DNA from: Brachypterus glaber
Taxonomy: Eukaryota; Arthropoda; Insecta; Coleoptera; Kateretidae
Direction of reading: 5' to 3'
Length of the DNA stretch: 64,000 nt
Assembly (NCBI GenBank): GCA_958510825.1
Contig: OY294045.1
Coordinates: forward strand, 96,036,988 to 96,100,987
The translations under genes and the position numbers were made by a program. Positions within the stretch are counted from its first letter, which is position 1. Each line of letters starts with the position of its first letter. Below, piece after piece: positions 1 through 64,000 of this stretch. The notes beneath the pieces are model-generated. The model was not told where the DNA came from. It saw only the letters and a list, made by a program, of their open reading frames with translations, and made no database searches.

Positions 1-639
1 TTATACACACTCCATTCACACCTAAGCATGGATTGGGTGTACGTAACACAAAAGAATTTGACTATTATGATATTGCCTTTTTCATAATATGTACCAGTAA
101 GTTTCAGAATTTATATGCGTATTCTTTTCTATATATTTTTTTTTTGAAGGAAAGTTGGTATACCATCATTTTCATAGAAAACGCTCACATCACAGAACCC
201 TGAGGTGCCCCAACATTTTAAATTTTTAGTTGTGGTATATGTACTTTACTAAGATTGACACTGACATTTTCCGTAATAATTAAGTAAGTTTAAAGTACAG
301 TCTATATTATATAGTGCAAGTCCTATAACTGTCTTTAAGCATATATGCTTATAAGCAAAAAGGTTAACAAATTTTATTATAAATGATATTTATACAGTAT
401 GTCTCCAAATAGAGTTACAAAGAGGAATTTATTTTTTATTTTTGATTTGATCTCAAAAAAAGTCACTCTTTATAACTTGCCCTGCTTGATTTTAAACTCA
501 CAAAACACTAAGCGCTTTTTGTACAACTCTTACGGTTCATGGGATAATGTTTTTTTCTTCAAAATGGTGTCTTCAAAAATATAAAGAAAAAAAAACATCA
601 TCAAGAGTGACTTATTTTAAGATATCAAAAATAAAAAAA
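1..639. other. AT-rich stretch without a gene
   Basis: I see no coding signal. A pair of inverted segments (about 425-475 and 603-650) sharing AAAAAGTCACTCTT / AAGAGTGACTTATT suggests the end of a decayed DNA transposon, possibly the one that supplied the transposase remnant just to the right. The short open frame at 399-584 lies across this repeat and has no protein-like composition. Confidence 0.35.
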
Positions 640-1012
640 TCTTCTTTGTAATTCTAACAGTTGGTTTGTGTAATTTGGTGTAATTTTTGCGTGCCAAGCC
701 TCAATGATGGCCTGTCGTAATTCTTCAGCATTATGACCCAGGAAAGTTAGTTTCTTCCCTCGCTCTGACTCCGGTATGGAAAGGGTTTTCCCGCAGATAA
801 TTCATTAATTGCATATCTTCTTCTGCACTACTCATTCTACTTCGAACAGAACCCCGCTTTCTGCTAATCTGTCCAGTTTCCTCAAGTTTTTTCTTTGCTC
901 GCATTATAGTGCTGTTTGCAACATTTAATTCAGTGGTTATTTCACGTACACTTATCCCGTCATTTATTCTTGCTGTTATAATACATTTTTGATAATTTTT
1001 AAGCTGCGGCAT
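640..1012 (-). pseudogene. Tc1/mariner transposase remnant, catalytic core deleted
   Basis: Reading leftward from 1012, about 90 residues form the N-terminal DNA-binding part of a Tc1-like transposase: a helix-turn-helix segment (ISVREITTELNVANSTI), a basic linker (RKRGS) and the family-typical stretch around YLRENPF and ETNFPGS. Immediately after it, in another frame, the sequence reads EELRQAIIEAWHAKI, which resembles the extreme C-terminus of the same family. The central DD(E/D) domain of about 200 residues is missing, so this is an internally deleted, dead copy. The junction lies near 740-745. Family assignment is from remembered motifs. Confidence 0.7.
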
Positions 1013-2018
1013 AACTAATGTGAATTATTTTGACAAGTAATGTCATAATAATATTTGACAAATAAATGTCAAAGAGACCTTGTTAAAGTTCAATATAATC
1101 TGTAACATTTTTAGGTGTAAGCGTTTATTATGAAAACGATGGTACACACTGAGCCTGAATAAATTTTAGTTAGTAGCATGGCAACGCTCAATATCACTGG
1201 ATATCATTAAAACCCTGATTCTAAGAAGGTTTTTTAATCGATCCCTTGATAAGGTTCTTAGCATAATGCTGTAAACATGCTAAGCATGTTCTTAAAAGGT
1301 GCACTGCTGTAGTAGCATAAGTGCTTCTACTCTAAACATTTTTAGCATGATTAGAGTATTTTGCTAAGAATATTTCCAAATACATATTCTTAAAATATTC
1401 TAATGGGAATATTTTTAGAATAGTAATATGGCGTCTATATTATTTTAATGTTATTAGGTTAGAATTACAAATATTCTTAAAATTGTTGTTAGTAACATAA
1501 GTTTTACCCTAGTAGTAGTAGTAAAAATTGATATATTTTTAGACACAAAGTGATTTTATATAGTTTTAGACAAAAAATTAAAATTATTATTTTTTTAAAT
1601 GATAATTATTTGCTATTTTTTTCTCTAAACATTGGATTTTTGTGTGGGGCATGATTTTTATGTATGGTGGAAAGTTTGATTTTACAGTAAAACTGCATAT
1701 CGCATATGAATCTTACCTGATGGATGCTATATCTAAATATTTTTATATACTATTTATTAGGTTTATCACAAAGACGAAAAAAATTTCTTCATGTCCAAAT
1801 TTATAATATCACTCCATAAAAAGGATCGAGTATTATAATATAATTTCTTTAATCGTTCTTAGAATATCCTGAGCAAAATAGACATGCTTCTAAGAAGCAT
1901 GCTGTCCTTCCCGTTATTTATTTTAAGAATCTTCTTAGAATATTAATTTGTTTATAAATTTAAAAACTTGAAAATGACCTTATGTTAAAAAAGTCGAAAC
2001 AATTGTCGCTGTAATGTT
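1013..2018. other. Intergenic AT-rich sequence, no gene seen
   Basis: No ORF or RNA gene is recognisable. Near-inverted motifs (TTCTTAGAATAT, AAGCATGCT, GCTAAGCATG) recur between about 1220 and 1950 and suggest an old foldback element, but I could not define its ends. Confidence 0.3.
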
Positions 2019-2939
2019 TAGTTAGTTAGTTAGTTAGTTTAGTTCAGTGCGGAGTTCACTGCCCTTAACACCTGGTCCCTAGGGACCTTTGTGTTAACCG
2101 CACAGATCTCCTCATAACATACCTGTTTCTTTTATAAAGTCCAGGTACGGTTTCAGGGGAGTTTTCATGATCTCGTTTGGTTCCAGCGAGTCGTTCCCAA
2201 AGTACCTCCATCTTAGCCCTATTAGAGATGGACATTCACATATGAGGTGGTAGGGCTCTTCGTCCCCTTCCCCACATCTCCTGCACACGGGGCTCGTAGT
2301 CTGTCCCATTTGGTGTCGGTGCTTATTCAGTAAGCAGTGCCCAGTTATTATACCCGTTATTGCTCTCAGTTGACTTCTGGACATGCCTAGAAGTAAGCTG
2401 GTTCTTTTCTTGGTTGGCCCCCCTAGAAAGAGTTTAGAGTATCTCATTTTAGGCGCATCTATCCAATGTTGCTGGTGTTCATTCCTCAATATTTTCCTGA
2501 CCTCGTGTCTGGTAGTGGAATAAGATACCCCACAGCACGGTTCTGGTCCTGTGAGTACGGCTTCACTCCCCTTTCTTGCCAGGTCATCTGCCTTCTCATT
2601 ACCATCTATTCCTTGATGTCCTGGTACCCATATCAAATTTACTTTTTTATGTTCAGCCAGTTTACATAGCTCGCTGTGGCATTCATATACCAGTTCCGAG
2701 CTAAAGGCATATGAATCTAATGCCTTTATTGCTGCCTGGCTGTCTGAAATGATATTTACTGTCCTACCCGTGTAGGACTCCGATACCATTTCTTGTGCGC
2801 AGACATAAATCGCATAGATTTCCGCTTGGAAAACGGTTGCCTTGGTTCCCAGGTTTAAGCTAATTTCTTTGCCCGGTCCATGTTGTTGCTGTAATGTTTG
2901 TTTAATAGACAATACATTTATATTTTGGAGAGATAACAT
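2019..2939 (-). pseudogene. Non-LTR retrotransposon 3' end: RNase H domain, zinc motif and tail
   Basis: A 275-residue open frame on the minus strand (2112-2939) is the C-terminal part of an I/R1-group non-LTR polyprotein. The RNase H domain retains the acidic residues E40 (FQAEIYAI), D66 (IISDSQAA) and D118 (GNEKADDLA) plus the WVPGHQG motif, but the first catalytic aspartate strand is cut off by 5' truncation at about 2939. A Cys/His motif (CRRCGEGDEEPYHLICEC) follows, as usual after RNase H in these elements. Downstream (plus-strand left) lies a roughly 90 bp 3' UTR and a tail of TAGT repeats at 2020-2040, the minus-strand 3' terminus. RT and endonuclease are absent, so it is a dead-on-arrival 5'-truncated insertion. 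Confidence 0.85.
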
Positions 2940-3131
2940 TTTTTCTATGGTTTATTTCAATCAACTCCAATATGAGTAAGGATCAAGAATTTCTTAATTT
3001 AAAAGGAAAAGGCGGAAAAGTCGCTTATATCTTACAATATTGTTACTGTGCGACCAAATAACCTTGGCCAGTTTAGGAAATTTTTATAACGTCGCGCTAT
3101 TTCGCGCTATTTCGCGAGATTTGTGAGAGAA

Positions 3132-4575
3132 CACGGTTCACCTGGGCGATTTTAAATCAAAATTTCGTGGACCCCTACATTTTTTGGACTAAAACATAAC
3201 TGATGACATCAGAAATCAATTCCCATTTGAAAGAAAATTGTAAAAGATACACTTTTTTAGACAGATAAAAAAACGTTTTTTTGAATAAGAAGGTGTGTCA
3301 AAAAATCGCGATTTTCAAAATCAAAAACGCTCTCGGGCTTAAAAGTTGCTTCTTAGTAAAAAACTATGGCCACTCAAAAATGAGCCAAATCGATAAATGT
3401 TTAGAGGTAGCTCAAAACTCAAACTTAAAAAAAAATCGGTACCTGTTTTTCGGATAAAAACTGATACCGATAAAAATTGAGGAAAATTTGAAGGGTTTCT
3501 GTGGTAATATTTAGAAACAATACTAAATATAAGAACTAAAACAATTATATCCCCCCCTCCCCTTAAGTTAGACCATGAAAAAATCGCCAATTATTTGAAG
3601 ATTTCGCGAAAATTTAATTTTTGCAAGTTTTTAAAAGTGCATAAAAAATAGTTTTAAATAAAAAATCTGCAAAATTATATATTAGTATATAAGCATATAT
3701 ACATGTTAACCTACATGACTATACAGAAAACATAATTTTTTTCCTCCAGTTGAGTAAAAAAAAAAATTAATTTCGATTAGAAACCGGGTGGATTTTCTGT
3801 TTTTTGCCTAAAACTTTTTTCGGTGTACTTTCTTTTGATTTTTTGGTTGGAATACTTTTTTATGTAAAAATACACAAAAAAGTTTCTCTGGTTTAACATC
3901 GCAGGTTTAACCGTTTTAAAGATAAATGCATTTAAAAGTAAATTTTTACCCATGAAGAACCAAAAATAAAAAAAATTAAAAAATATAAAAAAAACAAATA
4001 TTTTAGTAATGAGTGGCTATTTATGCACCTTGGTCAAAAAATCATTCCTAAGGAAGTTATGTCCTTTTAAATATGCCCATTTTCAATAAATTTTCGCAAC
4101 ATATTCAAATAATTCGAGATTTTTTTATGTTCTAACTTAAGGGAAGGGGAAATATAATTTTTTTAGTTTTCTCACAATTAGTATTGTTTCTAAATATTAC
4201 CAAAAAAAACCCTCCAAAATTTCCTTAATTTTATATACAATCACTTTTTATCCGAAAAACAGGTACCGATATTTTTTAAAGTTTGAGTGCTTTAAGCTAC
4301 CTCTAAATATTAATCGATTTGGCTCATTTTTGAGTGGCCACCGTTTTTTACCAAGGAGCAACTTTTGAACCAGAGAGCGTTTTCGATTTTGCAAATCGGA
4401 ATTTTTTGACACACCCTATTACTCAAAAAAACGTTTTTTTATCTTTCTAAAAAAGTGTATCTTTTACGATTTTCTTTCAAATGGAAATTGATTTCTTATG
4501 TCATCAGGTATGTTTTAGTCCAAAAAATGTAGGGGTCCACGAAATTTTTATTTAAAATCGCCCAGGTGAACCGTG
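3132..4575. mobile_element. 1.44 kb foldback (long inverted repeat) DNA element
   Basis: The ends are inverted copies: CACGGTTCACCTGGGCGATT at 3132 and its complement ending CCAGGTGAACCGTG at 4575. Homology between arms continues with small gaps for about 450 bp per side (for example GGCTCATTTTTGAGTGGCCA near 4320, inverted near 3370-3390). The middle is AT-rich without an ORF. No clear target-site duplication was found. Such an element is non-autonomous; its transcript would fold into a long hairpin. Confidence 0.8.
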
Positions 4576-4584
4576 CGTAGTATG

Positions 4585-7156
4585 CTACACTGAAAAAAAT
4601 ATTTTATAATATTACTACACGGAAAAAAAAATTATAGCTAGGAGCGCTATAACACACATACCAAGCAAATTATAATCGCTTATTATATAAATACAAGGCT
4701 TTCTCTTACAATTATGGCAGTCAGTGTAAAAATTTATATGAAATACTTTAATTGTTTAGTGAATAATAAAATATAACAAATAGTATGGCATTTATAGCTT
4801 AAATAGATTTAATTATTGTCCGTGCTAATAATTTTTATAATATAATAAAATTTCTGTAAATTTATAATAGTGCCTGTAATAAATATAATCGTGTCTGTAA
4901 TATATATAATCGTTTCCAATTTATTTTTAACATTATTAGTTATTGTGTCCCTTATAATCTATAGCTTAAATCACTATAATTTGCCACTGTTACCAAATAT
5001 CTTATAATGTATAGCGCAGAGCCCACTAATTTCTTTCCGTGTATAACTATCGCTGGTTATTTTTTGCCAAACACTATCAAAGTAAATTTATTAGCTAAAT
5101 ATATTTTTACTTTTAGTTATGTCAAAATACGTATTAAATTATTTTCTAAAATTACGAAACATTTGTTTAAATTATCACAATAGTATTGATAATATTACAA
5201 AAGAATACTTAAAATTTATAAGAGACGAGTAAAATTACCATATTTATTGCATTCCAGCATGGGGCGGGTTATGTAAAACAACCCTACAAAGTCTACAGGT
5301 CGCACAAAATACCCTTTAAAAATTTTGTTTAATAAAGAGCGAACGCATCCCACTGCTTTGTTGTATGAGGAACTGGAACTGTTTGACATTCGTGAACTTT
5401 ACGCCTACAGTACCTTAAATTTTATTATTAAAAACGACACTGTCAATATAAGATCCAGACCCCATACAACAAGATCAGTTTCCAATCAGTCGTCAGCAGT
5501 TCCTTTATGTACAAAGACATTTTCCCAAAGGTTTATTTTATATCTAGGACCTAAACTATTTAACTTATTGCCAGTTAGCATTAAAACTATTCCCTATTGT
5601 TTTAGATTAAAGCGTGAGTTAAAAAAATACGTTAAACAAAATATAAATAGCATTAGACCCTTATTTCAAAATGATAGCTAATAAACATTTCCTTCTCTTT
5701 CCATATCTCTCTTTCTCGCTCTCTCTCTTTTCTCCATTTTTGCGCGCACACACACACACACTTTATCATTTCTTTCTTTTATTTCCATTAATTTTCTATT
5801 TTGCTAAGGTTTTATATACTGTAATTTAAGTATCTATAATTGTTGTAGTTCTTAATTTAGATATTTATTATTATTATTATTATTTTTTCTCACTACACGG
5901 GCTTTTGCCTGCAGTGAGCAAATTGTAAAATACCATATGTAATTTTATGTATTAAATATATAAATAAATAAAAAAAAAATATTTCCAATCGTTGTTTATA
6001 TTTGTTGCATTTATAATAGCAGTTTTAATTTCTTTTATAGTATATTTACAAAAATATTGTAAATTTATTGCTTAAATAAACAACTTATTTGTAATTCTAC
6101 ACATTATTATTACAAATATTTCACATATTTACGATAACTATAACAGTGTTTTTACAATTTGCAAACAAGAAGTTGCATATTTTTTTTTTTTTGAATGCAG
6201 TGCAATTTCACATTATTTTTTTTGCGAAATTCAATTTTTTTTTGTGAAATTAAAACTAAATTTTACAATTTTACTGCTATGTATAGAAAATGGAAAACAA
6301 ATGGTGTGGGTATGAAGTTGAAACTACAAATAAAACCCATTATAAACTGAAAGGTGTTTTTATTACAAAAATATTTTTACAAACTATACTACTATAAAAC
6401 TAATTAACTAGAATAATTGTCTCTGTGAACTGGGTGTTTCAAATGTCCCGCCCATGCATTTTATCTCGTAAACGGTTAGAGATTATTAAAAAAAAAAATC
6501 AAAAGTACGTTGTAAATCTCAATCTATATTATAGAAAGACTATCTCTATTTGGTATTAACACAAATAGAAACCCATTCTTCTTAAAAAATTTACCTGCCG
6601 ACAGCTCTGCACAACTATGGATATTTTAGCCAAAATGTAATCTACACCTACAAAAACTACAAAATAACATCTAAATAAGAAGGATAACTTACTTACCGAT
6701 TATAAATATAACAACACTAAACAAAACACAGCTAAATTAAAAAAAAATTTCCGGCGTCTCACAACAACGTGCTACGGCATCAACTGGTGCAAGGAGGAGC
6801 ACGCATCAGGCTGTTCCCATTCATTGTTAGTCTTATTAAGTTAAATTTACAATAACTGTAGTAATAACGCATTTTTTTTTGTAATAAGGTTTTGTTAATT
6901 TATATTAAAAAATAAAAAGTTCTTTAAAATTCATTTGTACTTGTACAATGCTTATAGTAAAATTCCTAATGGATAAAATAAAAATAATGATTATTGTATA
7001 AAACTTACAACAGTTTGCTAAATAACATTAATAAAATGACAACATTTTAAAAAATATATAAATTTTTTATTTTCACTAAGATAATTGCATTGCTTATTAT
7101 TGCTATTTAAATTTACTAATTATTGTGTAATTTTACCCCTATTTTTTTCAGTGTAG
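4585..7156. mobile_element. Possible 2.6 kb TIR element containing a non-LTR insertion
   Basis: CTACACTGAAAAAAATA at 4585 is matched in inverted orientation by the sequence ending TTTCAGTGTAG at 7156. Short motifs of the left arm (TATAAT, TTATAATAG) recur complementarily on the right, but the arms are not continuous. A non-LTR fragment (5250-5980) lies inside. It is a weaker case than the other foldbacks because the low-complexity TIR could match by chance. Confidence 0.4.
5250..5980 (+). pseudogene. 5'-truncated non-LTR retrotransposon: RT C-terminus plus 3' UTR
   Basis: The frame ending at 5683 (about 118 residues, ELFDIRELYAY onward) matches the C-terminal thumb region of the non-LTR RT at 19.3-21.8 kb: compare LFDIRELYAY with IFSIRNLYAY and LGPKLFNLLP with FAPKLFNMLP. 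Just upstream a different frame reads GGLCKTTLQSLQVAQNTL, so at least one frameshift exists near 5310. The catalytic RT core is absent. The 3' UTR runs to an (AAATA)n/A-rich tail at 5955-5980 and carries CT- and CA-rich simple repeats (5705-5762) and a TTA run (5868-5884). It is related to, but clearly diverged from, the 19-22 kb element. Confidence 0.7.
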
Positions 7157-7842
7157 GAGAGGCCACAGAACACCAATGAGAGGAAACGCATTTCTTTCCG
7201 CTTGCCGATTCCGCGTTAGCCAAGGTTACGTGACTTTGACTGTAAACGACAATATGGAACCTTTTCTGGCGGGGATATGCATATTTGCTGTGAATACACC
7301 GAGTAATTTTCGCCTGCCTCAATCCCACAGGATAAATTTAATTAAGTTTTAAAATGCCGGCATTTATTAGATGCAATATTGGCGTAATTCGAGACGTAAT
7401 TTTGTTTCAAAAAACTTTTTTTATTGTTTAAAAGAAAGAATAGTTATTTCGATCTGAAACATCTGTAATGACACTGATTAACAAAAAAAAGTATTTTAAT
7501 AAAAACGCGATTTCAAGGGTGTTTAAATATGTATTTAGATTTACCAAAAGAAAAAAAAATCCAAGATATTCCTTTGGAACTATACAGAACGAGAATCGGA
7601 CTACAATTTAAGCCAAGAAAGATATTTTATCGTCTTATAACAAAATGTCTAGGCTACATTAAAACATGCGAAAAAATATTTTTTGTGATTTTTATAAGCT
7701 TTTTTCTCAAAAATGGAAAAAGATAGAGAGTAACTTAAAACATATTCGGAATCAGCACGAGAAATACTACCAAAATCAAGCAACATAATGTACACTTTAA
7801 GTTTGTATTGACCATGAACTCTGCAGACGGTTATTTAACATT
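7157..7842. other. Intergenic; short GC-richer segment at 7157-7330, no gene identified
   Basis: The segment 7157-7330 is noticeably richer in GC than its surroundings but I could not read a convincing exon in it on either strand. The rest is AT-rich with no feature I can support. Confidence 0.3.
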
Positions 7843-8042
7843 NNNNNNNNNNNNNNNNNNNNNNNNNNNNNNNNNNNNNNNNNNNNNNNNNNNNNNNNNN
7901 NNNNNNNNNNNNNNNNNNNNNNNNNNNNNNNNNNNNNNNNNNNNNNNNNNNNNNNNNNNNNNNNNNNNNNNNNNNNNNNNNNNNNNNNNNNNNNNNNNNN
8001 NNNNNNNNNNNNNNNNNNNNNNNNNNNNNNNNNNNNNNNNNN
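7843..8042. other. Assembly gap (200 N)
   Basis: Exactly 200 N, likely a fixed-size placeholder. It ends in the (AT)n run that precedes the 5' LTR, so the gap was probably caused by the microsatellite; its true length is unknown. Confidence 0.99.
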
Positions 8043-8059
8043 ATATATATATATATATA
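8043..8059. repeat. (TA)n microsatellite, left flank and target site
   Basis: Remaining left half of the (TA)n run split by the errantivirus. The last four bases TATA (8056-8059) are repeated at 16144-16147 and are read as the 4 bp target-site duplication. Confidence 0.85.
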
Positions 8060-8288
8060 AGTTACATGACCGGAGTCATGCTACTCAGCAACTTATTGTT
8101 TATATAATAAAATGTATATTGTTTTGTCAGCATAGTTTACCTATGTAGCTTTTTACTTTCTTTCAATCAATCTGTAATTATATTGTAACTATTAACATTA
8201 TTTAATAAATTTGTAATTCAATAAAATACTTCAAAAACTTTAAAATAACTTTTAAAAAAACTTCTTACGGCAAGGTTGCAACGTAATT
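8060..8288 (+). repeat. 5' LTR of errantivirus
   Basis: Begins AGTTACATGACCGG and ends CAACGTAATT. It contains an AT-rich TATATAATAAAATG box (about 8100-8114) that could act in promotion and two AATAAA signals (8204-8209, 8220-8225). It matches the 3' LTR except for one A (TTGTAACT here, TTGTAAACT there). Confidence 0.95.
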
Positions 8289-8302
8289 GGCGCAGTCGGC
8301 AG
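8288..8302 (+). promoter_or_regulatory. Primer binding site, tRNA-Ser type
   Basis: TGGCGCAGTCGGCAG directly abuts (and shares one T with) the LTR end. It is complementary to the CCA end and acceptor stem of insect tRNA-Ser, the primer used by the 17.6/297 group; gypsy itself uses tRNA-Lys. The match to tRNA-Ser is from memory of the acceptor stem. Confidence 0.8.
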
Positions 8303-8431
8303 TTTTCACCAATCAATTTAGCATAAAATTGATTCGTTTCGACGATTTGTTGGTGATAGAACCTGGTAGTTTCCAAACAAGAGAAATTACAAAAAAAAAA
8401 AGTTTTCTTCGAGTGTGAGTGCACATCACAG

Positions 8432-8469
8432 ATGAAGGACATCATAGCAGCGACCATTTGCCTGTAAGT
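8432..8469 (+). promoter_or_regulatory. Leader ATG and splice donor for env mRNA
   Basis: An ATG at 8432 opens a very short reading frame with a lysine followed by hydrophobic residues and is interrupted at 8463/8464 by a consensus donor (CCT|GTAAGTA). Joined to the acceptor at 14235/14236 the frame is that of env, so this leader exon would supply the start codon and the first residues of the signal peptide. Env splicing from a leader donor is established for gypsy-group errantiviruses; the exact sites here are inference. Confidence 0.7.
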
Positions 8470-8473
8470 ACCT

Positions 8474-9648
8474 ATGTCATTTAGTGATTGCAGATTCAAT
8501 TTTCAAAATACTTTAATCGATTCTGAGTCCAGTTCCGAGTCCGAAACAAACTCTGAACTAGAACTTACCATAATAGAAACAAATAACCCCATTCCCGAAA
8601 TAAATAATTTAAATTTAAACATGGCTAACGTTCTGAAAGCCGACTACTTGAACATGATCCCTGAATTTAGGGGCGAGTCAGAACTCCTTCCTAGATTCAT
8701 CGATATATGTGAAAAATTAGTCAATAAATTTTATAACCTTAATGACCCGACGGACTTTCAGAATGAGTACCTAATGTCTAGCATTTTGGCTAAAATAAAG
8801 GCGATGCCGCAACTAAAATATCCTCTTGCATTCTGAATAACTGGAATGACTTAAAATTAGCACTCCAGAATACATATAGCGATAAACGCGACGTTTTCAG
8901 CTTGCAATTGGAAATGACAGAGTTAAAGCAAGGGCTCAAACAGTCAGTTTTCGATTTTTACAATAGTATACTTATGCTACTTAACCTTCAGATAGCATAT
9001 TTAACGGTGCATCATGGTAATGCACAAGAGGTCGGAACTTTAACCGCATACTTAAGAAAATACGCCTTAAGGGTTTTATTGAGGGGCCTCCGAGACCCAA
9101 TAGGATCCTTAATGCGAACCAAAAATCCAGAAGATCTGAACTCTGCGTTAAATATGCTAACGAACGATTTTCAATTAGAAATAAATGACCAAATAATTAG
9201 AAATTCTTATAGCCAAAATCCTAGACAAAAGCCAAACTTTAATAATAATCGTAACTTTACACAAGGAAGGCAGCAATTGCCAAATATTAGGCAATTGCAA
9301 CTAACAAATTACCCACAAAATTTCCAGCCAAGGCCAAATGGTTTTAATAATAATAACACAAATACAAACTTTCAAAATCAGCCAGGGCCTAGCTCCAGAA
9401 ATGATGTGTTTAGGCCAAACCCTAATGTAAGGTTACCGAGACCAACTCCAATGAGTGTTTCTACGCGAAACACTAATATGTCCCATGCTAGGCAAAATTT
9501 TAATAATAGAAATAATTCAAATAATCAAATTAGAACGCCTAATTTTCAAACAGAAGAGGTTTTCAACTTGCATAATGCGCCGAAAGTAGAGTTTCCGGAG
9601 GAAAATTTAAATAAAAATCAAGATGACTCATCTTTTTTAGAGAATTGA
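8474..9648 (+). pseudogene. gag: Errantivirus gag, interrupted by one frameshift
   Basis: Structural polyprotein of the particle. The first open part (8474-8836, 120 residues; a second in-frame ATG at 8621 is an equally good start) has the acidic N-terminus and the capsid-like segment around IPEFRGESELLPRFI. The frame stops at 8836, but the reading continues without loss in the next frame from about 8821 to 9648 (NDLKLALQNTY, LRGLRDP), so one indel between about 8800 and 8836 breaks it. The second half ends in a long Asn/Gln/Pro-rich tail (residues about 95-245 of that part). No CCHC zinc knuckle is visible, as is usual in this group. The indel may be a real lesion or an assembly error; given the young LTRs either is possible. 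Confidence 0.85.
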
Positions 9649-12600
9649 GCCTCGGAAAAATAGATATCATGAGTTTAACAAACGAAAAAAGTCAATTGTG
9701 CTATATAATTTACCCAGATTTAAATTTAAAAGTTTTATTAGATAGTGGTAGCACAAAGTCGTTTGTTAAACATGACATCGCAAATAAATTTTTTTCTAGG
9801 AATATTATACATGACCCATTTTTAATATCTAGTGCACACGGTACTTCCTTGGAAAAGTATAGTACAAAGATCCCGTGTGGCAAATTGTTTAAAAATAACA
9901 TTAATCTTAAATTTCATATGTTCAACTTTCATAAACAATTTGACTGTCTACTAGGCTTAGATAACCTAAAGAAATTAAACGCGATTGTCGACCTGCATAA
10001 TGATGTATTAATTACACCATCCCGCAGAATCAAAATTCACTACCTTGAGTTATCTAGTGGGGCCGACAGCATAGTCGTCCCTGCCAAGACAGAACAAATT
10101 ATTAAAATAAATATTAAAAATGTTAAAAACGGTGACGTAATAATTCCTCACATGAAAGCTGGTGATCTAGAAATAATAGAAAGCGTAGCCAGTGTAAAAG
10201 ATTTTTCTACTTATTGTAGTATTGTTAACCCTACAGATAGGGACATTTCTGCTAAAATAAACCCAATAACTGTGCAAATGTTCGACGAATACGAACACCA
10301 CACAGCTTCTAATTTTAATAATATTAATACATATTGCGATAACTCGCCAATTGATCTGTCTAAAATTAAAATAAATCATATGAATGCAGAGGAAAAACAA
10401 GCAATTTTAAATCTTTTAAATGAGTACTCTGATATTTTTCATTCAGAAGGAAAACCCTTAACTTTTACGCATAAAATTAAACATAAAATAGTTACTAAAG
10501 ACGAAATACCAGTGTACACAAAGTCCTATCGTTTTCCAAATGTCCATAAACAAGAGGTAGATAAACAAATTAAAAAAATGTTACAACAAAAAATCATAAG
10601 ACCCTCTTATAGCCCGTGGAGTTCGCCAATTTGGGTGGTCCCCAAGAAAAGTGCCCCTTTTGCTGAACGCAAATGGCGCATAGTAGTTGACTATCGTAAA
10701 TTAAATGAAAAAACTATTGATGACCGATACCCATTGCCGAACATTACGGACTTATTGGACAAGTTGGGACGTTGTTTATACTTTAGTACAATGGATTTAG
10801 CCAGTGGTTATCACCAGCTGGAAATGGCTAGGGAGGATATTCAAAAAACTGCTTTCAGCACAGAAAATGGTCACTATGAATTCCTGCGCATGCCCTTTGG
10901 CCTTAAAACGGCCCCAGCCACATTCCAGAGGGTCATGGACAACCTGTTAAGGGGTATATTAAATAAAAAATGCTGCGTATTTCTTGATGATATCATTTGT
11001 TTTAGTACAAGTTTACAAGAACATATAAACAATCTCAAAGAGATTTTTGATAGATTGCGATCTGCTAATCTTAAATTACAAGTCGATAAATGCGAATTTT
11101 TGCAAAAAGAAGTAGCGTTTTTAGGTCATATAGTGACACCCCAGGGCGTAAAACCGAATCCTGAAAAAATTAAAGCTGTTCAAAACTATCCTATTCCTAA
11201 AACTACACGACAAATTAAGGCTTTTTTGGGACTATTGGGTTATTACCGCAAATTCATAAAAGATTTTGCGAAAATAACTAAACCTATGACTATCTGTCTG
11301 AAAAAGAATCATAAAATTAATATTAAGGACCCCGAGTATGTAAAATGTTTTAACCATTGTAAAAATTTGTTGATTAACCAACCCATACTGCAGTATCCAG
11401 ATTTTAATCAACCCTTCATTCTAACTTGCGACTCTTCTAGTTTTGCTTTAGGTTCGGTGTTGTCACAAGGGAAAATAGGCTCTGATTTGCCAGTAGCTTA
11501 CGCAAGTCGCACCCTTAACGAATCAGAATGTAATCTAAGTACTATCGAAAGGGAACTCCTAGCAATCGTTTGGGCTGTTAAATACTTTAGGCCCTACCTT
11601 TATGGCCGAAAATTTACAATAGTATCTGACCATAAACCCTTGCAGTGGTTGTTCTCCCTTAAAGAACCTAATTCCAAATTATGTAGGTGGCGGTTGTACT
11701 TAGAAGAATATGATTATGAAATTATTTATAAAAAAGGTGTCCTTAATAGTAACGCAGATGCCTTGTCACGCATCGTAATAAACCCAGAAACCGATATTCC
11801 CAAAAATCCCGACCAACTACAAAACCCCACAAACGAACCCCCCCAAATAAAAAAAATCGGTAACGCCACTGACTTAACTTATGCCCAAGTTTTAAGTAAT
11901 AATTACAATAAAAATACTATAAGTAATTCACCTCTACAAAATAACATAAAGTCACGTACGAGTTTCAAAGATAAGGAAGTATCAGATTACGATGACAATA
12001 TATGCGAATCTATTCCCACGTACGAAATAAATTTAAATGAACTTTCAGACGCCGTTTATAAAAATGAAACTCTTCGTCAAATAATTTATAATAACCTTAA
12101 TATAATTAATAATAATGTAAAAATAATCGACAATGATCTATTTAATTGTGACGAGAATATATCTCTTGCTCATTGCGTCTCCCAGTGTTTTAGCATGAAA
12201 AAAGGAATCGCCCGTAATTTCAGGGAAAAATTTAATTGCGTAAACACACTAAAAGCACAAAACAAACCTGTAGGTGAAGTTGCATATTTAAAACTTCCTA
12301 CAAGAAATATTTATTATTTAATTACCAAAAAGATATTTAGGGACAAACCCACCTACACTACTATAATTTCCGCCTTGATAAGCCTCAAAAGATTATGTTT
12401 AGAGCTACAAGATTTTACTGTAGCTATGCCAAAAATTGGATCCGGCCTAGATAACCTAAAATGGGATATCATACTTAATTTAATTAAAATTATATTTCAA
12501 AACTCTAAAATTAAAATACTTATTTACAATATTGACCCACCCCAAAAAGTTGAAATTAACGTCACTAATCACGAAAATAATAAAAGTGCTATTTCCAGCT

Positions 12601-14276
12601 TTATAGAAGAATTCTGCGAAGAGTTGACAAATGACGAACCTGACATTACAGACAATATTAATGAACCCTTATTAGATTATATGCAAAAGTTTAACGACAG
12701 CTTTTCCGCGAATAAAGACTCAGACAATATGTCTATAATTGTTGAAACAGGGGACCTTGACGACTTAGAGCGGGAAGAAAATATTAAGCAAGCGGAACAA
12801 CCTACAGAAACCGATCTTAATACAGTACACTCTAACGCGGAAAACCCAATTATTGGTGTCCCAATAGTAACTTGTCCAGTCAATTATGGCAAAAACCAAA
12901 TTATTCTTTCACTAGTAGAATTTGCCCCTGCAACCCCCTCAATCGTTATCCTCTATAAATCAAAACAAAGAATGCTTGTTCAATTGTCAAAAAATAATTT
13001 TGAACAAGATGTAATAAAAGTTATGAAAGAATATATCGCCCCAAAAATTAAGTATTATGTATTTTTCGAGGATCCAATCTATGAACAATTTTGTGCTGTA
13101 TTACAAACATATTTTAAAAATGGACAAATAAATTTAATTAGGTGTACAAAATACCTTACAGACGTAATAGGGGAGGTAGAAATAAAAGAAATTATAAAAA
13201 ATTTTCACGAGGGAAAAACGAACCACCGGGGAATCGAAGAAACCGAAAAACGTATAAAAGAGTCGTACTATTTTCCGAATCAACGTCGTGTGATTCAAAC
13301 GTACATAAATAACTGTGAAATTTGCCAACTTACGAAATACGACAGAAACCCCCTAAAATTAAAATTTAACTTGACACCGACAGCGACTAGACCATTCCAA
13401 ATTTTACACATGGACAGTATCACCCTAGAAAAATCTAAATTTCTTACAATAATTGACACTTTCTCAAAATATAGTCAAGCGTATAAACTAAGTGCTGCTT
13501 CAAGCATAGAAGTAGTAAATAATCTCATAAAATATTTTACGCACCATTCCATCCCCGAACAAATCGTATCGGATAATGGTGGTGAGTTTAATAGCGGTGT
13601 GTTAAAAGAGTTACTAGAACTCCATAAAATCAAAATCCACTTCATAAGCTCGCAACACCCCGATTCAAATTCTCCAGTAGAAAGATTTCACTCCACCCTA
13701 ATCGAGCACATAAGGTTACTTAATAACCAAGATATTTTTAAGAGCGAGCCAATTGAGATAAAAATAAATTATGCAATATTGGCCTATAATAATACAATAC
13801 ATAGCACTACAAAATTAAAACCTTCAGAAATAATCACAGGACACTTAGGCACAGATTCACCCTTTAACTTAGAATTGAACAAACAATTAATGAATAACTA
13901 TATATTTAACCATAAAGAAAAAACCAAAATTTTATATCAAAAAATAAACAAAGACGCACAAAAGACGAAAGAAAAAATTATTAACAAATTAAATGAAAAA
14001 CGTGAAGATATTCCCAAAAGTATACCCGAAAAAGTATTCGTTAAAAATAAACAAAAACAGTCAAAAACCAAAAATAAATTCAAAAAAGAAAAAATCAAAA
14101 ATATAAACTGGAAATTAAAAACCGCAAAAATTGACCCAACCCATTTTAATACCATAGATAAAATCCACCTTTCGAATATAAAACGCCCTAGAAAAAACAG
14201 TAACTCAAAAACTCAACAAGATTTATCTATTCCAGGTTGCTCACATGCGGACGAGCAGCGGACATCCGCAACATAA
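9627..14276 (+). CDS. pol: Errantivirus Pol: protease, RT, RNase H, macrodomain, integrase
   Basis: Expressed as a -1 extension of gag; there is no ATG at the frame start (first ATG at 9669). Numbering residues from 9645: protease DSGS at 33-36; RT with MDLASGYHQLEMA (about 383) and the catalytic FLDD (446-449); RNase H with D596, E635/E637 and D662 (VSDHKPL); an extra region of about 400 residues (about 715-1180) containing a macrodomain (831-962) and an acidic linker; integrase zinc finger H1188, H1193, C1224, C1227; integrase core D1257, D1310, E1346, which is the exact D,D(35)E spacing; and a basic C-terminal tail. All catalytic residues are present. At 1543 residues it is much longer than the roughly 1,050-1,200 I expect for this group. 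Its 3' end overlaps env by 40 bp. Confidence 0.93.
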   Translation, partial: LIFFRELSLGKIDIMSLTNEKSQLCYIIYPDLNLKVLLDSGSTKSFVKHDIANKFFSRNIIHDPFLISSAHGTSLEKYSTKIPCGKLFKNNINLKFHMFNFHKQFDCLLGLDNLKKLNAIVDLHNDVLITPSRRIKIHYLELSSGADSIVVPAKTEQIIKINIKNVKNGDVIIPHMKAGDLEIIESVASVKDFSTYCSIVNPTDRDISAKINPITVQMFDEYEHHTASNFNNINTYCDNSPIDLSKIKINHMNAEEKQAILNLLNEYSDIFHSEGKPLTFTHKIKHKIVTKDEIPVYTKSYRFPNVHKQEVDKQIKKMLQQKIIRPSYSPWSSPIWVVPKKSAPFAERKWRIVVDYRKLNEKTIDDRYPLPNITDLLDKLGRCLYFSTMDLASGYHQLEMAREDIQKTAFSTENGHYEFLRMPFGLKTAPATFQRVMDNLLRGILNKKCCVFLDDIICFSTSLQEHINNLKEIFDRLRSANLKLQVDKCEFLQKEVAFLGHIVTPQGVKPNPEKIKAVQNYPIPKTTRQIKAFLGLLGYYRKFIKDFAKITKPMTICLKKNHKINIKDPEYVKCFNHCKNLLINQPILQYPDFNQPFILTCDSSSFALGSVLSQGKIGSDLPVAYASRTLNESECNLSTIERELLAIVWAVKYFRPYLYGRKFTIVSDHKPLQWLFSLKEPNSKLCRWRLYLEEYDYEIIYKKGVLNSNADALSRIVINPETDIPKNPDQLQNPTNEPPQIKKIGNATDLTYAQVLSNNYNKNTISNSPLQNNIKSRTSFKDKEVSDYDDNICESIPTYEINLNELSDAVYKNETLRQIIYNNLNIINNNVKIIDNDLFNCDENISLAHCVSQCFSMKKGIARNFREKFNCVNTLKAQNKPVGEVAYLKLPTRNIYYLITKKIFRDKPTYTTIISALISLKRLCLELQDFTVAMPKIGSGLDNLKWDIILNLIKIIFQNSKIKILIYNIDPPQKVEINVTNHENNKSAISSFIEEFCEELTNDEPDITDNINEPLLDYMQKFNDSFSANKDSDNMSIIVETGDLDDLEREENIKQAEQPTETDLNTVHSNAENPIIGVPIVTCPVNYGKNQIILSLVEFAPATPSIVILYKSKQRMLVQLSKNNFEQDVIKVMKEYIAPKIKYYVFFEDPIYEQFCAVLQTYFKNGQINLIRCTKYLTDVIGEVEIKEIIKNFHEGKTNHRGIEETEKRIKESYYFPNQRRVIQTYINNCEICQLTKYDRNPLKLKFNLTPTATRPFQILHMDSITLEKSKFLTIIDTFSKYSQAYKLSAASSIEVVNNLIKYFTHHSIPEQIVSDNGGEFNSGVLKELLELHKIKIHFISSQHPDSNSPVERFHSTLIEHIRLLNNQDIFKSEPIEIKINYAILAYNNTIHSTTKLKPSEIITGHLGTDSPFNLELNKQLMNNYIFNHKEKTKILYQKINKDAQKTKEKIINKLNEKREDIPKSIPEKVFVKNKQKQSKTKNKFKKEKIKNINWKLKTAKIDPTHFNTIDKIHLSNIKRPRKNSNSKTQQDLSIPGCSHADEQRTSAT
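9633..9639 (+). promoter_or_regulatory. Slippery heptamer T TTT TTA for -1 gag-pol frameshift
   Basis: In the gag frame the bases parse as T-TTT-TTA, a canonical X-XXY-YYZ slippery site. The pol frame is -1 relative to gag and is open from 9627, so slippage here enters pol before the gag stop at 9646-9648. No downstream pseudoknot was assessed. Confidence 0.7.
12132..12530 (+). other. TARG1/OARD1-like macrodomain inside Pol
   Basis: Pol residues about 831-962 (DLFN to KILIYN) read as an ADP-ribose-binding macrodomain of the TARG1/OARD1 type. Ordered landmarks: DLF start strand, SLAHCVS, the glycine-containing GIARNF loop, GEVAYLK, the highly characteristic YYLITKK (K895/K896) followed by KPTY, MPKIGSGLDNLKW with D936, and a final KIKILIY strand. 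In human TARG1 a lysine and an aspartate in these two motifs are the catalytic pair that hydrolyses the ADP-ribosyl-glutamate link and also removes ADP-ribose from DNA (established). Both positions appear kept here, so an active hydrolase is plausible (inference). The segment sits in frame, with the same AT-rich codon use as the rest of pol, so capture is not recent. Confidence 0.85.
14222..14236 (+). promoter_or_regulatory. Splice acceptor for env mRNA
   Basis: TTTATCTATTCCAG (AG at 14234-14235) is a pyrimidine-rich acceptor at the start of the env open frame. The env frame has no ATG for its first 230-odd residues, so it requires a spliced leader; phase agrees with the donor at 8463/8464. 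Confidence 0.7.
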
Positions 14277-15904
14277 CAACAAACCTTGGTATCCTTCCTA
14301 TAAATTTGAGCCCTGCAAAATTGCAGCGCACGGACCATACTTTTGTCCACTACTACGAATTACAACCACTTTTCGACCAACTCGAAAAACTTAACTTAGA
14401 ATATAATAGGCTAGATTTACTTAAGATTAACAAAACTTTTTATAGTAGAGAATTAGATAATTATAAGAAAATTATTAACTATACACAGGGAAAAATTTAT
14501 GAAAAAATTAATCATATTAATTTAGGGTATAATGAAAGTTTCACAAGAAACAAACGGGGACTTATTAATGGTTTTGGAACCATAATTAAGGGCATTACAG
14601 GTAATTTAGATGCAAATGACGGTGAAAAAATATACAAAATTTTAACCGACATTCGCAAGAAAAACGATAACTTTCAGTCGCAATTAAATCAACAATACTC
14701 TATTAATCAAAAACTAATACAAAATTTTAATGATACTCTACAAGAAATACAGCATAATGAAAATATTTTAAAAAATAAAATTTTACAATTAAATAACTTC
14801 ATGAACGAAAAAGTTCAGAGCCAAATTTTTATGTTGTTTGCACAAGACCTCCATAACCAAATTTTAATTATATATAATACAATTTTAAATATTCTAACGG
14901 ATATCGAAAACTCGATAACATTTTGTAAGTTGAAAACAATGCACCCTAGCATAATAAAAACAGATGAATTATTCCTCGAAATTAGAAAAATCGCCGAACA
15001 CTATAAAAACCAACTCCCAGTGGAGTTAAAATACGAAAACATTTTAGAACTTGAAAACCTTATTCAAATTAACTGTCAAATTGAGCCTACAAGAATAACA
15101 TATTTTCTATCCCTCCCAATAAATTACGAAACAGATTTTGAATTATACCGCCTCACACCCATCCCTACCCTGTTCAAATCAGAGTTTGTGACGATAATTC
15201 CAAAAACTAAATATTTATTAAAGTCAAAAGAAAATGGATTTGTACCATTGAATGACATTTGTAAAAAGGGCAAAAGGTTTCAATGCGCAAACTATTTGCA
15301 AGCAAGTCAGGATGTGACTTGTGAGAAGAATATTATCCTACAGGAAAACTCACACTCATGCTCGTATATAAAACTTGATATTACCGAAAACCATATGGAA
15401 GTCATCCCGGAAATTAACCAGTTTCTCGGAGTATTTCCCAACGAAGAAAAACTCCACATTAAATGCAACGAAGAAAGCGAAACTAAGTCACTTCAAGGAA
15501 TTTACCTCATAAAAGAAGAAAACTGCGAAATTTTTTTCAAACAAAACAAGCTATTTTTCGAAGAAAAATCATCTGGAAAGCCTGCCCTCGTAAATAATTT
15601 AAACCTTGCCATAGAGGACCGACAAATACAAAATTTAAAAATAAACCTAAAAACGCTGAAATTAAACGAAATTTCGGAAAATGCAGTTATACCAATGGAG
15701 AAAAATCAACAAGATATTTTCACCCCAAGCATCATGACCATTTCCCTCTACGTGGTAATCGTCATGGCGTTAACATATTTTGGACTGAAATTCATCAGAA
15801 GCCGAATCCAGGAGAGAAAGAGAGAACCCATTCCACAGGAAGAGGAACTCCAACCACTCCCCCCCGGACAGAACTTCAACCTCCCAGGGGATGCTTCATT
15901 TTGA
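14236..15904 (+). CDS. env: Errantivirus Env glycoprotein (main exon)
   Basis: About 555 residues are open from 14237, lacking an initiator ATG because the N-terminus is expected from the spliced leader exon. Layout resembles the F-type fusion glycoproteins of errantiviruses and baculoviruses: short SU-like part; a furin-type site RNKR at residues 104-107 directly followed by a Gly-rich hydrophobic fusion-peptide-like stretch; long helical ectodomain with coiled-coil character (about 130-200); several cysteines at 370-430; one transmembrane helix at about 499-520 (YVVIVMALTYFGL); and a 35-residue Pro/Glu-rich cytoplasmic tail. No internal stop. It starts inside the 3' end of pol and ends 9 bp before the 3' LTR. 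Function in membrane fusion is by family. Confidence 0.85.
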
Positions 15905-15913
15905 GGAGGGAGG
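15903..15913 (+). promoter_or_regulatory. Polypurine tract
   Basis: GAGGAGGGAGG directly upstream of the 3' LTR; it overlaps the end of the env stop region and would prime plus-strand DNA synthesis. Confidence 0.85.
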
Positions 15914-16140
15914 AGTTACATGACCGGAGTCATGCTACTCAGCAACTTATTGTTTATATAATAAAATGTATATTGTTTTGTCAGCATAGTTTACCTATGT
16001 AGCTTTTTACTTTCTTTCAATCAATCTGTAATTATATTGTAAACTATTAACATTATTTAATAAATTTGTAATTCAATAAAATACTTCAAAAACTTTAAAA
16101 TAACTTTTAAAAAAACTTCTTACGGCAAGGTTGCAACGTA

Positions 16141-16143
<3 letters not shown>
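15914..16143 (+). repeat. 3' LTR of errantivirus
   Basis: 230 bp, identical by eye to the 5' LTR except one extra A. Ends AATT and is followed by TATA (16144-16147), the second copy of the target duplication. Confidence 0.95.

Positions 16144-16187
<44 letters not shown>
16144..16187. repeat. (TA)n microsatellite, right flank
   Basis: Uninterrupted TA dinucleotides continuing the run left of the 5' LTR; together they were one target microsatellite. Confidence 0.95.
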
Positions 16188-16190
<3 letters not shown>

Positions 16191-16213
16191 TGATACTCTT
16201 CTCAGTGGGACTG

Positions 16214-16365
16214 TTATGTTGCACATTAAATCATTAGAATGCACACGCGGGTTTTTGTGGTTATAAATTGCATGTACATGAGCGGTGAGAGTTTTTCTTC
16301 ATCTTCTGCTTCCTTATACTCATATAAGGGCGGATAAATATTTAAATGAAGTTAAATTATATTAA
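16214..16365. repeat. LTR-like direct repeat, left copy (BEL/Pao remnant)
   Basis: Starts TTATGTTGCACATTAAATCA and ends at GTTAAATTATATTAA. It matches 17935-18123 closely but lacks a block of about 37 bp after TTCTGCTTCC that the right copy has. The pair flanks a BEL/Pao integrase frame, so I read them as LTR pieces of that element. Confidence 0.65.
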
Positions 16366-16532
16366 TTCAAAATATATATGAATAAACCAAAAATAACGAG
16401 AAGATCGAACATTCTGGCCGCCAATTAAAAGCTGCGGTTTTAATTAAAAAAAAATAAAAATAAAAATTATGTGAGATCTAAAAATAAAATTAATGTAACT
16501 AAAACTAAACTAATATTATGTAAGTATTAAAG

Positions 16533-17771
16533 TTAATTAGCAATATCTTGCTGCGGCAGTGGACATATTTTGACCACCGGAAGTTTAAAGGTACCAGTAC
16601 TAGTCTGTACAGTGACAACCCGAATAACGCCATCAATACCCGGATGTACCGAGGTAATACGACCAAGAGGCCAGCGGAGCGGGGAAGTTAACTCATTTTT
16701 GAGTAAAACTAACGTGCCTGCCTGAAGCGGTATGGAATCATTAGTCCATTTTAAACGTTGTGAAAGAGTATTTAGATATTCATTTTTATATCTGGACCAA
16801 AAGTCGTGGTGGAGACGCATTAAAAGGTCCCACGGTGTAAGTCGGTTCATAGGAACGGATTGTAAGTCCGGTTCCGGCAAACAAGTTAGTGGATTTAAGG
16901 TCAAAAAGTGACCAGGGGTTAAGGCGCGTAAATCGTTAGGGTCCGCTGAAAAGGCGCAGAGCGGTCTACTATTGAGCACGGTCTCAATTTGAGCTAACAC
17001 AGTGTATAACTCTTCGTATGTAAGTACCTGTTCTCCGATGACTCTGAGTAAGTGCGACTTAACAGATTTAACGCCAGCCTCCCAGATACCCCCAAAATGG
17101 TAGGCTGCTGGGGGGTTGAACTTCCATTCAATCCGCTCCTCTTCAGAGGCATCAGCAAGATATTTAATGACTTGGTTGCTTGCACCCACGTAATTTGTTC
17201 CGCAATCAGAATATAACCTAGAGCATTTACCGCGCCGCGCAGTAAATCTGCGTAAAGCAGCGAGAAAAGCTTCCTTAGAGAGGTCCGAGACCAGTTCTAG
17301 ATGAACGGCCTTTGTGGAGAAGCAAACGAACAGACATATATAGGCTTTGAGCCTTTTTGAGCCTCTATTTCGGCTCATTAAAATAAGAACAGGCCCTGCG
17401 AAGTCGGATCCGACAGCGCCATTAAAAGCTTTAATTTGAGCAACACGTAATGGGGGTAAGTCACCCATCAGTGGTTGAGGCGATTTTGGATCTAACTTCC
17501 AGCACGGTATACATTGATTAATTATTTTTCTTATTGCGCGTTTTGATCCTAATATCCAATAATTTTGAAATAATAAGTATTGCGTAGCTTGAATACCAGT
17601 GTGTAAATGTTTTTTATGAGTATCTAATATTAAAAGATCTACAAGGCGGTTTTTCGAAGGTAATAAAGCAGGGTGCTTTTGTTCCTGACTTCCCACTCTA
17701 AGAATACCTTCTGAATCGACAAAAATATTTAATTTGCGGATATTTTTGGAAATAGGACGATGCGTGTGCAT
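16533..17771 (-). pseudogene. BEL/Pao Pol remnant: integrase plus C-terminal DUF5641-like domain
   Basis: A 412-residue open frame. Residues 52-90 form the integrase zinc finger (HKKHLHTG, CIPC); the core has D123 (GSDFAGP), D189 (LYSDCGTNYVG) and E231 (GGIWEAGVKS), all typical of BEL/Pao. From about 330 the sequence (LKWTNDSIPLQAGTLVLL, RWPLGRI) matches the domain that follows integrase in this superfamily. Gag, protease, RT and RNase H are missing. The apparent ATG (17769-17771) lies inside an inverted fragment of the flanking LTR, so the start is a junction artefact rather than a native initiator. The frame itself has no stops, so the truncation may be fairly recent. Confidence 0.85.
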
Positions 17772-17797
17772 TCTAATGATTTAATGTGCAACATAAC
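17762..17797 (-). repeat. Inverted copy of the LTR terminus
   Basis: About 35 of 36 bases are the reverse complement of the first bases of the direct repeats at 16214 and 17935. It is fused directly to the start of the integrase frame, showing that the internal part was inverted relative to the flanking LTR pieces. Confidence 0.8.
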
Positions 17798-17934
17798 TTT
17801 ATATTATGCGCTCTTAATAGTGCAATACACCGCATTTCACCGCATCTCATCCTAGCCGGCTAGATACAGCATGGACACAGCATCTCAACGGTAAGTGCAT
17901 CTTATACTCACGCACATTTGATAGCATTATAAAT

Positions 17935-18123
17935 TTATGTTGCACATTAAATCATTAGAATGCACACGCGGGTTTTTGTGGTTATAAATTGCACGTACAT
18001 GAGCGGTGAGAGTTTTTCTTCATCTTCTGCTTCCTTTTTCGCCACTAGAGGGCTAAATCAGGCATGCGCACTTATACTCATATAAGCGCGGATAAATATT
18101 TAAATGAAGTTAAATTATATTAA
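17935..18123. repeat. LTR-like direct repeat, right copy
   Basis: Matches the left copy at 16214-16365, with an extra block (TTTTTCGCCACTAGAGGG and following) of about 37 bp. Sequence after 18123 (ACTAGTATACATTACTGACA) is not shared with the left copy. Confidence 0.65.
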
Positions 18124-18193
18124 CTAGTATACATTACTGACATTTTTTAAAAAACATATAAAAAATATATAAAATAAAATGTTACTATACATA

Positions 18194-18914
18194 CAGTGCG
18201 GTTCAAAAGTCAACCCCCCCCTCTTAACTTTTGAACAAGTTGAGATATCGATTTCAAATTTAGAACTCTTAAATAAGACAACTTAAACTATCTTTAAGCA
18301 TATATTTGATACTTTTATCTCTTAAAATGTGACCAGGGGGGCATGGGGGAAATTTTTTTAAATGGAAAGGGGGGTCGTGTGATACATCATTTTAAGCCTT
18401 TAATATTCTCAATATAACCATACATTTTTAAAAATTTTAAACATGTTTTTTTAAGGTTTTGATTTTTCAGTTTTTTGTGCTAAAAAAATAATTTTTTAAG
18501 TTTTTTTTTGTTAATTTTTATTTATATCAACTTAAATTTGTTTAAAAGTATAATTTAATTTTTTTCATTATGAAATTAGGCATTTTTAAAAAACTGTTTG
18601 GATTTTTTAGAAAAATTTTGACAAAAATACCCATTTTCAACCCTATTTTAAACCCAAAAAAAATGTTTTAAAAAAATAAAAAATATAAAGTTAAATGGAG
18701 AATTTTATAAGCTTTAAAATGATGTATCACACGACCCCCCTTTCCATTTAAAAAAATGTCGCCCCATGCCCCCCTGCCCACATTTTAAGAGTTAAAAGTA
18801 TCAAATATATGCTTAAAGATAGTTTAAGTTGTCTTATTTAAGAGTCCTAAATTTGAAGTCGATATCTAAACTCGTTCAAAAGTTAAGAGGGGGGGTGACT
18901 TTTGGACCGCTCTG
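18194..18914. mobile_element. Tc1/mariner-type MITE, family 1, copy A (721 bp)
   Basis: TIRs CAGTGCGGTTCAAAAGTC and GACTTTTGGACCGCTCTG, flanked by TA on both sides (18192-18193, 18915-18916). A C7-9/G7 run follows each TIR. The arms are inverted repeats for about 250 bp each (for example AAGACAACTTAAACTATC on the left and its complement on the right), so it forms a long hairpin. No transposase. Two more copies lie at 53180 and 54291. Confidence 0.9.
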
Positions 18915-18916
18915 TA

Positions 18917-19315
18917 TGTAAAACATTATGGACTACATTAAAAAATTTCTAAAATCAAAACACAAATATTCATCTAGAGAAAAGAAAGCCTCTTGCAGCA
19001 GAAAATTCTTAAAGTTTGCTTAAACTTGGTGAGAGGACTTTTTATTATCCACTGTAGTATACTATAGAATGCGAGGCATTACGTATCTTCACGACTTTTG
19101 AATTTAATAATCATACTCGATTTATATAGAGTATGCAGAGCAGCTTATCCAAAGCCACTCAAATTTAATAAATTTGTATGTTTAAATATGAAAACAAATT
19201 AAATAGCTTTTCATTGTTCTAAACACTTGACATATTTGGCTGGCTTCCAAAATATAAACAGGAAAATACTTACCTCATATTTAAAAAAAGTTGTCCAATT
19301 AGAAAACGTTGACCG
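18917..19315. other. No gene seen
   Basis: AT-rich spacer between the MITE and the non-LTR element; nothing recognisable. Confidence 0.3.
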
Positions 19316-22075
19316 GGTATTAACTATAATTTATTAGATAAAACAAATATTGATGTAAATAATTATATAAATACACTAAACCAAAATATGATGTTCTCTT
19401 ATATAGACATACCAACTAGAAAAGACGGTATAAACTCATCTTTAATTGATCATTTTTTTGTAGGTGTAAAAAGCTCCAGTTTAAAAACTTAATTTTAAAG
19501 GGTTCGTACTTGAAAGTGCCATAAGTGATCATTACGGTATTTTTCTCAAAATAAAATCTCAAGAAAATTATAACAAAAAAAAACAATTATCTACCTCTTA
19601 AACAAGAATTCAAAAAAATAAACTATGAAAGCTTAAATAAGGACCTTAGTACAGAAACATGGGCATACATTTTACAAGAAGATGACCCAGAAATTGCATA
19701 CAATACTTTTTTAAAAAAGTTACAGTATTATTTTGACAAAAACACAAAAACAAACCAAACTAAAAGAAATAATATAAAACTGAAACCTTGGATCACAGTA
19801 GGTTTAATAAACTCAATAAAATATAGAGATAACTTAAAAAAAGAATTGATAAAAAACTATAATGAAGTGCGGCATAATGAATTCAAAATTTATAGAAATT
19901 ATTTAAATAAATTATTAAATAAAACTAAACAAGTGTATTATAAAAATGAATTAATTAATGTAAAAAATGATTATAAAAAAACCTGGCAAGTAATAAATAA
20001 CGCCTCAAATATTCAGAAAAAAAATAAAACACAGAATTTTAATATTGTAAATGAACAGAATGAAAAGGTTACATCAAATAAGAGTATAGCTGACTATTTT
20101 AATATTTTTTTTAACAAAATAGGTGAAAATATGGTAAAAAATATAAAACCTAACAAAAATAAAAATAAATTCAAAAACACAAACATTGCTAAAAAATCGT
20201 TATTTTTAAATCCAATTGATCAAACGGAAATAGTTGGTTATATATCAAATTTAAAAACGAAATCTGCATGCGGTTCTGATGGCATCTCCACTAAAACCAT
20301 AAAAAATATTCACAATTATATTATAGCACCACTACTTCATATTTTTAATTTAATACTTTTAAATGGCAATATACCAACAGCAATGAAAGATTCTATTATA
20401 ACTCCTGTTTTTAAATCCGGTGATAAATCAAAGACTACAAATTATAGGCCAATATCAGTTATTAACAATTTTGCGAAACTTTTAGAACAATGTATTAAAA
20501 CTCGGCTTATGAACTTTTTATTAAAAACAAAATTACTTAGTAAAGACCAATATGGGTTTCAGAAAAATATAAGTACTCAAGATGCATTAATAGAATTTAA
20601 CAAAATAATCATTGAAAATCTAAATAAAAACAAAAAAATTTTAGCAGTTTTTCTCGATTTGGCAAAAGCCTTTGACACTGTTGACCACAGCTTACTTATT
20701 AATAGATTGGAATCAATTGGTGTTAGAGGCATTGCCTTAGAACTTTTTAAAAACTATTTGGAAAATCGACAACAAAAAACTAAAATTAATAAAATATTAA
20801 GCGAGCCATTGTTAGTTACTAGAGGTGTGCCCCAAGGAACAGTACTCGGGCCAATTTTATTCCTTGTATATATAAATAGTATCTACAATATCTCCCTGGA
20901 TAGATTTATAATATCATATGCGGACGACACTACAGTGATTTTTGTTGACAACTCATGGATAAATGTCTTTAAAAAAGCGGAAATTGGTATGTCTAAATTA
21001 AACGAATGGCTTGATTATAGCTTACTAAGTCTTAACGTTGAAAAAACAAAATTTGTGACCTTTTCTATTTCAGCTGCTGATCAACCTGACCTCGATATTT
21101 TAAAAATACACGAAGAAAATTGTCAAACGCAAAACTGCGATTGTAAAAATATTACAAAAACCACAAAAATTAAATATCTTGGTTTAATAGTGGATCAGCA
21201 TCTTAAATGGTCAGATCACATTCAATATCTTAAAACAAAACTTAGAAAATGTATGTATGCATTCTATCAATTAAGAGATATTCTTAGTAGTAAACTTTTA
21301 AAAATAGTCTATGATGCCTTAATCGAATCACTTTTAAGGTACTGTATTTTAATATGGGGGGGTCTGTACGACAATTTATTACATGAACTGGATATTACAC
21401 AAAACACTTTAATAAAAATTCTATTTAAAAAATCTAGAAAATTTAGTACAGATGCGCTATATTCTGAGCTTGATATTTTTTCCATTAGAAACCTGTATGC
21501 CTACGAAACATTACTATGGGTATGCCAAAACCAAAATAAATCTTCTAAACCAGAACACAATATAAAAACAAGATTTGTAAAAAATGATTCTTTATTAACA
21601 CCTAGATTCAATAAGTCTCATATTCAAAGGTCTCTATTTTTCTTCGCCCCAAAACTGTTTAATATGCTGCCAAAGGAAATAAAAAATTTAAACTCGAAAT
21701 CGCTGCTAAAAAAAAAAATTAAAATTTTTATCAAAAAAAACTCCACAAAGATTAAAAATGTCCTTAAAAACCCAGGTAATTAAATATAAATAAATCACTC
21801 TCATCTTTTTTTTGTCTCAATTAAGTTAAATGGTCTATTTTAGTTTAAGATTAGCAATTAGTTAATTTAGTTTAAGATTGGTTATTAATATATTATAGTT
21901 TTTTAATTAAAATTTAAATAAGTAAGTAAAAAAATAAGCTGTTAGTACTTACTTAGATATCTGCAAAACAAGCTGAATAAGCTTAGGCGGATTTAAACTT
22001 AAAATTGTAAAAAAAAAAAAATGTATTGTTTAAATAACAATAAATAAATTGAAAAATAAATAAATTGAATTTAGT
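19316..22075 (+). mobile_element. 5'-truncated non-LTR retrotransposon with long RT ORF
   Basis: Starts inside the apurinic endonuclease domain (about 19318: INYNLLDKTN; SSLIDHFFVG near 19445; SDHYGIF near 19530), continues through the RT and ends in a 290 bp 3' UTR with a poly-A run (22010-22021) and AAATAAATTG tail. Two frameshifts affect the endonuclease part: near 19490, and at the A9 run at about 19575. The clade looks CR1/Jockey-like (endonuclease plus RT, no RNase H); I cannot assign it further. Confidence 0.85.
19591..21783 (+). CDS. Non-LTR reverse transcriptase domain (ORF2 part)
   Basis: Open from the frame entry near 19591 (no native ATG; the 645-residue numbering below starts at 19846). 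RT landmarks in order: SACGSDGIS (140-148), NYRPISVINNFAKLLEQ (199-215), DQYGFQK (234-240), FLDLAKAFDTVDH with catalytic D271, RGVPQGTVLGPILFLVYIN (about 326-344), and YADD at 358-361. The C-terminal thumb contains ILIWGGLYDNLL and LFNMLPKEIK. All catalytic aspartates are present and there is no stop in more than 700 codons, so the RT part is recent. Because the endonuclease is broken and the 5' end missing, the copy is not autonomous. Confidence 0.85.
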   Translation, partial: LPLKQEFKKINYESLNKDLSTETWAYILQEDDPEIAYNTFLKKLQYYFDKNTKTNQTKRNNIKLKPWITVGLINSIKYRDNLKKELIKNYNEVRHNEFKIYRNYLNKLLNKTKQVYYKNELINVKNDYKKTWQVINNASNIQKKNKTQNFNIVNEQNEKVTSNKSIADYFNIFFNKIGENMVKNIKPNKNKNKFKNTNIAKKSLFLNPIDQTEIVGYISNLKTKSACGSDGISTKTIKNIHNYIIAPLLHIFNLILLNGNIPTAMKDSIITPVFKSGDKSKTTNYRPISVINNFAKLLEQCIKTRLMNFLLKTKLLSKDQYGFQKNISTQDALIEFNKIIIENLNKNKKILAVFLDLAKAFDTVDHSLLINRLESIGVRGIALELFKNYLENRQQKTKINKILSEPLLVTRGVPQGTVLGPILFLVYINSIYNISLDRFIISYADDTTVIFVDNSWINVFKKAEIGMSKLNEWLDYSLLSLNVEKTKFVTFSISAADQPDLDILKIHEENCQTQNCDCKNITKTTKIKYLGLIVDQHLKWSDHIQYLKTKLRKCMYAFYQLRDILSSKLLKIVYDALIESLLRYCILIWGGLYDNLLHELDITQNTLIKILFKKSRKFSTDALYSELDIFSIRNLYAYETLLWVCQNQNKSSKPEHNIKTRFVKNDSLLTPRFNKSHIQRSLFFFAPKLFNMLPKEIKNLNSKSLLKKKIKIFIKKNSTKIKNVLKNPGN

Positions 22076-22104
22076 GGGCGATAATCTGCCAGATTTTTTA
22101 TTAC

Positions 22105-22239
22105 TACCCTGTTGAAAATGACGGGTCTGGGCGGGTATAAATGGTGCACAAACCGTACTTGAGCGGATGAGATTTACCCGCTCAAGTACGGTTTGTGCAC
22201 CATTTATACCTGCCCAGACCCGTCATTTTCAATAGGGTA
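22105..22239. repeat. Near-perfect 135 bp hairpin
   Basis: Arms of about 60 bp: TACCCTGTTGAAAATGACGG... on the left and its complement ending TTTTCAATAGGGTA on the right, around a loop ATGAGATTTA. A fragment of the same sequence occurs at 50926-50975, so it is a dispersed mini-element. Confidence 0.9.
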
Positions 22240-22261
22240 ATGGGTTTTTATTAATTAGGGA

Positions 22262-22298
22262 TTACTAGGCAACTGCCTAGTAGGCAGTTGCCTAGGCA
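22262..22298. repeat. Short palindrome
   Basis: TAGGCAACTGCCT and AGGCAGTTGCCTA are perfect inverted arms around AGT. Function unknown. Confidence 0.7.
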
Positions 22299-22499
22299 GT
22301 GCCTAGGTCGACAAATTTTAGGAACGGAAAATCCTAAAGCACATTAGTGAACATGAGTTGTTTTATTTCGTGAGTGAGTGCCCATAAGTGAAGTTGTTAA
22401 ACTTTTTTGTTATCAACTTTTAAACGTGTAGGCACTTTTTCTGCATCTGCACAAAAATATACGAACAAGTTGGTACAACCAAAAGTTTCTTTCTCGAAA

Positions 22500-22850
22500 G
22501 CTAGTAAATAGTTATTTATGGTACTAGTGGATAAAGTAAGATATTGCCCATGAGAAAATTAACCTACGAGGCGTCAGCCAAGCAGGTTAATTTTCGAGAG
22601 GGCAATATCGATTTACCCATGAGTGCCATACAAGGTTTTATCCAATAAATAGCTTTGGAATTCATATTTTTATTAAAAATTTTAATGACATTTACAAGAA
22701 AATAATTTGACAAGTGACAGTTGAGTGGGTAAAATAAATAATTATCCACCTAATAAAGTAAAAGCCACGCGGGGGTTATTATTGAGTTTATCTATTTAAA
22801 ATAAAGCTGGTAATTGTCTTATTATCTTTATGTATTGGATAAATGCATTT
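22500..22850. repeat. Dispersed repeat family 2, copy A
   Basis: Reverse complement of 38520-38785 plus 40783-40815. Its centre holds a hairpin (TTGCCCATGAGAAAATTAAC / GTTAATTTTCGAGAGGGCAA). This copy preserves the uninterrupted site (TAAGATATTGCCCATG at 22536-22552) into which a hAT-type element inserted in the other copy. Confidence 0.8.
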
Positions 22851-23530
22851 TTTCTACAAACGTCAGTAAAAGTATAATTTTTAAGGCATGCTGTCAGTGT
22901 CTAAAATGTAATTTTAAGGCACTGGTGCTAAAAGTAAATTTCGGTCGATATCCTTCACCCTTTCGTTGTAAGCTTGTAATATCTGCTTGTTCTGATTCTT
23001 TATGTTCATTGACGCCTTCAGCATAGAATAATTGCACCAAAGCGTTGACGATTTTCATATTTTGGACTTTTCTTCAAAGTATTTCAAAAGCACTTTTTCA
23101 CCGAACTTGCCACTAACATTTTTGTCAACAAACGATCGAACTTTCATAACCTTAGCAACAATAAACTTCATGGACAATTGGATTTCAAAATGATATTTTA
23201 TAAAAATAACGTAAGTAATGCATTGATTTGTAATTTTAACAGTGTTTGTAGAAAAAATAGTGTATGATATATGTGCTAAAAGTGATTTAATTTTGTTCAA
23301 AGAAATGGAACACTCCGCATTCGGCGTCGTGTCTCAAACTTCCCTTCTCACAAAATAAATTGTCACTTTTAGCACTTATATCATAAATTACTATTCTGTG
23401 TATGCGCCTTCGCCAAAATTGCAAGTTCCAACAAAGTGCTGATTTTCCCGTTATTTTAAATATATTTTAAATTTATCAAATCTATCATATCCTATCAGAA
23501 AATAAAATAAAATCAGTCAATGGCTGACAG
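22851..23530. other. No gene; old inverted segment
   Basis: Contains an imperfect inverted pair (TATATGTGCTAAAAGTGA near 23268 and TCACTTTTAGCACTTATA near 23362). The open frames here are short and uncharacteristic. Confidence 0.3.
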
Positions 23531-23592
23531 TCATTCAGTTGTCTTATTATCTTTTATTATTATTATCTTATTATTGTATATCAACGTGATAA

Positions 23593-23630
23593 TGATCGTG
23601 TACATGCCGCTGGCGGCATGTACACGATCA
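23593..23630. repeat. Perfect 38 bp palindrome
   Basis: Arms TGATCGTGTACATGCCGC and GCGGCATGTACACGATCA with a 2-base centre. It lies at the edge of the degenerate repeat region 23530-25170. Confidence 0.9.
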
Positions 23631-23739
23631 CACAGTCAATACTATTTTCAACATTAAAATATTGACATTTTAGATCATGTGCCATTAATATTGAAGTCTA
23701 TATTAATGTCGATGTTGGGTATTCATGAAAATGACCCCT

Positions 23740-24310
23740 TTGTAACCGACTATGCCCCAAAATGAAATTTTTGAAGTATACTTTTTTTCTGACAACCTAT
23801 CTTAAAGTATTTCTTGTGATTCTTTTCTTCTTTTTTCGGATTTGGGCTACGGGCTAACACCTTTTTTATATACAGGGTGTTTTAGAAACACTTTTTTTGA
23901 ATGACTGTAGAATTTGTTTTTATGAATATATTCTAATTAAATTCGGGTCACTTATAAAAAAGGGCGTGATTTTAAGGAGTTATTATTTTTAACTATCGAC
24001 CCCCATTTTTTTAAACTGATTTTTTTTTTGTTTTACTGTCAACTTTTCAAAGGATGGACTTTTTTAACATAATGGAAATTAAAACATTTTATATTTATCT
24101 GGCTGTATTTTACTTTTTAAATTTTTAATGGCGATCGATATTTAAAAAAAAATTTTAACATCCCAACATCCTAGGCACATCCTTTTTTTTAAGTCACCCT
24201 GTATGTAAAAACTGTGCGACCATAGCCCAAATCTGAAAAAGGATTTGTAATCAGGAGAAAAAATGCTTTAAGATAGGTTATGTCATAAAAAAGTATATTT
24301 TCGTTGTGGG
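23740..24310. mobile_element. Imperfect foldback with nested TA-flanked MITE
   Basis: Outer arms share GAAGTATACTTTTT..CCTATCTTAAAG on the left and CTTTAAGATAGG..AAAAAAGTATATTTTCG on the right. At its centre sits a 329 bp insert at 23873-24201 with ends CAGGGTG / CACCCTG flanked by TA (23871-23872, 24202-24203), a Tc1/mariner-like signature. Confidence 0.75.
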
Positions 24311-24327
24311 ACAGTGTACCTGAATAA

Positions 24328-25170
24328 GTAACAAAATAATTAACAAATTACATAGTAGAGACGTCACAGCACAAGATCTAGAATTTGAAAATGTTGTCAA
24401 TAATATGGTTAGTGTGCGGTAATATGATATTGATATGTGGTTTGACAATAATATAGACAACTCTGAATTGACAATACTATTAACCGTGTTCAGGCCCTCT
24501 AAGTTTTCGGCTGTCTGTCAAAATTGTTGAATTTATTATTTTTTATTTATATCTTGAAGATTTTTTAATGTTAATGAAAAGGCTGAACATAAAAGAATTT
24601 ACAGGCTGTAAATTATGATTTAAATCAATTTTTATGTATTGACAATATTAATAACCGTATGTAGGCCGCTCTAAGCGGTCACACGGTCAGTACTTTTTTC
24701 AGTACATAAAAATATTGACAATATTAAAGTCGATATTGATGAAAATTACCCTTTTGTAATTGATTTATTTAGCGAATAAGTAACAAAATAAGTAACAAAT
24801 TACATACTAGAGACGTCACGGCACAATATCTAGAATTTGAAGATATTGTCAATAGTATGGATAGTGTGCGGTCATATGATATTAATATGTGGTTTGATAA
24901 TATTTACAACTCTGAATTGACAATACATAAAAATATTGACATTGTTGATCGTGTGCCCTCAATTTTGAAGTCGATATTAATGTCGATATTGGTTATCGAT
25001 GAAAATTACCCTTTTTCAATTGATTGAATAAGCCAATAAGTAACAAAATACATACTAGAGACTAAACGGCACAAGATAAAGAATTCGAAAATATTGTCAA
25101 TAATATAGATAGTGTGCGGTAATATGGTATTGATATGTGGTTTGACAATAAAATTGGCAAGTACAATACT
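24328..25170. repeat. Degenerate tandem/dispersed repeat block
   Basis: A unit containing AGTAACAAAAT, TAGAGACGTCACGGCACAAG, AATATTGTCAATA and GTGCGGTAATATGATATTGA occurs three times (starting about 24328, 24780 and 25038), with spacing of about 450 and 260 bp. Partner motifs TAAAAATATTGACA are interspersed. No coding potential. Confidence 0.7.
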
Positions 25171-25440
25171 ATTTGGTCCGTTACCTTGAGTGTACCTTTC
25201 ATACGGGATAGACTATGTAGTCTGAATCTGTAAAAAACTTATGCAGTTTTGATTTTGAAATGTTTATCAACAAAAGGCAAAATTTGTAAATTGAAATCAA
25301 AATGTTGTACTAAAAATCCCGTTTTCATAAAATATTTCAGGTTTGGTCATCCTTTGAAAGGACATGAAACTGGTTTCAAACAGTTGGGTTAACGTGTAAA
25401 CAAAAAAATAAAATGGATTGGTCGTGAAACATTAATTATA

Positions 25441-26092
25441 CAGAGTGATCAATAACTGGCATGCCAAAATTTAAGAGGTGATTCTGCATTCAAAAATATC
25501 AAAAAAAGTTTTTATAAAGATTGGTCCGCAAATGAGTCCTAAGGGAGCTACGGCCCTTTAAAATTGTAATAAAAATAAGGTTTTTAATTAATAACTCTGG
25601 TACCCTTTAAGCTAGAGTGACGAGCTTTTGCATGTATACTAGTATTAATAAGGACAATAAGTTTATCTTGATTTATTTTTTGAGTTTATCCAGGGGCGTA
25701 CCTAGACGGACAAAACATGTGAGGCTTAACACATTTTTGACCCAAACTTTTTTATGCGTATCTTTTTTTGATTTTTTGTAAAAAATATAGATTCCTTGAG
25801 TAAAAATACATAAAAAATGTCATATAGTGTAACACTGTAGGAGCAACTGTTTAAAAAAAATTAACAGGAAGTAACATTTTGTGCCACCAAAAACGTTACT
25901 ATTTAAAAAGCTATTACTCCTTTAATATTAAATTTAGGTGTTCTTATTGATACTTCCACATTCAATATGTTATCTTCGAAGGGCCGTATCTCACTTAGGG
26001 CTTATTTCCGTATCAACCTTTATAGAATTTTTTTCATCTTTTTGGATTTTTCCACCTCTTAAATTTTGGCATGGCAGTTACTGATCACCCTG
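25441..26092. mobile_element. TA-flanked MITE, 652 bp
   Basis: Ends CAGAGTGATCAATAACTGGC and GCCAGTTATTGATCACTCTG-like (actual right end GGCAGTTACTGATCACCCTG), flanked by TA (25439-25440, 26093-26094). Arms continue for about 45 bp (ATGCCAAAATTTAAGAGGTG). Tc1/mariner-type by TA duplication and CAG terminus. Confidence 0.85.
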
Positions 26093-26284
26093 TATATAAA
26101 AATTTAACAGATAAAAAATTTGTCTTTAGATTTTAAATCATTTTTTTTAGTATCTTTACGCTTTTATTTTTGTAATTATAAATTTTAAAATAAAACTCGA
26201 TATTTTTTGAAGAGTATTTTTAGTACCACATTTTGATTTCCACTGAAACATTTTTTCATTTTTCACTAAATATTTCAAAATAAT

Positions 26285-26775
26285 AATAGGTTTTTTTCTA
26301 TTTTGCGACTCTTATAAGCTCATAATCACACGCATTTTGCGTGTTCTTATAGTACCATAAGAAGTCTGTACTTTTTGTTCTTTTGGGTTGGCAACAGACC
26401 TGGCCTATCGCTTGAAGTTTTCTGTGCAAATGTCATTGTCGCTTTAAAGTTGAATTTTCTACAAAATTTTGTGTTTAGGTTATTTTTAGAGAGATGACTA
26501 TAAATTATATCAAAATATCATTTGTTCTTAGAATTTTAAACATGGTGTAAACTGTAATGCCAATCCCAAACAAAAATCCCTAAATCAGTCATCAATTTAA
26601 ATGTAAGTTTTTTTAAATTTTAGAGCAAAATAGAAAAAATTGTATAAAGCACTCGTTTCATAACACGCTTTTAGCGCACTAGTACTTTAGAAAACTCGCC
26701 GCTAGCGCCTCGTTTTCTAAACTTGTACTCGTGCGCTAAAAACGTATGTTATGAAACTAGTACTTTAATATACTA
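26285..26775. mobile_element. Hairpin-bearing MITE, family 3, copy A
   Basis: About 490 bp, present inverted at 59722-60255. The right part is a strong hairpin (26646-26769) with arms GTTTCATAACACGCTTTTAG and CTAAAAACGTATGTTATGAAAC. A hairpin-only version occurs at 55969-56091. No ORF. Confidence 0.8.
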
Positions 26776-26897
26776 TTATAGATTTCTGTAGTCTATGCTG
26801 CATAAAAAGTATATCCGAGGAAAAAGCCCAATTGACTGTGTGCGCGCCGCTTTAAACGTCAATATATTGATGTTTTTTTTTTTAATTAAGAGCCTAC

Positions 26898-27062
26898 CTT
26901 TCACCGTCGTCGTTAAAAGCATAGTCGCCCAAGATAAGGTCCCGAAATCTATATCTGGGGGGCAGCGGGAGTGGGGTGACAGGTTCTACGTCCTTTTCCT
27001 TGCCAAGAAGTGCCATGCTCCCTTCCTCTTCGGATAGTGTATCCTCCAGGTTTACAGAGCCC
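26898..27062 (-). CDS. Probable internal exon of an unidentified minus-strand gene
   Basis: 165 bp bounded on the minus strand by a consensus acceptor (GCCCCTGTAG|GGG) and a consensus donor (GAAAG|GTAGGC). One base completes the previous codon and two bases start the next, so flanking introns have the same phase and the exon is exactly 55 codons. It encodes an acidic then proline-rich then charged segment: LEDTLSEEEGSM, PVTPLPLPPRYRFRDL, ILGDYAFNDDGER. GC content is far above the surroundings and the other two frames have stops. I do not recognise the protein. It could belong to a host gene that spans this repeat-rich region, or be an exon carried by an element. No other exon of the gene was found. 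Confidence 0.5.
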
Positions 27063-27169
27063 CTACAGGGGCGTAGAACGATTCCGGTCCAACTTTTTTA
27101 TCACAGTATACACAGTATATTGTGTCTCTCCACTTTTTCCTTAAATTTGCTTCATTTTAATTATTTTTA

Positions 27170-27700
27170 TCCAACACCTTCACAGAAACACTTGTTTTGA
27201 GCACTATTTTAAATGTCAAAAGTGAGTTTTTTCCACTAGTGACTAAAAAATTTTCACCCACTCTTTTACGTACAGCTTTTGATCTCACCCAAAATTAGTT
27301 ACATACCCTATTAATTAAGTATTATAACTATTCTATAAATAATAAAAGCACGTTAACTAAACCATACAAATTAAAGAAAACCCCAAATTATTCTTTAGTT
27401 TTTGAATAAAATACTGTTTTTATTAAAAATTCTGTCATCACCGCGTCCATTTTGACGTTTGTAAGAAATGTAAAACTAGCAATTGTTTATTTTTAATAGG
27501 CATACTTAGGCCATGGCTACCAATTATTTTAGTATTAAGGAAACTTAATCTTAATATTTTTGACATAATTTTTCGAAAAATTATAGATTTTTATTTAAAA
27601 ATAAAAGGTGTTGGATAAAATTAAATTCTCAACTCCTGTATTACGTGATAAAATGCTACTTAATACACTTGTTAAGAAAATAACTATTTCACCACAATTT
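27170..27700. repeat. Dispersed repeat family 4, copy A
   Basis: About 530 bp closely matching, in inverted orientation, 35310-36290 (shared ACTCACTTTTGACATTTAAA, CTTACAAACGTCAAAATG-type motifs, GGTGTTGGATAAAATTAAAT). The other copy is interrupted by a non-LTR fragment. No ORF. Confidence 0.8.
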
Positions 27701-28387
27701 AAAGAAACTATTAGCAATAAGTTAAGATTTTAGATAATTGTTTACTGAATAATGTTTATTCACTAAAATTTAAAGTTTTGTTTTAGTTAAGTGTCATTAT
27801 AATGGACTACCACCTATTTAGATTAGATAAAGAGAGAAGTTCTACAGAAAGAGATTATGGTATAATTATTATTGTTTTAAAATAAAATTATGCATATTTT
27901 AGGTAAAAATAACATTTTGGATTATATTTTAAATTACATGAAGGTAAGTTATTTGTTTTTTTAAGTAAAAAACAATTTTTTTTTAATTTTTATTACACAG
28001 CTATGGGTACAGTAGGTCTAAAGTTTCCTAGGGAACTTATGACTTACCGCTTAATTTGACAGTCAATGATAATACTCCGTTATGTGTGAAGATTTAGTAC
28101 TTGTTTTTGTGTTTAATAAGCTGTTTTATGTATTCTTTAATAATTTTGCATATCATGCACATTTTTTGTTGCACTGAGATAAAATCCAAATATAATATTT
28201 TTAGGAAATTTTCTTTTTGGGTTGGTATTAAAGACCTAAATTTATGTTGCCTAACGTATTGGACTGCTGTCTATTTAAAGCTAGTTAATAACACAGGCTC
28301 ACTAAAAAAATAAATGTAATGTACAAGATATGAAGCTATCATACTTCTACATATTTGGGGCTTCTGAATCCAAATATGATTTTAAAA
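27701..28387. other. No gene seen
   Basis: AT-rich. Short open frames without protein-like content; no inverted repeat recognised. Confidence 0.3.
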
Positions 28388-28610
28388 TACACTGCCCAGT
28401 AAAAGAGCTTTCCCATTTTGCACATCCGCACGTAAAATGGATTTTTTATTATTAGATTTACTTTTACCAACCTGAAAAATATAACAATTTTCACGAAAAC
28501 TACCACCCGCCTCTTAGGGGATGGAGTTAGAACTTTTTTATTATCAGATTCTCTTTCAGCAATCTTAAAAACCCCAATATACCCTTCAGGGGGTGAAATT
28601 ATAAAAATAG
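28388..28610. mobile_element. Minisatellite-bearing element, family 5, partial copy
   Basis: Starts ACACTGCCCAGTAAAAGAGC like the full copies at 31292 and (inverted) 61605, and contains two internal units (TCAGCAATCTTAAAAACCCC, TTCAGGGGGTGAAATT), then stops. Confidence 0.8.
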
Positions 28611-28978
28611 TACAGTACTAGTACAGATAGTACAGATTTTGAAATTTTAAAAATTTCCTCAAAATTTTGGAAATTGATTAAGAATAAATGACTTAAAATA
28701 CATAAACATAAAGTAAGCGGATATGTTTTCAGCCACACAAAAAGTCCATGGGGTGGATCCATGGGTCAGTTTTTTCCATATTACAAAAAACAAAATACGA
28801 ATAGCTAACATCATATTTAGCAGACCAAAATACATAGAAATATAATTTACATTAGATATATATTTTTGTGCTATTAAATAAAAATCTAGGTTTAGGTAGA
28901 TGTTCTTAGATGTGGCAAATTTATTACAATTAAACAAAAAAAAATACGTTGCGTTTCTAAAAGTTTTAAATATATGTA

Positions 28979-29713
28979 CAGGGTGTCCCAGAACGCGCCC
29001 ATTCTTGAAGGGACACATAATATATCAAAAAATATGAAATAAAAGTCATATAAACATAGGGCCGCAAATCGGTCCTAATGGACTTACGGCCTGTTGAAGA
29101 TAGGTCTCTTAAATAGGGCCCAAAAAAAGCGCTAATAAAATAATTAAACACTGCAGGGCGAATCCACATTAAAAACTAAGACAAAAAAAAATTTTATACC
29201 CTGGCCCAAAAATAAATATTAAGTGAGTTATGGACTCTTAAATAGTAACACTTTTCAGGGGCCTGTCAGGCAATTTTTTTTTAAATTGATTTTTCTCGGA
29301 AACGGTTGATTTTAGGGTATTACACTAAGAGAATCTTTTTCATGTATTTTTACTGAAAGAATCTATAATTTTAAAAAAGAATGCGAAAAATTTACACTGA
29401 AAAAAGTTTTGGGCAAAAATGTGGTAAGCCACAAGCATTTCACACGCCAAGGCGCGCCTACGGTAAAATTTACAAACTAAAATAACTTAAAATAATTGAC
29501 CTTAATAATACTAAACCACAAGCTAAATATCGTCCTTTTACCTTAAATGGCTCCAGAGATATTAAATAAAAACCATATTTTAGGTATCCCCTTTAATGGG
29601 CCATAACTCCCTTAGGACTGATTTGCCAGTCTATGTTTATATAAACTTTTTTTTATATTTTTTGATGTAGTATTTGTACCTTCAAGGATGAAGGCGAGTT
29701 CTGGGACACCCTG
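28979..29713. mobile_element. TA-flanked MITE, 735 bp
   Basis: TIRs CAGGGTGTCCCAGAAC and GTTCTGGGACACCCTG flanked by TA (28977-28978, 29714-29715). Inner parts are partly inverted (GGGCCGCAAATCGGTCCTAA / ACTCCCTTAGGACTGATTTG). Tc1/mariner-type non-autonomous element. Confidence 0.88.
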
Positions 29714-29833
29714 TATAGGTAGGACCTCAGTTTTAAACTGTTGTGTATTGAGAATAGATGAAATGATTTTAAAATTTAATAACGTGGGTATTTTTAAAAT
29801 TTATTACATTAGTTTGCCTAATAAGCAAAGCTA

Positions 29834-31174
29834 TCAACAAACAAATAACTCTTCTCTCTAGAATAGGCATTTCATTCGTAAAAACTGACAAAAACGTAGC
29901 CAACATATACATTCCTCTGTCTTACTCGCACAGTTTTGTTCTAACAGAGACAACAATAACAGTTACTGGTAATAGTTATTGTTCAGGCCTGAATATACCT
30001 ACTATTTGTTTACAAACAAACCGAGATGTTGGCGATACTTTATATTAACGGTATGCGTATTCTAGAGAGAAGAGTTGTTAGTTCGTTGAAAGCTATGCAT
30101 ATAAAAACAAAAAGTTTTCTAGAAAATATGTTAAACATGCTTTTACAAAAAAGCTTTAAAACTTATAATAAATTTATTTTACTTAGGCCAAAGTTTTGTA
30201 AAAAGGATTATAATAAAATATATTTGAAAGACCTATTTATTAACAGTCTCAAAAGTTTATTTTTTTATAATGTAAATAAAAAATCCATAATTTCATTAGA
30301 AATAAGAGCAAAAGTTTTAAAGCAATAAAGAAAAGTTTATCAATAAATAATTTCAAAACTTTAAAATTATTTATGTTTCATAATATACATAATATAATTT
30401 TTCGTCCTCGAACCGTCAAATTACACCTTCAAATTAATTTTTCTCGAAAACGGTTAATGCTACAGTATTACAACAAGAGTACCTTTTTATGTATTTTGAC
30501 CTAAGGAATCATATTCCAAAAATAAAATTAAAAAAAAGTTACACATAAAAAAGTTTGGTACAAAAAAGTAATAAGGCTCCCCAGTTTCTTACACCCCTGG
30601 TTAAAATATATTCTTGAAAATAACATACGAAGATGGGTCTTATTAATGTTAGTTTACATTAAAAACCTCGTTGCTGTATCTCAAAGCGTTTCTGAGTTAT
30701 TAAATAAAAACCGAATTTTTTAGCCACTTTCAAAGGGGCTTACTTCCTTACGACGCATTTTTAGACATATGTTTATAGGAACTTTATTTCATATTTTCCT
30801 ATGTAGAATCACCCCTTAAAATTAATTACATAACTAAATGGACATTCTGTATTGTAGTATGATACCCTCGATGATACCTATAAATTACTCGGACAAATGT
30901 AATCTGATTTAAGTGCATTTGCCTCAACGAACTAACAACTCTTCTCTCTAAAGTACGCATACCGTTAATATAAAGTATCGCCAACATATCGGTTTGTTTG
31001 TAAACAAATAGTAGGTATATTCAGGCCTGAACAATAACAATTACCAGTAACTGTTATTGTTGTCTCTGTTGGAACAAATCTGTGCGAGTAAGACAGACAA
31101 ATGTATATGATGGCTACGTTTTTGTCAGTTTTTACAAATGAAATGCCTAGAGAGAAGAGTTATTAGTTTGTTGA
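29834..31174. mobile_element. 1.34 kb foldback with about 240 bp arms
   Basis: Left arm 29834-30090 (TCAACAAACAAATAACTCTT, GTTATTGTTCAGGCCTGAAT) is repeated inverted at 30918-31174. Within the centre, 30420-30840 is a half copy of the 62251-63445 element (CGAAAACGGTTAATGCTACA, GTATTACAACAAGAGTACCT), showing nesting. The 100-codon open frame at 30026 runs across the arm and is not a gene. Confidence 0.85.
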
Positions 31175-31291
31175 TTTGCCTATGAATAGGTACTTACTTG
31201 TAATATTTATTATTTATACAATTATACTCCTCGCAGTTAATAGCGTCTACTTAGGACCCCGAAAAAAGAAAAATATTGTCTAAAATAAAAA

Positions 31292-32155
31292 TACACTGCC
31301 CAGTAAAAGAGCTTTCCCATTTTTCACCTCCGCGAGTGAAATGGATTTTTATTATCAGATTCACTTTCATCAACCTTTAAAACCCTAATACACCAATTTT
31401 CTAAAAAACTACCCCCACCCCTCAGGGGGTGAAATTAAATTTTTTTTATTTAAGATTCAATTTTAGCGACCTCAAAAACCCCAATTTATAAATTTTTAAG
31501 AAAACCACTCCCTGCCCCTCAGGGGCTGGAGTAAGATTTTTTTATTATCAGATTCACTTTCAGCAACCTGAAAAACCCCAATATAAGAATTTTCAAGAGA
31601 ACTACCTCCACCCCTTTGTGAATGGAGTTAGATTTTATTTTTAATCAGATTCACTTTCAGCAACCTCAAAAATCCCAGTATACCAGTTTTCACAAAAACT
31701 ACCCCCATCCCTCAGGGGGGTGAAATGAGAAAAACCGTATTATTAGATTCATATTCGTCGACCCCAAAAACCCCTATATACCAAATTTTGAAGAAAATAT
31801 TGAAAATATTTAAAAATATTTACCCCCTCATCCCTTCGGGGGTGGAATTAGAAAAATTTTATTATCAGATTCAATTTCAGCAACCTTAAAAACCCATTTC
31901 CCATTTGCCCCCCTTGCCGCACCCCAATGTTCACCAAAAACAATCCCGAGCGAGAACTTTTGGTAACATACCTGTATACCTGCCCACAACATTTCCCGGA
32001 CAGACCGACCGACCGACCGAGCGTCATTTTTTTTTGTTGCTTGAAATTGATTTATATCGACATAAAACGTCGTAAAAAAGCAAAAATATGCAAAAGAAAA
32101 TATTTGCACGAATACAAGACTCCGAAATTTTGAAAATTTTCAAAATGGAAAAGCA
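31292..32155. mobile_element. Minisatellite-bearing element, family 5, full copy A
   Basis: Left end ACACTGCCCAGTAAAAGAGC with GCTTTCCCATTTT, right end AAAATGGAAAAGCAAAA. Inside are about six tandem units of 85-100 bp (TCAGATTCACTTTCAGCAAC, AACCCCAATATA, CCCTCAGGGGGTGAAAT), then a short GACAGACCGACCGACCGACC run near 32000. Same organisation, inverted, at 60835-61605. Confidence 0.8.
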
Positions 32156-32212
32156 AAATAATTAATAAGGATAGAAATTTTTAATTTTAAACGAAATTAT
32201 AAAAATATTAAT

Positions 32213-32330
32213 TTATTATACCATCAATCTATTTTCTTATCATCGTACATAGTGATTGATATTGGTAGACTGACAGTTTACCAATATCACTCTGTACGAT
32301 GATTAGAAAATAGATTGATGGAATAATAAA
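32213..32330. repeat. 118 bp hairpin
   Basis: TTATTATACCATCAATCTAT and ATAGATTGATGGAATAATAA are inverted ends of arms about 52 bp long, loop near CTGACAG. Likely a mini-MITE. Confidence 0.85.
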
Positions 32331-32366
32331 AAAATAATTGTGCGAAATGCGTTATAAACCACTTTT

Positions 32367-32988
32367 AAACTAGATGAAACGTTGCAAGCACCCTGTCAAA
32401 ACATCGGCACTATTCCCAGGTAGCAAAATAACATGAAATTCACGTGACATGTGATGTTAAGATTGTAGTCTCATTTAACAAGAATGTAGCATGGTGGGGA
32501 TGTCCTAAGTCCGCCCCTAATAACATCACACAATGACATCCCGAAAATAACGTGTTTGTGACATCATAAATCCACATTCCTGTTATATCTAATATCTTAT
32601 GGATGCCGTTACTGGTACTTTAATATTTAAATATTTTAGGATATTAGCTTTTTCTAAATTAAAACCATTAAAAACGCTATAACCCTATAAAAAAATCGGA
32701 TTTAAAATCAATCAGTAATTGAAACAATCACAGATTGAAACAGATAGATTCTAAATACGAAATTGCAGATTAAGGGGATAATATATTCCTTTAATCCGTG
32801 TCCGTGGTCTTGAGAAGCCCGGCAGAGCCCCCTATCCACTGGAAATCGTATAATGTGTATACAATTTCCTTATAATAATTTACTCTATCAACATCATCTT
32901 ATATCGATTTTTTTGCTTCGAACGTCGGTGAGAAGCAAAATAACATGACATTTACGTGAAAGCCACGTTAATATGTGACATGCGATAT

Positions 32989-33038
<50 letters not shown>

Positions 33039-34557
33039 CAGCGTTGCTAAATATTTGTTATTAAATAACATGGTTGTCACGTCACACGTATTACGTTGCA
33101 AATGTGATGTTAAATACATGTTATTTTTCAATATTATGTGATGTTATGATTTAGTTTAAAAATACACCCAAAAGTGATGTTAATTTCTTGTAATATAACA
33201 TCCCTTGCTACCTGGGTTGTACACTAGAGCCGCCTAGTTTGCAAATTTTAAACTAGGTGTTTTGTTTGATTTTAAATTCTGTATCTTTAAAACATTATAT
33301 TCTAGCAAAAAACTTTATACAACATTTTTTATAGGCCTTAAAAAGAGCTTTTATTTAAAATATAATTTTTTGAAATCGGGTTATAACGATAATGTTTTAT
33401 TTTGTACATAAAAATTTAACGCGACGTGACTTAAGGGTCAGTGTGACAGACAAAATTACCAAAAAATGTGACATACTTTATGGATGTCCCCTTCGTTATT
33501 TAATTTTTTTCACATAGTTAACATTAAAATTAATTACTGCCTGAAAATGGGTAAGCAAGAAACAGATTTTATCGGAGTTCTGAATTAATTTTTGTTATAT
33601 ATTGCAAGTTTGAGGCATTTATTTAAAACAAATTTTAGCATTGGACTTTTTAAATGAAATGCAGTAATGTCTTTAAAAGGAAATTATGTACACACATTAA
33701 AATCAAGGAATACCAATAAAATTTTATGACATTCAATCAAAGTTTGACTCGGTATCATTTGGACTTAATTGTTATGGCTAATACTTTAAAATAATCGGCA
33801 TACCTATATTCATAATACCGTTCTACTAGTATTATGAATATAGTGTACTAGTTCGTGTACATCGGCACTTAGTGCTACTAAGAGTGCCGATGTATTGACA
33901 TCTTCGCCGAAAAGTCAAAATCTTTGACCACGTTTTTTTCACATTTCTCGACGTTTTAGACCAGAGTCGAAATCAGTAAAAAAAAAATTTGCGTCCGTCT
34001 GTCTGTCTGTCTGTCTGTCTGGGTCCAAACTCCATTTCTACATGAGATATCGACTTGCGGTTTTTTGCATATTATTTCTTATCGTATTCCAAAGAGCTGA
34101 TTAGATTTTGGGGGTAAACGATTGGGGGTAAGGGGGTAAAAATAGGGTAAAACTCCTATTTTTAACGTTTTGTGTTTATAATTAAGGCAATTATTATTGT
34201 ATTTGGTTAATTTAGCACTTATATAAAAGATAATTTTAAATTGGTCAAAAAATGTCATTAACAACGTTTTCCTAAAACGCATTGTTTTCGAGATATTGGC
34301 GTTTAAAGCAGTAAAAGGTTTTTTTACAATATCTCACATATTTATAACCCAATTTCAAAAAATTATATCTTAAATAAAAGCTCTTTTTAAGCCCTATAAA
34401 AAATGTTATATACAGTTTTTTGCTAGAATATAATGTTTTAAAGATACAGAATTTAAAATCAAACAAAACACCTAGTTTGAAATTTGCAAACTAGATGGCT
34501 CTAGTGTACAATAGTGCCGATGTTTTGACAGGTTGCTTGCAACGTTTCATCTAGTTT
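32367..34557. mobile_element. Foldback family 6 with a nested 0.8 kb element
   Basis: Arms: AAACTAGATGAAACGTTGCA at the left and TGCAACGTTTCATCTAGTTT at the right, with homology over about 260 bp each (CAAACAAAACACCTAGTTT, AGATACAGAATTTAAAATC). The left arm is interrupted at 32415-33216. The centre carries a (GTCT)n run (33990-34020). A lone end occurs at 37570. Confidence 0.85.
32415..33216. mobile_element. Nested TIR element CCCAGGTAGCAA, 802 bp
   Basis: Perfect 12 bp TIRs CCCAGGTAGCAA / TTGCTACCTGGG. The inverted arm of the host element at 34500-34520 shows the empty site, which gives a 2 bp TT duplication (32413-32414, 33217-33218). It contains a (TA)n run at 32995-33034. Repeated TGTGATGTTA / AACATCACA motifs occupy both subterminal zones. 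Confidence 0.8.
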
Positions 34558-34880
34558 GTTATTAAAAATTTTAAATGAAATGCAAATAATTTCTTTGAAA
34601 GAAACATAAGATATGTACACAAATTAAAATCAGTGAAATCCAATGTAATTTTACGGCATCCAGTCAAAGTTTGATTCGGTTTCATTTGAAATATTAAGCA
34701 GGCCATGAAAAAAAAACAAAATAAAGACAATACCATACAATTTACGACTGTACGTGTGTTGGTAGGATGATGCTAGAGATCCTTGACATTCTGACTCTTT
34801 GACAAAAATGTCAGAATATCAAGGGTCTCTTAAAGTACGCTTAATTGGATTCAATTGCAACTCACAAATCTTGAACGAAA
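34558..34880. repeat. AT-rich spacer with a small hairpin
   Basis: GAGATCCTTGACATTCTGAC at 34770 pairs imperfectly with GTCAGAATATCAAGGGTCTC at 34811. Nothing else seen. Confidence 0.5.
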
Positions 34881-35060
34881 TAAAACCACGTTGTCACTTT
34901 TACACCAGACGCCGGAAAACACGAGGTTGGTAGACGTCGCGACGCGGATTGCACAATAAACGAATGCCGGTTTTACCGCCACCGCGTGGTTTCCTTTGGT
35001 CGCGTGTCTTGCGCCCCAGGTACCGGACTATGTTATAGGCAATTTAACGAGGAGTAACAT
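34881..35060. other. CpG-rich segment, possible promoter or non-coding exon
   Basis: GC- and CpG-dense in contrast to its surroundings (CGCCGGAAAACACG, GACGTCGCGACGCGG, CCGCCACCGCGTGG). A donor-like GCCCCAG|GTACCG lies at about 35020. No ORF. Could be an unmethylated promoter or first exon; weak evidence. Confidence 0.3.
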
Positions 35061-35309
35061 CCTCAAACAATTGATATATTTTCCTACTTGACTTGTTAAT
35101 AATACAAGAGTTCGTGTTGAAAGTCAGAGCCGGTATATCCACAATTCGGGAGCCATGTGTTCATTTGCTCCAAATCTATTATTCACCCTGTTTGGAAACG
35201 ATTTTTAGCTCAACTTTCATATAACACAAGTTTTTTTTCATATTTTAATTATTTAGAGCTTTGGCATCTTTTTAAGACCGAATTTTAAAAAAATCTATCA
35301 TTGCATTTT

Positions 35310-36290
35310 TGAGACAATAGTTATTTTCTTAACTAGTGTATTAAGTGGATAAAATCACTTAATAATAATAATAATAATAATAACGTTTATTGCCCAACAG
35401 TACAAACTAACAGGACATTCAAATAATACATTAAATTATTCTATAAAGATAATAATAGATCTTAAACTAGAAAAGTTAATATCACAATTTAATGAAATTT
35501 CATTAAAATTATTACACATTAAGTAAATTGGTGATTTGTACAATAAATTGGTGTTTGCTCTAGGCATAAAAAAAGTTTTAGATTGACGTCTTGTACTAGG
35601 TACCAAAAAATTAATCCTAGACAATAAGTCACTACAATCGATTATATTATGTAATAAATTATATAAAAATGTTACTGAAAATATCTTTCTGCGTATATTT
35701 AAAAACTTAATATTAAATCTTAACATTAAACCTGATAAATCAGCACCTCTTAAAGGATATACTCCATCTGTTTTAAAAGTAAGAAATTTAATGAACCTAC
35801 GCTGTACAGATACACGAGTTGAGTATTTAATTTTATCCAACACCTTTTATTTTTAAATAAAAATCTATAATTTTGCGAAAAATTATATCAAAAATATTAA
35901 GATAATTAAGTTTTCTTAATACTAAAATAATAGGTAGCCATGGCCTAAGTATGCCTATTAAAAATAAACAAGTATGCCTATTAAAAATAAACAATTGCTA
36001 AATTTACATTTCTTACAAACGTCAAAATGACGCAGTGAGTTTTTAATAAAAACAGTATTTTATTCAAAAACTAAAAAATAATTTGGGGTTTTCTTTAATT
36101 TTTATGGTTTAGTTAACGTGCTTCTATTTATAGAATAGTTATAATACTTAATTAATAAGGTATGTAACTAATTTTGGGTGAGATCAAAAGCTGTACGTAA
36201 AAGAGTGGGTGAAAAATTTTTTAGTCACTAGTGGAAAAAAACTCACTTTTGACATTTAAAATAGTGCTCAAAACAAGTGTTTCTGTGAAG
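35310..36290. repeat. Dispersed repeat family 4, copy B (interrupted)
   Basis: Reverse complement of 27170-27700. The match runs 35845-36290 and resumes at about 35320-35350 (TTTTCTTAACTAGTGTATTA), with the non-LTR fragment between. An (AAT)n run marks 35358-35382. Confidence 0.7.
35385..35843 (-). pseudogene. Non-LTR retrotransposon RT C-terminal fragment
   Basis: An open frame of 135 residues (35436-35843) without a native start. It carries the C-terminal pattern of CR1/Jockey-like RTs: SVQRRFIKFLTFK, then RRKIFSVTFLYNLLHNIIDC, INFLVPSTRRQSKTFF and a final NTNLLYKSPIYLMCNNFN. The RT core is absent. On the 3' side are a short UTR and an (AAT)n tail (35358-35382), typical of a 5'-truncated insertion. 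Confidence 0.75.
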
Positions 36291-37335
36291 TCCAAACAAA
36301 AAAAAATGACATATTTAAATTTTTTTGGATATTCATATTTTACGTCAAAAGTGAGACAAAAAAGTTTCTGTAAACGTTTGTATTAAATAGCTTCTTAGGG
36401 GAGCTAGAAGACGTTTAAGGGACCTTTCTAGATTATTATTCACTTCATAACTCAGGAACGGTTTAACTTATTGACTTGAAATTTTCACTGTAGTATGCAA
36501 CCAATAAACATTATCATTTTATGACATAAAAAAATTAAATATTTAACCAGGGGCGGACTTACAGTTTTACATATAAATTATGAGGCACCCATTATCTACG
36601 CCCATGGTCAAAAACTTAATTTTAATAAAACGTTAAATGCTTACATTTATTGGTCCTATAGTTCAGTAAAAAGTCCAAAACGTTCAACCTGTTATTGTTG
36701 TATTTTAACCGGTTTTCGGTGAAGTGGTCAAATCTGGTGGGGGGGGGCGTAAAATGCTGTCCAGAGGTAGGTGAGGGCCTTTTTTTAGTCCTCAAAATTA
36801 ATTTTACAAGGGATAAGCCTTTTTTATAGGACGTCATCTGATCATCTAAATGTGTTTGACGAAAACCGGTTTTAACCGGTTATTGCTTCCGATTTCTAAC
36901 CTAAAACAGGTCCGAGTTAATTTTCGCAAGCCGTTAACTAAAAACCGGTTATTGGCTCTGGTTTTCCAGACTGGAGGAACTAGTTCCTCTATGCTAAAGC
37001 CTCCAGATATCTATCGATCACCCACAGAACACAGATCACCATACCCCCAGACTCCATCCATGATCTCATGAGGCATCATGAGATCATCATGTTATGTTAT
37101 GTTATAATTAAGATAAATCTAATCATTTTAACGCAATTTCACTTAAAAACGGCTTAATTTGGTTTTACTACCAACCAGAGAGAAATATCGGATCTCGGAT
37201 AAGCCGGATAACTTGATTAAGGGGTCACTCTTGGGCTTGAATTAAAAATATTACTTTTATTTTTTCCTCAGCTTAGATGACGTTACAAATCTACAAGTGC
37301 TGTATCTCCGAGGGGCTAAACGCGAGGAAATCTTG
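36291..37335. other. No gene seen
   Basis: AT-rich with an internal ACCGGTTTT / AAAACCGGT inverted motif near 36700-36960; I could not define an element. Short open frames look random. Confidence 0.3.
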
Positions 37336-37344
37336 TGTACAAGC

Positions 37345-37485
37345 CAAAGGAACTCAGGAGGAACTCTGAAGAACTCTGGAGGAACTCCGAGGAACTCCTA
37401 GGAACTCTGAGGAACTCGGATAAACTCTGGAGGAACTCCGGAGGAACTCCGAAGGAACTCAGAGGAACTCTGAGGAACTCTTTGC
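37345..37485. repeat. GGAACTC minisatellite, block 1
   Basis: About ten imperfect units of GGAACTC(T/C)GA. A smaller block of the same unit lies at 37935-38015. The two overlapping open frames here are simple consequences of the repeat. Confidence 0.9.
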
Positions 37486-37624
37486 AAAGAGAAACTCTTT
37501 TGTGCAAATTTCAGAAGCGGTCAGAAACAATTATTATTTATTACCCATGCGGATTAAGTTTTTATTTTCAAACTAGATGAGCCGTTACAAACATCTTATC
37601 AAAACGTCCTACCTTTGGGAGCCA

Positions 37625-37860
37625 ATTTTTTTTTTGAAGGGGCGCCAAGTTTGGTAGAAACCGTCATCAGGGACAAAGCATTTTTTCCCCTGAAGGTAAT
37701 TTTTTGGGGCGCCATTTTTGTTTTGAAGTTTTGAAGGGGCGCCAAGTTTGGTAGAAACCGTCAGGAAAAAGCTTCTTTTCTTGAAGGCAATTTTTGTTTT
37801 GTTTTGATGAAGGGGCGCCAAGTTTGGTAGAAACCGTCAGGGACAAAGCTTTTTTTTTGA
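37625..37860. repeat. Minisatellite with unit GCGCCAAGTTTGGTAGAAAC, block 1
   Basis: Three units of about 85-95 bp each holding GGGGCGCCAAGTTTGGTAG and AAACCGTCAGGGACAAAGC. The same unit forms an array at 51045-51240. Confidence 0.85.
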
Positions 37861-37934
37861 GGGTGCCTTATTGGCAGTAGTGCTTGTATAGCGGTAATTT
37901 CTACGGTTTATTTGCCTCACAAATTACCCCTTCC

Positions 37935-38040
37935 AGAGAGGAACTCTTAAGGAACACAGGAGGAACTCTGGAGGAACTCCGAGGAACTCCGGAGGAACTC
38001 TGAGGAACTCTTTGCAAAAAGGAACTCTTTTGTACAAATT
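37935..38040. repeat. GGAACTC minisatellite, block 2
   Basis: Same unit as 37345-37485, flanked by CCCCTCGTGTATCTC. Confidence 0.85.
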
Positions 38041-38519
38041 TCAGACGCGGTCAGCCCCTCGTGTATCTCTAAAAAGTAAAAAATAAAAAATAAATTATTT
38101 TTTACTTTTTAGAAAGGGATCGTTAAAGTATTACGTAACGCATATTTTGATCATTTTGGAGGTAAACTTGAATTGATTTATCAAGGTTGACGCATACAAA
38201 TTCGAGAATTTTAGATAACCTGCACCCAAATTATATGTTTTTGTATGAGGTGCTGGTGCTTTTTTAATATATACTTAATTTTAATTAACCTAATAATTTA
38301 AAATACTAATAAATTTAAACTACCTCGATTTACATAAAATAATATTGATTTTAAATAATTTTATTTTTGTGATGGTCGCAGGAAAAATAGTGCACATAAT
38401 TTTTCGTAAAGTATCTTTTTTGCATTCGCGACGTTTCCGCAGTCTCCGCTGCGCGGTTCGTGCTAAACATTCGCAATGCGCATGCGCATGCGAAATAAAT
38501 AACTTTTCGTACACGTTAT

Positions 38520-38785
38520 GTAATATACTTTTATCCAATACATACAGATAATGAGACAATTACCAGCTTTATTTTAAATAGATAAATTCAATAATAACCC
38601 CCGCATGGCTTTTACTTTATTGAGTGGATAATTATCTATTTTACCCACTCAACTGTCACTTCTCAAATTATTTTCTTGTATTGGATAAAACCTTGTATGG
38701 CACTCATGGGTAAACCGATATTGCCCTCTCGAAAATTAACCTGCTTGGCTGAAGCCTCGCAGGTTAATTTTCTCATGGGCAATAT
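38520..38785. repeat. Dispersed repeat family 2, copy B (left part)
   Basis: Reverse complement of part of 22500-22850; continues at 40783-40815 after the inserted 2 kb element. Confidence 0.8.
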
Positions 38786-40782
38786 TAGGGTGCCCAGAGT
38801 TTTGACTTTTTTTTTGAATTTTAAAGGTCTTACCCCCCAAAGTTGTTCATTGGGGTGAGTAGATTACAACGCTATTTTTTCAGAATTTTAAAACAATAGA
38901 AATTGTGTTTGATCCTCTTGATTTGTTAAAAGATTATTATAGGTTTGTATGAGTGCCACCCCACGCTCTAGAACATGTAGTGAAGTGGTTTTTTACTATT
39001 AAATATTTTTCTACTAATGTAGTGATGTCGAATTCTATCACTAATTTAGTGATGTGGTATATAATTCGGTTATAGCCCAGCAGTTAATTATAACTTTTAT
39101 TATAACTTACTCAGTTAGGTTGGCCATACAATCTTCCATCGTATTTAAAGTATACCCGAGCGGAGAATATACTTAACCACTTATCACTTTATTCGGGAGC
39201 GGGTTTTCTAGAGAGACGGCGCTTTGGAAACAGAGTAAAACAATTTCTTCTTAACTTAAGAATAATATATTAAATAAATGTGAATAAATTCTTCAAGAAC
39301 ATGAAAGATCAATTCTTACTTCTAAGTCCTATTTCTATGCAAAACCCTTAAATCTTAATTTCCATTATATATTAGTTTTCCATTAAATACTTCTAAATTA
39401 AAACATTCTATGTTTGAAATCCCAACTATTCGCAATCATTTTCAAATCCCAATTTATTGTCCACATTTTTCTTAGTGTATATTAAAACTGGTTCGTATAA
39501 GTCATTTAAATAAGTTTACAAAATATTTTTCAAAGTTAAATAATATTCGTCAAAATTTCTATCAGTGTTCATACTAACAGTATTTATAAGTGTCCAATTA
39601 TTTTTGTCTGATAAAACGAGTCTCAAAATTTTTCTAAGTTTAAAAACTATTTTTTTAATTCAAGAATAAATCTCAAAATTAATTTTCACAGAAACTACAT
39701 TTTCACTTTTGAATTTTACATAGTGACACCCTAAATAAAACTGAATAATTATGAATCTTTTCATGAGTTTAAAACCCAATAAGAAGGTCACTAGTTAAAT
39801 TTATTTGACAATGCTATTAGCGCAAAATATCTACAAAGATACCGCGCATATTTAATTACCCCGACAAAAGAGTTTCAGTCTCATCAATTTGCAAACTAAT
39901 TGCTATTTCTGACATCTGAAACGATCATTTTAACCATAAATTCAATTTTGTATAAACAATTTGGACTACTAGACAACTTTTAAGTTATACCGACAAGAAT
40001 TACCGAGGAGGGGTCCGATCAAATGTAGGACACACCGAACTCTTCCGAAACCGAATCTCGTGAAGCCAGATTGTATCATAGCGCAATATTAAAGAAATAT
40101 TATTTTAAAATTTTAACAACATATAAAATATTCAGATCATAACAAACAACATAGAATAAATTTTCCAAATTCAAAAAAATCTACTTTATTACTGGGGCAT
40201 TCAAAGTAGATTTAAAAGATTTGAAAAATGTATTCTTTGTTGTACTATACTTTGTTGTTCGATGTGGGCCCTAAAAGAATGAAAAGTGTAAAAATCTAAA
40301 AAAGTTGTGTAATTTTGTTAAAAAACATTTTTTTTCGTGCACCCTGTATATAGGATCAAATATTTATATATGGCTTTTAAGTCAGGACACATTTAGGTAT
40401 TACCAAAAAAATTTTGACCGGGGTGAAAAAAATTAACGTGCTATTCCTAGCACCCTAAATTAGGGATAACATCAAAATTTTGACTTTTCTAGGTCACAAC
40501 AAGGCCGTTTGTTGATGAAAAAATTTGAAAAAAATCAGAGTTCTTCCTTATTTATCCTAGATCTCCGTACTGTGCAAAAAGCATTTTTATTTATCTTTAA
40601 TAGGCCCTAAAAAAAATTAATCTGGAGAAACGATTATTTTTGCAAAAAACGGCTGTGCGCCACCTCTAAATATTTTTTTAAAATTCTGAAAAAATAGCGT
40701 GGTAATCTACTCACCCCAATGAACAACTTTGGGGGGTAAGACCTTTAAAATTCAAAAAAAAGTCAAAACTCTGGGCACCCTA
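38786..40782. mobile_element. hAT-type non-autonomous element, 1997 bp
   Basis: TIRs TAGGGTGCCCAGAGTTTTGA and TCAAAACTCTGGGCACCCTA, flanked by a perfect 8 bp duplication GGCAATAT (38778-38785, 40783-40790). The uninterrupted site is present once in the sister repeat at 22541-22548. TIR homology continues for about 100 bp (CCCCCAAAGTTGTTCATTGG). 8 bp TSDs and TAGGG ends are hAT traits. The interior has no transposase frame; a CACCCTGTATA motif at about 40340 hints at a further nested fragment. Confidence 0.9.
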
Positions 40783-40815
40783 GGCAATATCTTACTTTAC
40801 CCACTAGTACCATAA

Positions 40816-42190
40816 ATAACTATTGCTCAGTAGATTAAAAATGTAATTTAACTAACTAACTTTAGTTTTTATATAGTTATTAAGGAATTTCGATGCATTA
40901 TAGCTGCTAAAATATTTGTTTTTGACTTGAACAAAGCTTTTAAAATAAAAACATTATTTATATCTAAAGACTTACGGAAATCTCATAAAACGTAGATAAA
41001 AGTGACAGTATACCTGAATATGACTTTGTAAAATATGTTTCAGACAAATTGAAAACGTATATCTTACATTGTAACTCACAATTTGTAAGTCAGAATATAA
41101 TATATAGGTTCAACTGGTTGAACATCAAATATTTTACGGGTGGGTTATTAAAATCGACCCAAAAATCAATTTTTTCTACGACTGACTTAGAATGTAAGCA
41201 AATACACACACTTTCCAAACACAGAATGTATCCATTCTAGCTCTAGATTCGGTATGAATATTCCGTATCAAGTGTTAGAATGAGCACATGTAGTGCCATC
41301 TCTTGTTTATAAAAGTTAAGAAAACTGTAGCAAAATTAGCAAAAATATATATATTTTATAATGAAATATTGAATAATTTAATGCAATTTAAAGTTTTGCG
41401 TTAAAATTACATAAAGTTTATTAGTTTTTCTTAATATTTGACCATTTTTTTATCAATTTAGTTCAAAAAATTAAAACTGCTCCATCTATTGTTAAATATT
41501 TGAACCTGATATCTGTCACAACAATCTGACATAACCTTCAATTTTTGCATTATAATTTGTAAATATGTGCTAAAATTAAATAAAAATCTTTTTTAAGTAC
41601 TGATTTGATAAAATTATTAAATAAAATTAATTGCTTTATTTAAAAATATGTGTTTTGTTGCATTTACAATGTCGCGTCACAAAAAACATTGTTTTTAACC
41701 TTGTCCGCAGTTTAAAGCCAAACAGTGTTTCATATTTGCAGTCGAAGAAAAAGTATAGTCTACAACACGTATGGAATAGTCATTCCATATTAGTTATAGA
41801 ATATACTATTTTAAGGTTATTAATCATGACATATTTTTTAAGTGCCGTATGACTTGTTTGTCATAGCTCGCATATTTTTGAACTTTTTTTGTTCTCCAGT
41901 TGGATTAATCACATTCTTTCTTCAATCTGTTAATATATTACCAAATAGATCTTTAAATAAATGGAACCTATTTTCTTACGACAATCACGGTACCGCATTC
42001 TTATATACTATGTTTGCGAGCTTGTGGATATACCTTTGGAGTAAACCTTTTCTTTGAAAATGTGCGCACATGTAATCTGTGACATCTATTACCAAAATAT
42101 AGTTACCAACAAACAAATAACAATTTTTACAATATTTTATTGTCTCCACTCTCTTCCTTTCCAGAAAACATCACATTATAAAATTAAGGC
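40816..42190. other. No gene seen
   Basis: AT-rich sequence with small unconvincing open frames on the plus strand at 41049, 41631 and 41842; none shows a known motif, splice context or composition shift. Confidence 0.3.
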
Positions 42191-42508
42191 TCTCTAGACA
42201 GACCGACAGATAGACAGACTGGTAGATAGACAGACCGACAGACAGACAGACCGATAAACAGACTGACAGACAGACCGAAAGACAGACAGACCGACAGATA
42301 GACCGAAAGACAGACAGACCGACAGACAGACCGACAGACAGACCGACAGACAGACCGACAGACAGACTGACAGACAGACCGACAGACAGACCGGCAGACA
42401 GACCGACAGACAGACCGACAGACAAACCGACAGACAGACCGACAGACAGACAGACAGACAGACAGACCGACAGACAAACCGACAAACAGACCGACAGATA
42501 GACATCAT
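42191..42508. repeat. (GACAGACC)n minisatellite, about 318 bp
   Basis: Imperfect 4/8 bp units of GACA/GACC. Three overlapping minus-strand frames of Ser/Val/Cys/Leu repeats arise from it and are not genes. It is followed by CATCATTTTTTTGTTGCTT, also found after the shorter run near 32000. Confidence 0.95.
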
Positions 42509-42650
42509 TTTTTTGTTGCTTATTTTGATGTTTCTGGACGTTTCAGGAAAAAATAAAATTATTTCTCTATCACAATACTGCTTTTATGAGAAAGTAAAAA
42601 AGGCAAGCCTTGGTCTAGACCAAATCTTTAAAGATTGTCGTAAGACCTCC

Positions 42651-43465
42651 CAGACAGCACAAGGATGACTTAAAGAGATCCTAAAGATGTCGTACCTAGT
42701 CATTCAAGACTTCTTAAGAACGTCGGTTTTCGCCGTATATGCATCTTAAATTTAAGACATCTTTTTTAAGACGCCTTACTAACGCCTTGCACAGGCGACT
42801 TTACAACATAATATCCCCTCCCATTTACAGTGCTAGGTAAGGTAGTATTGATATCAAAAGCGTAATAAGAATTGGAATGAAAGGTAATCTGTTTGTCAAA
42901 AAAATATCTTAAAAAAATGTGATTTTTTTAATTTTTTTTTAAATTTTTTTTTCAGTTTTTTTTTTGAAAATTTCTTTTCTGAATTTTTTTAAATTTTTTC
43001 GTAAAAAAAATAAAAAAAAAGATTTTTTAATAGTTGATTGTAAAAATAAATAATAATAGTTAGTTTATTTTTAGCGATGAGTATCGACGTTAAGACATCT
43101 TATAGACATCATAATCAGATATCTTTTAAACATCCCTAAAAAGAAGTCCATAAGATATCCTTTTTATGTCTTTAGGCGTCCAGACATAATTAAGATCTAA
43201 AAAAGACGTCTTAAAGATATCATGTGCTGTCTGTTAATAATACTATAAATGATGAGTGTGATATTTTTAGTTTTTCTCTAGTTAGATTTAAAAATAAAAT
43301 AAAATATATTATGTGATATATTTCTTGTATTATATATGGTGATTTTTTTGATTATGTACAAACAAATATTATTATTGTAAAAAGGTTCTTCCGTAAATAA
43401 ATAAATAAATAAATAAAATAATTAAGATCTAAAAAAGACGTCTTTAAAATATCATGTACTGTCTG
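42651..43465. mobile_element. TIR element CAGACAGCAC with a retro-insertion near its right end
   Basis: Left end CAGACAGCACAAGGATGACT, right end GTGCTGTCTG. The last 46 bp occur twice (43188-43233 and 43420-43465, a few mismatches) around a 186 bp insert ending in (AAAT)n. This looks like a 5'-truncated retro-insertion with an unusually long duplication. No ORF. Confidence 0.7.
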
Positions 43466-43629
43466 GGCGAGTCTCGCAGAGCTCTTATCTCTATTAATTG
43501 GACTCCTAAATCGATCGGTAGTTTTGAAAGTTATCCCTATAGACATAGAGAATCAATATGGGGTTAAACGTTAATTTATTAGAGCTCTTAGGTAGAGCAA
43601 TAACTCACCAGATGTTGCAGGAAGGCAGT

Positions 43630-44040
43630 CCAATGGAGCTCTCTACAACTAGAATTATGAAACAAAAGACGTCTATCTATCTCTATCTCATTTGAGCTAC
43701 ACTTTCCAATCAACCAAATAAATACTGTATTTGTTTTTCATACAACAAATACAGTATTTATTTGGTTAGCCGGAGAGTGTAGCACTGAGCGCACGAACGA
43801 ACATAGCTAATGTGAATCTGTAGAATAAGATAATTCTACTAATTTAGATGGCGTCAGTAATTTCTTTAATAAAAATACTATAGTTACACTTTTCGCCCGG
43901 ACAAGTAAATATTGTATTTGTTCAACAAAGAACAAATACAGAATTTGTTTGGTTGGGTTGAAGTGGGAGTGTATGTATGTCTTCTATCCTTTTTGGGTAG
44001 AACTTTTGTCCCTGTCTAATCTAACGGGAGAAATCGCCAT
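43630..44040. mobile_element. MITE family 7, copy A
   Basis: About 410 bp, inverted copy at 55002-55399. Contains two internal hairpins: ACCAAATAAATACTGTATTT...AAATACAGTATTTATTTGGT (about 43722-43770), and TATTTGTTCAACAAAGAACAAATA near 43920. No ORF. Confidence 0.85.
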
Positions 44041-44524
44041 TCACGAATCCTAATGTCTAATTCTTGGAAGCTGTAAATCTACTATTTAGCAGACAGGACT
44101 GTCGGAGATATGTAGACATCGGATTTTAGCGAGTCGTGACGTCAAAATGCATAGCCGGGTACAATAAGTTAACAAAATTCATGTTAATTTTATAAACATG
44201 TTTAATATGTTGCCAAACTACTACGTTACCAAAGAAAATTATATAAATATTATGAAAATCCCGTAACGTTTTATTTAAGTAAAAGAAAGAAAAAAAAAAT
44301 ACCAATTCTGAAAATTATGATTTAGTTGGGCTCTTTAATAATCTAAATTTAATTTTATAGTATTGTGGCATGGTGGCTGGGTATTACTTTTACCAAGTTA
44401 AAAAAAAATCTGTCTGGCCAATCGTTTTCTATTCGCAATAAAAGGTCACGTGACTTTTTATAACTTGTAATTAAAATTAATTTTGTATTTTTTTACTTAC
44501 TTTAAATATTAAATTGTCCTTGCT

Positions 44525-44685
44525 CCTCATCTCCTTCATAGGGTTTTTGTATTCACATGTCAAAATATTAGTTTTTCTTTCCCAGGTTAAGTCTTTTTTA
44601 CAAAATATGCAGTGTAAAATATTGCCGTCGAACTCTAGTTCTGGATAATCTTCAATCCGCGATTTAACCGTAGTAACCCTAGTAG
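44525..44685 (-). pseudogene. Zinc-finger-like fragment (CGGBP1/hAT-type N-terminus?)
   Basis: Read on the minus strand, about 50 codons give YPELEFDGNILHCIFCKKDL and then an NILTCEYKNPM-like segment. A single C-x2-C in the context 'DG-x-hydrophobic-x-C-x2-C' resembles the N-terminal zinc finger of hAT-derived proteins such as CGGBP1. No start, no His pair in good register, and no downstream transposase. Probably a decayed fragment; assignment is tentative. Confidence 0.4.
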
Positions 44686-45377
44686 AAATTTAAGGTTAGA
44701 ACAACGTTGTTTATTTCCTCTAGAGGAAAGCTTAATCATAAATGGTATTATGCAGGAGAGTTTCAATCATGGCGTTTTCCCGGTAAAATGCATTGCCAAT
44801 CCTAAAAATTTTTATGTTTAATTTGAAAAGGGACTCTATGGTGATATAATAATGTTTAATTTTCTTATTAGGTTGGAAATATACTATTTATAAAGAAATT
44901 AAATCTGCTTAGAGAAAGAATTTTTGAAAACCGATATTACATTCAAAAGTTAACTTATAATTATAAGGTTTACATACCATAAGACAAAAAGATGGACAGA
45001 CAGATAGACATTTTTTTACTCTTTACACTTACCACCTCTAACTAGAATAGTTGTGCTCTTTTCCACACCACCCAGGAGGTAAAGCACTAGGTGCGTTACG
45101 GTTAACGTGCCGTTCCCGAGTGAGAAAACCTCAGTTCCCCTCTGAGGATCCCTCAGTAGGCCTATACACGTGGAGTATAATCTCGTCAGGCGACAATTTA
45201 ACATACACTATATATACCTAACCCTTGTATGACAACTGCCCACTTTGTAAGTTCGGTCTCACCGATGTCAGGGTTGGTACTACTCTCTCTTTCGAGATAC
45301 CTGGCGTGTATGGGAAAAGTCGACCATCCAGAGAGAACACCCCAAATGTCCGTCTGTCCCTTTGTCTTTTGTTCGCG
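44686..45377. other. No gene identified
   Basis: The part after about 45040 is GC-richer (GTTACGGTTAACGTGCC, CCTCTGAGGATCCCTC) than the surroundings but has stops in all frames within 90 codons. Possibly part of an element that includes the tandem repeat to its right. Confidence 0.3.
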
Positions 45378-45540
45378 GTTATCCTTTCCCCCTTGAGGGA
45401 ATTTTTGCGGATATTGACAACCTGTGCGTGTAACCCTAACTATCCATTCCCCCTTGAGGGAATTTTTGCTGATATTGACTACCTGTTCGTGTAACCCTGC
45501 CTATCCATTCCCCCTTAAGGGAATTGGTGCGGATTTTGGC
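45378..45540. repeat. Three tandem units of about 66 bp
   Basis: TTCCCCCTTGAGGGAATTTT, GATATTGAC, CGTGTAACCCT repeat three times. Each unit has a short palindrome TTCCCCCTTGAGGGAA. Confidence 0.9.
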
Positions 45541-45699
45541 TATTTAACTATATACTAAATTAAACCTAGGGGAAACTATGCCAACATCCCGGGTTCGTTT
45601 CCCGGGTGGGGGAAATTGGCTTGGCTGGAATGGAAAGAAAAAACCTTAACCTTAAAAAACTTACTGTTACTAGCTGTCAATTTTACCTTAAGGAACTTA

Positions 45700-46870
45700 C
45701 AAGTTCTGATTACACTGTCTGTAAAAGTTGTCCTTCAAAGATCTAAAAAATAAAATAACACATTATACATAAAAATTAAAACTTTAATTAAATCCTTCTT
45801 TCTGATATATCTGAAATAAATAATATTTACATATTAGTATTAATCTACCCCAGGTTATTCTACACGCCCCATGCTACCTTAAAAAACATACTATGTTATT
45901 ATATTAAGGATATTATCCTTAATGTTTATGTTTATAGGCCTATAAACTTTCAAAAACCTACAGTTAATATACCTAGCGTATTTTTGCATAAAACAATATG
46001 TAACTATCCTATAATTTTAATCTGATTGTAGATTAAAATTGTATTTATACCTGTAAAAAAAATAAATACCTGAAAAAAATATAACCAACGAAAATATCCT
46101 ATAAAACATATCAAAAAAAAAATACATAAAATAATAACATTATAAATAAAAAACACTTATATCCTGAAAAAAATATACATAAATATAACCAAAATTATTA
46201 TAAACAATATCCTTAACAATTAAAAAATATTAATATACCTAGTAAACTTTCAAATAAAAAGTAATATTACATTATAATGTAATTAATACCTGAAAAAAAA
46301 AATAATAAATGTTTAGAATATTTAACCTTTTTTGTTCAAAAAATACCTAATGCACAATATAGGCTATATATTATATATAGCATTATCTGAAAAAAAGAAA
46401 ATAATAAAACCAACATTGTATAATATAGTTCTTCATTATGGGGTTTCTATAGAACATAGAACCTTATCATTTTAACCAGGTGATATAATGCCTAAAAGAA
46501 AATATTAGTACCTGAAACAAATAAAATACATAAAATAAAAAATAATATCTGAAAAAAAATATATACATAAAAAAATATATGTGTGTAAAATAAGAACACA
46601 AACAACACAATAGAGTATATAATAAATATAGTTCTACATTATGGGGTTTCTGTAGAACATAGAACCTTATCATTTTAACCCAGTGATATAATGCATAAAA
46701 GAAAATAATAGTACCTGAAAGAATATATAAAAATAAAATATATAAAAGAATACCTGCAATAAAAAATAATACCTGAAAAAAAATATATAAAAAAATATAT
46801 GTGTGTAAAATAAGAACACAAACAACACATTAATAAGAACAATGTTCTTTTTTGATTAAACTGTAAAAAA
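45700..46870. repeat. AT-rich block with ACCTGAAAAAAA-type tandem repeats
   Basis: Low-complexity. A unit of roughly 200 bp (CATAGAACCTTATCATTTTA, GTGTGTAAAATAAGAACACA) is present twice (about 46420-46620 and 46625-46830). No gene. Confidence 0.7.
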
Positions 46871-46881
46871 ATATTTATAAC

Positions 46882-47103
46882 ACCGAGGTGACTTCTGACG
46901 GGGTAGGATGACTTCGGACACTTTTTCTCAAAATCTTCTGAACCAAAGCACGTGTGTAAAAGTTGTGGGGTTGTGTGCTCAAGTTGTGGGGTTCATTTCC
47001 ACAACTTTTACACACAAACGCACAACCTTTACACACGTGCTTTGGTTCAGAATATTTTGCGAAAAAATGTCCGAAGTCACCTACTCCGTCCGAAGTCACC
47101 TCA
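46882..47103. repeat. 222 bp hairpin
   Basis: GAGGTGACTTC and GAAGTCACCTC at the ends; arms share CTGAACCAAAGCACGTGTGT and complement. Four overlapping open frames across it are by-products. Confidence 0.9.
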
Positions 47104-47322
47104 GTTGATGGTACCTGTAAAAAATATTATTATATTAGGCTCTTTACTCTTGGCGGTTTTAGATTCCAAACTATTTTGCTTTTGTGCCTTATATTAACTG
47201 TGCCTTTGGGCACAACTCTTCTATTAGCACTACTTCCACTTCCGTTGTTTTCATTGCAGTTAAAAACAAACTCACATAGATCTTGTCTATATCCTATAAC
47301 ATATTAGTGTTAATTACCTATA

Positions 47323-48025
47323 GTCCAGTCAAATAATAAATTTAAATTGCAATAAATATACATGGGCTGATACTTTAATGGGTACTAGTGCATAGTAGCA
47401 GAACACTCCTGTTAATTTTTCACTGGATGATTTGCGTAAGAGGTGTCCGATATCTTGAATTTTAGGGGTGAGTTGCTTAATATGCATCTAGCGATAAAAA
47501 TGCATATATCCAATTTTGTTAAGGAGGAAATTTCCAACAATTTTTATCATCATCATAGTACGGTTACAGAGGGCGCAACCGCCCACTGTAACCGTAACAA
47601 AATACTTATGAAAAAGCATAACATATAATACTTCAAGAGCTACAAGTTTGCTCATAACCACTATTATCCTTCGATGAATAATTTGGCTGAAAAATCGAAA
47701 AAAACAATTTCACCCCCAACATTGCCATTTTTAAATATTTATAACTCGATTGTTATTAATATAATAAAAAAATTATCTAAACAAAAATTGTTGAAAATTT
47801 TCTACTTAACAAAATTAGTTATATGCATTTTTATCGTAAGATGCATATTTAGCGAGATAACCGCACTCACCCCTAAAATTTAAGATAGCGGACATCCCTT
47901 ACGCAAATCACCCGGTGAAAAACTAACAGGAGTGTTCTGCTACTATGCACTACTACCCATTAAAGTATCAGCCCATGTAAATTTATTGCAATTTAACATA
48001 GGAATTTTTCGTTATTTGACTGGAC
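47323..48025. mobile_element. TA-flanked foldback MITE, 703 bp
   Basis: TIRs GTCCAGTCAAATAA / TTATTTGACTGGAC flanked by TA (47321-47322, 48026-48027). Arms of about 200 bp (ATGGGCTGATACTTTAATGG). The centre has a smaller hairpin ACGGTTACAG...CTGTAACCGT (about 47562-47602). Confidence 0.88.
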
Positions 48026-48027
48026 TA

Positions 48028-48543
48028 CTAGGTTTTCTTCCTGTACTGTCTCTGTTTATATGACTGACTTCTCCAGCTTATGTAGTTCTGTAACAAAAAG
48101 ATTTAGTTTAAAAAAATTACCTCAAAATAACCGAGATCAAAGTTAAATAACAGTTTAAATAAAATAACTTAACAAGTTATTAATACGTTTTTGGACGTTA
48201 AATCAGTATCGGACTGGCGGATGGGATTTTTTTTTATAAAAATCGGGCTTAATATTGGTCGTATAACAAAAATTCGTTTTTATAGGTTTTTATATTTTTA
48301 AGTACTTTTACGAAAAAGAGTAATATGAAACTAATCCGTATTTAATATAAGAGTTTAACAGCGACCATATTTAAAAGTTCACAAAAAATGTATGAGGTGG
48401 ACTCCGTAAGATATAGAAATCTATTATTTGCCGCAATTATACATGAGACTGATAGAATTCTATAGTGCACGGATCCGCCAGTAGTGTCATCTCGTCAAAA
48501 AAATTAATTTAAAAATAAACTTTTAAATATAGCCGCCGTTAAA
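48028..48543. other. No gene seen
   Basis: AT-rich spacer. Confidence 0.3.
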
Positions 48544-48687
48544 GGCTTAATTTACATCATGGGTACTATATTTTAAGTCCAGGTACTTTTTATCTACCTA
48601 TCTCTGTTTACAAAATGCTATAAACAAAGATAGGTAGACAAAAAGTACCTGGACTTAAAATATAGAACCCATGGTGTAAACTAAGCC
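48544..48687. repeat. 144 bp near-perfect hairpin
   Basis: Arms of about 65 bp (GGCTTAATTTACATCATGGG on the left, its near-complement ending GTGTAAACTAAGCC), small loop. Confidence 0.9.
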
Positions 48688-48712
48688 AAAGTGCACCTAA
48701 TAGTGCACTTTG

Positions 48713-48942
48713 GGAACGTTTAAGTATTACGTAACGCAAATTGTACCAAAATTCATACACTTCATACCCCGGTTCTCGCGTTATTATACGTTATAGAGAT
48801 TTCATATTTTGGCTACCCCCCTAACACACCCCCTATTTGGGGGGGGGGTAGCCAATCTCTATAACGTATAATAACGCGAGAACCGGGGTATGAAGTGTAT
48901 GAATTTTGTTACAATTTGCGTTACGTAATACTTGAACCTTCC
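48713..48942. mobile_element. MITE family 8, copy A
   Basis: TIRs GGAACGTTTAAGTATTACGT and its near-complement ending ATACTTGAACCTTCC; arms of over 100 bp almost perfect around a G9 run. Copy B is at 49197, and a half at about 38117. Confidence 0.88.
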
Positions 48943-49109
48943 TTTTATAATAAATACTATATTTAAAAATATTTCAAAAAGTAACTGTTTTATTTATTCA
49001 CAAGTCCACAATTAAACCCAAAAAAAAATAAATAAAATTTAATAATAATGAAAATTCTAATCCAAAATAACACAGCCACACAAAAAAAAGGTCCGGATTT
49101 TTTTTTGGA

Positions 49110-49450
49110 GACCATTTTATTCCTATGTATTTTGAGGAACCTCATCCAATTAGTTAGTAACCTCAAAAAACCTTATTTTCGAGTAAAACGACCATAAGGG
49201 AACGTTCAAGTATTACGTACGCTTCTAGGGGGGGGGTCATTTTGGAGTATTACGCCCATGTTAATGGTATATGAAAATAGCGTTACAGGGGGGGGGGGGG
49301 GTGTCCAAAATGATCAAAATTTGCGTTACGTAATACTTGAACGTTCCTTAACATTTTTTGAGTTTATCTCCAAAACTAATCGGATGAGTTGCTATTTTGA
49401 CCTCAAATTCGGGTTCAGCTCCATAAAATACACGGTACACTTTTTTTTGT
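49110..49450. mobile_element. Inverted repeat interrupted by MITE family 8 copy B (49197-49349)
   Basis: Inner element: AGGGAACGTTCAAGTATTAC / GTAATACTTGAACGTTCCTT with G8 and G12 runs. The outer sequence pairs across it (CCTCATCCAATTAGTTAG near 49141 with CTAATCGGATGAGTTG near 49377), showing nesting. Confidence 0.75.
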
Positions 49451-49499
49451 GTGGCTGTGTAATTAAAAATTGTTCAAAATCGTTTTAAAATTACTTACA

Positions 49500-50890
49500 T
49501 TTACTCGCGGTTTAAAAATTATTCCTAAATACACTATAGTATCATAAAAAAAAACACACAAAACATACACTAATACTGTTTAGAACAAGGTTTAGAACAA
49601 AAAACAAACAAAAACGGTCCACTTTATTCGGCAGACTGTAATGAAATGACTAAAATATTTAGTTTACAATGGCACTTGTTAAAAAATTACATAACATTAT
49701 CATATGAGTCAGGATTATCGTTGCCGATTTTATTATAATAAACTTTAGAAAGTTTTGTGCAATGATACCGCTCAAAATGGGGGCCCACTTGGGCATGCTC
49801 AGCTGCAGCTTAATTTCGATATTTCAGCTGTCGTAAATTGCCCCTCCCCATTTAAAAATTTTCCGTTCCCCAAAGTTACTCATAATTGCTCAAAGTTAAA
49901 AAATATTTATCTTAATAACACTGGTCTACAAAAAAAGAAAAAAAAATCTTCTCCAAAAACCAAAACCTATCATATTATTATTTACGCATATGCGTTAAGT
50001 ATTTTTGTGTGCTGATGAATCCGAAAAAGTTTACTTTTTTAGGCACGTATAACCAATGTCTAATAAAAACCGGGATTTACTCGAAATCTACGCGGTAGAA
50101 AGTTTTTTAAATTGAAAATTCGGTTTCAGCACACAAAAATACTTAAGGCATGATAGGTTTAGTCCTTGGAGAAGACTTTTTTTTTTGTAGACCAGTGTAA
50201 TCAAAATTACTTACACTCGCGGTTGAAAAATTATTTCTAAGTAGTCCGACAAGCCATATATAGTTAGTGTAAAAACACAAAACATACACTAACAACGTTT
50301 AGAACTAAAAACACAAGAAAAAACACGGAACGATCCACTTCATTCGGCAGACTGTAATGAAATGAACAAGATTAAATTTAGAATGCCTTTTGTTAAAAAA
50401 TTACATAACATTATCATATGAGTCAGAAATATCATTGTTGAATTTATTATAATAAATGTTAGGAAGTTTTGTGTAGTGTTATCGCTCAAAATGGGGGCTC
50501 ACTTGGGCAGATTAATTTTAAGATTTCAGCTGTGCAAATGAAAAATAAATATCTTAATAATCAAAATTACTTACATATACTCGTGGTTGAAAAACAATTC
50601 ATAATAATCCGATATAGTGTGAAAATACAAAACGTACACTAACACTGTTTAGAACTAAAAACACACAAAAAATCACGAAAGATCCACCTCATTCGGCAGA
50701 CTGTAATGAAGTGACTAAAGGATTTAATGTGAATGCCTTTTATTAAAAAATTACATAACATTATTATAAATACAGAAATACGGTTGCCAAATCTATTTTT
50801 TTTCGAGCGTTTTAAGTTCTTTATTGTTAGTGGCACCTCCCCAAAATGGGGGCCCATTTGGGCAGATTAATTTTGAGATTTCAGCCACAA
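49500..50890. repeat. Three tandem units of about 330-350 bp
   Basis: Shared landmarks: TTACTCGCGGTT, CATACACTAA, ATTCGGCAGACTGTAATGAA, AAAATTACATAACATTAT, CTCAAAATGGGGGC. Units begin about 49500, 50215 and 50570; the first is followed by the insertion at 49919. Satellite-like; no ORF. Confidence 0.85.
49919..50197. mobile_element. PIF/Harbinger-type MITE, 279 bp
   Basis: Ends CACTGGTCTACAAAAAA and TTTTTTGTAGACCAGTG, flanked by TAA (49916-49918, 50198-50200). The next tandem unit of the host satellite shows the empty site (CTTAATAATCAAAATTAC at 50551-50568), confirming the 3 bp TAA duplication characteristic of PIF/Harbinger. Confidence 0.85.
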
Positions 50891-50925
50891 AGACTTATAC
50901 AGCAATTTTACCACTATAGCACCAC

Positions 50926-50975
50926 CCTGCTGAAAATGACGGGTCTGGGCGGGTATAAATGGTGCATAAACCCAA
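50926..50975. repeat. Fragment of the 22105-22239 hairpin family
   Basis: Matches one arm (CTGAAAATGACGGGTCTGGG, TATAAATGGTGCA). Confidence 0.85.
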
Positions 50976-51044
50976 GGGCGTATATGAGGGGGGTAATGGG
51001 GGTAATTACCTCCCCCCCATAAGCGTGGGCGCTAATTTTGTTTG

Positions 51045-51240
51045 CAGGTCGCCAAGTTTGGTAGAAACCGTCAGGGACACAGTTTTTTTTCTTGTTGGTA
51101 TTTTTTTGGGCGCCAAGTTTGGTAGAAACCGTCAGGGACAAAGCTTTTGTCTTAGGGTATTTTTTTGGGCGCTGTCATTTTTTTGTAAGGGTGCCACGAT
51201 TGGTAGAAACCGTCCAGTACAACGCTTTTTTTCTTGTGGT
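51045..51240. repeat. Minisatellite with unit GCCAAGTTTGGTAGAAACCG, block 2
   Basis: Three units of about 75 bp similar to 37625-37860. Open frames over it are repeat-derived. Confidence 0.85.
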
Positions 51241-51390
51241 GTTTTTTGGGGGGCTTTTTTTTGTAGGCGCACAAAGGTTTATTTTAGGGTGTTTTTTCTT
51301 TTGCTAGAGGCACCAAATTTGAGGCTTGAAATGCCGGCCCTGGGTATTACCCCCACCATAGAAGAAAAAGATCTACGCCCTTGCTATTTT

Positions 51391-51477
51391 TTGTGTCCGG
51401 TAAGTTCACCGAAACCTAAAACTATTTTACTATACCTGGAATTTTAATAATGGGGCCGGTGGACTTACCGGACAAAC
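51391..51477. repeat. Hairpin TGTGTCCGGTAAGTTCACCG
   Basis: Left TTTGTGTCCGGTAAGTTCACC pairs with GGTGGACTTACCGGACAAA-type right arm. The left part recurs at 52305-52370. Confidence 0.8.
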
Positions 51478-51717
51478 GAATTCTTATATTTTTTTTTAAC
51501 CCATAAAAAGTACTTAACTTAAATAGTTTTTGCAAAAAAAATTGCGGATTACTCACAAATTAGCGAGAAATTAATAAAAAAAAGTAAATTTTTAAAACAA
51601 AGAGGGATTTTAATCGCATTTCACTTTAAGTTGGTACAATTTTAAGTTAATAAACAGCGTTGTCAGTTTGTACATTTATTTAATTTAAAATAATAGTACA
51701 AATTTTAACAAAAAATG

Positions 51718-51945
51718 CAATGTTAACGTAAAACAACTTCCTCCATTAAAAAAAACCCAAACAACACAAAACCAACGTAAACCAACTTCTCCCATTAAAA
51801 AAAAAATACCAAAAGAGCAAACTACCAAACCAAACCATTGTTAACGTAAACCAACGCTTCCCATTAAAAAAAAAAACACCAAACCAGCAAACTACCAAAC
51901 CAAACCATTGTTAACGTAAACCAACGTTAACGTAAACCAACGTCC
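51718..51945. repeat. Tandem repeat, unit about 85 bp
   Basis: TTAACGTAAACCAAC, CCCATTAAAAAAAA and CAAACTACCAAACCAAACCA repeated about three times. Confidence 0.85.
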
Positions 51946-52379
51946 ATTAAATTCTAACAAAACAAAAAACTGAATTTTACGCACCTAATTATATTTAAAA
52001 CAGTAAGTTTTAGTAATAAAACCAAAAATCAGTGCAAAAATATTGTTAATTTTTCAAACAAGAAATCATTCCGAATAATACAAGAAAACACTTTAAATCA
52101 AAATTAAAATCTGACAACGCCGCATCTCTGTACACACGTGAAATATGTCAGCAATATTATGGCGGTTCATAAAATTAATTATTTACCATTTTTTTCCATG
52201 TAAGTTATTTTTTAGTAATAAAACAACGTTTTCCGCATCTAATTTTATTTATAGTTGTTAATTTTAGTACCACAGTGAAAAATTAGTTCAAAACTAGTCC
52301 TATTTTTTGTGTCCGGTAAGTTCACCGAAACCTTTAATAATTTTTATCTGGAAAATACCTGGAATTTAAGTCAATTTTT

Positions 52380-52714
52380 GGTGGGAACTGTACGTCGGAC
52401 GTACAAATTGGCTCTTTCTATTTAATTCACATCGCTAGATGGATTGACCCTATATGTTTTTCTAACCTGCCATCTAGCGACAGTAACATAAACCTAAATA
52501 AAACCAAGCTTTCTATAACATAAAATTAGTTCTAGCTTTAACCGCAAGATGTCAGCACTAGGCTAAATAGTGGCAAAGACCAGCTGTCAAAAGATTTGGC
52601 CCCGTGTAAGAGTCGCATTGCGGTGTCGTATTAATGTGAATTTTAAGTTAAAACGTTATTTATTCTTAAATAAAACCTAGTTAAAGTGATAAAGTGTTTT
52701 ATGTGCATATTGAA
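52380..52714 (+). promoter_or_regulatory. Upstream region / 5' UTR of SCaMC
   Basis: Less repetitive than its surroundings. I could not define a transcription start. An ATG at 52701 in another frame, with weak context, overlaps the start of the main CDS and would act as an overlapping upstream ORF if the transcript includes it. An in-frame stop (52682) precedes the chosen start. Confidence 0.4.
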
Positions 52715-52909
52715 ATGCCAAATAGAGCAAAAAGTGATGACTCAGTGCCCGTACTCCCATCTCACTACCTACATGAATTACCCCAAGAAGATGAGGAAAG
52801 GCTGGGAAAACTATTTACCAATCTTGATAAAGATGGAAATGGCAAAATTGATATTCATGATCTTTCCACTGCTCTTAGGGAGCATGGCCTTCATCATAGT
52901 TACGCAGAA
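52715..52909 (+). CDS. SCaMC: SCaMC coding exon 1: N-terminus and EF-hand 1
   Basis: 65 complete codons from ATG 52715 to a consensus donor (GCAGAA|GTGAGT). The protein is the short calcium-binding mitochondrial carrier (ATP-Mg/phosphate carrier, SLC25A24/25 type) of the inner mitochondrial membrane, whose N-terminal EF-hand module faces the intermembrane space and gates transport by Ca2+. This exon gives a 25-residue leader and EF-hand 1: the loop DKDGNGKIDIHD (residues 38-49) has D, D, N, K, D at positions 1, 3, 5, 7, 9 but Asp rather than Glu at position 12. The start is chosen because it is the first ATG in frame after a stop. Phase-0 junction with exon 2. Confidence 0.88.
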
Positions 52910-53179
52910 GTGAGTTTACAAACTTTTTCTTTTCCTTCGTACCATTCAAAGTTCTTACTTGTACACTAATTTGCACGATTATTTGATAAAATAATGATAA
53001 TGTTGCTATAAATTACAAATTAAAATGTGGGCAGAGAGATAAAATTTGCCATAGATAAGTATTGTTACTTGTCTATGATAATGTTTTGTCGAGAAGCTAA
53101 TTGGGTCATATTTGAATTTTTATTTGCATATATTTAAGTAATTGGTTGACCTAAACACGCGACATAACATTTCATTATA

Positions 53180-53835
53180 CAGAGCGGTCCAAAAGTCACC
53201 CCCCCCCCTCTTAACTTAACTTTTGAACCATCGACAAATTTGGAACTGAAATAAGACAACTTAAACTATCTTTTAGCATATATTTGATATTTTCAGCTCT
53301 TAAAATGTGACAAGGGGGGCATGGGGGGACATTTTTTAAATGGAAAGGGGGGTTGTGTGATACATCATTTTAAAGCTTATAAAATTCTCTATTTAAACTA
53401 ACATTTTTAAATTTTTAAAAAATGTTTATTAAGGTTTTGATTTTTCAATTTTTTGTGCTAAAACATTCGATTTTTTAAGTTTTTTTTTTTATAAATTTTT
53501 ATGTATGTCAACTAAAATTTTTTTTATGATGTTAATAGGCATTTTTAAAAAATTATTTGTTTTTAGAGGAATTTTCAACCCCATTTTAAACCCAATTTTT
53601 TTTTTTAATTTAAAAATATGGAGTTAAATGGAGAATTTTATAAGCTTTAAAATGATGTTATACACAATCCCCCTTTCCATTTAAAAAAATATGCCCACGT
53701 TTTAAGAGCTGAAAGTATTAAATATATGCCAAAAGATAGTTTAAGTTGTCTTATTTAAAAGATCCAAATTTGAAGTCGATATCTCAACTCGTTCAAAAGT
53801 TAAAAGGGGGGGGGGGTGACTTTTCGACCGCACTG
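53180..53835. mobile_element. Tc1/mariner-type MITE, family 1, copy B (656 bp)
   Basis: Ends CAGAGCGGTCCAAAAGTC and GACTTTTCGACCGCACTG, flanked by TA. Same C/G runs and interior as copies A and C. Confidence 0.92.
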
Positions 53836-53837
53836 TA

Positions 53838-54290
53838 TAATTATATAAATTTATAGCAAAAATGTTAATTATGAAATAACTGCATTTAAGTAACTAAAGT
53901 TCAGATAATTTTTATTTTGTTTAACGATTAAAATATAATTACAATAAGTTCAAGGTCAATAGAATAAAAGATTTCCTTTTCACCATAAAAGAGATTGTTT
54001 AACAGTTAGATCATAATAGAAATTTATAAAATAATTCACCTTGTTTAAGAATTTGGCAAAAAATTGGCCAAATTTACAAAGCATAGTTGCCACTTGATCT
54101 GGGATATGCAGACAGAACATTTAAAATTGAGAAATTCATTGTAACTTAGGTATGATTGATAAGTTACAATTTAAAACATTATTTCTGTTTTAAAATACAT
54201 ATTTCTATAGATAAGATTGACGGATAAAACTTGCTCAAAAATTTGTACATTGCATTCTGCAATTCCAAGGCATTCTGTGGAACTCAAATA
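53838..54290. other. Intronic AT-rich spacer
   Basis: Lies between two copies of the same MITE; nothing recognised. Confidence 0.3.
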
Positions 54291-54938
54291 CAGAGCGGTC
54301 CAAAAGTCACCCCCCCTCTTAACTTTTGAACCAGTTGAAATATTGACTTCAAATTTGGACTTTTAAATAAGACAACTTAAACTATATTTTAGCATATATT
54401 TAATACTTTCAGCTCTAAAGCTTATAAAATTCTCCATTTAACTCCATATTTTTAAATTAAAAAAAAAAAAATTGGGTTTAAAATGGGGTTGAAAATGGGT
54501 ATTAATGTCAAAATTCCTCTAAAAAAAAACAAATATTTTTTTAAAAATACCTAATTTTATCATAAAAAAATGTTAATCATACTTTTAAACTAATTTTAGT
54601 TGACATAAATAAAAATTTATAAAAAAAAACTTAAAAACTTAAAAAGCACAAAAAATTGAAAAATCAAAACCTTTAAAAACATATTTAAAAAATTTAAAAA
54701 TGTTAGTTTAAATAGAGAATTTTATAAGCTTTAAAATGATGTATCACACGACCCCCCTTTCCATTAAAAAAAATGTCCCCCCATGCCCCCCTTCCCACAT
54801 TTTAAGAGCTGAAAATATCAAATATATGCTAAAAGATAGTTTAAGTTGTCTTATTTAAAAGTTCTAAATTTGAATTCGATATCTCAACTCGTTCAAAAGT
54901 TAAAAGGGGGAGGGGGGGGTGACTTTTGGACCGCACTG
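54291..54938. mobile_element. Tc1/mariner-type MITE, family 1, copy C (648 bp)
   Basis: Ends CAGAGCGGTCCAAAAGTC and GACTTTTGGACCGCACTG flanked by TA (54289-54290, 54939-54940). Its left arm has lost the part after TTCAGCTCTAAAG relative to the other copies. Confidence 0.92.
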
Positions 54939-55001
54939 TATATGAATTCTTTGGGTCTTTTCAATGAATTCAGGGATTTTTACACTAAAAATTAGATTGT
55001 A

Positions 55002-55399
55002 ATGGAGATTTCTTCCGTTAGATTAGACAGGTACAAAAGTTCTACCCAAAAAGGATAGAAGACATACATACACTCCCACTTCCACCCAACCAAACAAATT
55101 CTGTATTTGTTCTTTGTTGAACAAATACAATATTTACTTGGCCGGGCGAAAAGTGTAAAGAAATTACTGGCGCCATCTAAGTTTTAGTAGAATTATCTTA
55201 TTTTACAGATTCACATTAGCTATGTTCGTTCATGCCGCTCACTGCTACACCTTCCGGCCAGCCAAATAAATACTGTATTTGTTGTGTGAAAAACAAATAC
55301 AGTATTTATTTGGTTGGCTGGAAAGTGTAGCACAAATGAGATAGAGATAGGGTAGACGTCTTTTGTTTCATAATTCTAGTTGTAGAGATCTCCATTGGA
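55002..55399. mobile_element. MITE family 7, copy B
   Basis: Reverse complement of 43630-44040 with both hairpins kept (AAATACAGTATTTATTTGGT near 55298-55317). Confidence 0.85.
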
Positions 55400-55909
55400 T
55401 CTAACAGGTGCTGCTTCCTGATAACTACATTTCATCAGAGAACACATTTCATTTTCTAGCAACCTACACTGTTGTCAGTTTTACAAGTATATTCAGGATA
55501 CTGTAAAAAAAACTCCATTTTTTTTATAATTACACATTTTTTAATTACACACCCTATTGTAGTTTTCAAAATTTTTAGAAGAAAACCTCGCCTCTCGACA
55601 GATGTTTTTACTAAAAACAGTTTTAGTTTTTACCTGTTTCACTAGGCCCAGGCCTATAGGGGAAAGAGAGTTAGCGTGTGTTTGGGGATGGGCTTTTTCA
55701 CACACCCCAAAACGGCAATTCTTGCCCTCAACAGGGGCGGATTTATTTTATTTTAAGGAGGGGGGGGGCATCCATAAGGGAAAAAATTGTGCATTCACCA
55801 AAAATAAAAATTTTAAGGTATTTCTAAATCCGACCATGGCCCTCAGGGACCAGTTTTTCTCTTTACAACCCTGTTTTATTACCAGTTGTCCTCCCCCCAA
55901 AAATATACC

Positions 55910-56145
55910 AAACTATGAAGCTGAAGTTTGCAACGTTTTTTTGCGTCGAAAATTCAAATAGTATAATAAAACACTTATTCCATAACACGTTTTTAGCGCA
56001 CTAGTACTTTAGAAAACTCGCCGCAAGGGCTTCTTTTCTAAACCTGTACTCGTGCGCTAAAAACGTATGTTATGAAACTAGTACTTTAATATAGGATTTG
56101 AATTTTCGTTGCAAAAATACGTTGCAAACTTCAGCTTCATACCAA
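55910..56145. mobile_element. Inverted repeat with hairpin MITE (family 3) at its centre
   Basis: Outer arms TGAAGCTGAAGTTTGCAACG and CGTTGCAAACTTCAGCTTCA; the inner hairpin at 55969-56091 matches 26646-26769. A fragment of the outer arm also occurs at 58558. Confidence 0.8.
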
Positions 56146-56374
56146 ACTATAGGTATATTTTTTAATACAAAACTATACAAAATTACTTATATATTTTTTT
56201 TCTACAAACATGTGGAAAGTTGTACTTTTGCGTAATGGTGCGAAAGTACAAATTCCGCGCGCTTCTAGAAAATAAAGATCCAAATTTTCTTTCGAAAAAT
56301 TAATGCTTTCCGCGCTTGTTAGGAAAGTAATTATTTCTGTTCCTTTATTCATTTAAAAAAAGTACTACTAAACA

Positions 56375-56951
56375 CGTATTGCTTTCCCATTTTGAAAATT
56401 GAAAATACATTTTTTTTAGAAAAAATTGAAAATTGCTATATATGGGTTTTTGAGGTTGCTGAAATTGAATCTGATAAAAAAAAGTTTTCTAATTCCACCC
56501 CCAAGGGGGTGAGGGGTAAATATTTTTCAATATTTTAATATTTTCTTCAAAATTGGTATATAGGGGTTTTTGGGGTCGACGAATATGAATCTGATAATTT
56601 TTTTTCTAATTTCACCCCCTGAGGGGTAGGGGTAGTTTTCGTGAAAACTGGTGTATTGGGGTTTTTGAGGTTGCTGAAAGTGAATCTGATAATAATTTTT
56701 TTCTAAATTCACCGCCTGAGGAGTGGGGGGTAGTTTTCGTGAAAATTGTTATATTGGGGGGTTTTGAGGTTGTTGAAAGTGAATCTGATTATAAAAAAAT
56801 TCTAATTTTACCCCTAAAGGGGCAGATGGTAGTTATTGTGAAAATTGGTATATTAAGGTTTTTATGGTTGCTGAAAGTAAATATGATAATAAAAAATCCA
56901 TTTTACGGGCGGAGGTGAAAAATGGGAAAGCTCTTTTACGGGACAGTGTAT
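56375..56951. mobile_element. Minisatellite-bearing element, family 5, copy B (inverted)
   Basis: TTGCTTTCCCATTTTGAAAA at one end and GGGAAAGCTCTTTTACGGGA at the other, with about five internal units (TTTTTGAGGTTGCTGAAAGT, TGAATCTGATAATAA). Confidence 0.85.
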
Positions 56952-57480
56952 TTTTTATTTTTTTCTGCTTAAATAAGTTTATCAGAAACCAGAGCGACTT
57001 GGCAACTACGTGACCGTGAATCATATCGATTTTCATATATGCTAGCTCCTCCCATTAGGGACATTTTTAACACGTTTTAAACCTTGTTTTAAAGAATTTT
57101 CGAAAAAATTGGGTGCCGCAGGGCCGGATTTACTGAATTTACGCCCTAGGCAATAGATAACGTGTTAGTTTTTCTGTACTGTCCCAAATAAGGGTAGTTT
57201 ACTGATAAACAAAAATCGAAAAATTCAATTTTTTAAAAAATGGCTGTAACGATTTTGCTCAAATTTTGTAATAGAATTTTTTTTGCAAATGCGCATTAAA
57301 ATTTACATTGAGGATTTCTTTTCCTTTATCACCGAAAATAAATGCAAACTAATGATAAAAACAAGCCGTGAAGATGTGTAATGCTATATTATTCGCAGTA
57401 AATAGTATATATATATATATATATATTTCCCAAATACTAAAAAAATAAATTTCAAAAAGAAAAAATAACAAAAAAATTAC

Positions 57481-58150
57481 ATATCGTCCACTAAAGGCTC
57501 TAGTTGTCTAACTCCAAATTTTTCAAAAATGAGATTTTTATCAAATTTGCTTCATTATCTGATTACCAACATACTTCAAAAAAAAAAGTTGCATTAAACC
57601 AATATCAGCCTCTAAAAATGCAAAAATGTAAATATTTTAAGTCGCTAAGTGTCTAACTCCATCATATGATTGTGAGAAAACAATTAAATGAGAACTGTCA
57701 CTAATGTCAAACTATTTCTCGACAACAGGGGATCCCGTTTCAAATATTTGTTAATTTACTGTTTGATGATAATTATAATTATTGCCATTAATAATGTATA
57801 TATATTATGCCTACCTAGTAGTAATATTATATATTAAATATAAAAATATAAATTTTTTGTAATAATATTACGCGATATACTACGATAGGTATCCTCTTTT
57901 ATCTTCCCTTGGAGTTAGACCATTAGTGAATTTAGATTCTGTGGTTAAAATTTAATTTTCAAATAATTTATATAAAATAGATAACAATGAAAAGTTTTAA
58001 ATACATTAACACATTTCAAACATTTTTACCTGTGAACAAGCTAGTTTTAAAGTTCTAAATTGCTATAATTAAGTTTTAAATCGTTTTTTACGTCTCCTGA
58101 AAAATATGACGTTTTGGAGTTAGACCGTTAGAGCCTTTAGATGACGATAT
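57481..58150. mobile_element. Foldback, 670 bp
   Basis: ATATCGTCCACTAAAGGCTC and GAGCCTTTAGATGACGATAT are inverted ends; arms continue with GTCTAACTCCAAA / TTTGGAGTTAGAC. Confidence 0.8.
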
Positions 58151-59180
58151 AAAAAAAAATTTTTTTGAAAAAAAAAAAACATTGACAAAAAAAAAGTTTT
58201 CAGAAAATTTTAAATTTTTTTATAAATTTTCTTTTTGCGAAAAATGAAAAATAAAAAAAAATTCCAAACAAAAATTCTAAATTTTTCATTTTTTTTTATT
58301 ATTTTTTTTGTAGAATTAATCCTTATAAAAAGTAATTTTTCCTGGAAAAAATTTTTTAGATTTTTTAAAAAGTTTAACCCCCCATAACTTTTTTGTTTTT
58401 GGGAGGGTTATTTTCAAAAATAAAAGGGACCTTCACCTCGTAGAACTTGATTTTTTCTGGAATTTTCAAAAGTCGATCGGATTATTCGTTCTTGAGTTAT
58501 CGTGTTTACAAAAATCTTGAAATCAGACAGACGCACCGACAATGAAAAAAAAAATTATGAAGCTGAAGTTTCCAACGTTTTTTTGCATCGAAAATTCAAA
58601 CATTTTTCTCTTATTCAAACTCACGGACAAAGCTTTTTTGGAGGTAAGGACCTTTTTTTAAGTCATCAAAATTTCGGGTAGGGGTAATTTTTTTTCTTGT
58701 ACAAACTCTCACGGACAAAGCTTTTTTTGGAGGTGACGACCTTTTTTGTCAAAGAAAAAAGTTGCATTTTTAGTCAAAAAAAAGTTGTAATTTTTGACCT
58801 TCTCTCCCCCCCACGAAATCTTCTTCGCTACGGCCCTGGGTATAACCATTTTCGTTTTTTTTTCTGTAGTTTTATTAAAAATGGCCATTTTATGGCAAAA
58901 AGGGAAAATGCGAAGCAACAAACTTGATTTGCTACAAATTTTGAACTCACAACTTGAATTAAAACAGTTTCAGGAAACAAGGCTGAAAATGCTTCACCAA
59001 TGAATGGCATTTCCAGCAGTATTTTTAGATTTTATGATTTTAAACACATCGTTTTTCGCATGAAATGATTTAATTTAAATCAGTCTCATTTAGTCTTTTC
59101 ATTGGATTACATAGACCAAAATCATGAAAATCTGCTTTGATGATGGACATTGTGTTGAAACTTTTGTTAGTTTACTTTAT
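58151..59180. other. Intronic sequence, no gene
   Basis: A-rich and T-rich runs, a partial inverted-repeat fragment at 58555-58600, and two short direct repeats (CACGGACAAAGCTTTTTT at about 58622 and 58711). Confidence 0.35.
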
Positions 59181-59224
59181 GATGGCACTCTGTGTATATT
59201 TTAATAATTGTCTTTTTGTTTCAG

Positions 59225-59351
59225 AAATTTCTTAAAAGTTCGCAAAACAAAGTTGGGGACGATATATCGCTGGCGGATTTTATTTACTATGTAAGGGAGC
59301 ATGAAAAGAACCTCAGGCTGCATTTCTCACACCTAGATAAGAACATGGATG
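59225..59351 (+). CDS. SCaMC: SCaMC coding exon 2: EF-hand 2 and start of EF-hand 3
   Basis: 127 bp between TTTCAG| and GATG|GTAAGT. In phase with exon 1 (phase 0) and ending in phase 1. It encodes 42 residues: KFLKSSQNKVGDDISLADF, a degenerate EF-hand 2 that lacks the acidic ligand pattern, then YYVREHEKNLRLHFSHLDKN, which is the highly conserved helix between EF-hands 2 and 3 of SCaMC proteins, and the first half of loop 3. Function as in exon 1; this linker segment is the strongest evidence for the family. Confidence 0.9.
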
Positions 59352-59721
59352 GTAAGTGTAATTATCACTGGTCGGATAAAAGCATTCATTTACGCAAAAA
59401 ATTAAAAAAGAAATATATTTTGAAAAAAAAAAAAAATGTTTTTTTTTATTTTTATCATTTTTTTTGTTAAAAATATTTTTCGGACCTCGTTTCGGACTCA
59501 CTGCAATAACAACGTGTACATAAAAGTCCAGTTAATAAAATATAGTTTAAAGCATAGGTACTTGGGTACCTAAATAAAAATCAAAAACTTTCGTATTCTT
59601 AAAAGATAAAAATCGAATGTCGGTTTTTTCTTTGAAAAACACCAAAATACATATGTACAGTTATTGTGTATAGTCAATATTGTTGTGTGTAACAAATTAG
59701 TCGTCAAATATTTCGATTTAG

Positions 59722-60255
59722 TGTATTAAAGTACTAGTTTCATAACATACGTTTTTAGCGCACGAGTACAAGTTTAGAAAACGAGCCGCTTGCGGCGAGT
59801 TTTCTAAAGTCCTAGTGCTCTAAAAACATGTTATGAAACGAGTGCTTTATACAATTTTTTCTATTTTGCTCTAAAATTTTAAAAAACTTTCATTTAAATT
59901 GATGACTGATTCAGGGATTTTTGTTTTGGGTTGGCATTACAGTTTACACTATGTTTAAAATTCTAAGAACAAATGATATTTTGTTATATTTTACAGTCAT
60001 CTCTTCTTTTTTCACTGCAATTAACCAGTCCACAATTTTAACACGGTAAAAAATAACCCAAACACAAAATGTTGTAAAAAAGTAAACTTTAAATCGACAT
60101 TGACATTTGCACGCAAAACGTCAAGAGATAGGCTTTTGTATGTTGTAAAACCCAACAGAAAAAAAAGTAGAGACCTCTTATGGGCCTATAAGAACACGCA
60201 AAATTCGTGTGATTATAAGCTTATAAGAGTCGCAAAATAGAAAAAAAAAATCCCT
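59722..60255. mobile_element. Hairpin-bearing MITE, family 3, copy B (inverted)
   Basis: Reverse complement of 26285-26775. Hairpin at 59728-59848 and the long tail (TGGGTTGGCATTACAGTTTA, CACGCAAAATTCGTGTGATT). Confidence 0.82.
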
Positions 60256-60834
60256 CATAATTCGTCAAAATTAATCCGTAAGCCTATGTTTCTGTCTATT
60301 CTCAACTTTGATGAGTCATAACAGAGTTTACGCCGACTACTGCTTAGATATTTTGATATACTTTTTATATGCAATAAAGGTGTAATTAAATATATTTGTT
60401 TTGCATGGAATTTTTTGTCATGCGAGTATAATGCTCTAATTTTAGCTTCTACATTAAAATTGTATAGAATCTGGATAAATCCGGTTTGGGTACTTGGCCA
60501 TTGCGATTTTTTGCAGTTTTACATTTTGTTATAATTTTGGCAATCATCCCAATATATTTTAAGGTCGGTAATTCACAAACCTTGGCATATCTTGTAAGCA
60601 AATTAAATTACACCGGCCCACAGTGATCAATATTGGTTTTCTAGAGGGACAAAACTCTATATCCGCTAAAAATATATAAAAAATTGAAAAATTGCAAATG
60701 AAAGTTATAACTAAGGGGTTAATAAATAAAATTAACCTAAAATTAATTTTCGGAAAAATATGATTGGCCTTGAAATACGACTTTTCTTAAATGCTTTAAA
60801 ATTACTTCATTTAAGTTATTAAAAGTTATTCTGC

Positions 60835-61605
60835 TAGTTTTGCTTTCCCATTTTAAAAATTTTCAAAATTCCGGAAAAAAAATGTCGATCGGTCGGTCGA
60901 TCGGTCGGTCGGTCGATCGGTCTGTCCGGGAAATCTTGAGGGGGCAAATGGGCAAAAATACATTTTTTTTAGAAAAATTTGAAAATTGATATATAGGGGT
61001 TTTTGAGGTTGCTGAAATTGAATCTGATAATATTTTTTTTAACTCCACCCCCAAGGGGGTGAGGGGGTAAATAATTTCAAATATTTTCAATATTTTCCTC
61101 AAAATTGGTATATAGGGACTTTTGGGGTTGACGAATTTGAATCTGATAATAACTTTTTTCTAATTTCACCCCCTGGGGGGTGGGGGGTAGTTTTTGTGAA
61201 AACTGGTATATTGTGGTTTTTGAGGTTTCTGAAAGTGAATCTGATAATAAAAAAATTCTAAATCCACCCCCTGAGGGGGGGGGGGTAGTTTTCGTGAAAA
61301 CTGGTGTATTGGGGTTTTTGAGGTTGCTGAAAGTGAATCTGATAATAAAAATATTCTAAATCCATCCCCTGAGGGGTGAGGGGTAGTTTTCGTGAAAATT
61401 GGTATATTGGGGTTTTTGAGGTTGTTGAAAGGGAATCTGATAATAAAAATATTCTAAATCCATCCCCTGAGGGGTGAGGGGTAGTTTTCGTGAAAATTGG
61501 TATACTAAGGTTTTTATGGTTGTTGGAAGTGAATCTGATAATAAAAAAATTCATTTTACGCGCGGAGGTGAAAAATGGGAAAGCTCTTTTACTGGGCAGT
61601 GCATT
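60835..61605. mobile_element. Minisatellite-bearing element, family 5, full copy C (inverted)
   Basis: Same structure as 31292-32155: terminal TTTTGCTTTCCCATTTT, a GGTCGGTCGATCGGTCGGTC run at about 60890-60925, then about six 85-95 bp units (TGGTATATTGGGGTTTTTGA, GAATCTGATAATAA, CCCCTGAGGGG) and the CTTTTACTGGGCAGTG end. Confidence 0.88.
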
Positions 61606-61761
61606 TTAGCTATATTTTAATATATATCGAATGCAAGGTGAAAAAAAATGTCTGAAGAAAAATTTATTAGCGTGCAAGAAGATGTACGAAACAAGTACAA
61701 ACTCTCAAAACGCAAATTCGATGCAGGCATGTGTAATTTATTGGATATTTTTTTGTTTCAG

Positions 61762-61849
61762 GTAAAATAGACCTAGAAGAATTAATTCGGGCATTTAGTG
61801 AATTGGGCATTCCATTAGATAGGGCAGAAGCTACCAATCTGTTACAAAG
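61762..61849 (+). CDS. SCaMC: SCaMC coding exon 3: EF-hand 3 and following helix
   Basis: 88 bp between TTTCAG| and AAAG|GTAGGA. The first two bases complete the glycine codon begun in exon 2; it ends in phase 2. Together with exon 2 it forms a canonical EF-hand loop DKNMDGKIDLEE, then LIRAFSELGIPLDRAEATNLLQR, where GIPL is a typical SCaMC motif. Remaining EF-hand 4 and the six-helix carrier domain must lie beyond 64000. The gene is therefore 3'-incomplete in this window. Confidence 0.9.
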
Positions 61850-64000
61850 GTAGGACTCAATTTTGTTTTTTTTTGAGTAAAATTTACGAAATCTTTAACA
61901 AGACAAGTATAACTATGGTATAGGTTAAAATGTTTTTTTGTGGTCACCAAGCAGTAACTTAAGTTATTTCACACCGCCTGCGCTAGAATAATATCATACG
62001 GTAATTTTGAATTTTCAAAAATCGTCCTGGACAAATTTTTTTTGGATATTTTGACAAAAGAACAAAATGAAAAAAAAATAAAAACTAAGGAATTATTTGA
62101 TATCGTAAACCCGACAACATCGCATTATTCTTGCGCTAAATGTGACTATCATACTGAAAAAAATCAATAATTTTTGTTTATTTACAAAACCAACATAAAT
62201 ACGTTTAGATAGAATGTATAATAAAAACACTGTTCAATATTAATTAAATACACGGTGTATTTGAAATAGCGTAGGAAATTTTAACAAGTCCAAACCTAGC
62301 GAGCTTTATATAATATAATAAAATTATTTCTACATGATAAAATATGACAAAAAGTTCCTATAAATATATGTCTAAAAATGCGTCATAAGGGAGCTACGCC
62401 CCTTTGAAAGTGGCTAAAAAAATCGGTTTTTATTTAATAACTCAGGAACCCTTTGAGATATATCAACGAGGTTTTGCACGTCAATTAATCCTGCCAAGGC
62501 CCGTTTTTATGTGTTATTTTCATGTACTTATTTCAACCAGGGGTGTGCGAAACGGGGGGGCTTATCAGTTTTTTGTCCCAAACTTTTTTCTGCGTAACTT
62601 TTTTGCAATTTTATTTTTTAAATATGATTCCTCAGGTCAAAATACACAAAAAAGGTACTCTTGTTGTAATACTGTAGGATTAACCGTTTTCGAGAAAAAT
62701 TCATTTGAAGGTGAAATCCCACGGTTCGAGGACGAAAAATTAAATACTAAAATGTTGAAAACCAAAATTTTAATGATGTAGGGCGAATGTACATTAAAAA
62801 CTAAGAAAAAAACCTCATATACAGGTACTCCCAAAAATCACTCCTAATGGAGCTATGCACCATTTTTAAAGGGCTATGGTAGCTTTAAAAGCGTTTTTTC
62901 GACCTACATGTATGGAAACTTTTTTTTTTAGTTTTTGATGTAGAATAATATTGCATCATTAAAATTTTGGTTTTCGACATTTTAGTATTTAATTTTTTTC
63001 CTCGAACCGTGAAATTTCACCTTCAAATGAACTTTTCTGGAAACCGGTTAATCCTACAGTATTACAACAAGAGTACCTTTTTTATCTATTTTGACCTGAG
63101 GAATCATATTTCAAAAATAAAATTGCAAAACAGTTACACAGAAAAAAGTTTGGGACAAAAAACTGATTAGGCCCCCCCGTTTCGCACACCCCTGTTTTAA
63201 ATAAGTACATGAAAATGACATACAAAGATGGGTCTTATTAGGATTAATTCACGTGCAAAACCTCGTTAATATATCTCAAAGGGTTCCTGAGTTATTAAAT
63301 AAAAACCGATTTTTTTAGCCAATTTCAAAGGAGCGTAGCTCCCTTATGACGCATTTTTAGACATATGTTTATAGGAACTTTTTGTCATATTTTATCATGT
63401 AGAATCACCTGTTAAAATTTCCTACGCTATTTCAAATACACCCTGTATATTTTTAAATAAATATATTTAATTAATATTATAAGTTAAAAGTCTATGTGTA
63501 ACTTTTTCATAATCTAGTTTTAAATCATATCATGGAAATAAACTAATTTAACATGTTGAAAGCCAGATTAAATTACTTGTCTTGGGTAACACTGTCCCAC
63601 GGAACTAGATGCTTTGGGTTATCGTTGAAGCTAATGGTTTGCTTTCAATGTTATTATAGTATAAATACCTCAAAAATAACTCCATAATCGTACTGAAACT
63701 TAAGAAAATAGTCACATAAGTCCAGCCTAATTACACATTGAATTACAGTATATTAAATCCGTGAAAACTAATAAAATACAACCAAATATTTTAATATTAT
63801 AGTCAAGAGCAGTGAACACAACACAGACCCACTTTGGCCCCACTGTAGTAGTTAATGTGCAAAGTTATTTTTATTTTGACGAGATGACATTTGACACTTG
63901 AAGTTTCGTGCAATGTTGCCAAATCGTACATTGACATATGTCAAAATTCTTAACTAAAATAATTAATTAAAGTATGTTCCGGGATGTAAAAAGGGCTGAA
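61850..64000 (+). other. SCaMC intron 3 (continues past the window)
   Basis: No further SCaMC exon is visible. The interval holds the MITE at 62251; 63446-64000 is AT-rich with nothing recognised. Confidence 0.7.
62251..63445. mobile_element. TA-flanked foldback MITE, 1195 bp
   Basis: Ends CACGGTGTATTTGAAATAGC and GCTATTTCAAATACACCCTG flanked by TA (62249-62250, 63446-63447). Arms are inverted over several hundred bases (ATGACGCATTTTTAGACATA, TCCTACAGTATTACAACAAG). A half copy is nested at 30420-30840. Confidence 0.9.

Follow-up and report, generated by a model that had tools for sequence, protein, structure and literature searches.

RESULTS

An env-bearing errantivirus with an extra domain in its Pol

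The window, by which we mean the whole 64,000-nucleotide stretch of Brachypterus glaber DNA that was analyzed, contains on its plus strand an LTR element at positions 8060-16143, in which paired LTRs enclose gag, Pol, and env open reading frames (ORFs). The 5′ LTR (8060-8288), which starts with AGTTAC, and the 3′ LTR (15914-16143) form a direct repeat, 229 and 230 bp long and identical except for a single 1-nt indel, as young as the initial annotation had described them. By eye, a probable primer binding site, TGGCGCAGTCGGCAG (8288-8302), adjoins the 5′ LTR and is presumably of the tRNA type, and a polypurine tract (15900-15913) lies immediately 5′ of the 3′ LTR. The gag region (8474-9648), assigned by position, is divided in this copy over two ORFs in differing frames (8474-8836 and 8902-9648) and gave no meaningful match in a Pfam search. 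It is followed by an unbroken Pol ORF of 1543 amino acids (9645-14276) and by an env ORF of 555 amino acids (14237-15904), whose translation, read by eye, shows a cleavage-like RNKR followed by GLINGFG (from about 14546), as well as a membrane span at the C-terminus; the Pfam family Baculo_F did not match this env ORF and did match the related database protein P0146.

Within the Pol ORF, Pfam located an aspartyl protease (RVP_2, PF08284, E 5e-5; 9723-10007), a reverse transcriptase in two adjoining pieces (PF00078; 10638-11135), an RNase H (PF17917, E 1.3e-37; 11400-11711), and an integrase (13179-13661) composed of an H2C2 zinc-binding part (PF17921; 13179-13340) and a core (PF00665; 13386-13661). 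The paired LTRs, the primer binding site and polypurine tract, this domain order, and the relationship of the reverse transcriptase and RNase H to those of errantiviruses support the assignment of the element to the env-bearing errantiviruses (Metaviridae), the context in which the macrodomain had initially been placed. LTRs, the gag-pol-env layout, and the same Pol order are shared with errantiviruses such as that of the Tribolium Pol P0115, named after transposon 297, and the RNase H region is up to 81% identical to that of database Pols; among the matches listed, all nearest Pols with an organism name are from insects. The window Pol differs from most of these in carrying an additional macrodomain of about 140 amino acids in frame between RNase H and integrase (12111-12530), the place that had been proposed for it: among the best 120 of 5431 database Pols, some of them partial proteins, only P0048, P0105, and P0114 have one and 117 do not, so that errantiviruses in general do without it. 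The best-scoring database Pol, P0045, which accounts for the 81% identity in the RNase H region, is among those without. Between macrodomain and integrase lie an acidic, poorly conserved linker (12531-12863), with between-family identity below that of the adjoining domains and mostly low pLDDT, and a pre-integrase domain common to related errantivirus Pols (12864-13151; AF2 secondary structure, pLDDT 86-98 per block).

The surroundings hold further features. A run of 200 N (7843-8042), which stops 17 bases 5′ of the 5′ LTR, is probably an assembly gap that makes the left flank of the element uncertain. On the minus strand, we noted an integrase with DUF5641 (16533-17771), which we take to be Pao-like, as well as an RNase H with zf-RVT (2112-2939), and on the plus strand a reverse transcriptase, perhaps of non-LTR type (19846-21783). 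The DUF5641 integrase ORF is flanked by a 66-nt direct repeat, 98% identical (16214-16279 and 17935-18000), whose second copy touches the edge of the searched stretch and may be longer.

The domain belongs to the TARG1 class

It is virtually certain that the extra domain is a TARG1/OARD1-type macrodomain, as the initial annotation had read it from short motifs. A phmmer search matched it to 4j5r with an E value of 1.1e-29, and an AF2 model gave a macrodomain fold that fold searches matched to TARG1 at about 1 Å and 40-43% identity; these two lines of evidence rule out a chance motif match. Aligned with 4j5r, the domain is ungapped over 140 residues, and the catalytic residues Lys84 and Asp125 of TARG1 are both present (codons at 12327-12329 and 12450-12452), which confirmed the catalytic pair proposed beforehand. 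Both residues are unchanged in 33/33 rows of LTR elements (8 from the database and 25, among them near-identical ones, from the host), in 5/5 rows from other fusions, and in all 32 short ORFs, counts that are not independent because the rows are partly redundant. We consider it likely that the domain is an active ADP-ribosylhydrolase.

In sequence, the domain is nearer to TARG1 (C6orf130; a hydrolase of the ALC1-like class) than to other macrodomain classes. Its PDB matches up to E 0.1 were five OARD1 chains and one DarG-type chain, and its best NCBIfam match was DarG, far under the cut-off of that family. The DarG macrodomain, antitoxin of the bacterial DarTG toxin-antitoxin pair, is 20-25% identical to it, and the RNA-virus macrodomains of alphavirus nsP3 and rubella p150 about 10-16%; the latter two we take to be of a MacroD-like class, whose catalytic residues differ. 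TARG1 is a cellular protein, whereas the window domain sits inside a retroelement polyprotein, and its hydrolase activity is a prediction.

Many element families of the host carry the macrodomain

In the host assembly (648 Mb), we found at least 151 macrodomain matches (best 150 of 602 candidates scored). Among the matches listed, 42, counting the copy in the window itself, match the window domain at 100% identity, and 21 of these lie within a 1549-aa open frame; the remaining listed copies range from 99 down to 56% identity, and several of the copies that were read are frame-broken. Given LTRs that differ by a single indel and the 42 identical domains, the window family is very young. Searching the genome with a different relative, the short and free-standing P0018, gave matches of 46-52% identity (best 150 of 573 candidates), many of which lie in open frames 400-1614 aa long, with further frame lengths appearing as well. 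No cellular OARD1 of the host, against which the capture might be dated, was distinguishable among the retroelement matches in these best 150 of 573, as an intron-split gene would be swamped by them. We chose 15 representatives, which make up 14 groups less than 85% identical to one another; F8 and F13 share 97% identity. Starting from RNase H instead (best 150 of 2413 first-look candidates scored, a sample that leans to high RNase H scores), we found a macrodomain in 21 of the best 30 loci (>60 bits, within 3.3 kb), a macrodomain fragment in two more (L146 and L155), and none in seven, a count that misses C-terminal macrodomains as the stretches span 3.3 kb. Related elements sharing the domain, the existence of which the initial annotation had left to be checked, are thus present in the host in many families.

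The macrodomain is under purifying selection

Across the representatives, the macrodomain dN/dS has a median of 0.19 and a range of 0.09-0.46, well below 1, and we conclude that the domain is under purifying selection; 66 of 105 pairs were usable, the other 39 being dropped for saturated or undefined dS, and most dS values are saturated. Medians elsewhere in Pol are 0.20 for RNase H (9/55 pairs), 0.29 for the pre-integrase domain (23/28), and 0.28 for integrase (50/91). Between the window family and F2 (L013), with dS above 1 throughout, the ratio is 0.09 for the macrodomain, 0.03 for reverse transcriptase and RNase H, 0.02 for integrase, and 0.04 for the pre-integrase domain, compared to 0.35 and 0.14 for the linkers before and after the macrodomain. 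For the macrodomain alone, we obtained 0.10 for F1/F2 (dS 1.6), 0.25 for the window against L023, 0.24-0.25 for the window against L011 and L012, two decayed copies of its own family, 0.16 for F11/F16, the least saturated between-group pair (dN 0.10, dS 0.62), and 0.46, from very few changes, for the near-identical pair F8/F13. Median identity is highest for RNase H (0.63; 11 representatives), ahead of the macrodomain (0.53; 15), integrase (0.47; 14), and the pre-integrase domain (0.32; 8), a rough comparison given the differing sequence sets.

These data bear on whether the domain does anything for the element. A host OARD1 captured by chance into a tolerant linker, persisting only through the youth of its copies, would match the very young window family with its LTRs one indel apart and its 42 identical domains among the matches listed, but it would not be expected to yield fourteen diverged groups with open frame, catalytic dyad, and dN/dS well below 1, nor a domain conserved like integrase and above the linkers that adjoin it. 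Together with the host-wide spread, the placement described below, and the 21 of the best 30 RNase H loci, this renders a mere passenger very improbable. The retained function suggested in the initial annotation gains indirect support from the many families, the selection, and the dyad in 33/33 partly redundant rows, while the single-element setting in which it had been framed did not hold.

The macrodomain flanks integrase

We mapped profiles of RNase H, macrodomain, pre-integrase domain, and integrase on 43 host loci, corresponding to 40 places, that were picked from the match lists so as to represent the identity groups. In 33/40 places, the macrodomain precedes integrase; in two of these (L012 and L125), it follows RNase H with no integrase match seen. 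In the other 7/40, it comes after integrase, at the Pol C-terminus. Hence it flanks integrase in 38/38 places with an integrase match. Both insertion regions may be merely tolerant sites, and placement alone says little.

The C-terminal position invites comparison with the chromodomain that ends chromovirus integrases and is believed to meet chromatin: the macrodomain could be a reader rather than an eraser, binding ADP-ribose on chromatin and guiding integrase to ADP-ribosylated sites. The seven C-terminal cases agree with such a role, as does the database protein P0003, in which the order integrase-chromodomain-macrodomain is followed in one frame by an env-like part. A reader would not, however, obviously need both catalytic residues, which are present in every row, and the upstream position in 33 of the 40 places is not the one that this analogy suggests. 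We regard a reader as quite unlikely. The membrane-protein-like part of P0003 has a weak match to a rhabdovirus fusion domain.

The module has apparently moved between Pol backbones or been captured repeatedly

For one set of 14 Pols, the macrodomain tree and the reverse transcriptase/RNase H tree are in mutual conflict, each rejecting the other (p-AU 8.8e-43 and 3.3e-6). The macrodomain of F8 is C-terminal, as is that of F9, and the two cluster (support 96 and 99), while the reverse transcriptase/RNase H of F8 joins F2 and the window family (support 100), whose macrodomains precede integrase. Likewise, P0048 has a Pol close to that of the window and a macrodomain that clusters with those of P0105 and P0007 (support 77-99) and, by eye, occupies a different linker place. 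Furthermore, a short upstream segment of the type NNLNIENNNVKII is common to macrodomains on distant host Pols (window, L013, L021, L023, L024, and L120); it is absent from L118, L119, and L125. Taken together, the tree conflict, the F8 and P0048 cases, and the shared segment indicate, at the level of sequence, that the module is shuffled between Pol backbones or captured repeatedly. Since many nodes of the macrodomain tree are weak (several of 22-55%), we claim the tree conflict alone and leave the independent captures uncounted. The initial picture of one capture in one element thereby gave way to a widespread, shuffled module that is also located after integrase; a one-off capture is disfavored by the at least 151 host matches, the many placements, the selection, and the 21/30 RNase H loci.

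Macrodomains in other proteins

Ten database proteins with a macrodomain were found within the length range searched. RNase H is followed by the macrodomain in P0004, P0005, and P0007, with P0005 ending after it and P0007 continuing directly into integrase, and P0006, from the sawfly Athalia rosae, comprises the end of an RNase H, the macrodomain, and integrase. In P0009 and P0010, a TARG1-type macrodomain has an ATP-dependent DNA ligase part on one side and a LIG3-type BRCT domain on the other, fusions that constitute a natural link of TARG1 chemistry to DNA-end joining and fit work on DNA ends.

Proteins of other kinds were observed as well. P0011 (1486 aa, on a 5.8-kb contig) has a macrodomain at residues 1098-1239 (E 4e-29 to human TARG1) and, by eye, RdRp-like motifs, with no significant Pfam match; it may represent an RNA virus that carries a macrodomain of the TARG1 class. 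P0008 and P0012 resemble non-LTR ORF1s by eye, one having a GDSL esterase match and one a zinc-knuckle-like end, which suggests a putative capture by LINEs too. In IMG/VR, 110 of 219 stretches encode macrodomain relatives, the 80 retained (L035-L114) being 27-42% identical, on contigs of 4-249 kb, many over 100 kb.

Some RNA-virus macrodomains are thought to counter antiviral ADP-ribosylation, and the errantivirus domain could be a general counter of that kind, opposing the modification of Gag, RNA, or host signaling proteins in the cytoplasm, with its place in Pol incidental. The retained dyad is compatible with this, as are the relatives in the RdRp-like P0011 and the ORF1-like P0012 and P0008 (by eye), three proteins that lack an integrase match. 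The restriction of the finds to the TARG1 class does not count against it, the query itself being TARG1-class. TARG1, moreover, also acts on Asp/Glu esters of proteins (PMC7050489). A general counter does not require, however, that the LTR-element macrodomain adjoin integrase wherever integrase is seen, and we deem it possible but rather unlikely.

A decayed second macrodomain and the pre-integrase domain

Just 5′ of integrase, the host loci L024, L120, and L124 show a second, weak macrodomain match (12-15 bits), and so does P0006 from Athalia rosae just before its integrase (8.9 bits, residues about 390-520). Compared with the macrodomain profile, the L024/L120 slot and the P0006 slot gave P about 1e-5, with 0/100 column-shuffled decoys as good. 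As judged by eye, these slots have lost the glycine loop and Asp125, while the lysine may persist. We read these four as tandems of an intact macrodomain and a decayed one. The corresponding slots of the L118 group (P 0.051, 2/100 decoys as good) and the L119 group (P 0.14, 31/100) were not recognizable as macrodomains against the same profile.

The pre-integrase domain of the window type shares this slot, and its predicted elements (E-E-E-E-H-E-H-E, AF2) follow the macrodomain order minus the first two helices. Against the macrodomain profile, however, the canonical pre-integrase domain gave P 0.085 with 11/100 decoys as good, and the reversed control reached 21.8 vs 14.8 for the real sequence; in a fold search with its model, the rows listed were filled by integrase, with macrodomains absent among them. 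A macrodomain origin of the pre-integrase domain is an idea, and the homology is unproven.

DISCUSSION

We lean, by a little, toward the errantivirus macrodomain being an active eraser that travels with reverse transcriptase and integrase and removes ADP-ribose from the element's DNA or from proteins of the complex. Being made within Pol, the domain would be packaged alongside these enzymes and would remain with the reverse-transcription and pre-integration complex, where Lys84-Asp125 chemistry could strip ADP-ribose from thymidines of single-stranded cDNA or from phosphorylated ends, and/or from acidic residues of complex proteins. Such removal would reverse a host PARP-type modification that otherwise hinders reverse transcription, end processing, or integration. 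What favors an active eraser is the dyad, the selection, the place beside integrase, the DNA-ligase fusions, and the known work of TARG1 on DNA. Whether it would act during cDNA synthesis and integration, rather than elsewhere, appears evenly balanced to us. Catalysis, packaging, substrate, and benefit, like the target itself (host ADP-ribosylation or DNA), are what we infer.

Host PARP pressure on the elements is weakly supported by work on parp-1 mutant Drosophila, which reports 8 significantly changed mobile elements, 5 up and 3 down, as well as ten more elements (nine of the gypsy superfamily) that went up below the authors' thresholds; the authors allow for an indirect cause (PMC7712786).

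TARG1 and errantiviruses are each known, and it is their combination, its spread, and its shuffling that look new. Lentiviruses place a dUTPase between RNase H and integrase. Some elements carry extra domains at one of several Pol positions, such as a chromodomain and a DnaQ-like exonuclease (PMC6338049) or, in giant transposons, an accessory dUTPase (PMC6431247), which resemble the macrodomain in being additions and differ from it in fold and chemistry; term look-ups in both papers gave no macrodomain. Among the open-access literature matches listed, a scope outside which Repbase and Chary and Hayashi 2025 lie, no LTR element, errantiviruses included, was described as having a macrodomain. 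Judged by topic, the nearest recent work is that of Chary and Hayashi (eLife) on metazoan errantiviruses.

A farther-reaching reading, which we offer tentatively and think improbable as a whole, is that a TARG1-class hydrolase may belong, as a regular and interchangeable component, to the integration machinery of a large insect Gypsy/errantivirus group, acquired more than once and acting on ADP-ribosylated cDNA or intasome proteins, and that the conserved pre-integrase domain may be an eroded older macrodomain, which would set this coupling deep in errantivirus history.

ADP-ribosylation serves as a signal in antiviral defense and in DNA damage, and RNA viruses are known to possess macrodomain erasers. 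In the case described here, many element families of a single genome have retained such a predicted eraser, which has also moved and may have been acquired anew; this suggests that macrodomain-bearing elements undo ADP-ribosylation while replicating. The retention of the eraser suggests that ADP-ribosylation acts as a pressure on the replication of LTR retroelements in insects, and the macrodomain-bearing and macrodomain-free families of one host would offer a natural comparison for ADP-ribosylation of retroelement DNA or of the integration complex in vivo.
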